From: Phyllobacterium phragmitis
GTDB taxonomy: Bacteria > Pseudomonadota > Alphaproteobacteria > Rhizobiales > Rhizobiaceae
Length of the DNA: 64,000 bases
Reading direction: 5' to 3'
NCBI RefSeq assembly: GCF_002980495.1
Contig: NZ_PVBR01000002.1
Span: 186,001-250,000, forward strand
The first letter of the stretch is position 1. Each line of letters opens with the position of its first letter. Of this stretch, positions 1-64,000 are shown one piece after another. The translations under genes and the position numbers were made by a program. The notes under the pieces were generated by a model. That model did not search any database, was not told the DNA's origin, and worked only from the letters and a program-made list of their open reading frames with translations.

Positions 1-487
1 GCCCTGGCTGGAGGAAGTGCGGCTGACAAAAGACCTCCCCTGGGAAGAGGCGATCCGCACCAACCGCATGCCCCATTCCAAATGGGCCGCATGGGGCGTG
101 GAAGGGCTGAACGGCCCGCTCGGGCCAGACGATGGCGACGCTTCGCTGCTCTTGCCGATGGGGCGCAAGGGTCCAGCCTTCCTCTCCTATCCGAATTTCG
201 ATGTCTTCGTCGAATGGAACAAGTCGATCGTCTATGCGACCACCGCCGCCTATTTCGCCGCGCGTCTTGCCGGCGCACCCGCCTTCGAGGCCGGCGGTCC
301 CGTTGCCGGCCTCGACACCGACCAGATGAAGGCGCTACAGACCAAACTTGCCGCGCGCGGCTATGAAATGGGCAAGATCGACGGCGTGTTCGGCCTGTTG
401 ACGCGCGACGCGGTGCGCACCGAACAGCTTCGCCTCGGCCTGCCTGCCGATTCCTGGCCAACCGTGGAACTGCTGAATAAGCTTTGA
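1..487 (+). CDS. Lytic murein transglycosylase, C-terminal part
   Basis: The reading frame is already open at base 2, so this is the 3' part of a gene that starts before the window. About 160 residues are visible. The first ~100, with PWEEAIRTNRMP and YPNFDVFVEWNKS, match the end of the MltB-like (SLT_2) catalytic domain of periplasmic lytic transglycosylases, which cleave the glycan strands of peptidoglycan. The last ~60 residues, from LDTDQMKALQ onward, form a PG_binding_1 domain with the usual GYxxGxIDGxFG core, which anchors the enzyme to the wall. The catalytic glutamate lies outside the window. The gene ends at a TGA, and the next gene is convergent. Confidence 0.88.
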   Translation, partial: PWLEEVRLTKDLPWEEAIRTNRMPHSKWAAWGVEGLNGPLGPDDGDASLLLPMGRKGPAFLSYPNFDVFVEWNKSIVYATTAAYFAARLAGAPAFEAGGPVAGLDTDQMKALQTKLAARGYEMGKIDGVFGLLTRDAVRTEQLRLGLPADSWPTVELLNKL

Positions 488-549
488 AATGAGCGAGTAG
501 TGATATGGAATAAATATTTCTATCTACTCACTATTTCACGACTCCCCCG

Positions 550-3096
550 TCACGCCACCTGCCTCGCCTCGTCGAAGAATGCGCCGATGATACCGGCGAC
601 ATTTCCCCGCGTGACGGGCGGGCTGAACAGGAAACCCTGCAGTTCACCACATTGTTCGGCGCGCAACCGTTCGAGCTGAGCGGTCGTCTCGACCCCTTCC
701 GCCGTCGTGTCGATGCCGAGGCTCGCACCAAGCCCGATGATCGCGCGTACGATCGCCAGCGATTCCGGGCTGTTGTCGATCTCGCGCACGAAGGAGCGGT
801 CGATCTTCAGCCGGTTGAATGGAAACTGCTTGAGATAGTGCAAGCTCGAATAGCCGGTTCCGAAATCGTCAAGCGCAATGCGCACGCCGCGCTCGCGAAG
901 CCGCCGGAGCAACGCGAGATTGTCCGCGCTGTCATCGAGAAGCACCGACTCCGTGATCTCGATTTCCAGCCTGTCAGGAGCAAGTCCACTGTCGCGTAAT
1001 GCCTCTTCGATCGCTTCGAAGAGCCTGCCGCTTCGAAACTGGACGGGCGAGACGTTCACGGCAACCATGAGCGGATCGGGCCAGGACACCGCCTGGCCGC
1101 AGGCTTCCCGCAGCATCCAGCGACCAAGCCGGTCCACCTGACCGGTTTCTTCAGCAATCGGAATGAACTCCAGCGGAGGCACCATGCCCCGGCTCGGATG
1201 GTTCCAGCGCATGAGCGCTTCGAAGCCGCACAATTTGCCGGTCTGCACCGAAAGGATCGGCTGAAAATGCGCCTCGAATTGGCTGGCGATGTCGGCGTTG
1301 CGCATATCCATTTCCAGCGATCGGCGGTTGCTGACCTGCACATCCATCTCCGGCTCGAAGAAGCGAACCACGCCCTTGCACGAGCCTTTGGCGCGGTAAA
1401 GCGCAAGGTCGGCGCATCGAAGCAGATCATCAGCGCCGGTCGCGTCGATGGGGGCGACCGCCCCGCCAATGCTGGCGCCGATACGGATCGGGCTGCCCTC
1501 GACGCCGGTGATCGATGACAGTTCCTGGCCGATGCGCCCGGCAAGTATCTCGATCTGCTCCCGTGATTCGAGCCCCGGCGCAAGAATGGCGAACTCGTCT
1601 CCGCCGAGCCGGGCAACGATATCTGCTTCACGCAGGCGCTTTTTCAGCCGTTTCGTCACTTCGATCAGCACGGCGTCACCAGCGGCGTGGCCGAGCGTGT
1701 CGTTGACGATCTTGAAATCGTCGAGATCGATCAGCAGCACACCGAAAGCCCGTCCGCCACCGGCAAGATTGTTGGCCGCCCGCTCGATTTCGCGTGTGAA
1801 CACGGTTCGGTTGGCTGCGCCCGTCAGCGGATCGTGGTGGGCAAGATAGGTGACATGCGCCTCTGCACGGCGGCGCTCCGTGATGTCCATGATGGTGGAA
1901 AGGGTGGCCGGCCGGCCATCGACCAGAACTTCACTGGCATATTCGATAATGTCGATGATCCGGCCATCGGCTGTGCGGTGGCGCGGACCCGTTTCAGGCG
2001 AGGCCGCATCTTTCTCCTCCAGGCCGTCTGCGGGCCCATCGGCGCAAAGATCCGATATACCGAGTTCGAGAAACGCCTCGCGACTATAGCCATAAAGACG
2101 CAGAGCCGCTTCGTTGACGTTGAGAAAGCCCTCCCCGCCCTGGACGCGGACATACATCGGCGCCGGATTGTCGTCGAAGAGCGACCGGAACAGCGTCACC
2201 CGGGATTTCAGCTCGCGAATATCGGTCAAGGTTACGGCGAGGATGCCGTCGGCGGAATCCACACCGACCTGCAGGGCAAACGGATGTGCGTCGAGTTGAT
2301 AGGCAAGCTCGAACGGTTCGATCGGCTCGCCGCATGCCGCCCGCAGCAATCGGTCGGGGATGCCGCCGATGCCAAGACGCGCGAAAGCCTGGGAAAGAAG
2401 AGTGAACTGCAGGAGATCGGGCTGCGATCCTAGAAAACGCGCAGCTGCATTGTTGATGCTTAGAATGTAGAAGTCACGCGGCAGCCCGTCTTCGCCGGCA
2501 ACCGGATTGAGCCCGAGAATGCCTTGCTGAGAAGCATTGATCAGTAGTTTGGGCAAATTGAGCTGCGCCTTGCGCGGGCGCATGATGAGCAGGGAATACT
2601 CTCCGCTCCAGCGGCAAGAAAGCGGAAAGGCGACGATCTCCACCGTCGACACCCTGTTATCGATCAGCCACCGGCAGAGTGTGAGACTTGGTTCGCCGAG
2701 GAGCCGCGACCGGCCGATGGCCGAAGCAATGGCCTGCCGGAAGACGAAAGGCACCTCGCCAAGATCGGGCGCAAGATCCGGCGACGGCTCCCCGCTGAGG
2801 CGGATGATCGACCGGATCAGTTTGCCGGCACGCAGGATTCTGGCGGCTTCGCCAGGCAGACAGTGGATCACCGCGATTTCATCGGCGAAACGCCCCATAT
2901 TGCCCAGCGTGAAATCCTCATAAGAGGGCAGCGGCGTATTGATGCGCGCCGCCTGCCAGCAATGCAGCATGTAGCGCACATCTTCAAATTCGGTCGGGAT
3001 ATTGACCGGTTCCACCGGCAGGTCGCCGGGCGCGCGTGCACCGCCATCCGTTTGCCCCGAGACCGGCGATACCGTTTTGTTCCTGAATGCAAACAT
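550..3096 (-). CDS. PAS-GGDEF-EAL cyclic-di-GMP signalling protein
   Basis: An 848-residue protein with no membrane segment, so probably cytosolic. The N-terminal ~295 residues hold poorly recognised PAS-like sensory regions (MLHCWQAARINTPLPSYEDF near residue 43). A clear PAS domain covers about 300-410. The diguanylate cyclase domain has an intact GGDEF at 498-502, preceded by an RxxD motif at 489-492 that fits a product-inhibition I-site. The phosphodiesterase domain has EAL at 626-628 and a DDFGTGYSSL loop. Both catalytic motifs look functional, so the protein could make or break cyclic di-GMP; which activity dominates cannot be read from sequence. The gene stands alone. Confidence 0.92.
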   Translation of the reverse strand: MFAFRNKTVSPVSGQTDGGARAPGDLPVEPVNIPTEFEDVRYMLHCWQAARINTPLPSYEDFTLGNMGRFADEIAVIHCLPGEAARILRAGKLIRSIIRLSGEPSPDLAPDLGEVPFVFRQAIASAIGRSRLLGEPSLTLCRWLIDNRVSTVEIVAFPLSCRWSGEYSLLIMRPRKAQLNLPKLLINASQQGILGLNPVAGEDGLPRDFYILSINNAAARFLGSQPDLLQFTLLSQAFARLGIGGIPDRLLRAACGEPIEPFELAYQLDAHPFALQVGVDSADGILAVTLTDIRELKSRVTLFRSLFDDNPAPMYVRVQGGEGFLNVNEAALRLYGYSREAFLELGISDLCADGPADGLEEKDAASPETGPRHRTADGRIIDIIEYASEVLVDGRPATLSTIMDITERRRAEAHVTYLAHHDPLTGAANRTVFTREIERAANNLAGGGRAFGVLLIDLDDFKIVNDTLGHAAGDAVLIEVTKRLKKRLREADIVARLGGDEFAILAPGLESREQIEILAGRIGQELSSITGVEGSPIRIGASIGGAVAPIDATGADDLLRCADLALYRAKGSCKGVVRFFEPEMDVQVSNRRSLEMDMRNADIASQFEAHFQPILSVQTGKLCGFEALMRWNHPSRGMVPPLEFIPIAEETGQVDRLGRWMLREACGQAVSWPDPLMVAVNVSPVQFRSGRLFEAIEEALRDSGLAPDRLEIEITESVLLDDSADNLALLRRLRERGVRIALDDFGTGYSSLHYLKQFPFNRLKIDRSFVREIDNSPESLAIVRAIIGLGASLGIDTTAEGVETTAQLERLRAEQCGELQGFLFSPPVTRGNVAGIIGAFFDEARQVA

Positions 3097-3305
3097 GACA
3101 GTTCCTCGTCCGGATGCCCTGCGGGTGAGCGATGATCTCGAGAGCGATAAGGGAGTAGATCACGGAACATGCCGATAAGGCTCGGCTCGGCGGGCGGCAT
3201 CATGCCTCGCGCCGCCTCAAGCTGCGCGCCGTCCTGAACGGACTTTAGACAGCGTATCCTTTCGAAGGATTTAAACCGTTCGTCATGGAAGCGTCATACG
3301 ACCGG

Positions 3306-4526
3306 CTACCCCGCCATCGTTTCCAGCGAAGCGAAGCTGTCCGGCTTCTCACCCTCGTCAAACGGCGTCTCCACCTCGACGAAGGTGTCGGGATAGAACC
3401 CGTTGAAACGGGTGCGCAGCGCCATCGAATAGGCGCCGATATGGCCGATCTCGATCCAATCGCCGGTGTCCACCGTTTCCGGCAGCCAGAACGGCCGCGA
3501 CAATATATCGACGGAATCGCATGTCGCGCCGCAGACGCGGAACGGCACGATCGATTTGGAATTGCCGTTGCGGCTCTTGATCGCCGGATCGGGGATGAAG
3601 CGGGCGGGCAGCGTGATCTTGCCGGTCCATGAATCCGACAGTGACGCCCATATGCCATCATTGATGTAAAGCCGCCTGCCCTTGCGCAGCAGCACGCGCA
3701 CGATCAGGGAAAACGCTCTCGCGACGATCACGCGTCCCGGCTCCGCCACCAGCGGCAGGTCGCCGAAATCCCATTCCACGATATCGCCACGCAATCGCGA
3801 CATCAATTGGCCAAGCGAGGGCATCTCGACATGCTTGCGGCGCGGATCATGGCCGTATTCGGCGGGAAAACCGCCGCCGACATCGAGACCCGCCAGCGGA
3901 ACGCCGGCGCGGTTGCGCACCCAGTCCGCCGAACGTAGCGCACGTTCATAAACATCCGGCTCCTCGATCTGGCTGCCGACGTGGAAGCAGATGCCCACCT
4001 TGTAGCCGGTCCTGTGCAGCCGCTGCAAAAGCTCGACCGCATGAGCCGGCGGCGCGCCGAACTTCTTGGAAAGCTCATAGGCCGCATGCCCCTTGGTCTG
4101 GATGCGGACATAGATGGTAACGCTGCCGGGATCGATATCGAGCGCCCGCACGATGCGCGTGACTTTAGTGATCTCGTCCTCATGGTCGATCGCCAACACG
4201 CGGAGGCCATAGGTCTCGAGCGCCAGGCGGATATCCGACTGCGCCTTGACCGGATGCATATAGAGCATCCGCGCATCGGGTGCAGCCTGCCGCACCGCCG
4301 CGAATTCCGCCGGCGAGGCGACGTCGAACAGATCGATCCCGTTTGCCGCCAGCGTTTCCAGCACCATCGGCTCGCCATTGGTCTTTACCGCATAAGCGGT
4401 TTCGCCGGGGAACATCGCCATGAACCGGCGTGCATCCTCCACGAGCACCTGTGGCCGGAAGCAGTAGACCGGATGATCCGGGCGCGTCGAAAGGGCGACA
4501 TCCCGTGCGGTTTCGAATCGTTGCAT
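3306..4526 (-). CDS. Fold-III PLP decarboxylase (ornithine/lysine decarboxylase)
   Basis: A 406-residue alanine-racemase-fold decarboxylase. YAVKTN at 45-50 holds the PLP-binding lysine (K48). FHVGSQ and DVGGGFP follow in family order, the latter being the phosphate-binding glycine loop. CGATCDSVD carries the Cys-Asp pair that contributes to the active site across the dimer interface. This is the alphaproteobacterial ornithine/lysine decarboxylase group, which forms putrescine or cadaverine, the first step of polyamine synthesis. Ornithine or lysine preference cannot be set from sequence alone. The start ATG is preceded by GGAGG (about 4531-4535). A long structured leader lies upstream (separate entry), which supports the ornithine decarboxylase reading. 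Confidence 0.88.
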   Translation of the reverse strand: MQRFETARDVALSTRPDHPVYCFRPQVLVEDARRFMAMFPGETAYAVKTNGEPMVLETLAANGIDLFDVASPAEFAAVRQAAPDARMLYMHPVKAQSDIRLALETYGLRVLAIDHEDEITKVTRIVRALDIDPGSVTIYVRIQTKGHAAYELSKKFGAPPAHAVELLQRLHRTGYKVGICFHVGSQIEEPDVYERALRSADWVRNRAGVPLAGLDVGGGFPAEYGHDPRRKHVEMPSLGQLMSRLRGDIVEWDFGDLPLVAEPGRVIVARAFSLIVRVLLRKGRRLYINDGIWASLSDSWTGKITLPARFIPDPAIKSRNGNSKSIVPFRVCGATCDSVDILSRPFWLPETVDTGDWIEIGHIGAYSMALRTRFNGFYPDTFVEVETPFDEGEKPDSFASLETMAG

Positions 4527-4860
4527 CGGACCTCCATGCCGGTCTGGCGGGAGGAACCTAACAAGGCTTGGCGATAGAAAAAAGCTGTTATGGCGCCTGG
4601 GGCGTCATTAAATCATGTCGCCCGGAAGTGAGAACAGGCTTCGGGACAACGACATCCGCAAAATAAGAGATAGAGGCACAACGAGCATAGCCGGCTGACC
4701 CGAAAATGGTGAAATTCCGGTATTCCGTCGCCCCTGGCGCGATGGTTCACGAAAAGTGAACGGGCGAGGTAAACGTTTTTTTTCAATCGTTTAGATCGAC
4801 ATAGGGAAAAATTTTCCCCAATCATACCGCAGCGCAGCATGAAATCCGCTTTTTTTATGG
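4527..4860 (-). promoter_or_regulatory. Probable speF-type structured leader RNA
   Basis: The decarboxylase has an unusually long gene-free upstream region. On the minus strand it shows a compact hairpin (gttcac, 5-base loop, gtgaac, around 4746-4763) and a 12-bp long-range pairing with one mismatch between 4729-4740 and 4593-4604, which would enclose about 125 bases. A conserved RNA called speF is known upstream of ornithine decarboxylase genes in Alphaproteobacteria. Context and visible pairing fit it, but the family assignment is from position and memory, not from a covariance search. No ORF with coding character was seen here. Confidence 0.5.
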
Positions 4861-4955
4861 CTCGATCGAGCATAGATTCGCGCACGTTAACCCAGTGTCA
4901 TGAGATGTTCATCTGATCGTTGGATGGAGCTATGGCGCTTGAAGGAGGCAGACCG

Positions 4956-5042
4956 ATGGGACTTACACGTTCGCTTAATGTCCTTATGATCTGTGCAGCG
5001 TTCGCATTTGTAGGTGCGATGGTAATGGGCCTTCTCCCGTAA
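4956..5042 (+). CDS. 28-residue hydrophobic small protein
   Basis: A short ORF, MGLTRSLNVL followed by a continuous hydrophobic stretch and ending GLLP. A strong GAAGGAGG ribosome site lies just upstream (4941-4948), and a perfect-stem terminator follows 54 bases after the stop. Residues about 7-27 would form one transmembrane helix after a short basic N-terminus. The gene sits alone between the divergent decarboxylase leader and the convergent metF gene. No function is recognised. The strong ribosome site, single-helix layout and dedicated terminator argue that it is a real small membrane protein; alternatively the transcript could act as an RNA. Confidence 0.6.
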   Translation: MGLTRSLNVLMICAAFAFVGAMVMGLLP

Positions 5043-5096
5043 GGAGGAACCAAGACTGCAGATAGGGGTCTTCAATCATTCAGGGAAGCTAAAAGG

Positions 5097-5126
5097 AAAA
5101 AGCCCGGCACAGCGTCCGGGCTTTTT
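5097..5126. terminator. Bidirectional intrinsic terminator
   Basis: Stem agcccgg (5101-5107), 8-base loop, ccgggct (5116-5122). A run of T follows on the plus strand and a run of A precedes it, so it can end both the small-protein transcript (plus) and metF (minus, stop at 5147). Confidence 0.85.
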
Positions 5127-5146
5127 CAGTTTCAATGTGGTCGTCT

Positions 5147-6100
5147 TCACGCGGCCGCGCCCGCCAGATCGGGGCTCAGGGATTTGCCAGTCCCAGCCTC
5201 CGCCCCCTGCTTTTGCGGGCGGATGCCGATCAGATGGCAGATGGCGAAAGCGAGGTCCGCCCGGTTCATCGTATAGAAATGGAAATCCTGCACGCCGCGC
5301 TCGACCAGATCGAGCACCTGTTCGGCGGCGACGGCGGCGGCGACCAGCGCATGGGTCTGCGGATCGTTTTCCAGCCCGTCGAAGCGCTCGGTCAGCCAGG
5401 CCGGGATATGCGTGCCCGCCCGCGAGCAGAAATTCGTCACCTGCTTGAAATTATGGATAGGCAGCACGCCCGGCAGGATCGGAATATAGATGCCGGCCCT
5501 GCGCACCCGTTCGACATAGCGCTCATAGAGATCATTGTCGAAGAAGAACTGGGTGATCGCCCGCGTCGCGCCGTTGTCGACCTTACGCTTCAGCATGTCG
5601 ATATCGGTGGCGAAGTCGGGGCTTTCGGGATGCTTCTCGGGATAGGCCGAAACGGAAATGTCGAAATCGGCGAAGGCTTTCAGGCCGGCGACCAGTTCGG
5701 CGCCGTTGAGATAGCCGCCAGGCGTCGGCCGGTACTGATCGCCCACACCGCTTGCCGGATCGCCGCGCAACGCCACGAAATGCTTGATGCCCAGCGCCGC
5801 GAATTCACGGATCACCGTATCGACCTCCTCCTTCGTCGCATCGACGCAGGTTAGATGCGCCGCCGGCGTGACATCGGTTTCGTTGAGGATGCGGGCCACG
5901 GTGCGGGCCGTGCGCTCGCGCGTCGAGCCGCCCGCGCCATAGGTCACCGACACGAATTCAGGTTTGAGCGGCGCCAGCCGCGTCACCGTTTCCCAGAGCC
6001 GCTTTTCCATTTCCTCCGTCTTCGGCGGAAAGAACTCGAAGGAGACCCGCGTCGTCTGCCCGATATCGGGACGGCGGGAAAGACCGAAAACACTCATCAA
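5147..6100 (-). CDS. metF: 5,10-methylenetetrahydrofolate reductase
   Basis: A 317-residue flavoprotein of normal bacterial MetF length. It reduces methylenetetrahydrofolate to methyltetrahydrofolate, the methyl donor for methionine synthase. FEFFPPKT near residue 22 is the conserved start of the TIM barrel with its catalytic glutamate. SVTYGAGGS and HLTCVD are typical folate/FAD-site segments, and ALRGDP and PGVLPI are also conserved. It lies 96 bases downstream of an ArsR-methyltransferase fusion gene on the same strand, so the two may be co-transcribed and controlled through S-adenosylmethionine status. Confidence 0.95.
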   Translation of the reverse strand: MMSVFGLSRRPDIGQTTRVSFEFFPPKTEEMEKRLWETVTRLAPLKPEFVSVTYGAGGSTRERTARTVARILNETDVTPAAHLTCVDATKEEVDTVIREFAALGIKHFVALRGDPASGVGDQYRPTPGGYLNGAELVAGLKAFADFDISVSAYPEKHPESPDFATDIDMLKRKVDNGATRAITQFFFDNDLYERYVERVRRAGIYIPILPGVLPIHNFKQVTNFCSRAGTHIPAWLTERFDGLENDPQTHALVAAAVAAEQVLDLVERGVQDFHFYTMNRADLAFAICHLIGIRPQKQGAEAGTGKSLSPDLAGAAA

Positions 6101-6196
6101 ACACTCTCCGTCGCGGTTAGCATTTTGCAGCCGGATGGACTCATCCGGCGTGGCACAAATGCGGCTATAATAAACACTTAGAGCGGTTCTTCTCGA

Positions 6197-7207
6197 TCAC
6201 GACACGAACTGCTCTAAGGAGGAAGGAACAGGGTCGGCAAGGATCAGACGCGGATCGCAGGCAAGCCAGAGTTTTACGGTCAGCCCGGCATCGCCGCCCT
6301 TCGATTCCAGTTCATGGGTTTTGTCGCAGGCAAGCCCGGCCTCTGTCAGCCAGCCGCGCATCTGCTCGTCGCTGAAGCCAAGGCGCAGATGCGCATGTTC
6401 CTCGCGCAGGAACTCCAGCGTATGCGGCGCGAAATCGACGATCAAGAGCCGCCCTCCTGGGCGCAGCGCCCGCGCCGCCTCGCGGATTGCCGCCTGTGGA
6501 TCATCGAGGAAGTGCAGCACCTGATGGATGGTGACGAGATCGAAGCTCTCCCGCTCCACCGGCAAGGCATAGATATCACCCTGCCGAACTTGAGCATTGG
6601 TGATGCCGGCGCGGTCGAGATTGGCGCGCGCCACCGTCAGCATGTCGCGGTTGATATCGATGCCGACGCCGCGCACATAAAGCGGCGAGAACAGTTCGAG
6701 CAGCCGCCCCGTGCCGGTCCCGACATCGAGCATCGACTGGAACGGCGTCTTGCCGACGATGCGCTTCAACGCCGCCTCGACCGCGCTGTCGGAGACATGC
6801 AGCAGGCGGATCCGGTCCCAGCTGCGGGCATTGGCGCTGAAATAGGCGGTGGCCTTCTCCTGGCGCTGCGACTTGACCGTGGCCAGCCGCTCCAAATCAC
6901 GCTCCAGAAGCGGATCGGCGCAATCCAGCCGGGCGATCAGCGCGCGGGCGATCTCGCCGCGCACCGCCTCGTCTGAAAGCCGGAAATAGGCCCAGGCACC
7001 CTCCTGATAGCGATTGATGAGGCCGGCTTCGTAAAGCAGTTTGAGATGACGTGAAACCCGCGGCTGCGACTGGCCAAGGATGGAGGTCAGGTCGGAAACC
7101 GTCAGATCGCCACGCGACAACAGCGCCAGAATGCGCAGACGGCTGGATTCCGCCACCGCTTTCAGCGTATCAACCATCAGGTCGAGATGAAGACTTGTAT
7201 CGCGCAT
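6197..7207 (-). CDS. ArsR-family regulator fused to a SAM-dependent methyltransferase domain
   Basis: A 336-residue protein. Residues 1-95 form an ArsR winged helix (LSRGDLTVSDLTSILGQSQP, then RVSRHLKLL as recognition helix). Residues about 130-300 are a class I methyltransferase fold with motif I MLDVGTGTGRLLELF and a later ALRPGGRLLIVDF strand. The metal-binding cysteine pairs of metal-sensing ArsR proteins are absent. In Alphaproteobacteria such fusions commonly sit next to methionine-cycle genes, so the C-terminal domain may sense SAM or SAH rather than catalyse; this is inference. metF follows, and a perfect dyad lies 34-53 bases upstream of the start codon. Confidence 0.85.
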   Translation of the reverse strand: MRDTSLHLDLMVDTLKAVAESSRLRILALLSRGDLTVSDLTSILGQSQPRVSRHLKLLYEAGLINRYQEGAWAYFRLSDEAVRGEIARALIARLDCADPLLERDLERLATVKSQRQEKATAYFSANARSWDRIRLLHVSDSAVEAALKRIVGKTPFQSMLDVGTGTGRLLELFSPLYVRGVGIDINRDMLTVARANLDRAGITNAQVRQGDIYALPVERESFDLVTIHQVLHFLDDPQAAIREAARALRPGGRLLIVDFAPHTLEFLREEHAHLRLGFSDEQMRGWLTEAGLACDKTHELESKGGDAGLTVKLWLACDPRLILADPVPSSLEQFVS

Positions 7208-7240
7208 TGCATATTCCCGTGAGAGTCACCGCCCCAAAAG

Positions 7241-7260
7241 ACATAAAGATATGTTTATGT
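7241..7260. promoter_or_regulatory. Candidate operator of the ArsR-methyltransferase gene
   Basis: A perfect inverted repeat, acataaa, 6-base spacer gatatg, tttatgt, lies between the divergent ArsR-methyltransferase (start 7207) and DUF2293 (start 7327) genes. Size and symmetry suit an ArsR dimer, and autoregulation is typical of the family. Which gene it controls is inferred from position. Confidence 0.55.
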
Positions 7261-7326
7261 GAAAATGAGAAATCGCGCAAGCAAAAACTACCGCAAGCGA
7301 GATCCGAGCGGAAAGGGAAGAATGCA

Positions 7327-7716
7327 ATGAGCACCGGAACAGCACGTCAGCGCGCCATCGGCAGGGCCTTGACGGTGCTCCTGCCGGCAGTGCCCTATTC
7401 CGATTCCGAGCCGATCCGCACGGCGGCGCAGGCCCCGCACATGAAGACGCTGCCGCCATCCGTCGCCGTGTGGCTGGCCACGGTCGCCCATGTCCGCCAC
7501 GTCTATACCGATTATGACGCGCTGCGCGACGAAGGTTACGACAAGGATTCCGCCCGCTTCTTCGTGCTCGATGCGATCAACGCCAAGCTGACCGAATGGC
7601 GCGCGACGAGGCTTTTGAGTGCGGATCAGGAAGACCAGCCCTTTGCGCAGCACCCCTCATCCGACCGCTTCGCGGCCACCCTCTCCCACAAGGGGAGAAG
7701 GGAAGATGATGCATGA
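7327..7716 (+). CDS. DUF2293 domain protein with repeat-derived C-terminus
   Basis: A 129-residue protein. Residues about 45-100 (PPSVAVWLATVAHVRHVYTD through DAINAKLTEWRATRLL) are a DUF2293 domain of unknown function. The start ATG at 7327 follows a purine-rich GGAAAGGGAAG site; a longer frame upstream runs into the promoter region and is not used. The last ~22 residues, QHPSSDRFAATLSHKGRRE and following, are encoded by a palindromic intergenic repeat (7652-7704). That repeat appears to have inserted at the end of the gene and replaced its original stop. The body of the protein looks intact. Confidence 0.75.
   Translation: MSTGTARQRAIGRALTVLLPAVPYSDSEPIRTAAQAPHMKTLPPSVAVWLATVAHVRHVYTDYDALRDEGYDKDSARFFVLDAINAKLTEWRATRLLSADQEDQPFAQHPSSDRFAATLSHKGRREDDA
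7652..7704 (+). repeat. Left arm of a 53-bp inverted repeat pair
   Basis: Runs from cccctcatccgacc to gggagaaggg and matches the reverse complement of 7916-7969 with only a few differences. It overlaps the 3' end of the DUF2293 gene and supplies its last codons. Confidence 0.85.
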
Positions 7717-7738
7717 AGGCGTATGCCAATCGCATACG

Positions 7739-7873
7739 CTAGTGGTTTGTTTCTAACATTTGAGTCCGATGGAATTGGACGCAAATGTGTAAAAGAAACA
7801 AACACAAACAAAAGGTTATCTAGTGGTTGGGCCGACGTTTCGCGGGAGCGAAGCGTCGGAGTCAATCCACTAG
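7739..7873. repeat. 135-bp palindromic repeat, copy 1
   Basis: Begins ctagtggttt and ends atccactag, so its ends are inverted. It is built from two hairpins. The first has arms gtttgtttct/agaaacaaac and inner atttg..gtcc/ggac..caaat. The second has ccgacg(t/c)ttcgc paired to gcgaagcgtcgg. A second copy at 21982-22116 differs at a single base. There is no ORF inside; this is a MITE- or REP-like element. Confidence 0.9.
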
Positions 7874-7915
7874 GTGCTCAGTCCCGGTATTTGGCAGAAA
7901 GGTTTATGCAGCGCA

Positions 7916-7969
7916 CCTTCCTTCTCCCCTTGTGGGAGAAGGTGGCCGCGAAGCGGTCGGATGAGGGGT
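7916..7969 (-). repeat. Right arm of the 53-bp inverted repeat pair
   Basis: Inverted partner of 7652-7704 (ccttctcccct through gcggtcggatgagggg). The two arms enclose the 135-bp element, so two different repeat families are stacked between the DUF2293 and MOSC genes. Confidence 0.85.
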
Positions 7970-7995
7970 AGATGAAGCGAGCCATAAGAAGGAAT

Positions 7996-8625
7996 TCACT
8001 CTGGATAATGCCAATGCTCCGGTATCCGGGCCTCGACCTTTTCGCCCGCGTTTACCGTACCCGGCTTCTCGACCCAGGCCACCAGCCCGCGCAGGCGTTT
8101 CGCGGCCCTGACGAAATCGAACGCCATATCAGTCACATCGGCGGCACCGGCATTCTCGGCAAGCGATGTGCCGGCGATCTTGCACGGAGCGTTCTGGCCG
8201 TCCACCCTCAACGTCACGCCGCCTTCGAAGAACAGCAGCGTGCGCGGCGGCAGCATTGAGAAGAACGGAATGCCTTCGACCACCATGTTCGCGCCGATCC
8301 ATTCCGCCTTGACCTCCGCAATCCCGAGGTCGCCGGCGATGACGTCGAGCTCATCCGGTGCGACGAGCGAAAGCTGGCGCTCATTGCGCATCTCGGTGCC
8401 GCGCGGATACCATGGCTCGCGACCGCCGGATTTGCGCGTCAGCCCCGCATGGTAATCGCCGTCAATGCCCTCGAACGTCAGTTCCAGAGTATCAGCGGCC
8501 TGCGTGCCGAAATGGTCGTGCAAGGCCTCGAAGAGGCCGGCAACCTTGCCGCCGATCCTGCGGCTCGGCACGATTTCGGGCATCTGTCCGGCATCACGTC
8601 CAAGCGGCGATAAAAGATCGGTCAT
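7996..8625 (-). CDS. MOSC domain protein
   Basis: A 209-residue stand-alone MOSC protein. The family includes the molybdenum-cofactor sulfurase C-terminal domain and YiiM-like proteins that handle molybdopterin or reduce N-hydroxylated compounds. Conserved marks are GIDGDYHAGLTRKSGGRE near residue 53, the MRNERQLSL segment, and the family cysteine in NAPCKIAG near 147. It is a single-domain form without the N-terminal beta-barrel. The actual substrate is unknown. It is transcribed away from the repeat cluster, and its neighbours suggest no pathway. Confidence 0.85.
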   Translation of the reverse strand: MTDLLSPLGRDAGQMPEIVPSRRIGGKVAGLFEALHDHFGTQAADTLELTFEGIDGDYHAGLTRKSGGREPWYPRGTEMRNERQLSLVAPDELDVIAGDLGIAEVKAEWIGANMVVEGIPFFSMLPPRTLLFFEGGVTLRVDGQNAPCKIAGTSLAENAGAADVTDMAFDFVRAAKRLRGLVAWVEKPGTVNAGEKVEARIPEHWHYPE

Positions 8626-8728
8626 GGCGTCGTCTCCCTCAATCCATCCTGGCTTTGTAAACGAAACCTCGACCCCGAACTATCGCGTGACGCTGATCGG
8701 TTCCCGACAAATTTTGATGAGCCGCCAA

Positions 8729-9496
8729 TCAGCCCTTCTGCGCCACGAGGAAAAGGCGCGGGAAACGTAAGAGCGCCTTGCCGTCGCGGGCAAGTGGATA
8801 ATGCTCGGCGATACGCGCGGTGTACGCCGTGAGATATTCCGCCTGCTCGTCCTCGTTCAAAGGATCAAGGAAGGGCCGCAGGCCTGTTCCCTTCACCCAT
8901 TCGACGATCGCCTCGGCACCCGCCAGCGGGTGATTATAGATCGTGTGCCAGATATCGAGACGCGCCGCTCCGGGCGACAACGCATCGTAATAGGCGGAAA
9001 CCGGCGGCAACGGATCGCGCGCCTTGGCCCCGATCCGCTCGGCCCAGCGCGCATCGCTCGCGATCTCGATCATCAGCCGGTGCGTCGGCTCGGCGAGATT
9101 ATCCGGCATCTGCACCGCCAGCACCGCCCCCGGCTTCAGCGCCTCGAAAAGCCGCGCCAGTTGCGCGATATGATCCGGCAGCCATTGAAAGACGGCATTC
9201 GAGAACAACAGATCGACGCTTTCATCAGGCGTCCAACTGGCCACATCCGCAAGCTCGAAATGAAGCTCTGGCAGCCGCGCCCGCGCCTTGTCGATCATAT
9301 CGGGTGATGTATCGAACCCCGAAATATCCGCCTCCGGCCAGCGCGCCGCCAGAAACTCGGTCGAATTCCCCGGCCCGCACCCGATATCGACGATCTTGCG
9401 CGGCGCGGTAAGCGGCACCTGCGCCAGCAGATCCCGCGCCGGCCGGCTGCGCTCGTCCTCGAATTTCAGATATTGCGCCGCCGACCAGTCTTTCAT
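8729..9496 (-). CDS. tam: Trans-aconitate 2-methyltransferase
   Basis: A 255-residue class I SAM methyltransferase. The N-terminus [20 protein letters not shown] is a hallmark of Tam. Motif I is [11 protein letters not shown], the acidic strand end is [10 protein letters not shown], and [11 protein letters not shown] follows as in characterised Tam proteins. The enzyme methylates trans-aconitate, a non-enzymatic by-product that inhibits aconitase, and so detoxifies it. Length equals the family norm. The gene stands alone; an AT-rich insert begins directly upstream of its start codon. Confidence 0.92.
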
Positions 9497-9644
9497 AACA
9501 GCACCTATGGATTTAATTCCGATGGCTATTGCTCTGTATCTGATTATCTTTCAAGCTAATTCCACGTGCTTCGGTCAAGGACAGCCACTCAATAAAAATT
9601 TCACCCTCATCATTTCAACAAATGCCACCAGGGGCAGCACCGCT

Positions 9645-9959
9645 ATGTCTTGGTTCCGGAATCACTATATCTGCGAGCAATGTGATGAATCGTGGAACGA
9701 TGAATGGTCTTGCGCGTGTGATGATGATTGCCAGAGCTGTGGTGCACGGCATTTTTCTCCTTACCACTCAGACGATTTAAGCGTGATCATCGAGGAAATG
9801 GGAGATGGTCGGTATGCAGTGCTATACTCACCATCAAGTGCAGAACACAATCCTGATTATCGAACGCTAGCCGAGGTGACCGGAAATCGCCTAGCAAAAA
9901 TGATAGAAGAAATTGCAATCAACTTAACTGCCGATGGATTCCAATGGAAATCAAATTAG
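9645..9959 (+). CDS. Small zinc-ribbon-like protein in AT-rich cassette
   Basis: A 104-residue protein of no recognised family. Six cysteines lie at 10, 13, 23, 25, 29 and 32. The C10-x2-C13 and C29-x2-C32 pairs could form a zinc ribbon, and acidic residues surround them. The rest (LSVIIEEMGDGRYAVLYSPS, then a helical end) looks like a small alpha/beta domain. The ATG at 9645 is chosen because AGGGG lies about 10 bases before it; the frame is open further upstream, but no ribosome site supports earlier starts. The last 16 bases overlap the next ORF, suggesting translational coupling. Base composition is clearly lower in GC than the flanks. Confidence 0.65.
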   Translation: MSWFRNHYICEQCDESWNDEWSCACDDDCQSCGARHFSPYHSDDLSVIIEEMGDGRYAVLYSPSSAEHNPDYRTLAEVTGNRLAKMIEEIAINLTADGFQWKSN

Positions 9960-10177
9960 TGAATGCTGAAGGATGGTTGAAAGATGTCTACCATTGCCTG
10001 CTTAGAATCGGGAAGAATGAGTTTAGCTTATCCGATGTGTATGGATTTGAAGCTGAACTTTCGAAGAAATACCCTAATAACAACCATGTTCGCGAAAAAA
10101 TTCGACAGCAACTACAAAGATTGCGAGACATCGGTCAAATTGAGTTTCTGGGTGGTGGGACCTACTGCCTAAAATAG
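9944..10177 (+). CDS. Lone DpnI/Dam-replacing-type winged-helix protein
   Basis: A 77-residue protein that corresponds in full to the C-terminal winged helix of DpnI and Dam-replacing restriction enzymes. SLSDVYGFEAELSKKYPNNN, HVREKIRQQLQRLRDIGQIE and the terminal FLGGGTYCLK follow that domain order. In DpnI this domain recognises DNA and is fused to a nuclease; here no nuclease precedes it. The start overlaps the preceding zinc-ribbon gene by 16 bases. It may be a DNA-binding partner of that protein, or the remnant of a restriction gene. The coupled, undamaged arrangement favours a functional unit. A perfect 10-bp terminator stem begins at its stop codon. Confidence 0.72.
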   Translation: MEIKLVNAEGWLKDVYHCLLRIGKNEFSLSDVYGFEAELSKKYPNNNHVREKIRQQLQRLRDIGQIEFLGGGTYCLK

Positions 10178-10205
10178 ACCTGCCCGCGAAAGACACGGGC
10201 AGGTC
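10177..10205. terminator. Terminator-like hairpin between the cassette and ettA
   Basis: Perfect stem gacctgcccg (10177-10186) with cgggcaggtc (10196-10205), 9-base loop. It lies between two convergent genes. The T-run is weak on both sides, so Rho-independent strength is uncertain. Confidence 0.6.
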
Positions 10206-10213
10206 AAGGGTAT

Positions 10214-11863
10214 TTACCGCGTCAGCCGCTTATACGACACCCGCTTCGGATTGACGCTCTCAGGTCCGAGGCGGCGGATCTTGTCGGCTTCGTATTCCTC
10301 GAAATTGCCCTCGAACCATTCGACATGGCTGTCGCCTTCGAAAGCGAGGATATGCGTCGCCAGCCGGTCGAGGAACATGCGATCATGGCTGATGATGACG
10401 GCGCAGCCGGCAAAGTTCTCCAGCGCATCCTCGAGCGCCGAAAGCGTCTCGGTGTCGAGATCGTTGGTCGGTTCGTCGAGCAGGATGACATTGCCGCCGT
10501 TCTTCAGCATCTTGGCCAGATGCACACGGTTGCGCTGGCCGCCCGAGAGATTGCCGACCTTCTGCTGCTGGTCGCCGCCCTTGAAGTTGAAGGCGCCGCA
10601 ATAGGCGCGGGAATTCATCTCGTGCTTGCCGAGCTTGATGATGTCGTTGCCGCCGGAGATTTCCTCCCAGACATTCTTGTCGGCGGCCAGATGGTCGCGG
10701 CTCTGGTCGACATAACCCAGATGCACCGTATCGCCGACGCGGATCGTGCCGGAATCCGGCGTTTCCTGGCCGGTGATCATCTTGAAGAGGGTCGACTTAC
10801 CTGCGCCGTTCGGCCCGATAACGCCGACGATGCCGCCGGGCGGCAGCTTGAAGTCGAGATTTTCGATCAGCATCCGGTCGCCGAAAGCCTTCGTCAACCC
10901 TTCAGCCTCGATCACCACCTGGCCGAGCCGTTCGCCTGCCGGGATGATGATCTGCGCCTCGCCCGGGCGGCGGTTGTCGGCCGCCTGGACCAGCTCGTCA
11001 TAGGCCTTGATGCGCGCCTTGGATTTTGCCTGGCGCGCCTTGGGGCTTGCCGCCATCCATTCGCGCTCGCGCTCCAGCGCCTTCTGGCGGGACTCTTCCT
11101 CGCGGCCCTCCTGCTTCATGCGCTTGGCCTTGGCTGCGAGATAGGCGGAATAATTGCCCTCATAAGGAATGCCGCGGCCACGGTCGAGTTCGAGGATCCA
11201 GCCCGTCACATTGTCGAGGAAGTAGCGATCATGGGTGATGATCATCACAGCACCAGGATATTGGCGCAGATGGTTTTCCAGCCACCCCGTCGTCTCGGCG
11301 TCGAGATGGTTGGTCGGCTCATCGAGGAGAAGCAGATCGGGCTGCGACAGGAGCAGCTTGCAGAGCGCCACACGGCGCTTCTCACCGCCCGAAAGCTTGC
11401 TCACATCCGCATCGGCCGGCGGACAGCGCAGTGCTTCCATCGCCATCTCGACCTGGCTTTCCAGGTCCCACAGGTTCTGCGCGTCGATGATGTCCTGAAG
11501 CCTGGCGCCCTCGTCCGCCGTCTCGTCGGAATAGTTCATCATCAGCTCGTTGTAACGGTCGACAATCGCCGTCTTCTTGGCGACGCCCTCCATGACATTG
11601 CCCATGACGTCCTTGGAAGCATCGAGTTCCGGTTCCTGCGGCAGGTATCCGCAGGTCGCGCCCTCGGCGAGCCAGGCTTCGCCGGTATATTCCTTGTCGA
11701 TGCCCGCCATGATGCGCAGCACCGTCGACTTGCCGGCGCCGTTCGGTCCGAGAATGCCGATCTTGGCATCGGGATAGAATGACAGATGCAGGTTCTCGAG
11801 GATCTTCTTGTTGCCGTAGGCCTTGTTGAGGTCGGCCATGTGATAGATGAATTGGCGTGCCAT
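10214..11863 (-). CDS. ettA: ABC-F translational throttle EttA
   Basis: A 549-residue ABC-F protein with two ATPase domains and no membrane segments. Walker A GPNGAGKST occurs at 39-47 and again in the second half. The signatures are LSGGEKRR and LSGGQRNR, with LLLDEPTNHLD and LLDEPTNDLD Walker B motifs. The arm and linker (LMMNYSDETADEG; SPKARQAKSKARIKAYDELV) match EttA, which binds the ribosomal E site and gates entry into elongation according to ATP/ADP ratio. Length is normal. It ends just after the terminator of the AT-rich cassette and is probably transcribed alone. Confidence 0.95.
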   Translation of the reverse strand: MARQFIYHMADLNKAYGNKKILENLHLSFYPDAKIGILGPNGAGKSTVLRIMAGIDKEYTGEAWLAEGATCGYLPQEPELDASKDVMGNVMEGVAKKTAIVDRYNELMMNYSDETADEGARLQDIIDAQNLWDLESQVEMAMEALRCPPADADVSKLSGGEKRRVALCKLLLSQPDLLLLDEPTNHLDAETTGWLENHLRQYPGAVMIITHDRYFLDNVTGWILELDRGRGIPYEGNYSAYLAAKAKRMKQEGREEESRQKALEREREWMAASPKARQAKSKARIKAYDELVQAADNRRPGEAQIIIPAGERLGQVVIEAEGLTKAFGDRMLIENLDFKLPPGGIVGVIGPNGAGKSTLFKMITGQETPDSGTIRVGDTVHLGYVDQSRDHLAADKNVWEEISGGNDIIKLGKHEMNSRAYCGAFNFKGGDQQQKVGNLSGGQRNRVHLAKMLKNGGNVILLDEPTNDLDTETLSALEDALENFAGCAVIISHDRMFLDRLATHILAFEGDSHVEWFEGNFEEYEADKIRRLGPESVNPKRVSYKRLTR

Positions 11864-12348
11864 TGCGCGCGTCGTCTCCGCTGCTTGGGGGAAATTTTAT
11901 TTGCGCCGTATGTAGGCGAATTGGGACGCCGGGGCAATGATGGAGAAAACACCTGTCCCGAAAAGTGCGAAACCGGGCGCGGATATTTCCGTCACCCGGT
12001 TTCCCCTCTGGTTCCGCTTACGGAAGCACCTCTCTTCCATGGGCGGCATGTAAAGCGTTGAAGACAGTTTTCCCAAAAGGGGTCGAAACCCCGTGCAATC
12101 GCTCCCGATTAAACCGGTTATGTCGTCGTTGAAAAGAACACCCGATAAGCCCGCCAGCCCTGGAATATTGTCTTTCAACCCATTCCAAGAAGCACTTTTG
12201 CGCAGCTTCTGGAAATTATCAAGTGGCTTTGCAGAAATAAATTGCACTGATTAAATCTTAGGCAAAATAGGTCATTCCTGCATATGACAACATCATGACA
12301 GAACGCCAATTGACTATTGGATCACCACGCGGTCAAGATCGCCCATGA
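11864..12348. other. 485-base gap with a palindromic repeat
   Basis: The gap separates divergent ettA and the hydrolase gene. It holds a perfect 9-bp dyad, gaaaccggg (11969-11977) with cccggtttc (11995-12003), preceded by tcccgaaaagtg, a sequence style common in rhizobial intergenic repeats. A short ccaat/attgg dyad lies at 12306-12320. No convincing small ORF or terminator was found in the rest. Confidence 0.55.
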
Positions 12349-13299
12349 TTGGTGCAGGGGGACGACGGATTGCCTTTCCAGACAGCCGAAATTCTGACCT
12401 CGCCCTCCGGCGCGGCTCTCTGCCTGCGTGGGGTACAGGCTCGCGGCAAACCGCATGCCGCCATCCAGATCAATCACGGGCTTGCCGAACATTCCGGACG
12501 CTATGCCCGCTTTGCCGAACGGCTCGCCGAGGCGGGCTTTCATGTCTACGCGCACGATCATCGCGGCCATGGCGAAACCACAGCGGCCGACGCGCCGCAA
12601 GGCATGTTCTCAGTGCGCGGTGGAGCCGAAAAAGTCCTCGCCGATGTCGCCGCCGTCAACGCCCATATCCATGCGGCGCATCCCGGCCTGCCGGTGGTGA
12701 TCTTCGGTCATTCCATGGGTGGGCTGATCACGCTTGCCTATGTCCTGTGCCATCCCGAAACGGTCGATGCGGCGGCGGTCTGGAATGCCAATTTTTCGGC
12801 CGGCGCCAGCGGCAGGCTCGCCCGGCTGATCCTGAGGGCGGAACGCATGTTGCTCGGCTCCGATGTGCCAAGCCGTATCCTGCCCAGGCTCACCTTTCGC
12901 GAATGGGGACGCCGCATTCCGAACCGCCGCACGGATTTCGACTGGCTTTCCCGCGACAAGGCGGAAGTCGATGCCTATATCGCCGATCCGCATTGCGGCT
13001 GGGACACCTCTGTCGGCATGTGGCTCGATATTTTCGACCTCGTCTTTCAGGGAGCCGACGACAGGAACTTCGGCAATGTCCCGCGCGACATGCCGTTCCA
13101 TCTGGTCGGTGGCGAAAAAGATCCGGCAACGGACAATGGCGGGGCTGTCACGGCACTCACGCAACGCATGAGAGCCATGGGCTTCAAAAATGTGACGGAG
13201 CGGATCTACCCCGAAACCCGACATGAGAGCCTGAACGAGATCAACCGCGATGCCATCACCAAGGATTTTATCGCCTGGCTGAACCGAATCGCCGAATAA
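12349..13299 (+). CDS. Alpha/beta hydrolase, monoacylglycerol lipase/lysophospholipase-like
   Basis: A 316-residue serine hydrolase of the PldB/monoacylglycerol lipase group. The nucleophile elbow is GHSMGG with Ser122. INHGLAEHSGRY at 41-52 and YAHDHRGHG at 67-75 are typical of this subfamily. The likely acid and histidine lie in GGEKDPATD and ETRHESLNE. There is no signal peptide, so it acts in the cytosol or at the inner membrane. The start is uncertain: the frame opens at TTG 12349, and a GTG follows one codon later, with no strong ribosome site for either. Substrate is not determinable. Confidence 0.8.
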   Translation: MVQGDDGLPFQTAEILTSPSGAALCLRGVQARGKPHAAIQINHGLAEHSGRYARFAERLAEAGFHVYAHDHRGHGETTAADAPQGMFSVRGGAEKVLADVAAVNAHIHAAHPGLPVVIFGHSMGGLITLAYVLCHPETVDAAAVWNANFSAGASGRLARLILRAERMLLGSDVPSRILPRLTFREWGRRIPNRRTDFDWLSRDKAEVDAYIADPHCGWDTSVGMWLDIFDLVFQGADDRNFGNVPRDMPFHLVGGEKDPATDNGGAVTALTQRMRAMGFKNVTERIYPETRHESLNEINRDAITKDFIAWLNRIAE

Positions 13300-13388
13300 T
13301 CACCGCAATATCTGCGATAAAAATGCCTGATAAGGGAAGATTCCATTGAAAAAAGTGCCGAACGAACCCCGCCAAAGACATCACCATC

Positions 13389-14570
13389 ATGTCTGAGGCA
13401 CCGCTTTCCGGCATCCGGGTGGTAGAGCTTGCGCGCGTGCTGGCGGGGCCATGGGCGGGCCAGATCCTGGCCGATCTCGGCGCCGATGTCATCAAGGTCG
13501 AAAGTCCCAACGGCGGTGACGAGACGCGTGGTTGGGGCCCGCCTTTCGTCACGGCCGCCGATGGCGAAAATCTCTCCGCCGCCTATTTCCATGCCTGCAA
13601 TCGCGGCAAGCGTTCGATCACCGCCGACTTCACCACCGAAGAGGGCCAGGAAACCGTCCGCGCCCTCTGTCGCACTGCCGATGTGGTCATTGAGAACTTC
13701 AAGGTCGGCGGGTTGAAGAAATACGGCCTCGACTATGAAAGCCTGAAAGCGCTCAACCCGCGCCTCGTCTATTGCTCGATCACCGGCTTCGGCCAGACCG
13801 GCCCTTATGCAAAGCAGGCTGGATATGACTTCATCATCCAGGGCATGTCGGGCCTGATGTCGGTGACCGGAGAGCCGGACCGCGAGCCGCAGAAGGTCGG
13901 TCTCGCCGTCGCCGATATTTTCACCGGTCTCTACGCCGCGACCGCCATAGAGGCGGCTGTGATCCATGCGGGCCGAACCGGCGAAGGCCAGTGGATCGAC
14001 ATGGCGCTGTTCGACGTGCAATCCGCCGTCATGGCCAATCAGGCGATGAACTATCTCGTCAGCCACAAGAGCCCGAATCGCATGGGCAACGCCCATCCCA
14101 ACATCGCGCCCTACGAGGTGGTGCCGACCTCCGATGGCCATCTCATCCTCGCCGTCGGCAATGACGGCCAGTTCGCCCGCCTCTGCGCCATCCTAGGCCT
14201 CGATGCCCTGCCCGGCGATCCGCGCTTCGCCACCAATCGCGCCCGGCTCGACAACCGCGCGGCACTGACGGCGGCGATCAGCGCCGAGACGTCGAAGCGC
14301 AGCCGCGCCGATTTGCTCTATGCCTGCATCGAGAACAGCGTCCCCGCCGGGCCGATCAACCGCATCGGCGAGATGTTCGACGATCCGCAGATCGTCGCGC
14401 GCGGCCTGCGCCTCGATCTCGATGATGGCCACGGCAACACCATCCCCTCCGTGCGCACGCCCATCGTCATGTCGGCAAGCCCCCTCGTCTACGACAGGCC
14501 CTCGCCGCGCCTTGGCGAGCACACGCGCGAAATCATGGCGGAACTGGCTGAAAAGGACCAATCATCATGA
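13389..14570 (+). CDS. Family III (CaiB/BaiF) CoA-transferase
   Basis: A 393-residue CoA-transferase. The N-terminal PLSGIRVVELARVLAGPWAGQ is the standard opening of the family, and the probable catalytic aspartate is D176 in AVADIFTGLYA. These enzymes move CoA between carboxylic acids through an aspartyl-CoA thioester. The donor and acceptor here are unknown. Its stop overlaps the start of the following ThDP enzyme by four bases (ATGA), so the two are translationally coupled and very probably act in one pathway, for example activation and cleavage of a 2-oxo or 2-hydroxy acid; that pathway is inference. Confidence 0.88.
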   Translation: MSEAPLSGIRVVELARVLAGPWAGQILADLGADVIKVESPNGGDETRGWGPPFVTAADGENLSAAYFHACNRGKRSITADFTTEEGQETVRALCRTADVVIENFKVGGLKKYGLDYESLKALNPRLVYCSITGFGQTGPYAKQAGYDFIIQGMSGLMSVTGEPDREPQKVGLAVADIFTGLYAATAIEAAVIHAGRTGEGQWIDMALFDVQSAVMANQAMNYLVSHKSPNRMGNAHPNIAPYEVVPTSDGHLILAVGNDGQFARLCAILGLDALPGDPRFATNRARLDNRAALTAAISAETSKRSRADLLYACIENSVPAGPINRIGEMFDDPQIVARGLRLDLDDGHGNTIPSVRTPIVMSASPLVYDRPSPRLGEHTREIMAELAEKDQSS

Positions 14571-16216
14571 AGACAGGCGGCCAACTGATCGTCGAAGCGC
14601 TTGCCGCCAATGGCGTTGAACGCCTGTTCTGCGTACCGGGCGAAAGCTATCTCGCCGTGCTCGACGCGCTGGTCGATAGCAATATCGGCGTCACCGTCTG
14701 CCGCGCCGAGGGCGGAGCGGCGATGATGGCGGAAACCTGGGGCAAGCTCACCGGCAGGCCCGGCATCTGCTTCGTCACGCGCGGCCCCGGCGCCACCAAC
14801 GCCTCCCCCGGCATCCACATCGCCATGCAGGATTCCACGCCGATGATCCTCTTCATCGGCCAGGTGCAGCGCGATGCGCGCGAGCGTGAGGCGTTCCAGG
14901 AGGTCGAATACCGCCGCCATTTCGCCGACATGGCGAAATGGGTGGCCGAGATAGACGATCCCGCCCGCATCCCGGAATTCGTCACCCGCGCCTTCGCGGT
15001 GGCGACATCGGGCAGGCCCGGACCGGTCGTGCTCGCCTTGCCCGAGGACATGCTCGTCCAGAAGGCGGAGGCTCCCGAACCGCAAGCTTGGCAGCCGGTC
15101 GAGACCGCCCCCTCGCCGGCAGCGATTAAAAAGCTCGATACGCTTCTCGAAACCGCCAAGAAACCCTTCATGATCCTCGGCGGCTCGCGCTGGACGGCCG
15201 AGGCCGTCGACCGCATCACGCGCTTTGCCGAGAGATGGGAACTGCCGGTGGGTTGCTCCTTCCGCCGGCAGATGCTGTTCGATCATCTCCACGAAAATTA
15301 CGCCGGCGATGTCGGCATCGGCATCAATCCGGCCTTGGCGGAAAGGGTGAAGAGCGCAGACCTCCTGCTCCTCGTCGGCGGGCGTTTCGGCGAGATGCCC
15401 TCCTCCGGCTATACGCTGATGCAAAGCCCCTATCCCAGCCAGATGCTGGTGCATATCCACCCTGACCCGGAAGAACTCGGCCGCGTCTATCGCCCGGCGC
15501 TTGGCCTCAACGCCGCACCCGATGCTTTCGCCGAAGCGATCGATGAACTGACACCGATCGGGCCGCTGCCCTGGTCGGGCGAAGCGGCCGCAGCTCATGC
15601 TGCCTATCTCAAATGGTCGACGCCGCCCGAGGCCGGGCCGGGAGCCGTGGCCATGGGGCCGATCATGGCCTGGCTCGAGGCAAACCTGCCTGAAGACGCG
15701 ATCACGACCAATGGCGCCGGCAATTACGCCACATGGCTGCACCGTTTCCACCGCTTCCGCCGCTTCGGGACACAGGCCGCGCCCACGTCCGGCTCGATGG
15801 GCTACGGCCTGCCCGCCGCCGTCGCCGCCAAGCAGCTTCATCCTGAGCGCACCGTCATCTGTTTCGCCGGGGACGGCTGCTTCCTGATGAACGGGCAGGA
15901 TTTCGCCACCGCGGTCCAGTACGATTTGCCGATCATCGTGCTGGTCATCAACAACGGCATGTACGGCACGATCCGGATGCATCAGGAGCGTGAATATCCC
16001 GGCCGTGTTTCCGCCACCGATCTCACCAATCCGGATTTCGCGGCACTTGCCAGGGCCTATGGCGGCCATGGCGAAACGGTTGAAAAGACGGACGAATTCG
16101 CCCCTGCTTTTGAGCGCGTAGTGGAAAGCGGCAAGCCGGCGATCATCGAGATCCGGCTCGACCCTGAAGCCATCACCCCGGCGCGAACGCTCACCGATAT
16201 CCGCGAAAAACGCTAG
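14567..16216 (+). CDS. ThDP-dependent acetolactate-synthase-like enzyme
   Basis: A 549-residue thiamine diphosphate enzyme with the three domains of the acetolactate synthase superfamily. The N-terminal Pyr domain carries the cofactor-activating glutamate E48 in CRAEGGAAMM. A central domain follows. The C-terminal PP domain has the GDG..NN metal/ThDP motif (FAGDGCFLMNGQ to VINNGMYGT). Synteny with a CoA-transferase recalls oxalate metabolism, but the sequence resembles the broad uncharacterised ThDP-binding group, not oxalyl-CoA decarboxylase. Activity on a 2-oxo acid is likely. It is translationally coupled to the CoA-transferase. Confidence 0.85.
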   Translation: MKTGGQLIVEALAANGVERLFCVPGESYLAVLDALVDSNIGVTVCRAEGGAAMMAETWGKLTGRPGICFVTRGPGATNASPGIHIAMQDSTPMILFIGQVQRDAREREAFQEVEYRRHFADMAKWVAEIDDPARIPEFVTRAFAVATSGRPGPVVLALPEDMLVQKAEAPEPQAWQPVETAPSPAAIKKLDTLLETAKKPFMILGGSRWTAEAVDRITRFAERWELPVGCSFRRQMLFDHLHENYAGDVGIGINPALAERVKSADLLLLVGGRFGEMPSSGYTLMQSPYPSQMLVHIHPDPEELGRVYRPALGLNAAPDAFAEAIDELTPIGPLPWSGEAAAAHAAYLKWSTPPEAGPGAVAMGPIMAWLEANLPEDAITTNGAGNYATWLHRFHRFRRFGTQAAPTSGSMGYGLPAAVAAKQLHPERTVICFAGDGCFLMNGQDFATAVQYDLPIIVLVINNGMYGTIRMHQEREYPGRVSATDLTNPDFAALARAYGGHGETVEKTDEFAPAFERVVESGKPAIIEIRLDPEAITPARTLTDIREKR

Positions 16217-16354
16217 AGAGCGTAGCGACACCACAAGTTCTTCGTGGCAATGTCGCATTTTCGGTGCTATTCAGCCGCGCATTGTTCGACTGGGGTGGGT
16301 CGACGACTGTGGAAATTTGTGCGCTCGCATATCCGCTCCGAAGGATTTGGTTAA

Positions 16355-17086
16355 TTGACTGATACGATGATCTCGGTGGTCATTCCCTGCCGGAACGAAG
16401 CCGACAATCTCGCATTCCTGCTTGACGAGGTGGACGCAGCCATGAAAGGCCGCGCCTACGAAGTCATCGTCGTCGATGATGGCTCGACCGATGCCACCGG
16501 CGCTGTTCTGGAAAAGCGTATCCGTTCGGGCCTGCCGTTGCGCCATATCCGCCACGACCGTTCGGCCGGGCAAAGTGCTGCCGTGCGCTCCGGCGTCTTC
16601 GCCGCCAGGGGCAATATCGTCGCGACGATGGACGGCGACGGCCAGAACAACCCCGCCTATCTGCCGAAACTCGCGGACGCGCTTCTCGCGGCCGGCCCCA
16701 CGGCGGGCATAGCCGCGGGACAACGATTGAAGCGCACCGATACAAAACTGAAGCAACTTTCCTCTCGCGCAGCCAACAAGCTGCGCAGCGCGCTTCTCAA
16801 GGACGATACGCGCGATTCCGGCTGCGGCTTGAAGGCAGTCCATACCGATCTTTTCCGGCAATTGCCGTTCTTCGACGGCTGGCATCGCTATCTGCCCGCG
16901 CTGGTGATCCGCGAGGGATTTGGCGTCGTCCATGTCGATGTGATCGATCGTGAGCGGCGCCACGGCAAATCCAATTACGGTATACTGGATCGTGGAGCAC
17001 GCGGCATTCTCGATCTCTATGGCGTCTGGTGGCTGCGCCGCCGCCGCAAAATCGTGCCCGGCGTGACGGAGATTACCCATGGCTGA
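16355..17086 (+). CDS. GT2 glycosyltransferase, polyprenyl-phosphate mannosyltransferase-like
   Basis: A 243-residue family 2 glycosyltransferase (GT-A fold) with VVIPCRNEADNL at the start, VVDDGSTD, and TMDGDGQNNP as the nucleotide-sugar site. The C-terminal part lacks the two transmembrane helices of GtrB or ArnC, so it is the short, dolichyl-phosphate-mannose-synthase form. TTG at 16355 is taken as start because AAGGA lies 9 bases before it; the first ATG is at 16367. The gene overlaps a LAB_N gene by 8 bases. The pair probably supplies lipid-linked sugar for envelope lipid modification. Confidence 0.85.
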   Translation: MTDTMISVVIPCRNEADNLAFLLDEVDAAMKGRAYEVIVVDDGSTDATGAVLEKRIRSGLPLRHIRHDRSAGQSAAVRSGVFAARGNIVATMDGDGQNNPAYLPKLADALLAAGPTAGIAAGQRLKRTDTKLKQLSSRAANKLRSALLKDDTRDSGCGLKAVHTDLFRQLPFFDGWHRYLPALVIREGFGVVHVDVIDRERRHGKSNYGILDRGARGILDLYGVWWLRRRRKIVPGVTEITHG

Positions 17087-17408
17087 ATTGTTCGCTCATC
17101 TCGCGGATTGGTTTCACGACGTTTTCGTCAAGCAGTTCGACGGCTGGATATTGCTCGGCTTCGTCGCCCAAACCTGTTTCAGCATGCGCTTCATGGTGCA
17201 ATGGATCGCATCAGAAAAGGCCAAGCGCAGCGTTGTGCCGGTCGCCTTCTGGTTTTTCTCGCTGATCGGCGGTGCGCTGCTTCTCGTCTACGCCATCCAG
17301 CGCCAGGACCCGGTGTTCATCGCCGGCCAGGGCATGGGCCTGTTCATCTATATCCGCAATCTCTGGCTGATCGCCAACGAGAAGAAGGCCATCACCAAGA
17401 CCGATTGA
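17079..17408 (+). CDS. LAB_N (lipid-A-disaccharide synthase N-terminal) membrane protein
   Basis: A 109-residue protein made of one LAB_N domain with about three transmembrane helices (ILLGFVAQTCFSMRFMVQWI; VAFWFFSLIGGALLLVYAI; a last helix around GMGLFIYIRNLW). The domain is named from its fusion to lipid-A-disaccharide synthase, but as a stand-alone protein it accompanies GT2 enzymes and is thought to help present lipid-linked sugars. It starts inside the end of the GT2 gene. In relatives a third gene, a GT39-type transferase, often follows; here inverted repeats follow instead. Confidence 0.85.
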   Translation: MAELFAHLADWFHDVFVKQFDGWILLGFVAQTCFSMRFMVQWIASEKAKRSVVPVAFWFFSLIGGALLLVYAIQRQDPVFIAGQGMGLFIYIRNLWLIANEKKAITKTD

Positions 17409-17440
17409 CTCTCGACGCGGTGGATCAATCCGGTCAAATT

Positions 17441-17642
17441 GCAGGGTTGCGTGCTTCTTCGCACCCCCCTCTGGCCTGCCGGCCATCTCCCCCTCAAGGG
17501 GGGAGATTAGCTATGAGGTTCGGTTTCGCCAATCACCAACGTTGCAGAATTAAGCTCCGTCATCAATGACAGCCAATCTCCCCCCTTGAGGGGGAGATGC
17601 CCGGCAGGGCAGAGGGGGGTGCGAAGAAGCACGCAACCCTGC
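17441..17642. repeat. About 70-bp inverted repeat pair with central spacer
   Basis: The left arm (from 17441, gcagggttgcgtgcttcttc, to about 17509) is the near-complement of the right arm (about 17573-17642, ending gaagaagcacgcaaccctgc). Each arm also contains an internal ccccct..agggg style stem. The spacer of about 60 bases carries no ORF. It fills the gap between the convergent LAB_N and aldo/keto reductase genes and may serve as a terminator. This is the palindromic repeat type common in rhizobial genomes. Confidence 0.85.
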
Positions 17643-17664
17643 CGGTAGATCGCTCAAATCATCC

Positions 17665-18714
17665 TCAAGATTTGCGCTCAGGCCCGGCCCGCTCCGCCGA
17701 GGCAGCCCATAGATTGACGTCGGCATCTTCGGCATAAGTGTCAATCTCGCGCAGTTCCTCCTCGGTGAAATCTGCGTTCTCGAGCGCCTTGACGCAATCG
17801 GTGATCTGTTCGGGGCGGCTGGCGCCGATCAGGGCGGAGGTGACCCGCCCGCCACGCAGCACCCAGGCGAGCGCCATTTGCGCAAGCGTCTGTCCGCGCC
17901 TTGCGGCGATATCGTTGAGCCCACGAATCCGCGCGATGGTCGCCTCGTTGATGAAATCCGTGCGGAGCGACTTGCCCTGCGCCGCGCGGCTCTCCTCGGG
18001 AATACCCCTAAGATATTTCGATGTCAGCATGCCCTGCGCCAGCGGCGTGAACGCGATCGAGCCGATGCCGAGTTCCTCGAGCGTATCGACCAGACCGTCC
18101 TCCTCGATCCAGCGATTGATCATCGAATAACTTGGCTGGTGGATTACGCAGGGCGTGCCGAGTTCCTTCAGGATCGCAGCCGCCTCACGCGTGCGCTTCG
18201 AATTATAGGAGGAGATGCCGACATAGAGCGCCCGGCCCGAACGCACGATATGGTCGAGCGCCTGCATGGTTTCCTCAAGCGGCGTCTCGGGGTCGAAACG
18301 GTGCGAATAGAAGATATCGACATAGTCGACGCCGAGCCGCTTCAGGCTCTGGTCGCAGCTGGCGATCAGATATTTCCGGCTGCCCCACTCACCATAAGGT
18401 CCGGGCCACATCAGATAGCCGGCCTTCGACGAGATGATCAACTCGTCGCGAAGCCCACGGAAATCCTCGCGCAGGATGCGGCCGAAGGCGGTTTCCGCCG
18501 AGCCGGGAGGCGGGCCGTAATTGTTGGCGAGATCGAAATGATTGATACCGAGATCGAAGGCCGTGCGGCAGAGCGTCTGCTTCAGCACGTGCGGCGTGTC
18601 GTCGCCAAAATTATGCCAAAGGCCGAGCGAGATCGCCGGCAGATGCAGGCCGCTGCGTCCGCAGCGATTGTATTTCATCGTCCCATACCGATCGGCGCGC
18701 GGTTCCCATCCCAT
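17665..18714 (-). CDS. Aldo/keto reductase, YghZ-like (L-glyceraldehyde 3-phosphate reductase type)
   Basis: A 349-residue NADPH-dependent TIM-barrel oxidoreductase. MKYNRCGRSGLHLPAISLGL, FDLANNYGPPPGSAE, and the conserved tyrosine, lysine (SSKAGY) and histidine (FYSHRFDPET) are those of the AKR14/YghZ group. Such enzymes reduce aldehydes such as L-glyceraldehyde 3-phosphate or methylglyoxal. The C-terminal SALIGASRPEQI segment binds the NADP phosphate. A sugar-isomerase gene lies upstream on the same strand, 73 bases away, so the two may form a small carbohydrate operon; the upstream gene would be transcribed first. Confidence 0.9.
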   Translation of the reverse strand: MGWEPRADRYGTMKYNRCGRSGLHLPAISLGLWHNFGDDTPHVLKQTLCRTAFDLGINHFDLANNYGPPPGSAETAFGRILREDFRGLRDELIISSKAGYLMWPGPYGEWGSRKYLIASCDQSLKRLGVDYVDIFYSHRFDPETPLEETMQALDHIVRSGRALYVGISSYNSKRTREAAAILKELGTPCVIHQPSYSMINRWIEEDGLVDTLEELGIGSIAFTPLAQGMLTSKYLRGIPEESRAAQGKSLRTDFINEATIARIRGLNDIAARRGQTLAQMALAWVLRGGRVTSALIGASRPEQITDCVKALENADFTEEELREIDTYAEDADVNLWAASAERAGPERKS

Positions 18715-18787
18715 CTCAATTCCTTTCGCGTTTCCTCAGAATAAAGAAAGCCGGCACATCGCCCAGCTTTCAGCATCAGGCCATCAG

Positions 18788-19477
18788 TCAGGCAAGCCAT
18801 TTATCGTAATCGGACACCAGAAGGTGGAGCGGGTCTACATCTTCCTCGATGGTCGAGAAACGGCCGATCTTTTCACGGAAGATATTGTCGGTGAGGTCGT
18901 CATTGACGGTCGATACCTCGCCGATGAGCACGTCGCCGCCCTCGCCCCAGAACGCATGCCAGTTGCCCGGCAGAAGCGTGACGCTCTCGCCGGGCTTGAG
19001 CTTCAAGAGCCCGCCCGCCTTGAGCGTGACCATGCGTCCGTCGCAGGCGACCGTGACATCCGTCTCCTCGTCGACGCTGCCGTCGGCAAGCGAATTGAAC
19101 AGTTCGAGCGTCAGCGTCGCGCCGCCGCGATTGATGATGTCCTCCGCCTTGACGATATGGCGGTGCATCGGCGAAAGCTGATCCTTGCGCGAGATCATGA
19201 TCTTTTCAGCGTAGAGCATGCCGGCGCCCTTCTTCAGGTCTTCGGCATTGCCGTTGCGGGTCGTGAACAGGAAGAGCCCGAGATCGGCGAATTTGCCCTG
19301 GCCGTAATCGGTGATGTCCCAGCCGAGCCGTGCATCGCGGATCGCCGCCGCATCGCTCGATGTGCGCTCCTTCATCTCTTCCGGCGACCAATAGGCGAAA
19401 GGCGGCATGACATAGCCGAAGGAGCGGATGAAAGCGTCGCTTTCGCGGATGATTTCGTTGATTTCAGAGCGTTTCAT
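18788..19477 (-). CDS. D-lyxose/D-mannose isomerase-family cupin
   Basis: A 229-residue cupin of the D-lyxose isomerase (formerly DUF1498) family. KRSEINEIIRESDAFI opens the protein, and metal ligands appear in MHRHIVKAEDIIN (His, His, Glu) with a later LPGNWHAFWGEGG histidine. The enzyme interconverts aldoses and ketoses such as lyxose/xylulose or mannose/fructose. The start at 19477 is supported by GGAGG about 9 bases upstream; a longer open frame reaching 19747 lacks coding character. It probably shares a transcript with the aldo/keto reductase. Confidence 0.87.
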   Translation of the reverse strand: MKRSEINEIIRESDAFIRSFGYVMPPFAYWSPEEMKERTSSDAAAIRDARLGWDITDYGQGKFADLGLFLFTTRNGNAEDLKKGAGMLYAEKIMISRKDQLSPMHRHIVKAEDIINRGGATLTLELFNSLADGSVDEETDVTVACDGRMVTLKAGGLLKLKPGESVTLLPGNWHAFWGEGGDVLIGEVSTVNDDLTDNIFREKIGRFSTIEEDVDPLHLLVSDYDKWLA

Positions 19478-19856
19478 AGGTCTCGTTTCCTCCCATGCGG
19501 GCACTATAGCTCCAGATGACGTTTGGTAGCCGCCTTCGCAGTCCTGTGACAATCCTAAAAGTGTGATGAATGCCACATTCACGGCAATCGTGAACCGTGT
19601 CGTCCTTACACGAAGCGGATGCTGTCCCCGCAAACGAAGTTGAAACACGGCAAAGACCACTGGGCCATCCTCGCCTGTAGCACCCATCCCGTCGGCCGGG
19701 TTGAGATCGACGCCTGAACACTCTTCTGTCAGTTGACGAAACGGCATTTCTGACGCACCTCTTCTTCCAGAAAAAAGCAGAGCAAATCAGGAATGTGGGC
19801 GGCTTTCCGGTTTTTTGGATCGAAACCGCTTTGGAAACGCGTTGCAGGAGGCTGAA
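19478..19856. other. 379-base divergent promoter region
   Basis: Separates the isomerase (minus) from pncA (plus). Minus-strand reading frames run through it but look non-coding. No clear dyad, repeat or terminator was found. Confidence 0.5.
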
Positions 19857-20453
19857 ATGGCGGAAGAAGCATTGATTTTGATCGATGTGCAGAATGATTT
19901 CTGCCCCGGCGGTGCGCTGGCCGTCGACGGCGGCGAGATCATTCCAGAGCTCAATCGCCGTGTTCAACAGTTCGAGCACGTCATCCTGACGCAGGACTGG
20001 CATCCAGCCGGCCATTCCAGCTTCGCTTCGAGCCATCCCGGCAAGAGCCCGTTCGAAACGGTGGCCATGCCCTATGGCGAGCAGAAGCTCTGGCCCGACC
20101 ACTGCATCCAGGGAAGCACCGGCGCCGATTTCCACCCGCAACTCGAGTGGACCAAAGCGGAACTGGTGGTGCGCAAGGGTTTCCGCGCGGCGATCGACAG
20201 CTATTCGGCATTTTTCGAGAACGACCACATCACCCCCACCGGGCTCGGCGGCTATCTGCGCGAGCGCAGCATCCGGCATTTGACGATTGCCGGGCTGACG
20301 ACGGATTTCTGCGTGGCCTATTCGGCGCTCGACGCGATCGGACAAGGCTTTGCCGTCACGGTGCTTCTCGAAGCGAGCCGCGGCATCGACCTCGCGGGGT
20401 CGATGGCGGAGATGATCGGCCGAATGCGCGGAGCAGGCGTCACGCTCGCCTGA
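19857..20453 (+). CDS. pncA: Nicotinamidase/pyrazinamidase
   Basis: A 198-residue isochorismatase-fold hydrolase that converts nicotinamide to nicotinate for NAD salvage. The catalytic triad is visible as D10 (LIDVQNDF), the lysine in VVRKGF and the cysteine in TTDFCVAY. TQDWHPAGHSSF carries the metal-binding Asp and His residues. The ATG at 19857 is preceded by a good GGAGG; an in-frame upstream ATG at 19815 has none. The gene stands alone ahead of a MATE exporter. Confidence 0.93.
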   Translation: MAEEALILIDVQNDFCPGGALAVDGGEIIPELNRRVQQFEHVILTQDWHPAGHSSFASSHPGKSPFETVAMPYGEQKLWPDHCIQGSTGADFHPQLEWTKAELVVRKGFRAAIDSYSAFFENDHITPTGLGGYLRERSIRHLTIAGLTTDFCVAYSALDAIGQGFAVTVLLEASRGIDLAGSMAEMIGRMRGAGVTLA

Positions 20454-20587
20454 GCCCACGCCAGCCCTAAACCGCCAGCGCTCAACGGCTTTCCATCTCC
20501 TCGGAGCAACCGCTCTTTGCGGGAACACCGTAGCCGCCGGCACCATGACTCTCCCCGTTCTTCACGGGCCTTTTCCGGTTTATTGCA

Positions 20588-21985
20588 ATGACCACCATCA
20601 CCGAAGCGCGATTGCGCAGCATCGATACTTTCTGGCATGAGGCGCGCGCCATGCTGGCGCTTGCCTGGCCGATGGTCCTGACCAATCTCGCCCAGACCGC
20701 GATGACGGCAACCGATGTGATGATGATGGGCTGGATCGGCCCCAATGCGCTCGCCGCCGGCGCACTTGGCTCCAACCTCTATTACACGCCGATGTTCTTC
20801 GGCATGGGGCTCATTCTCGCCACCTCTCCCATGCTCGCCCGGGAACTCGGGGCGAACCGCCATTCCGTGCGCGAGATAAGGCGCACCGTGCGCCAGGGCC
20901 TGTGGGTGGCGCTGTTCGTCTCCGTGCCGCTGTGGTTCATGCTCTGGCATGCCGAAGCGATCCTGCTCCTGATGGGGCAGAGGCCGGATCTCGCGCACCA
21001 GGCCGGACGCTATATGCAAACGCTGCAGTGGAGCCTTTTTCCGTTCTACGGCTATATCGTGCTGCGCTCGTTCATCTCGGCATTCGAGCGCCCCGGCTGG
21101 GCCATGATCGTGGTCACCTTCGCCGTGCCGTTCAACGCGCTGGCCAACTGGTGCCTGATGTTCGGCAAGCTCGGTTTTCCAGCACTTGGCGTTGTCGGCT
21201 CAGGACTGGCCACGACGCTTTCGAGCAGCCTGATGTTCACAGGCCTCGCGATTGTCGTGCTCAGGGAAAAACAGTTCCGCCGCTATCGGCTTTTTGGTCG
21301 GTTCTGGCGTTCCGACTGGCCGCGCTTCCGCCAGATCCTGCGGCTCGGCCTGCCTATCGCGGCGATCATCGTCTTCGAAGTCTCGGTCTTCAATGGCGCC
21401 GCCCTGCTGATGGGCCTGATCGGCGCGTCGTCGCTGGCGGCACATGCCATCGCCATCCAGATCTGTTCGTTGACCTTCATGGTACCGCTCGGCTTCGGCC
21501 AGGCGGCGACCGTCCGCGTCGGGCGCTTTCTCGGTGCCGGCAACAAGGAGGGTGTGCGCCGTGCCGGCTGGACCGCCTATGCGCTCGGCATCGGCTTCAT
21601 GATGCTGGCCGCCCTTGTGATGGTGCTCGTGCCGCGCCTTCTCATCAGCGCCTTCATCGATGTTCACGCCCCGCAGAATGCGGAGGTGATCGCCCACGCC
21701 GTCACCTTCCTGGCCTTCGCAGCACTCTTCCAGATCGCCGATGGCGCCCAGGCCGTCGGCAGCGGCATGCTGCGCGGCCTTCACGATACGACGATACCGA
21801 TGATCTATGCCGCGATCGGCTATTGGGGCATCGGCGTCCCGCTCGGCATCTATCTGGCCTTCTGGATGGGATTGAATGGCGCGGGCATATGGATGGGCCT
21901 GTTCATCGGCCTCGCCATTGTGGCCGCGCTCCTGCTCTGGCGCTGGGTCACCCGCGGGAAATGGGCGCCGGCGGAGCTGAGCTAG
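20588..21985 (+). CDS. MATE-family efflux transporter
   Basis: A 465-residue polytopic inner-membrane protein with about 12 helices in two homologous halves, typical of NorM-like MATE antiporters that expel cationic drugs or dyes with Na+ or H+ influx. LAWPMVLTNLAQTAMTATDV at the start and MVPLGFGQAATVRVGRFLGAG in the second half are family segments. The substrate cannot be predicted. It lies 134 bases after pncA with no clear terminator between, so partial co-transcription is possible. A 135-bp palindromic repeat begins directly at its 3' end. Confidence 0.92.
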   Translation: MTTITEARLRSIDTFWHEARAMLALAWPMVLTNLAQTAMTATDVMMMGWIGPNALAAGALGSNLYYTPMFFGMGLILATSPMLARELGANRHSVREIRRTVRQGLWVALFVSVPLWFMLWHAEAILLLMGQRPDLAHQAGRYMQTLQWSLFPFYGYIVLRSFISAFERPGWAMIVVTFAVPFNALANWCLMFGKLGFPALGVVGSGLATTLSSSLMFTGLAIVVLREKQFRRYRLFGRFWRSDWPRFRQILRLGLPIAAIIVFEVSVFNGAALLMGLIGASSLAAHAIAIQICSLTFMVPLGFGQAATVRVGRFLGAGNKEGVRRAGWTAYALGIGFMMLAALVMVLVPRLLISAFIDVHAPQNAEVIAHAVTFLAFAALFQIADGAQAVGSGMLRGLHDTTIPMIYAAIGYWGIGVPLGIYLAFWMGLNGAGIWMGLFIGLAIVAALLLWRWVTRGKWAPAELS

Positions 21986-22116
21986 TGGTTTGTTTCTAAC
22001 ATTTGAGTCCGATGGAATTGGACGCAAATGTGTAAAAGAAACAAACACAAACAAAAGGTTATCTAGTGGTTGGGCCGACGCTTCGCGGGAGCGAAGCGTC
22101 GGAGTCAATCCACTAG
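21982..22116. repeat. 135-bp palindromic repeat, copy 2
   Basis: Identical to 7739-7873 except for one base in the second hairpin (c for t), where this copy has the perfectly paired stem ccgacgcttcgc/gcgaagcgtcgg. The repeat overlaps the stop codon of the MATE gene: its first bases ctag include the TAG. It fills the space to the convergent DUF475 gene. Confidence 0.92.
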
Positions 22117-22136
22117 CGTAAAGGCGTAACGGACCG

Positions 22137-23201
22137 TTACCGTCCGTGCGCCTCCTCTTCCGCCTGCCATTCCGGATGAGCCCGGTTATAGCGCATGGAC
22201 GAGATCAGCGAAAACAGGATCAGCGCCGCGCCGATCAGCCCGGTGATGACTTCGGGAATGTGCACCAGTGTCTGGGCATACATGATCACGGCGAGAACGA
22301 GGATGGCGTAGAAAGCGCCATGTTCGAGATAGCGGTACTGGCCGAGCGTCTGTTTCTCGACGAGCATGATGGTCAGCGAGCGCACATAGAAAGCGCCGAT
22401 GCCAAGCCCGATGGCGATCACGAAAAGATTGGTCGAAAGCGCGAAGGCGCCGATCACGCCGTCGAAGGAAAAGCTGGCGTCGAGCACTTCGAGATAGATG
22501 AACGCGCCGAGACCGCCCTTGCGCACGGCCTCCATCTGCTCCTGCGTGGCATCGAGGATTTCACCAAGCCCCTCCACGGCGAGGAACGTCAGAAGCCCGT
22601 AGATCGCCGCGGTCAGAAACGTATCGGCCTCGGCCTCCGGCAATTGCGCGGAGAAGAACAGGATCAGCACCAGCACGATACCGATTTCCACGCCCTGCAC
22701 GGACGCGAATTTCGACATGCGGCTTTCCAGTACCTTGATCCAGTGCACCTCCTTCTCGACGTCGAAGAAATATTTCATCCCCACCATCATCAGGAAGCTC
22801 CCGCCAAAGGCGGCGATCCCCGTATGCGCTTCTCCGATGATCCGCGCATATTCGGCGGGCTGCCAGATGGCCAGGCGTATTGCCGAGATCGGATCGATCC
22901 AGGCCGCGATGGCGACGATGGCGAGCGGAAAGATGATGCGCATGCCGAAAACGGCGATGATGATGCCCCATGTCAGGAAGCGGTGCTGCCAGGCGGGCGT
23001 CATGTCGCGCAGGATGCGCGCATTGACGATGGCATTGTCGAAGGAAAGGGAAATTTCCAGGATGCCCAGCACAAGGCAGATGATGAAGACCGAAATGGCC
23101 CCTTGGATAGTGCCTGTCGTCGAATATCCAAGCCATGCTCCGAGAGCCAGGCCGATGATCGTGAAGAGGAAGGCCCAGATGAAGTAACGAAAAATGGCCA
23201 T
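22137..23201 (-). CDS. TerC-like DUF475 integral membrane protein
   Basis: A 354-residue membrane protein with about nine helices. ILEISLSFDNAIVNA near residue 48 and DASFSFDGVIGAFA later are the paired acidic membrane motifs of the TerC/YkoY superfamily, linked to tellurite resistance and to metal (manganese) export. DUF475 members are the longer branch. The start MAIFRYF is chosen because the sequence becomes family-like there; the frame is open upstream to 23384 without coding character, and the ribosome site is weak (gtgga). The transported ion is unproven. Confidence 0.82.
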   Translation of the reverse strand: MAIFRYFIWAFLFTIIGLALGAWLGYSTTGTIQGAISVFIICLVLGILEISLSFDNAIVNARILRDMTPAWQHRFLTWGIIIAVFGMRIIFPLAIVAIAAWIDPISAIRLAIWQPAEYARIIGEAHTGIAAFGGSFLMMVGMKYFFDVEKEVHWIKVLESRMSKFASVQGVEIGIVLVLILFFSAQLPEAEADTFLTAAIYGLLTFLAVEGLGEILDATQEQMEAVRKGGLGAFIYLEVLDASFSFDGVIGAFALSTNLFVIAIGLGIGAFYVRSLTIMLVEKQTLGQYRYLEHGAFYAILVLAVIMYAQTLVHIPEVITGLIGAALILFSLISSMRYNRAHPEWQAEEEAHGR

Positions 23202-23515
23202 GACAATCCACTGAAACGAAACGAAAATCCGCACATGACCCATCGGCGGTAGAAATTCCGGGGGCAAGCCTGTGGCATAACGATGAACGGCCGCACGACT
23301 GCCCCTCACGAAACCGTTACCCGCCTTATCTGGAGATGGAGCCGCGCATGAACAAGGGATGGCGGACGATTTCCGCTGCCGCATCGCTTTGCTGCCCTCG
23401 GATGCTTGGGCCGCCCCGAGGCCGCACTCGACCGCCCCGTGTCAGATTTCTGTCAGGTCCATTTTGTGTCAGGTGATGATGACTATTCGATCAATGTCCC
23501 CGCCAAATCGCGTGA
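23202..23515. other. 314-base gap, nothing convincing
   Basis: Lies between the DUF475 gene and the truncated endonuclease-like ORF. It contains two tgtcag units exactly 11 bases apart (23440-23461) and a third tgtcag nearby at 23467, but in an orientation that serves no adjacent gene. No ORF, terminator or RNA was found. Confidence 0.45.
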
Positions 23516-23755
23516 TCAGCCATATTTTTGAGCCGCTACCTTGGTGCGATCACCAAACTCGTAAATTTGGTCCAAGGACTCAACAAGCACCCGATCCTCG
23601 ATGTCACCATCGAAAAGGCCGATGTATTTTGTACCCCGATTGAAATGCATGCGAATGATCGGCTTGCGGTTGTTATCATCGAGCAGAATTGCGCAGTAAG
23701 TTTTTGCATCACGCATAGCTACACGCTTAGCGCCAACATCAATAAAATTAAACAC
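23516..23755 (-). pseudogene. C-terminal fragment of an HsdR-N-like restriction/endonuclease-type protein
   Basis: A 79-codon open frame (GTG at 23755) that corresponds to the extreme C-terminus of larger bacterial proteins annotated as restriction endonuclease or type I restriction N-terminal-like. RVAMRDAKTYCAILLDDNNR, KPIIRMHFNRGTKYIGLFD and VESLDQIYEF match their closing region. An in-frame TAA lies just upstream of the GTG, and the tRNA 3' end is only 9 bases away, so the N-terminal part is gone. It is most likely a leftover from recombination at the tRNA, though a short functional domain cannot be excluded. Confidence 0.6.
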
Positions 23756-23764
23756 TTAAGTAAA

Positions 23765-23841
23765 TGGTGGGCCCGGAGGGACTCGAACCCCCAACCAAGC
23801 GGTTATGAGCCGCCGGCTCTAACCAATTGAGCTACAGGCCC
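23765..23841 (-). tRNA. tRNA-Ile(CAT), lysidine type
   Basis: 77 bases with encoded CCA. The acceptor pairs GGGCCTG with CGGGCCC. TAGCTC opens the D arm, the anticodon loop is CTCATAA on a GGCGG/CCGC stem, and the T arm is GGGGG TTCGAGT CCCTC. The anticodon is CAT. The body resembles isoleucine tRNA read after lysidine modification, rather than elongator or initiator methionine tRNA; this isotype call is by resemblance. Confidence 0.93.
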
Positions 23842-23958
23842 CACGCGTCACTGCCCTAGCCTAAACGTCTCGCGTAAACAAGCGTTTTGCCCTATTACGC
23901 ACATATTCGCTTGCGACGCATGCGTGGTTGGGACATTTTTTCAATTGGAGCTTTCTTC

Positions 23959-24714
23959 ATGACTTGCAAGGCAACACCGGCTTTTTTCGGATCAGCGCTT
24001 TTCGCCGCCGCGCTCATCGGCGCAGCATCGCTTCCCGCCATGGCCCAGGAGAATGACATGTCCAAGCCCGTGCCGCGTATCATGGTCACCGGCGAAGGCG
24101 AGACGACGGCAGCGCCTGACATGGCTATACTCACGCTCAACGTGCTGCGCGAGGCCGATACCGCCCGCGATGCCATGACCGCCAATAACGAGGCCATGGG
24201 CAAGGTTCTCGCCGCCATGAAGGAAGCCGGCATCGAGGAGCGCGATCTCCAGACTGCCGGCGTCAATATCCAGCCGCGCTATGTCTATCCCGACGACAAG
24301 AACGGCCTGAAGGAGCCGAAGATCACCGGCTACACCGTCACCAATTCGCTCACCGTGCGGGTGCGCGATCTCGACAAGGTCGGAACCGTGCTCGACCAGT
24401 CGGTCACCCTCGGCGTCAACCAGGGCGGCGACCTGCGCTTCACCAACGACAATCCTGCCGCCACCATCAACGAGGCGCGCAAGCGCGCGATGGCGGATGC
24501 CCTCACCAAGGCGAGGACGCTGACGGATGCCGCCGGTGTCGGCCTTGGCCGCGTGATCGAGATCAGCGAGCAGTCCTTCCGCCCGCGGCCCGTCTCCTTA
24601 GCCCGCAACAAGATGATGATGGCAGAGGCACAATCCGCCGATGCGGTGCCGGTCGCGGCAGGTGAAAACACCTATAACGTGACGGTGAACGTCACTTTCG
24701 AACTGAAGCAGTAA
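23959..24714 (+). CDS. Periplasmic SIMPL-domain (DUF541) protein
   Basis: A 251-residue exported protein. The first ~32 residues form a signal peptide ([22 protein letters not shown], cleavage after AMA). The rest is a SIMPL domain beginning [20 protein letters not shown] and ending [12 protein letters not shown], a fold found in uncharacterised periplasmic and outer-membrane proteins related to the oxidative-stress protein YggE. The start at 23959 has GGAG 8 bases upstream; an earlier in-frame ATG at 23887 would hide the signal peptide. A good terminator follows. Confidence 0.88.
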
Positions 24715-24724
24715 GCAAATCCGG

Positions 24725-24760
24725 GAAGCTGGGAATCGGTTTCCGGTTCCCAGCTTTTCT
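24725..24760 (+). terminator. Intrinsic terminator of the SIMPL gene
   Basis: Stem aagctgggaa (24726-24735) with ttcccagctt (24747-24756), 11-base loop, then tttct. It starts 11 bases after the stop codon. Confidence 0.85.
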
Positions 24761-24910
24761 CAAGCAGATTTCCACAGTATCACCGCAAATGAAAAAGGTG
24801 TCCCGTTTGCTTTCTCGGGTTCCTATCCCTCAACGGATGATCGGGCATCCGGGAGCGCGTGCGAAGACCACGTTGCGGCGATGGCCATGCCGTCGTCCAC
24901 CGCGCGGAGG

Positions 24911-25354
24911 TCAGCCGGTTCCCGTCATGTGCGCGAGGAAATCGTCCTCGGATTCCAAATCGTGGTCGAAGGCCGTGACCTTGCCGCGGACCGAGATGCC
25001 CGCCTCATGCACCGTATTCGGATCACCCGACACCAGCGGATGCCACCAATAGAGGTCCTGCCCTTCCGCAACCAGCCGATAGCCGCAGGTCTTGGGCAGC
25101 CAAGCGGATTCGTGGACGATCTCGGGCGTCAGGAAGACGCAATCCGGCACCTTTTTCCTGCGGTCCGGATAATCGGAGCACTGGCATGTATCCGCATCGA
25201 GCAGCGTGCAGGCGACACTCGTCAGGTAGATCTCGTCCGTATCCTCGTCCTGCAGCTTGTGCAGGCAGCACCGGCCGCAGCCGTCGCAAAGGCTTTCCCA
25301 TTCCTTGCGGCTGAGTTCCTCCAACGTCTTCGTCTGCCAAAATGGTCGCGTCAT
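24911..25354 (-). CDS. YcgN-family cysteine-cluster protein (UPF0260)
   Basis: A 147-residue protein of the YcgN/UPF0260 family. CDGCGRCC near residue 23 is the CxxCxxCC cluster, with later cysteines in [22 protein letters not shown] and KTCGY, which suggest a metal or iron-sulfur site. Function is unknown across the family. Length and the full cysteine set agree with relatives. Upstream is a gap of about 250 bases and then the coiled-coil gene in the other direction. Confidence 0.9.
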
Positions 25355-25608
25355 GCCGGCGAGATACAGCGATAGGGCCCCTTCGTCCAGTCAAGATGAC
25401 CTGGGGATGAACGGATGTTTCATCAACGGGACAGATTTGACCGGCAAAGATGGCACCATCTTGCCCAGGTACCGGAACGGAACAAAGTACAGTCATATTC
25501 GTTTGTCAGGCCCTGGCATCAATGAGAATAAAAAACGAGAATCACGGAATGCACACCGCATGCAGTTCGAGCACAGCCGCCCGCCTCTGAAAGTCCAAGG
25601 AAAATCCG

Positions 25609-26421
25609 ATGAAACGTTCCGCCATTCTGCTTGCCTCGACCGCCATGCTGCTCGCCGGCCCCGCTGGCGCGCAAATACATGCGCCGCTTCATCGTCCCGC
25701 CACCCAGGACACCGTCCAACAGACGGGCAACCGCATCCTTTTGGCCCAGCAGGAAGGGGAACTGCCGGCCGTCGATCCGCAAGCGGACGAACTGCGCAAG
25801 CAGCAGGAGGAAGAGGCCGCGCGCCAGGCCGAGCAGGCGAAACAGGCTGCGCAGGAGGAAGCCGAGCAGCAATTGAAAGAACAGCGCGCGACGCAACAGG
25901 ACGCCAAGCGAAAAGCCGACAGGGCGGCTGAAGAAGCCGCCGAAGCGCAGAAGCAGGTCGAGGAAAAGGCCCGCCGCCAGGCCGACCGGGAAGCGGCGAA
26001 ACAGGTCGAGAAAGCCGAGAAGCGGGCGCAGGACGAGAAGGCCAAGCGCGTAACCGAAGAAGCACAGCGGGAAGCTGAAGCAGAGACGGAAAAGCGGGCC
26101 GAAGAAGCGAAAAAGGCAACGGACGCCGAAATCCGGGAAACCGAAGAAGCCCAGGAGAAGGCGGCGGAACGGGCAAAGCGCGAGACCAGGGCTGCCCAGA
26201 AAGCCGCCGAGGAAGAAGCGGCAAAGGCTGCCGAACAGGCCAAGCGGCAGGTCGACAGGGCCGTGAGGCAGCAGGAACAGGCCGCGCCGACGCCCGCTCC
26301 GGAAAGCCCGCTGGCTGAAGATGCCGAAGAATCTGCCCCGGCACCGGCGCAGCCCGCGCCGGAGCAATCCACCACACCCGAACAGGCAGTCCCTCCGCCG
26401 CCCGCCGATCAAGCGGAATAG
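25609..26421 (+). CDS. Exported Ala/Glu/Lys/Gln-rich coiled-coil protein, probably truncated
   Basis: A 270-residue protein. Residues 1-22 are a signal peptide (SAILLASTAMLLAGPAGAQ). About residues 50-225 are a long charged coiled coil built from E, K, A, Q and R, and the end is rich in proline and alanine. It resembles the N-terminal half of rhizobial OmpA-type or spacer proteins that reach across the periplasm, but no OmpA domain is present. The TAG stop is followed in frame by 33 more codons of the same Pro/Ala/Glu-rich composition, and a CAG-to-TAG change would explain it, so the gene may have been shortened by a nonsense mutation. Confidence 0.75.
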   Translation: MKRSAILLASTAMLLAGPAGAQIHAPLHRPATQDTVQQTGNRILLAQQEGELPAVDPQADELRKQQEEEAARQAEQAKQAAQEEAEQQLKEQRATQQDAKRKADRAAEEAAEAQKQVEEKARRQADREAAKQVEKAEKRAQDEKAKRVTEEAQREAEAETEKRAEEAKKATDAEIRETEEAQEKAAERAKRETRAAQKAAEEEAAKAAEQAKRQVDRAVRQQEQAAPTPAPESPLAEDAEESAPAPAQPAPEQSTTPEQAVPPPPADQAE

Positions 26422-26523
26422 CCGATGCCCGAACCCGATGCCCCCGCGACCGATGACGGCACCGGGGCGGAACAGCCTCCCGCAGAGGCTCCCTCTCCGT
26501 CATCCGCCACATCACGCCGCTGA
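26422..26523 (+). pseudogene. In-frame continuation after the TAG of the coiled-coil gene
   Basis: Thirty-three codons follow the TAG without interruption (PMPEPDAPATDDGTGAEQPP and onward, then TGA) and keep the composition of the preceding tail. In the next frame a further short stretch, HITPLIAPMASK, continues past the TGA, hinting at a frameshift as well. Likely the decayed original end of the protein. Confidence 0.45.
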
Positions 26524-26772
26524 TCGCTCCCATGGCGAGCAAGTGATGCCATCGGATGCGGGAGGCTGATCGGGCCTCCCGCTCCCTTCAGTCTCATCCG
26601 GTCAGGCACTCCTTTTTTGGCAGCCTTTACAGATATGGACACGCTGATCCCGATTGGGTTATTTCCTCTTGGGATTGACCGGAGCCTGACCGGCGATGTG
26701 GACGAGCCCGCCATCGCTGACGGCCTGGCTCAGACGATGGCCCTTCTTGGTCGTTGGAAGAGAGGTGTCGTG

Positions 26773-28089
26773 TCAGCCGAAACTGGTCGCGTATGCAGCC
26801 GTGACGGTCTGTGCCTCGTCGAGCCCGTAGATGAGCGCGTAGCGGTCGAGGCAGGTGCAAGGGTGCGAGATGCCGAACTCCACCACGTCGCCGACAGCGA
26901 CATCCATTTCGCCGCCAAGGCTGACGATGGCGTGCTGATCGTTGAGCTTGATGACCGCCGCGCCGGAAAGCGATCGCAGGCTTTTCCCGTCGCGATAAAG
27001 CGCCAGCGGACGCGGCAGCCCCTGATCCATGGCCACGTCGCGCAAGCCCATGCCGCAGATCGCCAGCCCCGGCTCGGGCCGCGAAAGCACCTCCGCCCAG
27101 AGCCTGAGCGCCGGTCGGAAACCCTCCGACGCCGAAACAATATCGCCGCCGATGGTAAAACCAGACCGCGCATCGAGACTGGCAAGACCGCGCTCGTAGA
27201 CGCCGTGATCATGGAAGAAGATCGCCCCGCTGCGCAGCACCAGCCTCACGTGAGGATCGCCCGCCAGGGCCGGCTGTAATGCGCCGATCACCAGATCGAA
27301 AAACACCGAGCCTCCGGCGGTGACGATCAGCGGCGCATCGCCCCCGACGCGTGCCCGCACGGTGCGGTAGAAATCCGCCGTCAACGCCATCAGGCCGGCA
27401 ATACGCGTCATGGTTTCATCCGGGTCAGCTGTTGCCGCCGCCCCTTCATAGGCCGCGATGCCTGAAAGCCTGATGGCCGCATTCTTCACCGCCAGGACAG
27501 CATCGAGGACCGCCACAGCCTGATCGAGCGACCGCGCGCCGCCACGCGCAGCACCGAGTTCGACCAGGATGCCGATCACAGGCAGATCGTCACGCCCTGT
27601 CCACGCATCGGCAAGCGCGGCAATGAGTTCAGGCGAATCCGCGAAGATATGGAACTCTGCGTCAGGATAAGCGGAGAGCAGCGACGCCAGCCGTCTGGCC
27701 GCAGCCGGGCCGCCGATCTCATTGGCGAGGATCAGACGCCGGAAGCCAGCCGCAAGCATGACCGCCGCCTGCCGGATATCGGCGACCGTGACGCCCCATG
27801 CGCCTGCCCGCAGCAACGCGCCGGCAAGCGTCGTCGACATCGGCGTCTTGGCATGCGGCGCGATCTCGACGCCGTGATCCCTGACATAACGCATCATCAG
27901 ATCGGCATTTGCCGTAAATGCCGCGCGGTCCAGCGAAATCAGCGGCAGCGACATGCGCCCGTCATAGGGTTTCCATCCCTGGCTGCCGATCTCCGCGAGC
28001 GGCAGCGGCGCATGGCCTGCGGGAAAGCCGCGGATGCGGTCATCGATGGTCGCCGTCTCACCGGCATGGAGAAGAGAAATGTCAGACAT
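26773..28089 (-). CDS. D-threonine-aldolase-like / D-amino-acid deaminase PLP enzyme
   Basis: A 438-residue fold-III (alanine-racemase-like) PLP enzyme. The cofactor lysine is in IAPHAKTPMS, and the C-terminal HPCTCLDRY supplies the His-x-Cys metal site typical of D-threonine aldolase and D-serine dehydratase relatives. Length around 430 fits the family branch called amino acid deaminase, and the substrate is probably a D-hydroxy-amino acid. The start overlaps the end of an upstream remnant ORF by 8 bases, so the two were once in one operon. It is preceded by a perfect dyad at 28285-28304. Confidence 0.82.
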   Translation of the reverse strand: MSDISLLHAGETATIDDRIRGFPAGHAPLPLAEIGSQGWKPYDGRMSLPLISLDRAAFTANADLMMRYVRDHGVEIAPHAKTPMSTTLAGALLRAGAWGVTVADIRQAAVMLAAGFRRLILANEIGGPAAARRLASLLSAYPDAEFHIFADSPELIAALADAWTGRDDLPVIGILVELGAARGGARSLDQAVAVLDAVLAVKNAAIRLSGIAAYEGAAATADPDETMTRIAGLMALTADFYRTVRARVGGDAPLIVTAGGSVFFDLVIGALQPALAGDPHVRLVLRSGAIFFHDHGVYERGLASLDARSGFTIGGDIVSASEGFRPALRLWAEVLSRPEPGLAICGMGLRDVAMDQGLPRPLALYRDGKSLRSLSGAAVIKLNDQHAIVSLGGEMDVAVGDVVEFGISHPCTCLDRYALIYGLDEAQTVTAAYATSFG

Positions 28090-28273
28090 AGGCCTTGTCC
28101 TGTAATGTTCGGGTTTCGCCGCAGCCGAGGCGGTAGGTCTTGTTCGCTGTCGTGAAGAACAGGCTGCGCTGTTCTTCCCCGCTCAAACCACAGACGATGG
28201 TTTTGAACGTGTCATAGACCTCAGCGCGAGTTTCATGGTGCAATTCCCCTTTTTGATGCGCCGTCTCGATCAT
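28082..28273 (-). pseudogene. Remnant resembling the C-terminus of an amidohydrolase
   Basis: An open frame of 63 codons from ATG 28273. EVYDTFKTIVCGLSGEEQRS and LFFTTANKTYRLG resemble the closing helix of TIM-barrel amidohydrolases, where leucine-rich GLS..E..LFF..A..YRL ends are common. The catalytic barrel is absent and no ribosome site precedes the ATG, while a good AGGGGA precedes an out-of-frame ATG nearby. It is probably what remains after an internal deletion, still joined to the D-amino-acid enzyme. Family identification is tentative. Confidence 0.4.
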
Positions 28274-28284
28274 CGTGGTACCGT

Positions 28285-28304
28285 ATGTCTGATATAATAG
28301 ACAT
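28285..28304. promoter_or_regulatory. Candidate operator upstream of the remnant and PLP-enzyme genes
   Basis: Perfect inverted repeat atgtct, 8-base AT-rich spacer gatataat, agacat, located 12-31 bases before the remnant's ATG. The size fits a GntR-type or similar dimer site, and the spacer includes a -10-like element. No regulator gene is adjacent. Confidence 0.45.
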
Positions 28305-28500
28305 TCGCTTATTATTTTGGACACCCGAAATACTATGCAGAATTTCAGGACTGGCAAGAGGGCTGTGAAATTTTTCGTTTGAGGGCATATGGAGGCGTTT
28401 CAGCCGAATGTGCGCGCGCTATTCGCCGGCCCCGAAACAAAAACGGCGGCGCTGCGCTTCCGCGTCAGCACCGCCGCAAAAATCCCGCTCGGGAATGAAC

Positions 28501-28797
28501 TTAGTCGAAGATTCGCTCGCCCTGTTCGTTGACGATCTGGCGCCCCTTGGAAAGGGAGACGTTGATCGCATCATCAAGGCTGGCGAACTTATCGGCGCGG
28601 ATGAACTTGTGCTCCTTCATCTCGCCATTCACCTCCTTGGAGATGACGCCGCAGGTCTGGTATTGGCCGCCCTCACTATAGGGCGTGGCGCGGATGCGGA
28701 AACCATTGTGCTCGGCCTCCTTGGTCGTAGCGGCGTCCGCCGCCGCTTCGCTGGCTTCTTTACCGCCGCCGCCAAAAAGACGCTTCAAAATGGACAT
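28501..28797 (-). CDS. HlyU-family protein
   Basis: A 98-residue protein. MSILKRLFGGGG opens it, followed by a low-complexity acidic/alanine linker and then a conserved domain with FRIRATPYSEGGQYQTCGVI and HKFIRADKFASLDDAI. The family is called HlyU after a Vibrio haemolysin activator, but this N-terminal form in Alphaproteobacteria is uncharacterised and lacks a helix-turn-helix. The start at 28797 has AGGTG 5-6 bases upstream, better than an in-frame ATG at 28827. Confidence 0.8.
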   Translation of the reverse strand: MSILKRLFGGGGKEASEAAADAATTKEAEHNGFRIRATPYSEGGQYQTCGVISKEVNGEMKEHKFIRADKFASLDDAINVSLSKGRQIVNEQGERIFD

Positions 28798-28866
28798 ACG
28801 CACCTCGCTTTCGATTTTTATGGGCAAACTAGCGGGTTCGACAGGCGCTGTCGAGGCGATGAGCCA

Positions 28867-29160
28867 TCAGCCGAGCGAGGCGATGATCTCGCGGTAGGCA
28901 GCCTCGGGAAACGCTTTGAGCGTGCGCGTTCGCACATTGCTGGTCATGCCGAGTTGCAACGCGAAGCGCGCCGCCACCGCATCATCAGGCGCTTCGCATA
29001 TGGCCACCATGTCCCATTCGCCCATCGTCAGATAGAACGCCCTGAAGGCACCGCCCATCTCTTCGAGCTCTTTTTTCGCAATATCCAGCCGGCGCGGCGA
29101 ATCACGCAGGTTTTTTATGCCCTGTTCGGTCCAGCTGATAAGCATGATGTAGGTCGTCAC
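28867..29160 (-). CDS. GYD domain protein
   Basis: A 97-residue alpha/beta-barrel-type protein: YIMLISWTEQGIKNLRDSPR starts it, MGEWDMVAICEAPDD carries the GxYD-like central motif, and NVRTRTLKAFPEAAY ends it. GYD proteins are ferredoxin-like small proteins of unknown role, widespread in rhizobia. Stand-alone; a terminator and rpoD follow upstream on the same strand. Confidence 0.88.
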   Translation of the reverse strand: MTTYIMLISWTEQGIKNLRDSPRRLDIAKKELEEMGGAFRAFYLTMGEWDMVAICEAPDDAVAARFALQLGMTSNVRTRTLKAFPEAAYREIIASLG

Positions 29161-29293
29161 GGTACACCTCCCTTCGGTGCCCCCGCTTGTGCCTGTTCTC
29201 AGTATGACCCCGCTGGATTAAGCAGGCAAGCAAGCCTTGCCCCTGCAGTGCCATGCATCCTTTGCAGTACACTCTGCGCATCATGCAAAAACG

Positions 29294-29321
29294 AAAAAGG
29301 GCGGCCTGTGCCGCCCTTTTC
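29294..29321. terminator. rpoD terminator
   Basis: Perfect stem aaagggcggc (29296-29305) with gccgcccttt (29310-29319), 4-base loop. On the minus strand a T-run follows, 22 bases after the rpoD stop. It is symmetric enough to act both ways. Confidence 0.88.
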
Positions 29322-29342
29322 CCGGGTATTTTGTCGTTCGAT

Positions 29343-31361
<2,019 letters not shown>

Positions 31362-31689
31362 ATATTCATCTCCAGGCGACCCGGTCGCTTTTCTTATTAA
31401 GGGTAGAGGGCGCGGACGGCTTCGCCATTTGGGGCTTTGCACATCGTCATCATGATCAGCGAGTAGCTGTTTCCTGTTAATGACCGATTAACCCTGTTTC
31501 CGGCATTGCAGGATTTGCGTATTCAGGCGGCGCGCCGCCCGTTTTCAATCAATACTGCGGAGCTATTGCCAGTTTTCCGTTTTCATCCGATTATTAAATC
31601 GTCCTGATTCCGTCATTTTTGCCGCTCGTCAAGAGCGAGTCATATGATTCGCCCCAAAAAAGCGAATCATTTTGTACATTTCTCACGAG
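31362..31689. other. 328-base dnaG-rpoD gap with a 9-bp dyad
   Basis: Carries the rpoD promoter region on the minus strand. A perfect dyad, atgattcgc (31644-31652) with gcgaatcat (31662-31670), lies 20-45 bases after the dnaG stop. Its loop holds the A/T run instead of a T-tract following the stem, so it is not a standard terminator. No ORF or RNA was recognised. Confidence 0.5.
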
Positions 31690-33684
31690 TCAGAAGCCGC
31701 CGGCCGGTCGTCCGGACGGGATTCCGAATCCTTCGATCAGTGCTTCGGTTGCCTCTGCCTTGCGGATTTCGTTCTGAATATCGACGAGCCGCCCGAAAAC
31801 GTCGCCCGTTTCGTCATCCATGAGCGCGGCTTCTACCGCTCTGAGTTCCTTATGTAGAGTTCTTGCGCGCTGATGCAAGTGAACCGCCTGCCGCAATGCT
31901 TCGCGTGCATCTTCTTCCGCCGCTCTTTCCGTTGCCGTCCAGACACGGGCACGCCGCACGATGCCTTCCAGCGTCTCGATCATCTCGCCATGGCCGGCGG
32001 CGCGCAATGCCTGGCGCATCTCCACGCCGTCCTGCAGATGCGCCGCGGCCATCGCATCAAGCATCGCCAGATGCATCCGGCGCAGCTGCGGATGTTCCAG
32101 GTCGAGCGCCGCCATCGCCTCGAAATCCTCCTCGATCAGCCTGGGATGATTGAGGAGGATGAGCAGGATCGCCGTCTCGCGCAAAGGCGGCGTCGATGTG
32201 GAGGAGGCGCTTTTGACCAGCGACGAGCGGGCAAGGCTTTCGGAAACAGCGAGCCGCCCTGATGCTGCCCCCCTGCCCCGCTGACCATAAGCGCCCTGCC
32301 CGTATCCACCTTGCCCATATCCACCCTGGCCATAGCCATTGCGGTTATTGCCGCGCTGGTTGCCCCTCTGGTTACCCTGCCGCGCCTGGCCGAAGAATTG
32401 CTGCGCGCGGTCGCGCATCTCCTGCGCATAATGGCGCCGCACATTCTCCTCACCGATGCGCCCGGTGATCTCGCGCAGCCGCGCTTCCAGCTCGGCACGC
32501 CGCTCGGGAGTATCGAACACGCCACTCGCCGTCTCGCGCGTCCACAGCATGTCGGCAAGCGGCCGCGCATCCCTGAGCACGGCCTGAAACGCCTGCGGCC
32601 CGTCCGCCTTGACCAGATCGTCCGGATCCTTGCCTTCCGGCAGAAGCGCGAAGCGCAGCGACTTGCCGGGTTTGAGCGCCGGAAGCCCGAGATCGACGGC
32701 GCGGTGCGCAGCACGGATACCCGCCTGATCACCATCGAAGCAGAGCACCGGCTCCGGGCTGACCCGCCACAGAAGTTCAAGCTGGTCCTCGGTCAACGCC
32801 GTGCCGAGCGGCGCCACCGCCTGCGCGAAGCCAGCCTGTGCCAAGGCGATGACATCCATATAGCCCTCGACGGCGATGACCGCTTTCGCCGGTTCGCCGC
32901 CCTGCGGCTGACAGGCCTTGCGCGCGCGTAGCGCATTATAAAGCATCCGCCCCTTGTGGAAGAGTTCGGTTTCCGGCGAGTTCAGATATTTGGCGGGCGC
33001 ATCCGGTGATAGAGCACGTCCGCCGAAGGCGATCACCCGCCCGCGCGTATCTTCGATCGGAAACATGATGCGGTCGCGGAAACGATCATAGGAAACCGCG
33101 ATGCCCTCGCCTGAATAGACCAGACCGCAAGCCTCGATCTGCTCACGCGTCGCGCCCTTGCCCGCCAGATATTCCTTAAGCGCATTGCGGCTTTCCGGCG
33201 CATAGCCCAGGCGGAACGCCTGCTGCGTCGAGGTCGACAAGCCTCGGTCGCGCAGATAGGCGCGTGCTTTCGCACCCGCCGCCGCCTGCAATTGCTGCTC
33301 GAAGAACTGCGCCGCCATATTCATGACGTCGTGCAGCGTGGCACGCTCGGCCTCGCGCTTTTCCATTTCCGGATCGCGCGCCGGCATCGGCACGCCCGCC
33401 ATATCGGCGACACGCTGCACCGCTTCGGGGAAATTCAGGCCCTCCAGATCGGTCAGGAACTTGAAATGGTCTCCCGTCACGCCGCAGCCAAAACAATGAT
33501 AGCGGCCCTTGCGGTCCTCGCAGTGAAAGCTCGGCGTCTTTTCGCCATGGAACGGGCAGCAGGCCCAATAATCGCCTTTCGCGGCGTTGGTCTTCTTGCG
33601 GTCGAACGAAACCCGCGTCCCGATCAGCGTCGAGATCGGCACGCGGTCTCGTATCTCGTCGAGAAAGGAAGGCGGAAAACGCAT
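31690..33684 (-). CDS. dnaG: DNA primase DnaG
   Basis: A 664-residue primase. The N-terminal CHC2 zinc finger is visible in CCPFHGEKTPSFHCED and YHCFGCG. The TOPRIM core has AVEGYMDVIA and FDGDQAG metal-binding motifs, and the C-terminal part binds the DnaB helicase. Between TOPRIM and the helicase-binding domain lies a Gly/Gln/Asn/Tyr-rich linker with tandem GQGGY units (about residues 430-460). The start MRFPPSFLDEI matches family starts; upstream in-frame codons have no support. rpoD follows 328 bases downstream. Confidence 0.96.
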   Translation of the reverse strand: MRFPPSFLDEIRDRVPISTLIGTRVSFDRKKTNAAKGDYWACCPFHGEKTPSFHCEDRKGRYHCFGCGVTGDHFKFLTDLEGLNFPEAVQRVADMAGVPMPARDPEMEKREAERATLHDVMNMAAQFFEQQLQAAAGAKARAYLRDRGLSTSTQQAFRLGYAPESRNALKEYLAGKGATREQIEACGLVYSGEGIAVSYDRFRDRIMFPIEDTRGRVIAFGGRALSPDAPAKYLNSPETELFHKGRMLYNALRARKACQPQGGEPAKAVIAVEGYMDVIALAQAGFAQAVAPLGTALTEDQLELLWRVSPEPVLCFDGDQAGIRAAHRAVDLGLPALKPGKSLRFALLPEGKDPDDLVKADGPQAFQAVLRDARPLADMLWTRETASGVFDTPERRAELEARLREITGRIGEENVRRHYAQEMRDRAQQFFGQARQGNQRGNQRGNNRNGYGQGGYGQGGYGQGAYGQRGRGAASGRLAVSESLARSSLVKSASSTSTPPLRETAILLILLNHPRLIEEDFEAMAALDLEHPQLRRMHLAMLDAMAAAHLQDGVEMRQALRAAGHGEMIETLEGIVRRARVWTATERAAEEDAREALRQAVHLHQRARTLHKELRAVEAALMDDETGDVFGRLVDIQNEIRKAEATEALIEGFGIPSGRPAGGF

Positions 33685-33870
33685 TTTTTCATCGCTCTGG
33701 GGGAACCTGATGGTCTCAAGACCACCTGACATCATACGCCACAACGGCACCGCTCGCCAAACGGCGAGTTTGGTTTATCCCACGCGAAATTCCCGGGTCA
33801 TCAAATCGACACCTCCCGCGCGGCAGGAAGCACGCAAATGCTACGCCGAAGGTGCGATCTCACCCCAACC

Positions 33871-33903
33871 CGTCATCCATATGTCATAAAATTGTCACAT
33901 GCG
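33871..33903 (+). promoter_or_regulatory. PHO box: three 11-bp TGTCA direct repeats
   Basis: cgtcatccata, tgtcataaaat and tgtcacatgcg stand head to tail with exact 11-bp spacing, which is the layout of PhoB-binding sites in rhizobia. The box lies about 150 bases upstream of the Na/Pi cotransporter GTG, on the same strand. Low-phosphate induction by PhoB is therefore likely. Confidence 0.75.
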
Positions 33904-34050
33904 TAACGGGAACTCTTGGAAAGAGCCTCCGGGTACCACTTCTTAAGTAAAAACTGTTTAGCCGGAACATATTTTTTCCTGTTAGGTTACACTGATTTGA
34001 AGGGTGCTTCGGCTCCCATCCGTCGCGCCCACCCGAAAGGACATGATCTC

Positions 34051-35721
34051 GTGAACGGTTCTGTCGTCTTGCTGCATCTGGCCGGAGCGGTGGCCCTTCT
34101 TCTGTGGGCGACGCGCATGGTGCGCACGGGCGTCGAAAGAACCTATGGCGACCGGCTGCGCCAACGCCTGCGCAGTGTCATGAAGCAGCCGGTCCTGGCC
34201 GTCGGCTTCGGCACGGCGATGGCCATCGCCCTGCAGAGCTCCACCGCCGTCACGCTTCTCGTCGGCTCCTTCGTCGGTTCCGGCTTCGTCAGCGGCGTTG
34301 CCGGGCTGATGGCCGTGCGCGGCGCGGAAGTGGGTTCGGCGCTGGTCGTCAAGATCCTCAGCTATGATCTGACCCTTCTCGTGCCGCTTTGCCTTCTCGC
34401 CGGCACCATCATCTTCATGACCACCGAACGCCGCGACTGGCGCCAGAACGGCCGGATCCTGGTCGGCATCGGCCTGCTCATCCTGTCGCTCGAAATGACC
34501 GGCCAGGCGACCGAGCCGCTGCGGCAAAGCCAGATCCTGCCGATCATCGTCAATTATCTCTCTGGCGATCCCATCACCGCCTACCTGCTCGCCGCATTGA
34601 TCACCTGGCTGTTCCATTCGAGCATCGCCGGCGTCATCCTCCTCGTCAGCTTCGCCTCGCGCGGCCTGATCCAGCCGGAACTGGGCATCGTCATGGTGCT
34701 GGGCGTCAATCTCGGCTCTTCGATCATCGCACCGATCCTGACCCGCAATGCCCCGCCCGAAACCCGCGTCGTGCCGCTCGGCAATCTGATGATGCGCGGC
34801 GCAGGCTCGCTGATCGTCCTGGTGTTGTTCCTGACCTTCCGCCCGCCGGCGGGCCTGCTCGGCAGCGATCCCGTCGATCAGATCGTCAACGCCCATATCC
34901 TGTTCAACCTCATCATCCTGCTCGCCGGCATCCCGCTCTCAAGTGTGGTGCTGCGCGCCACCGAGGCGCTGGTCGATCTCAACACGCCGAAAGTGCAGCC
35001 GAAGCCGATGGCGGCGGAGGAAGTCAGCGCGCTCGATCCGAGCGTCCTCGACATGCCGTCGCAGGCGCTTGCCAACGCGACGCGCGAAGTGGTGCGCGTC
35101 TGCGAAACCGTGGAGATCATGCTGCAGCGGGTGATGGATCTCTACGAAAAACCCGATCAGGCGCGCATCAAGGAACTGGCGGCGCTCGATGACCGCGTCG
35201 ACCGGCGCCATGCCGCCATCAAGCTCTACCTCGCCCGGCTCGCCACCGGGAAGCTTTCCGATTTTGAGGCGCTGCGCACGCAGGAACTGCTCGGCGCCTG
35301 CGTCAAGCTGGAACAGGTCGGCGACATCATCGTGCGCAACATGCTCGCCCACGTGCAGAAGAAGATGAACCGCAAGCTGGAATTCACCGAGGAAGGCTGG
35401 CGTGAGCTGTCGCAGTTCCATGCCTTCGTCCTGGCCAACGCGCATCTCGCCTTCAACGTGCTGGTCTCGCGCGACGGTCACACCGCCCGCCAGCTCGTGC
35501 AGGAGAAGGACCGGCTGCGCGACATGGAAAAGGACACCAGCCAGCGACATTTCTCGCGTCTGCGCGAGGGAACGACACGCAGCGTCGAGACGAGTTCGAT
35601 CCACCTCGACACCATCCGCGATCTCAAGCAGATCAACTCCCTCCTGGCATCGATGGCCTATCCGGTCCTCGAGGAACAGGGCTTGCTCAGGGATACGCGG
35701 CTGAATGTGGCGCAGAGCTGA
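34051..35721 (+). CDS. Na/Pi cotransporter family protein with PhoU-like tail
   Basis: A 556-residue protein. Residues about 1-320 hold two repeats of the NptA fold with eight or more helices, each with the diagnostic QSSTAVTLLVGSF or HSSIAGVILLVSF type QSS motif. Residues about 340-556 are a cytosolic PhoU-like helical domain. Such proteins carry phosphate with sodium, in either direction. GTG at 34051 is preceded by AAGGA; the longer frame upstream overlaps regulatory DNA. The PHO box upstream supports a role in phosphate homeostasis. Confidence 0.88.
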   Translation: MNGSVVLLHLAGAVALLLWATRMVRTGVERTYGDRLRQRLRSVMKQPVLAVGFGTAMAIALQSSTAVTLLVGSFVGSGFVSGVAGLMAVRGAEVGSALVVKILSYDLTLLVPLCLLAGTIIFMTTERRDWRQNGRILVGIGLLILSLEMTGQATEPLRQSQILPIIVNYLSGDPITAYLLAALITWLFHSSIAGVILLVSFASRGLIQPELGIVMVLGVNLGSSIIAPILTRNAPPETRVVPLGNLMMRGAGSLIVLVLFLTFRPPAGLLGSDPVDQIVNAHILFNLIILLAGIPLSSVVLRATEALVDLNTPKVQPKPMAAEEVSALDPSVLDMPSQALANATREVVRVCETVEIMLQRVMDLYEKPDQARIKELAALDDRVDRRHAAIKLYLARLATGKLSDFEALRTQELLGACVKLEQVGDIIVRNMLAHVQKKMNRKLEFTEEGWRELSQFHAFVLANAHLAFNVLVSRDGHTARQLVQEKDRLRDMEKDTSQRHFSRLREGTTRSVETSSIHLDTIRDLKQINSLLASMAYPVLEEQGLLRDTRLNVAQS

Positions 35722-35728
35722 GGCGGCT

Positions 35729-36041
35729 CCTGTTTTGATGGAACCAGGAGTCGCTCTAATATCAATGGCCTGAATGTCTGATCGCGGATTGAGCGGCAAT
35801 GTTCCGGAATGGGTCCTCGGGTCAAGCCCGAGGATGACGATTGCAGGGATGTTTTCCGCCAATCGCCAACGCTAGATACTGGCGGAAACCTCTCCAGTTG
35901 TCATCCTCGGGCTTGACCCGAGGACCCATTCCGGAACGGTCCAAGCGGAAAACTGCTTCACATTTTGCGGCATCATCTCCAAGACACTCCAAATAATAAA
36001 AGCGCCAACGCTTTCACCCAAAAATGAACCGCTCCAGAATC
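35729..36041. repeat. Composite palindromic repeat block
   Basis: The 462-base gap between convergent genes is mostly repeat. It opens with cctgttttgatggaacc (35729-35745) and closes with tgaaccgctccagaatc (36025-36041). Both ends recur, with at most one change, at 54127 and 54279, delimiting a smaller copy there. Nested inside is a perfect 38-bp inverted repeat (separate entry) and a sequence like aagcggaaaactgcttcaca that recurs inverted near 56802. Confidence 0.8.
35801..35937. repeat. Perfect 38-bp inverted repeat
   Basis: Arms 35801-35838 (gttccggaatgggtcctcgg to aggatgac) and 35900-35937 are exact reverse complements. Each arm contains its own cctcggg..cccgagg stem, and the spacer adds a further gtttccgcc/ggcggaaac pairing, so the whole 137 bases fold as one nested palindrome. 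The hyphenated cctcgggtcaagcccgagg core is a widespread alphaproteobacterial intergenic repeat. Confidence 0.93.
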
Positions 36042-36127
36042 GGATTAGGACTACTGCCTTCGCCCCAGTGATTCGAAGGCGTTAAACGCTTCCCATTTGA
36101 TAGATTCGCTCCCACGCGCCCCCCCAA

Positions 36128-36160
36128 ACAAAAAGCGGCAGCTTGTTTCCAAGCCGCCGC
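36128..36160 (-). terminator. Intrinsic terminator of the YqeY-like gene
   Basis: On the minus strand ggcggcttg pairs with caagctgcc around a gaaa tetraloop (36137-36158), followed by gctttttg. It lies about 25 bases after the gene's stop. Confidence 0.85.
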
Positions 36161-36183
36161 CGAATCCCAGCCCTATAACCCGC

Positions 36184-36636
36184 TTACTGAAGCAGGTCCT
36201 TGACGATGCCGCTTGCCTTGCTGAAATCCATCTTGCCGGGGAAGCGTTCCTTCAGCGCGTTCATGCATTTGCCCATGTCACGCAGGCCGCCGGCTCCGAC
36301 TTCCTCGACGACATTGGCGCAAGCCTCCTTGACATCGGCCTCGCAAAGCTGCTGCGGCAGGAACCCGCGGATGATCTCGATCTCCGCGCGTTCGCCCTCG
36401 GCCAGTTCGAGGCGGTTGCCCTCCTCATAGACATTCGCCGATTCCTTGCGCTGCTTGATCATCTTGGCGAGAATCACGCGCAATTCATCATCCGAAACCG
36501 GGTCCTTGCCCGCGGTGCGGTTGGCGATATCGCGGTCCTTCAGCGCCGCCAGGATAAGGCGGAGCGTCGAAATGCGGCGTTTGTCCTGTGCCTTGAGAGC
36601 GGTATTGAGTGCCTGGGCGATCTCATCGCGCAACAT
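36184..36636 (-). CDS. GatB/YqeY domain protein
   Basis: A 150-residue all-helical protein of the YqeY family: MLRDEIAQALNTALKAQDKR opens it, LRLILAALKDRDIA and GFLPQQLCEADVKEACANVV follow, and DFSKASGIVKDLLQ ends it. The domain is the tRNA-binding tail of GatB amidotransferase subunits; as a free protein it is thought to help tRNA-dependent amidation or quality control, but its role is not settled. It is divergent from carA, a frequent neighbourhood in Rhizobiales. Confidence 0.92.
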   Translation of the reverse strand: MLRDEIAQALNTALKAQDKRRISTLRLILAALKDRDIANRTAGKDPVSDDELRVILAKMIKQRKESANVYEEGNRLELAEGERAEIEIIRGFLPQQLCEADVKEACANVVEEVGAGGLRDMGKCMNALKERFPGKMDFSKASGIVKDLLQ

Positions 36637-36921
36637 GGCGGTATCTCCTGATATGGTTACCGGATTTTAACGCTTCGTGAACGCGAAATCAATTGCCGCT
36701 GAACAGCAAACAATTGAATCTCCTCATGAAATTATTTCGTGGAGCGTTTATCGTAAACGATTGACCGAAGCGTCCGGCTTCTCTATTGTCCAAAGCCTAG
36801 CTGGACATTGTTATGGACACGCGGCGGCAGGCTTGATCGGCCCGTCGCGTTTTGTCATGTCATATGGAATGAAACTGGCTTTCTTTCAAGCCCTGTTCAC
36901 GAACCGACCCTGGAGTGCCTG

Positions 36922-38154
36922 ATGACCGCCCCCGCCAACAAATCCGCACCTTGGACGACGACCAAACCCACCGCCCTGCTCGTTCTCGCGGATGGCACGG
37001 TCATCGAAGGCATGGGCGTCGGCGCGACCGGCGCGATCGAGGCTGAAGTCTGCTTCAACACCGCACTGACCGGCTATCAGGAAATTCTCACCGATCCCTC
37101 CTATGCAGGGCAGATCGTCACCTTCACCTTCCCGCATATCGGCAATGTCGGAACCAATGGCGAGGATATCGAGGATCTGGCGCCCGCCAACCGTGCCGGT
37201 GCCGTCGGCGTGGTCTTCAAGGCGAGCGTCACCGAGCCCTCCAATTACCGTGCCGCGACCGATCTCGACCAATGGCTGAAACAGCGCGGCATCATCGGGC
37301 TTTCGGGCATCGACACCCGTGCGCTGACAGCGCTTATCCGGGAAAAGGGAGCGCCCAACGCCGTCATCGCGCATGACCCTTCAGGCGAATTCGACATCCC
37401 GGCGCTGAAGAAACGCGCCGCCGCCTGGCATGGCCTGGAAAATCTCGACCTCGCCAAGGACGTCACCTCCGGCCAGACGTCCGTCTGGAACGAGACGCCA
37501 TGGGTCTGGAACGAAGGCTATGCCGCCGAGGACGCCCCGCGCTATCACATCGTCGCCATCGATTACGGTGTGAAGCGCAACATCCTGCGGCTGATGGCCG
37601 GGCTTGGCGCGAAAGTCACGGTCCTGCCCGCGACAGCGACCGCGGAAGACGTGCTGGCGCATAATCCGGACGGCATTTTCTTGTCGAACGGCCCCGGCGA
37701 TCCCGCGGCGACGGGCGAATACGCCGTACCCACCATCAAGAAGCTGATCGAGACGGACATTCCGCTGTTCGGCATCTGCCTCGGCCACCAGATGCTGGCA
37801 CTGGCGCTCGGCGCCACGACGCAGAAGATGCATCAGGGCCACCACGGCGCCAACCATCCGGTCAAGGACCACACGACGGGAAAGGTGGAGATCGTCTCGA
37901 TGAACCACGGCTTCGCCGTCGATTCGGCCTCGCTGCCGAATGGCGTGGACGAAACCCATATCTCGCTGTTCGATGGTTCCAATTGCGGCCTGCGCCTTGC
38001 CGGCAAGCCGGTTTTCTCGGTGCAGCACCATCCCGAAGCCTCGCCCGGCCCACAGGATTCGCACTATCTCTTCAGCCGATTCTTCAACCTCATTCGCGAA
38101 AAGAAGGGCGAGCCGACCTTGCTGGAAAGGCCGCAGGCGGCACACGCCGCCTGA
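36922..38154 (+). CDS. carA: Carbamoyl-phosphate synthase small subunit
   Basis: A 410-residue glutamine amidotransferase subunit that releases ammonia for CarB, feeding pyrimidine and arginine synthesis. The N-terminal CPSase_sm_chain domain covers about 20-165 (FNTALTGYQEILTDPSYAGQ). The class I GATase domain has the nucleophile in FGICLGHQM and the His-Glu pair in QHHPEASPGP. ATG 36922 fits the family start; the frame is open further upstream. carB lies 1.45 kb downstream on the same strand, separated by a metallopeptidase gene in the other direction. Confidence 0.96.
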   Translation: MTAPANKSAPWTTTKPTALLVLADGTVIEGMGVGATGAIEAEVCFNTALTGYQEILTDPSYAGQIVTFTFPHIGNVGTNGEDIEDLAPANRAGAVGVVFKASVTEPSNYRAATDLDQWLKQRGIIGLSGIDTRALTALIREKGAPNAVIAHDPSGEFDIPALKKRAAAWHGLENLDLAKDVTSGQTSVWNETPWVWNEGYAAEDAPRYHIVAIDYGVKRNILRLMAGLGAKVTVLPATATAEDVLAHNPDGIFLSNGPGDPAATGEYAVPTIKKLIETDIPLFGICLGHQMLALALGATTQKMHQGHHGANHPVKDHTTGKVEIVSMNHGFAVDSASLPNGVDETHISLFDGSNCGLRLAGKPVFSVQHHPEASPGPQDSHYLFSRFFNLIREKKGEPTLLERPQAAHAA

Positions 38155-38224
38155 AACAGGCTTGAATCGAAAACGCAGGAAATCGCGCCAAATTCTGGAT
38201 ACCGTTGAGTTTTCCCGCCTCACC

Positions 38225-38253
38225 AAAAGCCGGCGTCACCCGCCGGCTTTTTT
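38225..38253. terminator. Bidirectional terminator between carA and the metallopeptidase
   Basis: Perfect 10-bp stem aaagccggcg (38226-38235) with cgccggcttt (38241-38250), 5-base loop. T-run on one side and A-run on the other, between convergent genes. Confidence 0.9.
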
Positions 38254-38270
38254 ATTGCCGGTGGAAGCCG

Positions 38271-39194
38271 TCAGATATCAGCATTGAATGTATCGCAGGA
38301 ATCGACCTTGCCGGAATTATAACCGCGGGTGAACCATTCCGCGCGCTGCGCCGACGTGCCGTGATTGAAGGTCTCCGGCACCACATAGCCCTGCGTGCGC
38401 TTTTGCAGCGTATCGTCGCCGATCTGGTGGGCCGCGTTGATCGCCTCTTCGAGATCGCCTTTTTCGACAATGCCTTCCTGATTGGTGTAATGGCCCCATA
38501 TGCCGGCGAAGCAGTCGGCCTGCAGCTCGACGCGCACCGACAATTTGTTGGCGTCGGCCTCGTTCATCGATTGCCGCATCTGATTGACGCGCGGCAGGAT
38601 GCCGAGCAGGTTCTGGACATGATGGCCGACTTCATGCGCCAGCACATAGGCCTGGGCGAAATCGCCGGATGCACCGAAACGATTGGCCAGTTCGTTATAG
38701 AAGCTCAGATCGATATAGACCTTGCGGTCGCCGGGGCAGTAGAATGGGCCGGAGGCGGAACTGGCAAAGCCGCATGCGGACCGCACCTGACTGTTGAACA
38801 GCACCAGGGTCGGCATCGTATATGTCTTGCCATTCGCCTTGAAGATGCCGCTCCACGTATCCTCGGTCTCCGCCAGCACCGTCCTGACGAACTGCGTCAT
38901 CTCGTCATTGCGCTGCTGTGACGGCGCTCCCGACGTCCGACTCTGGTTCTGAACCGGCGCAATACTGCCGTTCAGAAGAAACTGCAAGGGATCGAGCCCG
39001 CAGGCTTTCAGCCCGAAGAACAGCACCACCAAGATGACGATCCCGGAAATGCCGCCGCTGCGCACCAATTGGAAAGCCGGGCCGATGAGCCCGCCGCCGC
39101 CCAGGCCGCCTTGGCCGAGACCGCCTTGCATACCGCTATTTTCACCGCGGAGATCTTCCACATTGTCACTTTGCCTGCGACCCCGCCAGCGCAT
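38271..39194 (-). CDS. Membrane-anchored neutral zinc metallopeptidase (YpfJ family)
   Basis: A 307-residue protein. A Gly-rich N-terminus (about 1-40) precedes one transmembrane helix (GIVILVVLFFGLKACG), placing the catalytic domain in the periplasm. The domain has the HExxH zinc motif in VLAHEVGHHVQNLLG, then ELQADCFAGIWGH with the third zinc ligand, as in the YpfJ/KPN_02809 family. Physiological substrates are unknown. It lies between carA and carB on the opposite strand, a conserved rhizobial arrangement. Confidence 0.9.
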   Translation of the reverse strand: MRWRGRRQSDNVEDLRGENSGMQGGLGQGGLGGGGLIGPAFQLVRSGGISGIVILVVLFFGLKACGLDPLQFLLNGSIAPVQNQSRTSGAPSQQRNDEMTQFVRTVLAETEDTWSGIFKANGKTYTMPTLVLFNSQVRSACGFASSASGPFYCPGDRKVYIDLSFYNELANRFGASGDFAQAYVLAHEVGHHVQNLLGILPRVNQMRQSMNEADANKLSVRVELQADCFAGIWGHYTNQEGIVEKGDLEEAINAAHQIGDDTLQKRTQGYVVPETFNHGTSAQRAEWFTRGYNSGKVDSCDTFNADI

Positions 39195-39605
39195 GATATC
39201 GACACTCCTCGATGGCTGCTCTTGAAAGGATTAATGGCGCAAAATACAACCATTCACAACCAGCCTTTGCACATCCTAGCAGGGGAAGCCGTCTCAGGCA
39301 TGAACTTACCGGAATCTCGGTGTTCTCTTTCTTAAGAGCGGGCTTGAGAGTGGGAACAAGACCCACAAGCCTGACGGAAAGCCGGTGTCCGGTTTTCCGT
39401 AACCGGCCTTTGCCGGACGTCTCCTGCCGCGACATTCCGCAGCAAAGCCGAAGAAAACGATGAATAATCGTGTTTTTGGGGGTTACGCCGCGACGATCCT
39501 TTGCCTATAAGGCCCGCTTAGCCTCATAGACGAATTTTGCTGTCAACTCGCCGGGAACACCCTTGCGGGTTTTCAGGGCAGCGCGCCGAGTTACAGGATA
39601 GAACC
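39195..39605. other. 411-base divergent region upstream of carB with a 12-bp hairpin
   Basis: Between the divergent metallopeptidase and carB genes. It holds a hairpin acggaaagccgg, 3-base loop, ccggttttccgt (39374-39400) with one G-T pair, which cannot be a terminator for either gene because both start here. Sequence style matches the gaaaaccgg palindromes scattered through rhizobial intergenic DNA. No ORF with coding character and no recognised leader RNA for carB. Confidence 0.6.
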
Positions 39606-43091
<3,486 letters not shown>

Positions 43092-43345
43092 GGCGTGCGT
43101 ACCGGCAAGGCCCCCTCTCGTTTCTGCAGGGGGCTCTCCACATATGCCCTGTATTCAGTTCAGAGGCGGCTTGTAATCAAGGCAATTGTGTCATAGAATT
43201 TTGCCATCGATATTTCGGTCGAGTGACTTTGCGACCCGTGCGGCTAGTTCGCGCTTCCTGACGATCTCCTCTCTATAATCTCGATCCACGGGCACGTATG
43301 CAAATCCATACGGGCCTTTATTTTTACGACGCAAAGGAGTTTCCC

Positions 43346-43555
43346 ATGGCTACGGGAACAGTGAAGTGGTTTAACGGCACGAAGGGCTTCGGCTTCATTC
43401 AGCCTGATCAGGGCGGCGCGGACGTTTTCGTCCACATCTCCGCCGTCGAACGCGCAGGTCTGCGCGGCCTCGATGAAGGCCAGAAGATCAACTACGAAAT
43501 CGTGCAGGACCGCCGTTCCGGCAAGTCCTCCGCAGACAACCTCACGGTTGCCTGA
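43346..43555 (+). CDS. Cold-shock domain protein
   Basis: A 69-residue single cold-shock domain. RNP1 is visible as KGFGFIQP and RNP2 as VFVHISAV, with the usual WFNGTKG start. It binds single-stranded nucleic acid and acts as RNA chaperone. The ribosome site AAAGGAG is strong (43332-43338), and the ~250-base upstream gap leaves room for a long 5' UTR, which is typical of cold-inducible members; whether this copy is cold-induced is not known. A strong terminator follows. Confidence 0.95.
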
Positions 43556-43585
43556 TCTTCCGCTTCACAGCGATATAACCGAATG

Positions 43586-43612
43586 AAAAAGGCGGGGGAA
43601 TCCCGCCTTTTT
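43586..43612 (+). terminator. Terminator of the cold-shock gene
   Basis: Stem aaaaaggcggg (43586-43596) with cccgccttttt (43602-43612), 5-base loop. Also serves the convergent GST gene, whose stop is 22 bases away. Confidence 0.9.
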
Positions 43613-43633
43613 CTTGTTTTGATCTATTGAACT

Positions 43634-44248
43634 CTACTCCGGCAGCCAGCCGAGCGGCACATGTCCCGGATCGGCGGCGACACGGCCGAGCCAGGCCGAC
43701 ACGGCGGGACAGCGCCTCAGGTCGAAGCCCCCGCGCTCCGCCTCATGCGTATAGGCATAAAGCGCGATATCGGCGATGCTGATCTCCTCGCCGGCGAGAT
43801 AGGGCGTCTTCTGCAATTGTGCTTCCATGACGCCAAGCGCCTTGTCCCCGCCTTCCAATGTCGCGGCGAGCCGCTCCGGCGTCGCTTCCTTTGCCCGCTC
43901 AGGATAGACCATCAACGCGCGCCGCACGGCGATATAGGGCTCATGGCTATACTGCTCGAAGAACAGCCATTGATAGGCGAGTGCGCGCGCATAGGCATCA
44001 GACGGCAGAAATCGCGTGCCTTCGGCGAGATGCAGCAGGATGGCGTTGGATTCAGCGAGAAAGCGCCCATCATCCAGTTCGAGCAGCGGCACCTTGCCAT
44101 TGGGGTTCTTCGCCAGATAATCCGGCGTGCGCGTCGAACCGTCGAGCGCCGACACCGTCACATGGCGAAAAGACATCCCCAGCTTCGCCATCAAAAGCCG
44201 CGGCTTGTAGCAATTTCCTGAGTCAGGCTGTGAATAGAGGATGGGCAT
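43634..44248 (-). CDS. Glutathione S-transferase family protein
   Basis: A 204-residue GST. The N-terminal thioredoxin-like domain has ILYSQPDSGNCYKPRLLM (catalytic Ser/Cys region), the NPNGKVPLLELDDG loop with its cis-proline, and ESNAILLHLAEGT for glutathione gamma-Glu binding. The C-terminal helical domain includes GEEISIADIALYAYTHEA with the N-capping box aspartate. Class resembles bacterial beta- or omega-like forms; substrate unknown. The start at 44248 gives a standard length; an upstream extension to 44329 lacks similarity. Confidence 0.88.
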   Translation of the reverse strand: MPILYSQPDSGNCYKPRLLMAKLGMSFRHVTVSALDGSTRTPDYLAKNPNGKVPLLELDDGRFLAESNAILLHLAEGTRFLPSDAYARALAYQWLFFEQYSHEPYIAVRRALMVYPERAKEATPERLAATLEGGDKALGVMEAQLQKTPYLAGEEISIADIALYAYTHEAERGGFDLRRCPAVSAWLGRVAADPGHVPLGWLPE

Positions 44249-44317
44249 CGGTTCGTTCTCCAGTTTCCCCACGAGCATTGTCACGGGCGCCTTTTCCCGT
44301 CCAATCAGTTTGGCTGA

Positions 44318-45694
<1,377 letters not shown>

Positions 45695-45719
45695 AGCAGT
45701 CGAAGAAAAATTGAGGTTG

Positions 45720-45740
45720 AGGGGCCGCAAGGCCCCTTTT
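45720..45740 (+). terminator. Terminator of the aminotransferase gene
   Basis: Stem ggggcc (45721-45726), gcaa loop, ggcccc (45731-45736), then ttttctttt. It lies 26 bases after the stop and separates the gene from the oppositely oriented sRNA. Confidence 0.88.
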
Positions 45741-45789
45741 CTTTTGCCTGCGGTAATGGCCTTGCAGCAGATGTTTAGGAAAAAGGTCA

Positions 45790-45907
45790 AAAAAAAGCCG
45801 GACAAGCTGTCCGGCTTATAGTTTTGAAGGCGCCGTTTCCGGCAAAACCTCCAGAGGGGAACACTCAAGGATGCGCAATGGGAGGAGGAGACGCATCATT
45901 GAGATGA
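45790..45907 (-). ncRNA. AbcR (alpha-r15) family small regulatory RNA
   Basis: On the minus strand a transcript of about 118 bases is predicted. Promoter: CTTGAA at 45936-45941, 17-base spacer, GCATAT at 45913-45918. It ends with a terminator of perfect 10-bp stem, aagccggaca/tgtccggctt (45795-45817), followed by eight T. The body carries gtctcctcctcccattg, strongly complementary to Shine-Dalgarno sequences, and a second cccctctggagg element, the layout of AbcR sRNAs that repress ABC-transporter mRNAs with Hfq. In Sinorhizobium the AbcR genes lie beside lsrB, as here. One copy only is seen. Family call rests on motif and position. Confidence 0.78.
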
Positions 45908-45912
45908 TGTGG

Positions 45913-45941
45913 ATATGCGCGCTTCAGCCCGTTAATTCAAG
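45913..45941 (-). promoter_or_regulatory. Predicted promoter of the AbcR-type sRNA
   Basis: -35 element cttgaa and -10 element gcatat with exactly 17 bases between, close to the alphaproteobacterial sigma-70 pattern cttgac / ctatat. It places the start near 45906, giving the expected sRNA length. Confidence 0.6.
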
Positions 45942-45992
45942 TATACGAAATCGCAAGGCAGCCATGCGTTTACTGCATAGCAAAAAAATCCT

Positions 45993-46010
45993 GAAATTAC
46001 CCTTAATTTC
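45993..46010. promoter_or_regulatory. Perfect dyad between the sRNA promoter and the LysR gene
   Basis: gaaatta, 4-base spacer ccct, taatttc. It lies about 50 bases upstream of the sRNA -35 element, in the range of LysR-type activator sites, and the LysR gene itself ends nearby. Binding is inferred from position and symmetry only. Confidence 0.5.
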
Positions 46011-46186
46011 AAAGGCTTATATGATTATCACGGGAACGTGACTTCTACTGGAGGTGAAAAATCTCAGCCTGAACGGGTATTTTCCTGCCTTCCAAGCGTG
46101 CAACGCAGCATGAATTCGGGCAAATCACTGATGAGAAAAGCAGCTGCCTGCCCGATTCCGCGGCGAAAATCCCGCCACAACGCCGG

Positions 46187-47092
46187 TCAATAGGACCAGG
46201 TCCGCGCCTTGGAAAACAGGAAATCGCGGAAGACATGCAGCTTGGCGGAATTCTTCAGCGCTTCGGGATAACAGAAGAACGTATCGAAGGAGGGTATCTC
46301 CTCCATCTCAGGAAGAAGCTGCACGAGACCGGATTCCTTTTCGACCATATAGTCGGGCAGGACCGCGATGCCGACGCCGCGATGCACGGCGCGCTTGACC
46401 GACAGGAGATTATTGACCTGCAATGTCGGAATGCGTGGATTGCCGTCGCTGCGGCCCGCCACTTCGAGCCAGTTGAGCCCGGTCAGATAGCTCGGGGCCG
46501 GTTCACCGAAAGTCACGATGCGATGTTCGTCGAGTTGGTCCACAGAGGCCAACTTGCCATGCTTGGCAATATAGCTCGCGGCGGCATAGACATGCATGTG
46601 CACGGTGAAGAGACGGCGCTGGATCAAATCCGGCTGCTGCGGCTGACGCAGGCGGATAGCGCAATCCGCATGCCGCATGGTCAAATCGAGTTCCTCATTG
46701 TCGAGGATGAGTTGCAGCCGGACGTCGGGATAAAGCTCGATGAACTCCTGCACCCGCTCGATCAGCCAGCCCGAACCGAGACCGACCGTCGTGGTCACGC
46801 GCAGGCGGCCGGTGGGCTTCTCCCGGCTTTCGGCAAGCCGCGAGCGGACATTTTCGAGCTTCATCAGCACGTCATGCGCAGTGCGGTAGAGTAGTTCGCC
46901 CTGTTCGGTGAGGATCAGTCCACGCGCGTGCCGCTGGAACAGCGGCACGCCGACATCCTGCTCCAGCGCGCTTACCTGGCGCGAGATCGCCGACTGCGAA
47001 AGATGCAGCGTCTGCGCGGCATGGGTGAACGACCCGGCCTCGGCGGCGGCATGGAATATGCGCAGTTTGTCCCAGTCGAGCGGTGCAACCAA
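46187..47092 (-). CDS. lsrB: LysR-type regulator, LsrB/VtlR-like
   Basis: A 301-residue LysR regulator. The N-terminal winged helix is clear (AAAEAGSFTHAAQTLHLSQS, AISRQVSALEQDVGVPLFQR), followed by a periplasmic-binding-like effector domain (GRLRVTTTVGLGSGWL). Position next to trxB, between it and an AbcR-type sRNA, matches Sinorhizobium LsrB and Brucella/Agrobacterium VtlR, which govern oxidative-stress and LPS genes and activate AbcR sRNA. Several cysteines (DCAIRL, FFCYPEAL) could serve redox sensing, as reported for LsrB. Symbol assigned by context and similarity. Confidence 0.82.
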   Translation of the reverse strand: MVAPLDWDKLRIFHAAAEAGSFTHAAQTLHLSQSAISRQVSALEQDVGVPLFQRHARGLILTEQGELLYRTAHDVLMKLENVRSRLAESREKPTGRLRVTTTVGLGSGWLIERVQEFIELYPDVRLQLILDNEELDLTMRHADCAIRLRQPQQPDLIQRRLFTVHMHVYAAASYIAKHGKLASVDQLDEHRIVTFGEPAPSYLTGLNWLEVAGRSDGNPRIPTLQVNNLLSVKRAVHRGVGIAVLPDYMVEKESGLVQLLPEMEEIPSFDTFFCYPEALKNSAKLHVFRDFLFSKARTWSY

Positions 47093-47103
47093 TTTCCCGT
47101 CCT

Positions 47104-47164
47104 TTAGAGCATGATCCCGAAAAGTTGCAGACTTCCAGGTAAGATCATGCGTGAAGAATGCTCT
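47104..47164. repeat. Imperfect inverted repeat between lsrB and trxB
   Basis: agagcatgatcccgaaaagt at the left and gatcatgcgtgaagaatgctct at the right pair through agagcat and gatcatg. The agagcatgatcccgaaaag sequence is a common rhizobial intergenic repeat. It fills the 82-base gap between the LysR start and the trxB stop. Confidence 0.7.
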
Positions 47165-47174
47165 AATTTGCCAG

Positions 47175-48149
47175 CTATTCGGCGGCCTGGCGGATCGGCT
47201 CTTGTGCAGCCAGCCAGCGCTCCGCTTCGAGCGCTGCCATGCACCCCATGCCCGCAGCCGTCACCGCCTGACGGAACACGTCGTCGGTGACGTCGCCGGC
47301 GGCAAAGACGCCGGGAACGTCGGTCGCCGTCGAATCCGGCGCCGTCCACAGATAGCCGTTCGGCTTCTGCTTCAATTTGCCGGTGAAAAGCTCGACCGAG
47401 GGCGCATGGCCTATGGCGACGAAGACGCCATGCGTCTCCAGTTCGCTCACCAGCCCCGTATTGACATTCTTCAGCCGCACCCCGGTGACGGTCGCTCCCA
47501 TGGGCGGCTTGGCCTGCGTCCCGACAATCTCCTCGACGACGCTGTCCCAGATGACCCGGACATTTTCCTTGGAAAGCAGCCGGTCCTGCAGGATCTTTTC
47601 GGCGCGGAAGCCATCGCGGCGGTGGATCACCGTGACCGATTTCGCCAGATGCGAGAGATAAAGCGCTTCCTCGACCGCCGTATTGCCGCCGCCGACGACC
47701 ACGACATCCTTGCCGCGGTAGAAGAACCCGTCGCAGGTGGCGCAGGCCGAGACGCCGCCGCCCATGAACGCCTGCTCACTGTCGATGCCCAGCCATTTGG
47801 CCTGTGCGCCGGTGGCGATGATCAGCGCATCGCAGGTATATTCCGTGCCGGAATCGCCCTTCAGGCGAAACGGCCTGACCGAAACGTCGGCTTCGACGAT
47901 GATGTCATGAATGATCTCGGTACCGACATTTTCAGCCTGCTTGGCCATCTGCTCCATCATCCACGGCCCTTGCACCGTTTCGGCATAGCCCGGATAGTTT
48001 TCCACGTCGGTGGTGATCATCAGCTGCCCGCCCTGCTGCAGACCCGCGATGAGCAGCGGCTTCAGCATGGCCCGCGCCGCATAGATCGCTGCCGTGTAGC
48101 CGGCAGGACCGGAGCCGATGATGAGGACGGGCGCGTGGCGCTGTGACAT
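47175..48149 (-). CDS. trxB: Thioredoxin reductase
   Basis: A 324-residue NADPH-dependent flavoprotein that keeps thioredoxin reduced. The FAD-binding GxGxxG is in [17 protein letters not shown], the redox-active pair is CATC in [13 protein letters not shown], the NADPH site is [16 protein letters not shown], and the closing [20 protein letters not shown] is diagnostic. The LysR gene lies 82 bases downstream on the same strand, so a joint transcript is plausible and suits a redox role for that regulator. Confidence 0.96.
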
Positions 48150-48376
48150 GGCAGATCTTTCGCTTTAGCTGCGAGCGGCAGAATGTGACGGTTCTTCAGG
48201 CTCGGCGACGTTCCATTTGCGCAGTGCCTGGAAGGACATTGCGCCTGATATCGCCAAGGTAATGTTTCGCATACCTGTTTTGCAAGGTTTGCACAGCGTC
48301 GCGAGCGGTTTAGCCACAGCTTCTCCTACCAGCTCCACAGCGGCTCAACACCGGCATTGATGATGCGAGGAGGCAA

Positions 48377-49894
48377 TTGCCGCCCGACATTTATCGCGTT
48401 AAGAAGACCGCAATCGAAACAAGGCAGCAGCCAACCGGGATTCCCACCATTTTTCGCACAGTCAGCAACATTTGCGCGCGTTTCGGCCTGGTGATGGCGT
48501 TCGCCATGCTGCTTCCGGCCGCCGTGGACCTCAGCGACGGCAATCGCGATTGGCTGGTCTTCGTTCATTCCGCCATCTTCACCGGTATGATCTCCGGTCT
48601 TGTCGTGATGGCGACGCAGAATAATACCGTCCGCTTTTCACCGCGCCTCGGCTTTCTGCTGACCGCATCGCTGTGGCTGACCGCCGCGTTTCTTGGCGCC
48701 CTGCCACTCTATTTCTCGCATCTGCCGCTCAGTTTCGCCGGCGCTTTCTTTGAAGCAACGTCGGGCATAACCACCACCGGCTCGACCGTTCTCTCCGGCC
48801 TCGACGACATGCCGCGCGGCATCCTGCTGTGGCGTTCGCTGCTCTGCTGGATCGGCGGCGCCGGCTTCATCGGCCTGGCTCTGTTGCTGCTGCCGTCGCT
48901 GCGCGTTGGCGGCATCCAGCTCCTCCATATGGAATCATCCGACAAATCGGAAAAGATCCTGCCGCGCGTCAACCAGATCGCGCTCGGCATCGTGCTCGCC
49001 TATACCGGGTTGACGGCGCTTTGCATGCTTTCCTATTTCGCCGCCGGAATGAGCATGTTCGACGCCATCAACCATTCCATGACCACGATCGCCACGGCAG
49101 GATATTCGACCCACGACACATCGCTCGGCTTTTATGCGCACAACCGGCTGCTGCTGGTGATCTCGACCATCTTCATGATGCTCGCCGCACTGCCCTTCGT
49201 GCTCTACATCAAGGCGGTCATGCCGCGCCGCCTCGCCTCGCTGATCGACCCGCAGGTCACGCTTTTCCTCTTCCTCGTCGTCGGCTTCAGCTTCATGCTT
49301 GCCATCCTGCTGCGCGTCGGTTCCGGCCTCCCATTCGGCGACGCACTCGTCACCGCCGCCTTCAATCTCGTCTCCATCATCACCACAACCGGCTATGCCA
49401 CGGAGGACTATTCGCTCTGGGGACCGCTATCGATCGGGATATTCTTTCTCGCCTCGTTCATGGGCGGCTGCGCCGGATCGACGTCAGGCGGCATCAAGAT
49501 GAACCGCCTGATCATCCTGTGGCGGCTGACCATCGCCAACCTGACACGGCTCATCATGCCGCACGCCGTCGTCAAGATTCGCTATGGCGAGACGGAGGTT
49601 TCCACCGAGGCGGCGCAGACCGTGCTCCTGTTCTTCTTTCTCTACATGGCCTCGCTCATCCTCGGCGCCATGCTGCTTGCCACGCTCGGCCTTGATTTCG
49701 TCTCAGCCTTCACCGGCGCGCTCACCGCCCTTTCCAATGTCGGTCCCGGCCTCGGCGATACGATCGGCCCGTCCGGCAATTTCTCGAGCTTCAAAGATCC
49801 CCTACTCTGGGTTCTGAGCTATCTCATGCTCGCCGGACGGCTCGAGATCGTCACCATCGTCATTCTCTTCACACGCAGCTTCTGGGCACGCTGA
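48377..49894 (+). CDS. trkH: TrkH-family potassium uptake protein
   Basis: A 505-residue inner-membrane K+ transporter with four M1-P-M2 repeats. The selectivity-loop glycines are visible in EATSGITTTGSTV, TIATAGYSTHD, SIITTTGYATED and SNVGPGLGDTIG. It would work with a TrkA subunit encoded elsewhere. TTG at 48377 has GGAGG 3-4 bases before it, a tight spacing; the family-like part begins around residue 25, so the true start could be slightly further in. Confidence 0.9.
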   Translation: MPPDIYRVKKTAIETRQQPTGIPTIFRTVSNICARFGLVMAFAMLLPAAVDLSDGNRDWLVFVHSAIFTGMISGLVVMATQNNTVRFSPRLGFLLTASLWLTAAFLGALPLYFSHLPLSFAGAFFEATSGITTTGSTVLSGLDDMPRGILLWRSLLCWIGGAGFIGLALLLLPSLRVGGIQLLHMESSDKSEKILPRVNQIALGIVLAYTGLTALCMLSYFAAGMSMFDAINHSMTTIATAGYSTHDTSLGFYAHNRLLLVISTIFMMLAALPFVLYIKAVMPRRLASLIDPQVTLFLFLVVGFSFMLAILLRVGSGLPFGDALVTAAFNLVSIITTTGYATEDYSLWGPLSIGIFFLASFMGGCAGSTSGGIKMNRLIILWRLTIANLTRLIMPHAVVKIRYGETEVSTEAAQTVLLFFFLYMASLILGAMLLATLGLDFVSAFTGALTALSNVGPGLGDTIGPSGNFSSFKDPLLWVLSYLMLAGRLEIVTIVILFTRSFWAR

Positions 49895-49998
49895 TGGGCT
49901 GCGGATAGGGGCAACATCCGGTTGCGGCAAAGCAGGAATCGGGTATTATTATTACCCGCAAGCGCAATTTCCTTGCGCCGTAGGGAGCCCTCATACTG

Positions 49999-50469
49999 AT
50001 GCCGATCAAGGCCGATCTCGACGACATAGACTGGAAAATCCTGCGCGAGTTGCAAAACGACGGACGCATCACCAATGTCGAGCTGGCGGATCGTGTCGGC
50101 ATATCGGCGCCGCCCTGCCTGCGCCGCGTGCGCAAGCTGGAGGAAAGCGGCATCATTCGCGGCTATCGCGCCATTTTGAACGGTGCCGCGCTCGGGCAGG
50201 ATCTCGTCGCCTTCTGCTCGGTCGGGCTGCACCGGCAGGCGGATGCGGACCTCAAGGCATTTGCCGAGAAGACCAAGCACTGGCCGCTGGTGCGCCGCGC
50301 ATGGATGGTCTCGGGCGAATCGGATTTCCTGCTCCATTGCGTCGCCCGCGACATCAACACCTTCCAGACCTTCGTGATCGAGGAACTGACGGCGGCGCCC
50401 AATGTCGATTCCGTGCGCACCGCACTCACCATCCGTCCGGTCAAGGACGAAGCACTGATGCTGATCTAA
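49999..50469 (+). CDS. lrp: Lrp/AsnC-family transcriptional regulator
   Basis: A 156-residue regulator. The N-terminal helix-turn-helix is LDDIDWKILRELQNDGRITN, VELADRVGISAPPCLRRVRK. The C-terminal RAM domain (GQDLVAFCSVGLHRQ; WMVSGESDFLLHCVARDI) binds amino acids and mediates octamer assembly. In Sinorhizobium an Lrp-like gene occupies the same place between trxB and the lps genes. The stop overlaps that of the convergent GT25 gene by 4 bases. Which amino acid it senses is unknown. Confidence 0.9.
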   Translation: MPIKADLDDIDWKILRELQNDGRITNVELADRVGISAPPCLRRVRKLEESGIIRGYRAILNGAALGQDLVAFCSVGLHRQADADLKAFAEKTKHWPLVRRAWMVSGESDFLLHCVARDINTFQTFVIEELTAAPNVDSVRTALTIRPVKDEALMLI

Positions 50470-51206
50470 CCCGGCGATTTGGCCAGCGCGTTGCGAATGG
50501 CGACCGATACGCGGTAGAGCGGCCTCCTGATTTCACGGCTGACGATCTCGGCGGGCGTCTTCGACTTGTTCTGCACCACCGTGCCGCCAAGCGTGCCCGA
50601 GATTTCGCGGATGCAGATCGGACGAGCGGAAAGAACGCGGACCTCGTTGACCCAGCGCATCTGGGCCGTCGTGTCGACAGGACGGTCGAACTGCCGTGTC
50701 GTATCGAGCAAAAGCCTGGCCGCCTCGCGCCCGATCAGCTGCATCTGCATGCCCAAGCCGGGCGAACGCGGCGCAATCAGCGATATTTCGCCGGCCTCGG
50801 CCACCACAGGCCCCCTTTCGCCACGCGCGGTGCAGGGAAAACGGATCAGATCCCGCGGCCGGATCGTCTCCAGCGCCAGCCGCAGGACCGGCGCGAACCC
50901 TTGCGCGTCGGGCTGCACATCGTCTTCGACGATGAGGCCGACGTCGAGATCGCGATCGATGATCGCCTGCCATGCCCTTCGATGCGACAGGAAGCAGGCG
51001 ATTTCCGTCCGGCGCAGTGCAAAAGGATAGGCCGGACGATGGAGATTGCTGCGATAGACCGCCGCCACATCTTTCTCGGATAGTGCCGTTGCATCCACCG
51101 CATCGATGATCCGCGCCGGCGGACCGAGCTCGCCGAGCAGCTTTTCGGCCTGAGGCCTGCGTGCCTCCGCGCGCGCAAGATGAATGACGAAGGCTTCGGC
51201 TTTCAT
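50466..51206 (-). CDS. Glycosyltransferase family 25 (LPS core biosynthesis)
   Basis: A 246-residue GT25 protein. AFVIHLARAEARRPQ opens it, EIACFLSHRRAWQAIIDRDL and GLIVEDDVQPDAQGF carry the conserved LSH and EDD motifs, the latter the nucleotide-sugar site. GT25 enzymes add galactose or other sugars to lipooligosaccharide cores. Its start overlaps the stop of the upstream lpsB-like gene by 4 bases, so the two are translationally coupled, and the position matches the lps cluster beside greA in Sinorhizobium. Confidence 0.85.
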   Translation of the reverse strand: MKAEAFVIHLARAEARRPQAEKLLGELGPPARIIDAVDATALSEKDVAAVYRSNLHRPAYPFALRRTEIACFLSHRRAWQAIIDRDLDVGLIVEDDVQPDAQGFAPVLRLALETIRPRDLIRFPCTARGERGPVVAEAGEISLIAPRSPGLGMQMQLIGREAARLLLDTTRQFDRPVDTTAQMRWVNEVRVLSARPICIREISGTLGGTVVQNKSKTPAEIVSREIRRPLYRVSVAIRNALAKSPG

Positions 51207-52255
51207 GAGGCGAACACCTGCTCATAGACAGCCGTGACCGCCGCCGCTTCCTTTTCCAGCGGAAAATTTTCCCGCACATGGGCAAGCGCATTGTCGCCAT
51301 GCATCGCCGCCAAAACGGGATCGGCGAGATAGGCCCGGATCGCCCCCTGCAGGGCGGCGCCATCGCCCGCCGGCACGACCGCCCCGGTCCTGCCGGTCTC
51401 GATCATTTCGGCATAGGCTCCGGCATCGCTCGCCACCACCGCCGTGCGTGAAGCCATCGCTTCCAGCGGCGTCAGTCCGAATCCCTCGTTGCGCGACGGT
51501 GCGACATAAAGCGCAAGCCGCCGGTACCAGACCCTGATATCCGGCACCTCGCCGAGAAAGCGGATGCGGTCCTGCAGCCCCGCCTCTGCGATCCGTGCCT
51601 TCAGCCCGTCCTCGAAACTCTTGTGCTCCGCTGTGGTCCGTCCGGTGATGACAGCCGTCCAGTCCGGATAGTCCGGCAGGAGTGCGATCATCGCATCGAC
51701 GAAAAGATCCGTGCCCTTTTGATGACGCACCCGACCGAAGCAGCCGACGGCATAACGCCCCGGCAGGCCGGAGGCCAAAAATTCATCGTCTATGGTCTGT
51801 GCTGGATGAAACCGCTTCGTATCGACGCCGTGCATGATCACGGTATGCGGCACTTCGAGATAGCTGCCGGAACGCGCACTGGTGGCGATCACCGCATCCA
51901 TGCGCCGGATCAGCCATTTGGTGAAAGGCTTGTGGTTACGCTGCGCGGCGGAGGTGAAGACGAGGCGCAGCGGCATGCGCAGCACGTCGCGCATGAGAAC
52001 GCCCGCCACCATCTCATTGTTGCGCCGCGCATGCCAGATGCGGACATCGCGCGCCTTCGGCCTGCGCCACAGGCCGAGCAGCGACGGCCAGCCGATCTTG
52101 GGCAGACCGTCCGGCAGACCAGGCCCGAGCGTCGCAATCCGCAAGCCCTGCTGCCGCTGCAAAGGGATGAGCTGCACGATGGTCGAGGTCACGCCCGAAA
52201 GCTGGCGCTTGAAATTGGGCGCCACGACCTCGACCTCGTTTATCGGTTCTGACAC
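51203..52255 (-). CDS. lpsB: GT4 mannosyltransferase of LPS core (LpsB/LpcC-like)
   Basis: A 350-residue GT-B-fold glycosyltransferase. EVEVVAPNFKRQLSGVTSTI at the N-terminus is characteristic of rhizobial LpsB/LpcC, which transfers mannose to Kdo in the LPS inner core. The nucleotide-sugar site lies in YVAPSRNEGFGLTPLEAMAS, and VGCFGRVRHQKGTDLFVDAM precedes it. It begins 9 bases after greA and overlaps the GT25 gene, forming a greA-lpsB-GT25 operon. Symbol by similarity and synteny with Sinorhizobium. Confidence 0.87.
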   Translation of the reverse strand: MSEPINEVEVVAPNFKRQLSGVTSTIVQLIPLQRQQGLRIATLGPGLPDGLPKIGWPSLLGLWRRPKARDVRIWHARRNNEMVAGVLMRDVLRMPLRLVFTSAAQRNHKPFTKWLIRRMDAVIATSARSGSYLEVPHTVIMHGVDTKRFHPAQTIDDEFLASGLPGRYAVGCFGRVRHQKGTDLFVDAMIALLPDYPDWTAVITGRTTAEHKSFEDGLKARIAEAGLQDRIRFLGEVPDIRVWYRRLALYVAPSRNEGFGLTPLEAMASRTAVVASDAGAYAEMIETGRTGAVVPAGDGAALQGAIRAYLADPVLAAMHGDNALAHVRENFPLEKEAAAVTAVYEQVFAS

Positions 52256-52264
52256 GCCCGTTGC

Positions 52265-52738
52265 TTAACTGAACTTGAGACCGATGATCTCATAGGAACG
52301 GAAGCCGCCAGGAGCATTGACCTCGATCGTATCGCCCTCGGTCTTGCCGATCAGCGCGCGCGCGATCGGCGAAGAGATGGAAATGCGGCCCTGCTTCACG
52401 TCGGCTTCCTGATCGCCGACGATCTGGTATACCTTTTCCTCTTCGGTATCCTCGTCGACCATGGTCACCGTGGCGCCGAATTTGATCTTGCTGCCCGAAA
52501 GCTTCGAGATATCGATGATCTCCGCGCGCGCGACATAATCCTCGAGTTCGCCGATACGGCCCTCGTTGAGGCTCTGCGATTCCTTGGCGGCGTGATACTC
52601 CGCATTCTCGGAAAGATCGCCATGTGCGCGTGCCTCGGAAATCGCTTCGATAATGCGCGGGCGTTCCTCCTGTTGACGCCAGCGAAGCTCTTCCTTGAGC
52701 TTATCGAAGCCGCTTTGAGTCATCGGGAACTTATCCAT
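52265..52738 (-). CDS. greA: Transcription elongation factor GreA
   Basis: A 157-residue factor of exact family length. The coiled-coil N-terminal domain ([39 protein letters not shown] with the D-L-S-E-N-A-E-Y tip that reaches the polymerase active site) is followed by the FKBP-like C-terminal domain ([16 protein letters not shown]). It stimulates RNA cleavage by backtracked RNA polymerase. Start MDKFPMT at 52738 as in relatives. First gene of an operon with two LPS glycosyltransferases. Confidence 0.96.
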
Positions 52739-52970
52739 GCCCAGTCCTTTCCTCTGCCTATGCTGCGCCATCAAGGGGCATTGAGACACAAAAAGAAAAC
52801 GGCCCCCGGAGCAAAGCTTCGGAACCGTTCAAATTGTCATTGAACATAATATAGCACTGATCGCGGCGATTTCACGAAGAAAATTAAGCAGTCGGAGATA
52901 GTTCGGATCGTGCCGCTCACGGGGTAGTGACTTGAAGCTCGCCGCCGCGCCGCTAGATTTGGGAGCCATG

Positions 52971-54119
52971 ATGAACAGAACGACAGCCATCCTCGCCAGC
53001 CTCTTCACCATGGCGGTTGCCAGCTTGGCCCCCGCCAACGCGCAGGAAATCACCACGGAAAAGGTCAGGATCAAGGCGGAGACGGTGGCGACCGGCCTCG
53101 CCTCGCCCTGGAGCCTGGCCTTTCTTCCCGACGGCTCGCTTCTGGTGACCGAAAAGGCCGGAACCATGCGCATCGTTCGCGATGGCGAACCTTCCGACCC
53201 CATATTGGGCGTGCCGCAGGTCTGGGACCGTGGGCAGGGTGGATTGCTCGACGTCGTGCTCGCGCCGGATTTCGCCACGAGCGGCACCATCTATTTCACC
53301 TATTCGGAACCCGGCGGCAGTGGGGCCGGCACGGCAATCGCTAGCGCGCGCCTCCAACAGGATGACGAAACGGCCCGCCTCAGCAATGTGAAAACGTTGT
53401 TCTCGACGCCGAAAAAGACGTCGCGCGGCCAGCATTTCGGCTCGCGAATCGTCGTCGCCCCCGACGGCACGCTTTTCGTCACCTTCGGCGAGCGCGGCGA
53501 TAGGAAACGGGCGCAGGACTATCAGGATCCCGCCGGTTCGGTGCTGCGGATCAACGCCGACGGCTCGATCCCCGGGGACAATCCATTTGCCGATGGCCAA
53601 GAGGCGCTGCCGCAGATCTGGTCGACGGGACATCGCAACCCGCAGGGCGCCGCCTGGGATCCTCTCACCAATTCGCTTATGCTCACCGAGCACGGTGCGC
53701 GCGGCGGCGATGAGGTCAACCGCCCCGAACCGGGCAAGAACTATGGCTGGCCGGTCATCAGCTATGGCCGGCACTATTCCGGCGGCAAAATCGGTGTCGG
53801 CACAGCGGCCGAAGGCTATGAACAACCGCTCTATTACTGGGATCCGTCGATCGCGCCGTCCGGCCTCGCCATTTATGATGGAGAAATGTTCCCGGAATGG
53901 AAGGGCGATCTTCTGGCCGGCGCGTTGAAAGATCAGATGCTGGTGCGCCTCGACCGCGACGACAACGCGCGCATCACCGGCGAAGAGCGGATGCTCAAGG
54001 GCACGTTCGGCCGTATTCGCGATGTGCGCGTCGCCCCCGACGGTTCGGTTTACCTGCTTCCCGATAGCGGCGACGCATCGATCATCCGGCTGTCACGCGC
54101 TGGTGCGATGAGCGATTAG
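52971..54119 (+). CDS. Periplasmic PQQ-type sugar dehydrogenase
   Basis: A 382-residue exported protein. Residues 1-22 are a signal peptide (ILASLFTMAVASLAPANAQ). The rest is a six-bladed beta-propeller of the soluble glucose/sorbosone dehydrogenase family: TGLASPWSLAFLPDGSLLVT, QGGLLDVVLAPDF, the catalytic-type histidine in STGHRNPQGAAWDP, and LTEHGARGGDEVNRPEPGKN with calcium and PQQ ligands. It would oxidise aldoses using PQQ. ATG 52971 follows GGGAG at good spacing; ATG 52968 is possible. Confidence 0.9.
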   Translation: MNRTTAILASLFTMAVASLAPANAQEITTEKVRIKAETVATGLASPWSLAFLPDGSLLVTEKAGTMRIVRDGEPSDPILGVPQVWDRGQGGLLDVVLAPDFATSGTIYFTYSEPGGSGAGTAIASARLQQDDETARLSNVKTLFSTPKKTSRGQHFGSRIVVAPDGTLFVTFGERGDRKRAQDYQDPAGSVLRINADGSIPGDNPFADGQEALPQIWSTGHRNPQGAAWDPLTNSLMLTEHGARGGDEVNRPEPGKNYGWPVISYGRHYSGGKIGVGTAAEGYEQPLYYWDPSIAPSGLAIYDGEMFPEWKGDLLAGALKDQMLVRLDRDDNARITGEERMLKGTFGRIRDVRVAPDGSVYLLPDSGDASIIRLSRAGAMSD

Positions 54120-54296
54120 AGTGGTCCCTGTTTTGATGGAACCGCCGGATTTTGGATCATTCTGCACCGCTGGCACAGCCTTGTGCTTGTCACAGAAATC
54201 CATGCCTCAACGCCGTCGTCGCGGCTTCGGTGAAAATGAAAATGCCGTGCTGATATGATGGGAGTTACTATCTGAAAGTGAACCGCTCTAGAATCA
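54118..54296. repeat. Intergenic repeat element with matching ends
   Basis: Begins agagtggtccctgttttgat, inside the sugar-dehydrogenase stop codon, and ends gtgaaccgctctagaatc at the stop of the DUF1176 gene. Its ends are imperfect inverted repeats (agagtggtcc / ggttcgctct-like). The same two end sequences delimit the larger block at 35729-36041. It fills the whole convergent gap and has no ORF. Confidence 0.75.
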
Positions 54297-55367
54297 GGAC
54301 TTCCGCTTCGCCGGCCAGATGGCGGGCCAGTTCTCCGGACCGCCGCCATCATTGCCGTCGCAATCGTCCTTGCTGCGTGACTGCTGCAGCACGAAACTGA
54401 TCCCGTCCTCATCGCTTTCGCTCGCCTTCCACACATTGTAAACGCCGCAATCGCCAATGCCGCGCGCCCGGAAGAAGGCCGTCAAGGTTTTGGTGCCCTG
54501 GTTCCAATCGATATTCCAAGCGGTGCCGCTCGTCGTCGGGCCCGCGTCGCCCATGACAGGCAGCGCCAGCGGCGTCACCCGTCCCCCCTGCTCCTGATAA
54601 AACACATAGGGCTGGTTATAGGCGCCGCCCGCACTGCACGGCAGACCAAGCAGGGTCCTGTCGCCGATCTTGGCTGCAAAGCCGCCGACCGTGCTGAACC
54701 TGTCGGCATCGATCCCGCCACAGACCGAATCCTCGCCGGTGAAATCAGCACGGATCGGCTTGGGTATCTCGTCGAAACTATCGATTGCACTGACCTGAGG
54801 CAGCGGTGCCGGCAGCTTGTTGCCTTTCGCCTGCAAGGCGTCCACCGTCCCGACACGCCCCTGGGTCTCGTCCATGAAGATCAGCCCGCCGACAAAACCG
54901 GCAAGCGAGAATTCGGCTTTCAACGGTCCTTCCGTAGTCCGCAACTGGACTTCCGCCGCGTTTCCGGCCTTCAGCGCATCGATCAGCTTTGTCATTCCCG
55001 CCTTGTCGGCATAGCGATACTCGCCGTCTTCCCCGCGTGGTGCGAAGGACGAAACCGGGATATCCAATATCTTCCTGCCGTCCACCGAAATGCTGACCGT
55101 CGATCGCGGTGCAAGCTCCGATGGGGCAAGCACCAGCACCGGCTCCGTCCGAGGGCCGGCTTTACGTTCGATCGACAGCGTATAGAGCCCCGATACCTTG
55201 TCCTGCGAGGTGGAAAGCGTGCAAGTCTCGATGAAGCCGCAGGTAACGGAGATATCGCGCACCTTCTTATAGGCGGCGAAAGCCGGCAAAGCGGAACCCG
55301 CTATCAGAGCCGCAGCCAAAACAGCAGCCGGCGCAGTGCGCTTCATCATGATTGTCTTCCGGGCCAT
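54294..55367 (-). CDS. Exported DUF1176 protein
   Basis: A 357-residue periplasmic protein. After a signal peptide (about 1-31, AAVLAAALIAGSALPAFA) comes the DUF1176 domain: FIETCTLSTSQDKVSGLYTL, a central acidic region, and GIGDCGVYNVWKASESDEDG near the end. Conserved cysteine pairs suggest disulfides. Function is unknown. The start at 55367 has AAGGAG 7 bases before it. Its 3' end is defined by the repeat element, whose ctctaga end lies directly after the TGA. Confidence 0.87.
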   Translation of the reverse strand: MARKTIMMKRTAPAAVLAAALIAGSALPAFAAYKKVRDISVTCGFIETCTLSTSQDKVSGLYTLSIERKAGPRTEPVLVLAPSELAPRSTVSISVDGRKILDIPVSSFAPRGEDGEYRYADKAGMTKLIDALKAGNAAEVQLRTTEGPLKAEFSLAGFVGGLIFMDETQGRVGTVDALQAKGNKLPAPLPQVSAIDSFDEIPKPIRADFTGEDSVCGGIDADRFSTVGGFAAKIGDRTLLGLPCSAGGAYNQPYVFYQEQGGRVTPLALPVMGDAGPTTSGTAWNIDWNQGTKTLTAFFRARGIGDCGVYNVWKASESDEDGISFVLQQSRSKDDCDGNDGGGPENWPAIWPAKRKS

Positions 55368-55525
55368 CTGCCTCTCCTTGATCGTTTCCCGAACACATCC
55401 GGCACTTGCCGCAGCAACTTACAATGGATAAGGCTCGGTGCAAATTCGGTCCGGACAATGAAACAGGCAGCTTTCCCTCACAAGAGGGCGGCCTGAAAAA
55501 ACAGGAACCGCTCTAGGAGTTCGAA

Positions 55526-56413
55526 ATGCCGCGCACCCGCGCCAATCTGGTTCTTCTTCTTGCCGGCACGATCTGGGGGCTCGGCTTCGTCGCGCAGTCG
55601 ACGGCAATGGCCAGCATAGGACCGCTGATCTTCATCGGCATGCGTTTTGCCCTCGCAGCGCTGACGGTGCTTCCTTTTGCCATCCGTGAAGCACAGCAGG
55701 CACCCAAGGCGCTGAAATCATCCGACCATTTCGCTTTCCTGTTCATCGGCTTCCTGTTGTTCGCGGGCATCACCGCGCAGCAATTCGGCATGCTGACCAC
55801 ATCGGTCACCAATGCGGGCTTCCTGACGGGGCTTTACGTGGTGATGGTGCCGTTTGTCGGCGTCATGCTGTTTCGCAACTGGCCCCACCCGATCATCTGG
55901 CCTTGTGCGCTCGCGGCGCTTGCCGGCATATGGCTCTTATCAGGCGGAACACTCGACGCTCTGGCGCCGGGCGATTGGATGGTCATCCTCGGCGCCTTGT
56001 TCTGGGCGCTGCAGGTGCTTTTCATCACGCGCTATGCCAACCGCACCGGCAGACCGCTGACGCTCTGCCTGGTTCAGTTCACCTTCTGCGCCGTCATGGG
56101 GCTTTCGCTCGGCCTGGCGCAGGAAGGCATCGATTGGACGGCGGTGCAGACCGCGGCGCCCGAAATCCTCTTCACCGGCATCTTCTCTTCCGGAGTGGCG
56201 TTCACGCTTCAGGCCATAGGCCAGCGCTACACCACCGCGCCGCAAGCTGCGATCTTCCTGTCGTCGGAAGCGCTTTTCGCGGCTCTTTTCGGCGCAATCC
56301 TGCTCGGCGAACGCCTGCCGCCCACCGGGTTTGCCGGCTGCGCGCTGATCTTCGCCGCCATGCTCGCCGTCGAACTCATCCCGATGATGCGCGAGCGCAG
56401 CGTCAGCCAATAA
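55526..56413 (+). CDS. DMT-family (EamA) exporter
   Basis: A 295-residue membrane protein with ten helices in two EamA repeats (ANLVLLLAGTIWGLGFVAQS; MVILGALFWALQVLFITRYA), typical of drug/metabolite exporters such as RhtA/YdcZ relatives. GVAFTLQAIGQRYTTAPQAA and SEALFAALFGAILLGERLPP are the usual closing motifs. Substrate unknown. It converges with a DUF486 DMT protein only 3 bases away. Confidence 0.9.
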   Translation: MPRTRANLVLLLAGTIWGLGFVAQSTAMASIGPLIFIGMRFALAALTVLPFAIREAQQAPKALKSSDHFAFLFIGFLLFAGITAQQFGMLTTSVTNAGFLTGLYVVMVPFVGVMLFRNWPHPIIWPCALAALAGIWLLSGGTLDALAPGDWMVILGALFWALQVLFITRYANRTGRPLTLCLVQFTFCAVMGLSLGLAQEGIDWTAVQTAAPEILFTGIFSSGVAFTLQAIGQRYTTAPQAAIFLSSEALFAALFGAILLGERLPPTGFAGCALIFAAMLAVELIPMMRERSVSQ

Positions 56414-56416
56414 GGC

Positions 56417-56767
56417 TCAAGCCTTGAAGATCAGCGCCGCGCCACAGGCGATCAACGTGAAGCCTGCCAGATGCTGCCATGTCAGCGGCTCCTTGAGGTA
56501 GAGCACCGAGAACGCCACAAAAACGGTAAGCGTGATGACTTCCTGTATCGTCTTCAACTGCGACGTCGAATAGACCGCGTGCCCTATGCGGTTGGCGGGG
56601 ACCGCGAAGCAATATTCCAGCAGCGCGATGCCCCAACTGACCAGGATCACCGTGATCAGCGGCACTTTGGTGAATTTGAGATGTCCATACCAGGCGAATG
56701 TCATGAAGACATTTGAAGCGACCAACATCAGGATGGGCAGAATGGCAGGGGATAACAGCACCCGCAT
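56417..56767 (-). CDS. DMT-like DUF486 membrane protein
   Basis: A 116-residue protein with four helices and the DUF486 signature FMTFAWYGHLKFTKVPLITV and YCFAVPANRIGH. The family is regarded as half-size relatives of DMT transporters that dimerise. Function unknown. Convergent with, and touching, the EamA gene. Confidence 0.88.
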   Translation of the reverse strand: MRVLLSPAILPILMLVASNVFMTFAWYGHLKFTKVPLITVILVSWGIALLEYCFAVPANRIGHAVYSTSQLKTIQEVITLTVFVAFSVLYLKEPLTWQHLAGFTLIACGAALIFKA

Positions 56768-56799
56768 GGGACGTCCTCGGAATTAATAAAAGTAAGTCC

Positions 56800-56840
56800 A
56801 GGAAAAATGTGAAGCGGTTTTCCGTCCGGACTTGCGTAAA
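56800..56840. repeat. Dispersed repeat, tgtgaagcggttttccgtcc type
   Basis: The sequence from aatgtgaagcggttttcc through gcgtaaaaacaaac matches a very common rhizobial intergenic repeat. A diverged inverted relative is present at about 35946-35968. Upstream of the DUF486 gene. Confidence 0.6.
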
Positions 56841-57064
56841 AACAAACAAACCGCGCCATTGCGCGGCGAATGGCGGGGAAAGCAAGAGCTCAATATCACT
56901 GAGGCCCTATCTCCGCGATGATTTCACGGCGGTGCCGCTTTTCGGACACAGCCCTTAACCGCGGCGCTGACTCTTCCTTTACGCTTGCCGCCTATCGTCG
57001 CCTCATTCCCGCATCGATGTGGATCATGCGCCGACGTTGAGGCGCGAGATGGAAGTCATTGGAC

Positions 57065-57844
57065 ATGAGTACAGCGTTGTCCCTGCCGCCGTTGCGGCCT
57101 CGCCGCCTTGCCGTGCTTTTGACCGTCGGCGCGGCACTCTTTATCACTTCATGCTCACGCGAGACGGTCCGCCGCCCCGAGGCCGATGTCGGCATGTCGC
57201 TTTCGGCCCCGGCCAGCGAAGACCAGAGCTATGGCTTCCTGCCCCCGGTCGATAATCCGGTCACCGCAGGCGAGAACATCTATGCGCAATCCTCAGACGA
57301 AATGGCCTGCCGCCTGCGGCTGAAACGGCTCGGCGTGGTCTTCTCCGAACTGCCGCCCATCAATGGCGGCGGCTCCTGCCGCATCGACAATCCCATTCTG
57401 GTGTCGGGCTTTGCCGGCGGCGCCATCGGCTTCAAGCCGGCCGCCAAGCTCAATTGCGCCGTGACCGAAGCCTTCGCTCGCTGGGTCAAGGGAGACCTCG
57501 TACCCGCGACGCGCTTCCGTTATTTCTCCGGCGTCGATACCATCTACAATGCCGGCGGATATTCCTGCCGCACCATGAACCACCGGCGCGGCGCCAAGAT
57601 GTCCGAACATTCGCGCGGCAACGCCATCGACGTCACCCGGATCAAGCTCAACAATGGCAAGGCGGTGAAGGTGCACAAGCCCGGCTGGTTCTCCTTCCGC
57701 GAGCGCGGATTGCTCAATAGCGTGCGCGCCGACGCATGCGATTATTTCACCACCGTGCTTGGACCGGGCTACAATCGCGCCCACAACGATCATTTCCACT
57801 TCGATCTCATGCACCGGCGCAATGGCTATCGCGCCTGCCGATAA
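57065..57844 (+). CDS. Extensin-like lipoprotein
   Basis: A 259-residue protein. LAVLLTVGAALFITSC ends in a lipobox (ITSC), so it is probably a lipoprotein. The extensin-like domain covers about 80-259: RLKRLGVVFSELPPINGGG, YFSGVDTIYNAGGYSCRTMN, then KMSEHSRGNAIDVTRIKLNN with a His-x-x-Gly-x-Ala-x-Asp metal site, and HNDHFHFDLMHRR. The metal site resembles D,D-carboxypeptidase-like peptidases, which hints at cell-wall peptide cleavage. ATG 57065 is preferred to TTG 57059 by ribosome-site spacing. Confidence 0.88.
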   Translation: MSTALSLPPLRPRRLAVLLTVGAALFITSCSRETVRRPEADVGMSLSAPASEDQSYGFLPPVDNPVTAGENIYAQSSDEMACRLRLKRLGVVFSELPPINGGGSCRIDNPILVSGFAGGAIGFKPAAKLNCAVTEAFARWVKGDLVPATRFRYFSGVDTIYNAGGYSCRTMNHRRGAKMSEHSRGNAIDVTRIKLNNGKAVKVHKPGWFSFRERGLLNSVRADACDYFTTVLGPGYNRAHNDHFHFDLMHRRNGYRACR

Positions 57845-57880
57845 GGATTCAGGAACAGGCGCTTGGATTGAGAAGCTGAA

Positions 57881-58282
57881 TCAGACCATGAGCGGCGCTT
57901 CGGGCACCGGTGTCGGCTTGCCATCCTTGTCGAGAGCCACCATGACGAATTCGGCTTGGGTCACGAGTTCCATGGTGAGCGTCAGATATCGCTGCGCCCA
58001 CGCCTCCACCTTCAGCGTGATCGAGCTGCGTCCGACCCGGACGATGTCGGTATAGACGCAGAGCGTATCGCCGATCTTGACCGGCTTGGCGAAGGACATT
58101 TCCTTCACCGCGGCGGTCACGACGCGCCCCTGCGCCCGCTCCGCCGCACGCATCCCGCAGGAGGAATCCATCTGCGCCATCACCCAGCCGCCGAAAATGT
58201 CGCCCGCCGCATTGGCGTCACGCGGCATAGCCTGGGTGCGCAGGGTGAGCACCCCCGTGGGATTTGCCTCTTCCGTCATCAT
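57881..58282 (-). CDS. Acyl-CoA thioesterase, YciA-like
   Basis: A 133-residue hotdog-fold thioesterase. TLRTQAMPRDANAAGDIFGG with the catalytic aspartate in NAAGDIFGGW, the helix AQMDSSCGMRAAERAQGR, and FAKPVKIGDTLCVYTDIVRV are the YciA/acyl-CoA thioesterase pattern. It hydrolyses short to long acyl-CoAs in the cytosol. AAAGGA lies 7 bases before the ATG at 58282. A long upstream frame to 58702 is non-coding. Divergent from an alpha/beta-hydrolase lipoprotein gene. Confidence 0.9.
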   Translation of the reverse strand: MMTEEANPTGVLTLRTQAMPRDANAAGDIFGGWVMAQMDSSCGMRAAERAQGRVVTAAVKEMSFAKPVKIGDTLCVYTDIVRVGRSSITLKVEAWAQRYLTLTMELVTQAEFVMVALDKDGKPTPVPEAPLMV

Positions 58283-58568
58283 CAATCGTCCTTTCGCTGG
58301 ATATCGGGGAAACAGAATCGCACCCTCGACCGCCATGATGATGCAGGGAAGAACCGCTGAGAAGCGCTTTGTATGGGCCTGGGGGGATAGGCTCCGTATG
58401 CCGCAGGTGTATGCCAGAAGCAATACTGCGTGCCCTGCTCCATCCATCCGTGGATAGGTGCGATATCGGGTTGCGGCACCGCCCGATTGCTGGTTTTGTG
58501 CATGCACTCGCCCCGGGTGGGCGGCCGGAATGATACAACTTACGACCGCAAGGCAAACCCAGGGCACG

Positions 58569-59726
58569 ATGACGATTGCACGAATTTCTGCGCTTTTGCT
58601 GACGGTGCTGCTTCTGGCGGGTTGCGGAGGGCCGCGCGCGGTGCTGTGGCTCGGACCGAATGCGACCATCCCTGTCGCCGCGGCGGCAAAGCCTGAAGCC
58701 ATCGTGCCGATTTATGTCGCCACCAGCCGCCAGCGCTCCGATAATCTGTCCCTGCCCTACAATGCCAAGCGCTCGGCCACGCTCAATTTCGCGCGCGTCG
58801 ATGTCGGCATTCCGCCCGCTCACAAGAACGGTCTCGTCGAGAAGACGGGCTACAAGCCCAATCCGGCCAAGCATTTCGCTGCCGTCGCCTTCCAGACGTT
58901 CGACAACAGCAAGATCTTCACCGAAAAGCTGAACGCCGCCCTTGCCGCCCGTCCGGCCGACGAGCAGGAAATCCTGATCTTCGTGCATGGCTACAACAAC
59001 AATTTCGCCGACAGCACCTTTCGCGAGGCCCAGTTCGTCCACGATTACGGTTTCAAATCGGTCGCCGTCCATTATGCTTGGCCATCCGGCGGTTCGCTCG
59101 GCCTCTACGCCTATGACCGTGACAGCGCCAATTTCGCCCGCGACGGGCTTGCCGAACTGCTTGAGATCGTCAGCCGGACCAAGGCCAAGCGTATCCTGCT
59201 GGTCGGCCATTCCATGGGCACGCTGGTGGTCATGGAAGCGCTGCGCACCCTCGCCATCTCCGGCAAGCGCGGCCCGCTCGACCGGCTGACCGGTGTCATG
59301 CTCGCCGCCCCCGATATCGATGTCGACGTGTTCGAGGAGCAGGTCAGGGATATCAAAAAATTGCCGCGCCCCTTCGCCGTCCTCGTTTCCAGCCAGGACC
59401 GGGCGCTCAACATCTCCGGCCGCATCACCGGCGGCCATCCCCGTGTCGGCGACGGCTCAAGCATCCCGATGCTGCGGGACAACGGCATCACCGTGCTCGA
59501 TTTGTCCGCCGTCGATGGCGGCAGCCATGACGTCTTCGCCAGTTCGCCCACCTTGATGACGCTCGTGCGCCGGGGCGGACTGACGCAGCGCACGCTGGAA
59601 GGCGAAGGTCCAACGCCGGGCGAGTCGATCCTTGCCGATGGCTCCTCGGTCATCCAGGGCGCCGCCTCGCTGGTGATCTACCTGCCGGTGCGCCTTCTCA
59701 CCGCGGCCGCCGAGCTGCCCCGATAA
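58569..59726 (+). CDS. Alpha/beta-hydrolase lipoprotein (DUF900)
   Basis: A 385-residue protein. ISALLLTVLLLAGCGG is a lipoprotein signal with lipobox LAGC. The DUF900 hydrolase domain follows: PIYVATSRQRS, ILIFVHGYNNNFADSTFREA, YAWPSGGSLGLYAYDRDSAN, and the nucleophile elbow GHSMGT with serine. The late GGSHDVFASS supplies the histidine. Substrate unknown; a role at the cell envelope is suggested by the lipoprotein signal. The ATG at 58569 gives the signal directly, so the earlier in-frame start at 58458 is unlikely. Confidence 0.87.
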   Translation: MTIARISALLLTVLLLAGCGGPRAVLWLGPNATIPVAAAAKPEAIVPIYVATSRQRSDNLSLPYNAKRSATLNFARVDVGIPPAHKNGLVEKTGYKPNPAKHFAAVAFQTFDNSKIFTEKLNAALAARPADEQEILIFVHGYNNNFADSTFREAQFVHDYGFKSVAVHYAWPSGGSLGLYAYDRDSANFARDGLAELLEIVSRTKAKRILLVGHSMGTLVVMEALRTLAISGKRGPLDRLTGVMLAAPDIDVDVFEEQVRDIKKLPRPFAVLVSSQDRALNISGRITGGHPRVGDGSSIPMLRDNGITVLDLSAVDGGSHDVFASSPTLMTLVRRGGLTQRTLEGEGPTPGESILADGSSVIQGAASLVIYLPVRLLTAAAELPR

Positions 59727-59957
59727 GCCTTTGGGAAACACCCGGCATCTCCGCTGAAGTCGAATATCAGTAAATGTCGCCATAGGCTGAAAATGATTCA
59801 ACAATCGCGCTGCACGATCACCCTGCCACGGAGGCAAAGATTCGCCGGGGATTCGGTCAATATTTCCTTTACCCTATAGCGGTCAACCGGAACATTAATC
59901 CGCAATTGGCGTTATCATGTGCGGAGGGATGGATGGTCTGCAACACGGAGCATATCC

Positions 59958-60497
59958 ATGAAACCATTACTGAGAACAACTTTTCTGGTCGCAGGACTGC
60001 TGGCCACCAGCGCTGCGCAGGCGGCAACCGCGCTCGTGACCACGGATCTGAACCTGCGCAACGGGCCGGGAACCAGATATGCCACCATCGGCGTGCTGCC
60101 CGATGGCGCACGCGTCAATGTCAGCGGCTGCACATCCGGCTACGGCTGGTGCCGCGTCAACTATGGCGGCAGGTCAGGCTGGGCGTCTTCGCGCTATCTC
60201 GCTACGCGCCAGGGCTCGACGGGATATTCCGGCGATTTCAGCAACAGTGCTGCCGCCATCGGCATTCCGCTGATCGCCGGCGCCCTGATCGGTTCGGCCC
60301 TGAGCGACCGCCATTATCACCGTGACCGCCGGCACTATCGCGATCGCTGGGATCGCCCGCGCTGGCGTCATCGCGACCGCTGGAACCGGCCGCGTTGGCG
60401 GGGTCGTGATCGCTGGGATCGCTCGCGTTTCGACCGGGACCGCCCACGTTGGCGTGGCAGCAGGCGCATCGTGCCGAATATGGATGGTCCCCGGTGA
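59958..60497 (+). CDS. Exported bacterial SH3-domain protein with Arg/Asp/Trp-rich tail
   Basis: A 179-residue protein. Residues 1-21 are a signal peptide (TTFLVAGLLATSAAQA). Residues about 22-82 form an SH3b domain (TTDLNLRNGPGTRYATIGVL; GWCRVNYGGRSGWASSRYL). A glycine/alanine helix (GIPLIAGALIGSAL) follows, then about 70 residues of repeated DRWDRPRWRHR-type units rich in Arg, Asp and Trp. SH3b domains bind peptidoglycan peptides. The tail is basic and may bind LPS or nucleic acid, but this is inference. Similar RHRD-tailed proteins are common in Rhizobiales. Confidence 0.85.
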   Translation: MKPLLRTTFLVAGLLATSAAQAATALVTTDLNLRNGPGTRYATIGVLPDGARVNVSGCTSGYGWCRVNYGGRSGWASSRYLATRQGSTGYSGDFSNSAAAIGIPLIAGALIGSALSDRHYHRDRRHYRDRWDRPRWRHRDRWNRPRWRGRDRWDRSRFDRDRPRWRGSRRIVPNMDGPR

Positions 60498-60531
60498 TCA
60501 GCCGCCGTGATCAGGCGAAAAGTCGAATGCA

Positions 60532-60555
60532 CTCCTGACAACCTACTGTCAGGAG
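60532..60555. promoter_or_regulatory. Perfect 9-bp dyad upstream of uvrB
   Basis: ctcctgaca (60532-60540), 6-base spacer, tgtcaggag (60547-60555), 83 bases before the uvrB start and 35 after the SH3 gene stop. No T-run follows, so it is not a typical terminator. It does not match the alphaproteobacterial LexA box gttc-N7-gttc. Confidence 0.5.
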
Positions 60556-60637
60556 ACGCCGATAGAGTATGAGGGGACGTAGAGGTTTTGCCTGCTGCGC
60601 CCTTTTCATTTTTCCGGACTCTCTCCATATTAGCGCC

Positions 60638-63502
<2,865 letters not shown>

Positions 63503-63702
63503 GCCCCGTCCCGAAAGCGCAGACGCGTTTTCCCTGCCTTACCATCAACCGCCGGTGGATCGGAAAGCGGGATGATGATCGTTGCCCCGCCTCGAGTCAC
63601 ACGCTATAGTAGCTGCTATGCCGGAATTTCGGTTGCACTTGGCTATCTAATTATATTTTTATTAAGCGCATTTCAAACATATTTTTATTGCCGGAGAAAT
63701 GA

Positions 63703-64000
63703 ATGAACTTCATAAATGATCGCGAACTTGCATTGCGTTTTAAGAATAACGCAGTTCATTCGAATGAACGTTTTTTGTACTTTATTATATATATGACCAT
63801 TTCGACACTCTTTAGCGGATACATACTTGGATCGACGCTTTATGCGGATCCGATAAATAAATTCGATGTTTTATCCGACATTATAAATGTTATTATTATT
63901 ATTGCCGGCACGACTATCTGTTATAGAACGAATAGGGCTGGAGACGATAGAGAATTCATAGAAAGAATGATGTGCATAGGTTTTCCAGCCGCAATTAGAT
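63703..64000 (+). CDS. AT-rich gene for a predicted membrane protein, 5' part
   Basis: The frame is open from ATG 63703 to the window end (99 codons), with GGAG 6 bases upstream. The protein starts MNFINDRELALRFKNN, then has two likely transmembrane helices (FLYFIIYMTISTLFSGYILG and a second around DIINVIIIIAGTTIC) and a charged stretch RTNRAGDDREFIERM. No family is recognised. Base composition drops sharply from about 63640 onward, in contrast with uvrB, so the gene is probably a recent acquisition. A same-region ATG at 63699 gives only six codons. Confidence 0.65.
   Translation, partial: MNFINDRELALRFKNNAVHSNERFLYFIIYMTISTLFSGYILGSTLYADPINKFDVLSDIINVIIIIAGTTICYRTNRAGDDREFIERMMCIGFPAAIR

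Follow-up and report, generated by a model that had tools for sequence, protein, structure and literature searches.

A putative AbcR1 small RNA gene beside lsrB/vtlR, with a conserved predicted regulator box and related loci in the genus

Described AbcR systems and the present locus

AbcR is a well-known small regulatory RNA, and its hosts are root- and animal-associated bacteria. Members of the family form three stem-loops and carry unpaired CU-rich anti-Shine-Dalgarno (anti-SD) motifs, according to the sections available of PMC7143759, and several copies of ar15/AbcR per genome are described as typical in those of PMC3712013. In the accessible parts of the work on its control, the LysR-type regulator LsrB/VtlR binds and activates abcR1 in A. 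tumefaciens (PMC7486931), as does the LsrB ortholog in S. meliloti (PMC8844928), and the box of the regulator is given as GCAT-N3-TG-N3-T in both papers. At S. meliloti abcR1 this box lies at -61 to -49, loss of the predicted motif reduces PabcR1 by a factor of more than 22, and the authors also remark on T-N11-A motifs (PMC8844928).

The locus that we describe here lies in a window of 64,000 nucleotides, by which we mean the whole stretch of DNA that was analysed, and can be compared with four described systems, each taken from the available portions of the source: (i) As for S. meliloti AbcR1 (PMC8844928), an ar15 RNA stands beside lsrB, with the box GCAT-N3-TG-N3-T and a sigma-70-type promoter with a 17-base spacer; unlike S. 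meliloti, in which AbcR1 and AbcR2 are in tandem, the gap holds one copy and the others are on other contigs. (ii) As for the A. tumefaciens AbcR1-VtlR/LsrB pair (PMC7486931), the LysR regulator is of the shared family and the box is identical; A. tumefaciens LsrB has four cysteines, whereas the window protein contains two, corresponding to C144 and C273 (PMC11975290). (iii) As for Brucella VtlR-AbcR2, trxB, vtlR and an AbcR gene are close together; Brucella VtlR activates an AbcR RNA and DUF1127 genes, and the motif printed for it, CAATGCAGCCATGCA, can be recognised before a DUF1127 gene of the present genome. Unlike in the window, the Brucella annotation places two hypothetical genes downstream of vtlR, with abcR2 antisense to the second, and the vtlR-linked copy is named AbcR2 there, whereas the window copy is AbcR1-type (PMC12595884). 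(iv) S. meliloti NfeR1 is likewise an anti-SD RNA under LsrB, a control that in the window is predicted; NfeR1 is LsrB-activated and NtrC-repressed, has the box TGCA-N6-GCAT (PMC10746234) and belongs to the other RNA family, ar14, for which the window RNA scores under the cut-off.

The features of the locus, in window coordinates, are as follows.

45790..45904, minus strand: AbcR1-type sRNA gene (Rfam ar15), from the RF02345 score and the fold, start predicted near 45906
45795..45817, minus strand: intrinsic terminator, 10-bp stem then T-run, from a terminator scan
45848..45862, minus strand: conserved core GTTCCCCTCTGGAGG, with a second CU-rich segment, from the search of relatives
45879..45890, minus strand: anti-Shine-Dalgarno CTCCTCCTCCCA, loop of hairpin 1, unpaired in the fold
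45912..45940, minus strand: core promoter, TTGAAT (45940-45935), 17-base spacer, CATATC (45917-45912), read from the sequence
45953..45967, minus strand: predicted LsrB/VtlR box GCATGGCTGCCTTGC, from the match to the published motif and conservation
45964..45978, minus strand: inverted repeat ATGC-N7-GCAT, overlapping the box and fitting the generic LysR motif T-N11-A, from reading the sequence
45993..46010, no strand assigned: AT-rich dyad GAAATTA-CCCT-TAATTTC, exact, from the first-pass annotation; probably not an LsrB site
46187..47092, minus strand: lsrB/vtlR ortholog, LysR-type regulator of 301 aa with Cys144 and Cys274, 492 bits to PDB 9HH1
47175..48149, minus strand: trxB, thioredoxin-disulfide reductase, upstream of the LysR gene, TIGR01292 at 394 bits (cut-off 343)

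The small RNA and the adjacent LysR protein

The first-pass annotation of this DNA had read an AbcR-type sRNA in the gap and proposed an Rfam covariance search as the check. Run over the whole window, that search bears the reading out: ar15 (RF02345) matches the minus strand at 45904-45790 with 56.5 bits, above the cut-off of 40 (E 7.6e-9), the model is covered in full (1-112), and this is the one ar15 match in the window, with no second copy beside it that would make an AbcR1-AbcR2 tandem. The fold predicted for the RNA 45909-45790 has an energy of -46.3 kcal/mol (z -5.7), a value equalled by 0 of 200 shuffles, and consists of three hairpins and an unpaired CU-rich linker. The loop of hairpin 1 is CUCCUCCUCCCA, and it holds at 45890-45879 the strong anti-SD stretch that had been pointed out. 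The three stem-loops, the unpaired CU-rich anti-SD motifs and the end terminator that mark the ar15 family are all present. The size of about 118 bases given earlier agrees with a predicted start near 45906, and the 10-bp terminator stem stands at 45817-45795; the run of eight T said to follow it holds in part, since two of these T belong to the stem. By family score and fold, the predicted sRNA is an ordinary member of the known AbcR/ar15 family, and the earlier identification of the RNA is to that extent correct. Elsewhere in the window, positions 4937-5124 (plus strand) match Rfam Atu_C9 (RF02503), a Rhizobiales sRNA, with 46.5 bits (cut-off 40).

For the LysR protein, the first PDB match is 9HH1 at 492 bits, and the next best reaches 110 bits; 9HH1 is the structure of A. 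tumefaciens LsrB, so named in the part of its paper available (PMC11975290). A thioredoxin reductase gene also lies upstream of vtlR in B. melitensis, in the available text of PMC12595884. At the level of protein similarity and gene order, this score and the trxB synteny support the LsrB/VtlR identity proposed before for 46187-47092. Aligned to A. tumefaciens LsrB, Cys144 and Cys274 correspond to its C144 and C273, and C236 and C244 of that protein have no counterpart in the window protein. Among the named relatives (the best 80 of 555 from a search with the LysR protein), Cys144 is kept in 80/80, and position 274 is Cys in 56/80 and Ala in 24/80. The protein is 96% identical to each of its counterparts from Paramesorhizobium deserti and Phyllobacterium salinisoli; judged from this protein alone, the species would lie near those two.

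The predicted regulator box and the rival readings of the gap

A minus-strand promoter with 17-bp spacing had been claimed and is present, though TTGAAT-17-CATATC is a weak match to the sigma-70 consensus and a strict sigma-70 scan returned no promoter in 45600-46200. When the window is aligned with eleven named relatives, the TTG and CATAT of this promoter prove conserved. The transcription start at 45906 is assumed, six bases past the -10 element, and coordinates of the box relative to the start depend on that assumption. Upstream of this sigma-70-type, weak-match promoter lies the published LsrB/VtlR box: GCATGGCTGCCTT, at 45967-45955 on the minus strand, matches GCAT-N3-TG-N3-T exactly. 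It falls at -61 to -49 if the start is 45906, an agreement with S. meliloti PabcR1, as given in the part of that paper available, that is not independent, the start being assumed. In the overlapping inverted repeat ATGC-N7-GCAT, the ATG of the left arm and the GCAT of the right arm are invariant in the twelve aligned rows (the window and eleven relatives); in the larger comparison of relatives described next, the Mesorhizobium rows mostly do not have the left arm in that form.

The core GTTCCCCTCTGGAGG is found near the LysR gene, in the flanks examined and with at most one mismatch, in 66 of the best 80 (of 555) named relatives. The exact box lies 98-108 bases before this core in 63 of the 66 (it is missing from L069, L079 and L083), against a mean of 1.0 and a maximum of 5 in a single-base shuffling control of 200 rounds on the same 66; the relatives share descent, and the counts are not independent. 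Three further loci (L030, L032, L033) have the box and an sRNA core with a deletion. No core was found in the 4-kb flanks of 11 of the 80, which are labelled Brucella, Ochrobactrum or Rhizobiales (one of them, L036, gives a single chance-like match with three mismatches), and adjacency of the sRNA and lsrB is therefore not universal. The L032 record is labelled Bacillus subtilis; its lsrB-box-AbcR locus is nearly identical to Pseudochrobactrum loci, and on this sequence likeness the record is probably mislabelled.

We consider it highly probable (roughly 0.88) that 45904-45790 encodes AbcR1, that it is activated by the neighbouring LsrB/VtlR through the box at 45953-45978, and that it lowers transporter mRNAs. 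The RNA and protein families, the box, and its position and conservation come directly from the analysis, and transcription, binding, activation, targets and Hfq are drawn from published relatives. In this mechanism the minus strand would encode a trans-acting anti-SD sRNA of the ar15 family; LsrB/VtlR would bind the predicted box, whose published part lies at about -61 to -49, and once bound would activate the poor sigma-70-type promoter; and the unpaired CU-rich segments of AbcR1 would pair, probably with Hfq, with the ribosome-binding sites of transporter mRNAs and lower their expression. For targets and Hfq this follows what is described for relatives in the available part of PMC7143759. 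If the reading is right, a known regulator-sRNA pair is extended to a species close to Paramesorhizobium deserti and Phyllobacterium salinisoli, and the corrected binding position tells which bases a gel shift or a mutation should target.

The alternative that fares best concerns the AT-rich dyad at 45993-46010, which would, together with a T-run, be a weak terminator, or a hairpin at the 3' end of the LysR mRNA, with no relation to AbcR1. This is unlikely, yet it deserves some weight. On the minus strand the dyad forms a nine-pair stem with a loop of four, followed by GA and seven T, and the hairpin has -5.2 kcal/mol (z -2.4), equalled by 5 of 200 shuffles; against this, the stem is nearly all A-U and the hairpin is not conserved in relatives. 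The terminator scan does not report it, which says little, as that scan demands three G-C pairs. The dyad was also considered as a conserved lsrB terminator and judged unlikely, since the relatives differ.

It is improbable that the sRNA is constitutive or under another sigma factor, with LsrB a mere neighbour. The three other ar15 copies of the genome, which have TTGAA-type promoters and lack the box, would suit such a view, but the fixed spacing of the box in the 63 of 66 relatives (among the best 80 of 555) speaks against it, as does the dependence of orthologous sRNAs on LsrB/VtlR in the accessible accounts (PMC7486931; PMC8844928).

Still less is to be said for the dyad as the primary LysR site, the role proposed in the first-pass annotation. 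The dyad does exist, exactly as written, and is a perfect 7-bp palindrome; such perfect inverted repeats with loops of 3-10 begin at 108 positions in the 64 kb, 9 of them with a loop of 4. Its GAAAT half stands at a constant distance in six genus members, the window included. Yet GAAATTA-N4-TAATTTC with at most two mismatches occurs in 0/80 named relatives (best 80 of 555), and a search of the 200 bases that precede the core gives it in 5/66 with at most three mismatches and in 11/66 with at most four (among the same best 80). The dyad does not match the published LsrB/VtlR box and lies upstream by 87-104 bases from the start assumed here, against -61 to -49 for the known box in the available part of PMC8844928; a conserved copy of that box is found instead at 45967-45955. 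Comparison with relatives thus moves the predicted LysR site about 35 bases nearer the promoter, and the dyad as the main site is probably wrong; the interval 45940-46020, proposed earlier for a gel shift, happens to cover the box. A local, clade-specific accessory role for the dyad is possible, because five other genus members have, at the same distance, a stretch that starts with GAAAT and mismatches the dyad at 3 to 5 of 14 positions. Between lsrB and AbcR1 there is another short dyad, TCACG-TTCC-CGTGA (window 46028-46041), which is similar in the nearest relatives, L005-L007.

That the window RNA belongs instead to the sister family ar14 (NfeR1) is scarcely credible: the anti-SD loop is common to both families and there is a weak ar14 (RF02344) match of 33.2 bits, but this is short of the ar14 cut-off of 58.8, whereas ar15 reaches 56.5 over 40, and ar14 scores up to 109 at other loci of the same genome.

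Copies of ar15 and recurrence of the box in the genus

The earlier remark that only one copy is visible, and no tandem pair, holds for this gap and fails for the genome (G000), in which ar15 occurs four times, each copy on its own contig, the other three being on C1, C3 and C12. Each of six genus genomes has 3 or 4 copies, 20 in total, of which 18 sort by promoter and sequence, by eye, into three types, every type being present in 6/6 genomes. The window type is the only one of the three with the box, which it has in 6/6 genomes. In the second type the box is found in 0/6 and the promoter reads TTGAA-N17-CCATAT; an RpoH1-type promoter is described for S. meliloti AbcR2 in the part available of PMC8844928, and from resemblance to it only we infer that this type may be RpoH-controlled. 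The third type also has the box in 0/6. The two copies outside the types are L004, in this genome and without the box, and L085, in G005 and with it. Across the family, ar15 scores above the cut-off in 65/101 genomes, the present one included, under stricter filters by which weak matches are lost. The fourth copy of the genome, L103 (G000:C3:344696-344801), scores 45.8 bits, has one change in the core and lies beside MEKHLA and CNNM/CBS genes.

The box pattern GCATRGSTGNNNTGC was searched in the six genus genomes, with the pattern read backwards as control. G000 to G005 gave 6, 9, 8, 6, 10 and 8 matches (47), and the control 3, 3, 2, 2, 1 and 2 (13). Window-type ar15 copies (6), DUF1127-ar14 loci (12) and the extra ar15 L085 (1) account, by position, for 19 of the 47. 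The other 28 are away from the described sRNA loci and number about twice the 13 of the control; some of them are possibly further targets.

There are 36 ar14 matches in the six genomes, and 33 are counted after exclusion of three weak ones that lie on window-type ar15 copies. A DUF1127-like gene, recognised by its amino-acid pattern, lies within 1 kb upstream of 16 of the 33, and in all 16 cases that gene is preceded, on the opposite strand, by GCAT-N3-TG-N3-TGC. These 16 matches fall into 12 loci, of which every genome has two (in G000 on contigs C1 and C14); since the six genomes are closely related, the loci cannot be counted as independent events. One DUF1127-like protein, checked by Pfam, is DUF1127 at 55 bits (cut-off 23.3). 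Neither a DUF1127-like gene nor the box was found within 1 kb of the other 17 matches, four of which score under the ar14 cut-off. On contig C1 the site reads CAATGCAGCCATGCA on the DUF1127 strand, which is the VtlR motif printed for Brucella in the accessible part of PMC12595884.

The available sections of the literature report DUF1127 genes as VtlR targets in Brucella (PMC12595884), activation of the ar14 RNA NfeR1 by LsrB in S. meliloti (PMC10746234), and DUF1127 genes beside CcsR-like sRNAs in alphaproteobacteria (PMC10253847). A literature search returned neither NfeR1 together with DUF1127 nor alpha-r15 with AbcR and a covariance model, and VtlR, DUF1127 and ar14 were not found there as one unit, which the full text of the cited primary works may nevertheless hold. 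Control of both RNA families by LsrB is already in print through NfeR1, so only the DUF1127-ar14 arrangement would be mildly new.

We tentatively propose, at somewhat less than even odds, that in this genus LsrB/VtlR jointly switches on AbcR1, from its own promoter, and the ar14 RNAs, which would lie downstream in two DUF1127 transcripts started at the box, with the other ar15 and ar14 copies controlled otherwise. As the box recurs before the DUF1127-ar14 loci, joint control of AbcR1 and these transcripts by a single LysR protein is a testable prediction. If true, one redox-type signal would release both anti-SD RNA families and the small arginine-rich DUF1127 proteins.

Two single loci may be added. 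At L101 (G000:C1, about 5443-6112) a DUF1127 gene has an LsrB/VtlR-type box upstream of it and an ar14 RNA downstream; past the box lies a second ar15 copy, which shares the strand of the DUF1127 gene. L085 (G005:C7:214226-214335), the extra ar15 copy, has its own box and scores 114 bits, the next best in the genus being 74, and was possibly acquired from another lineage.
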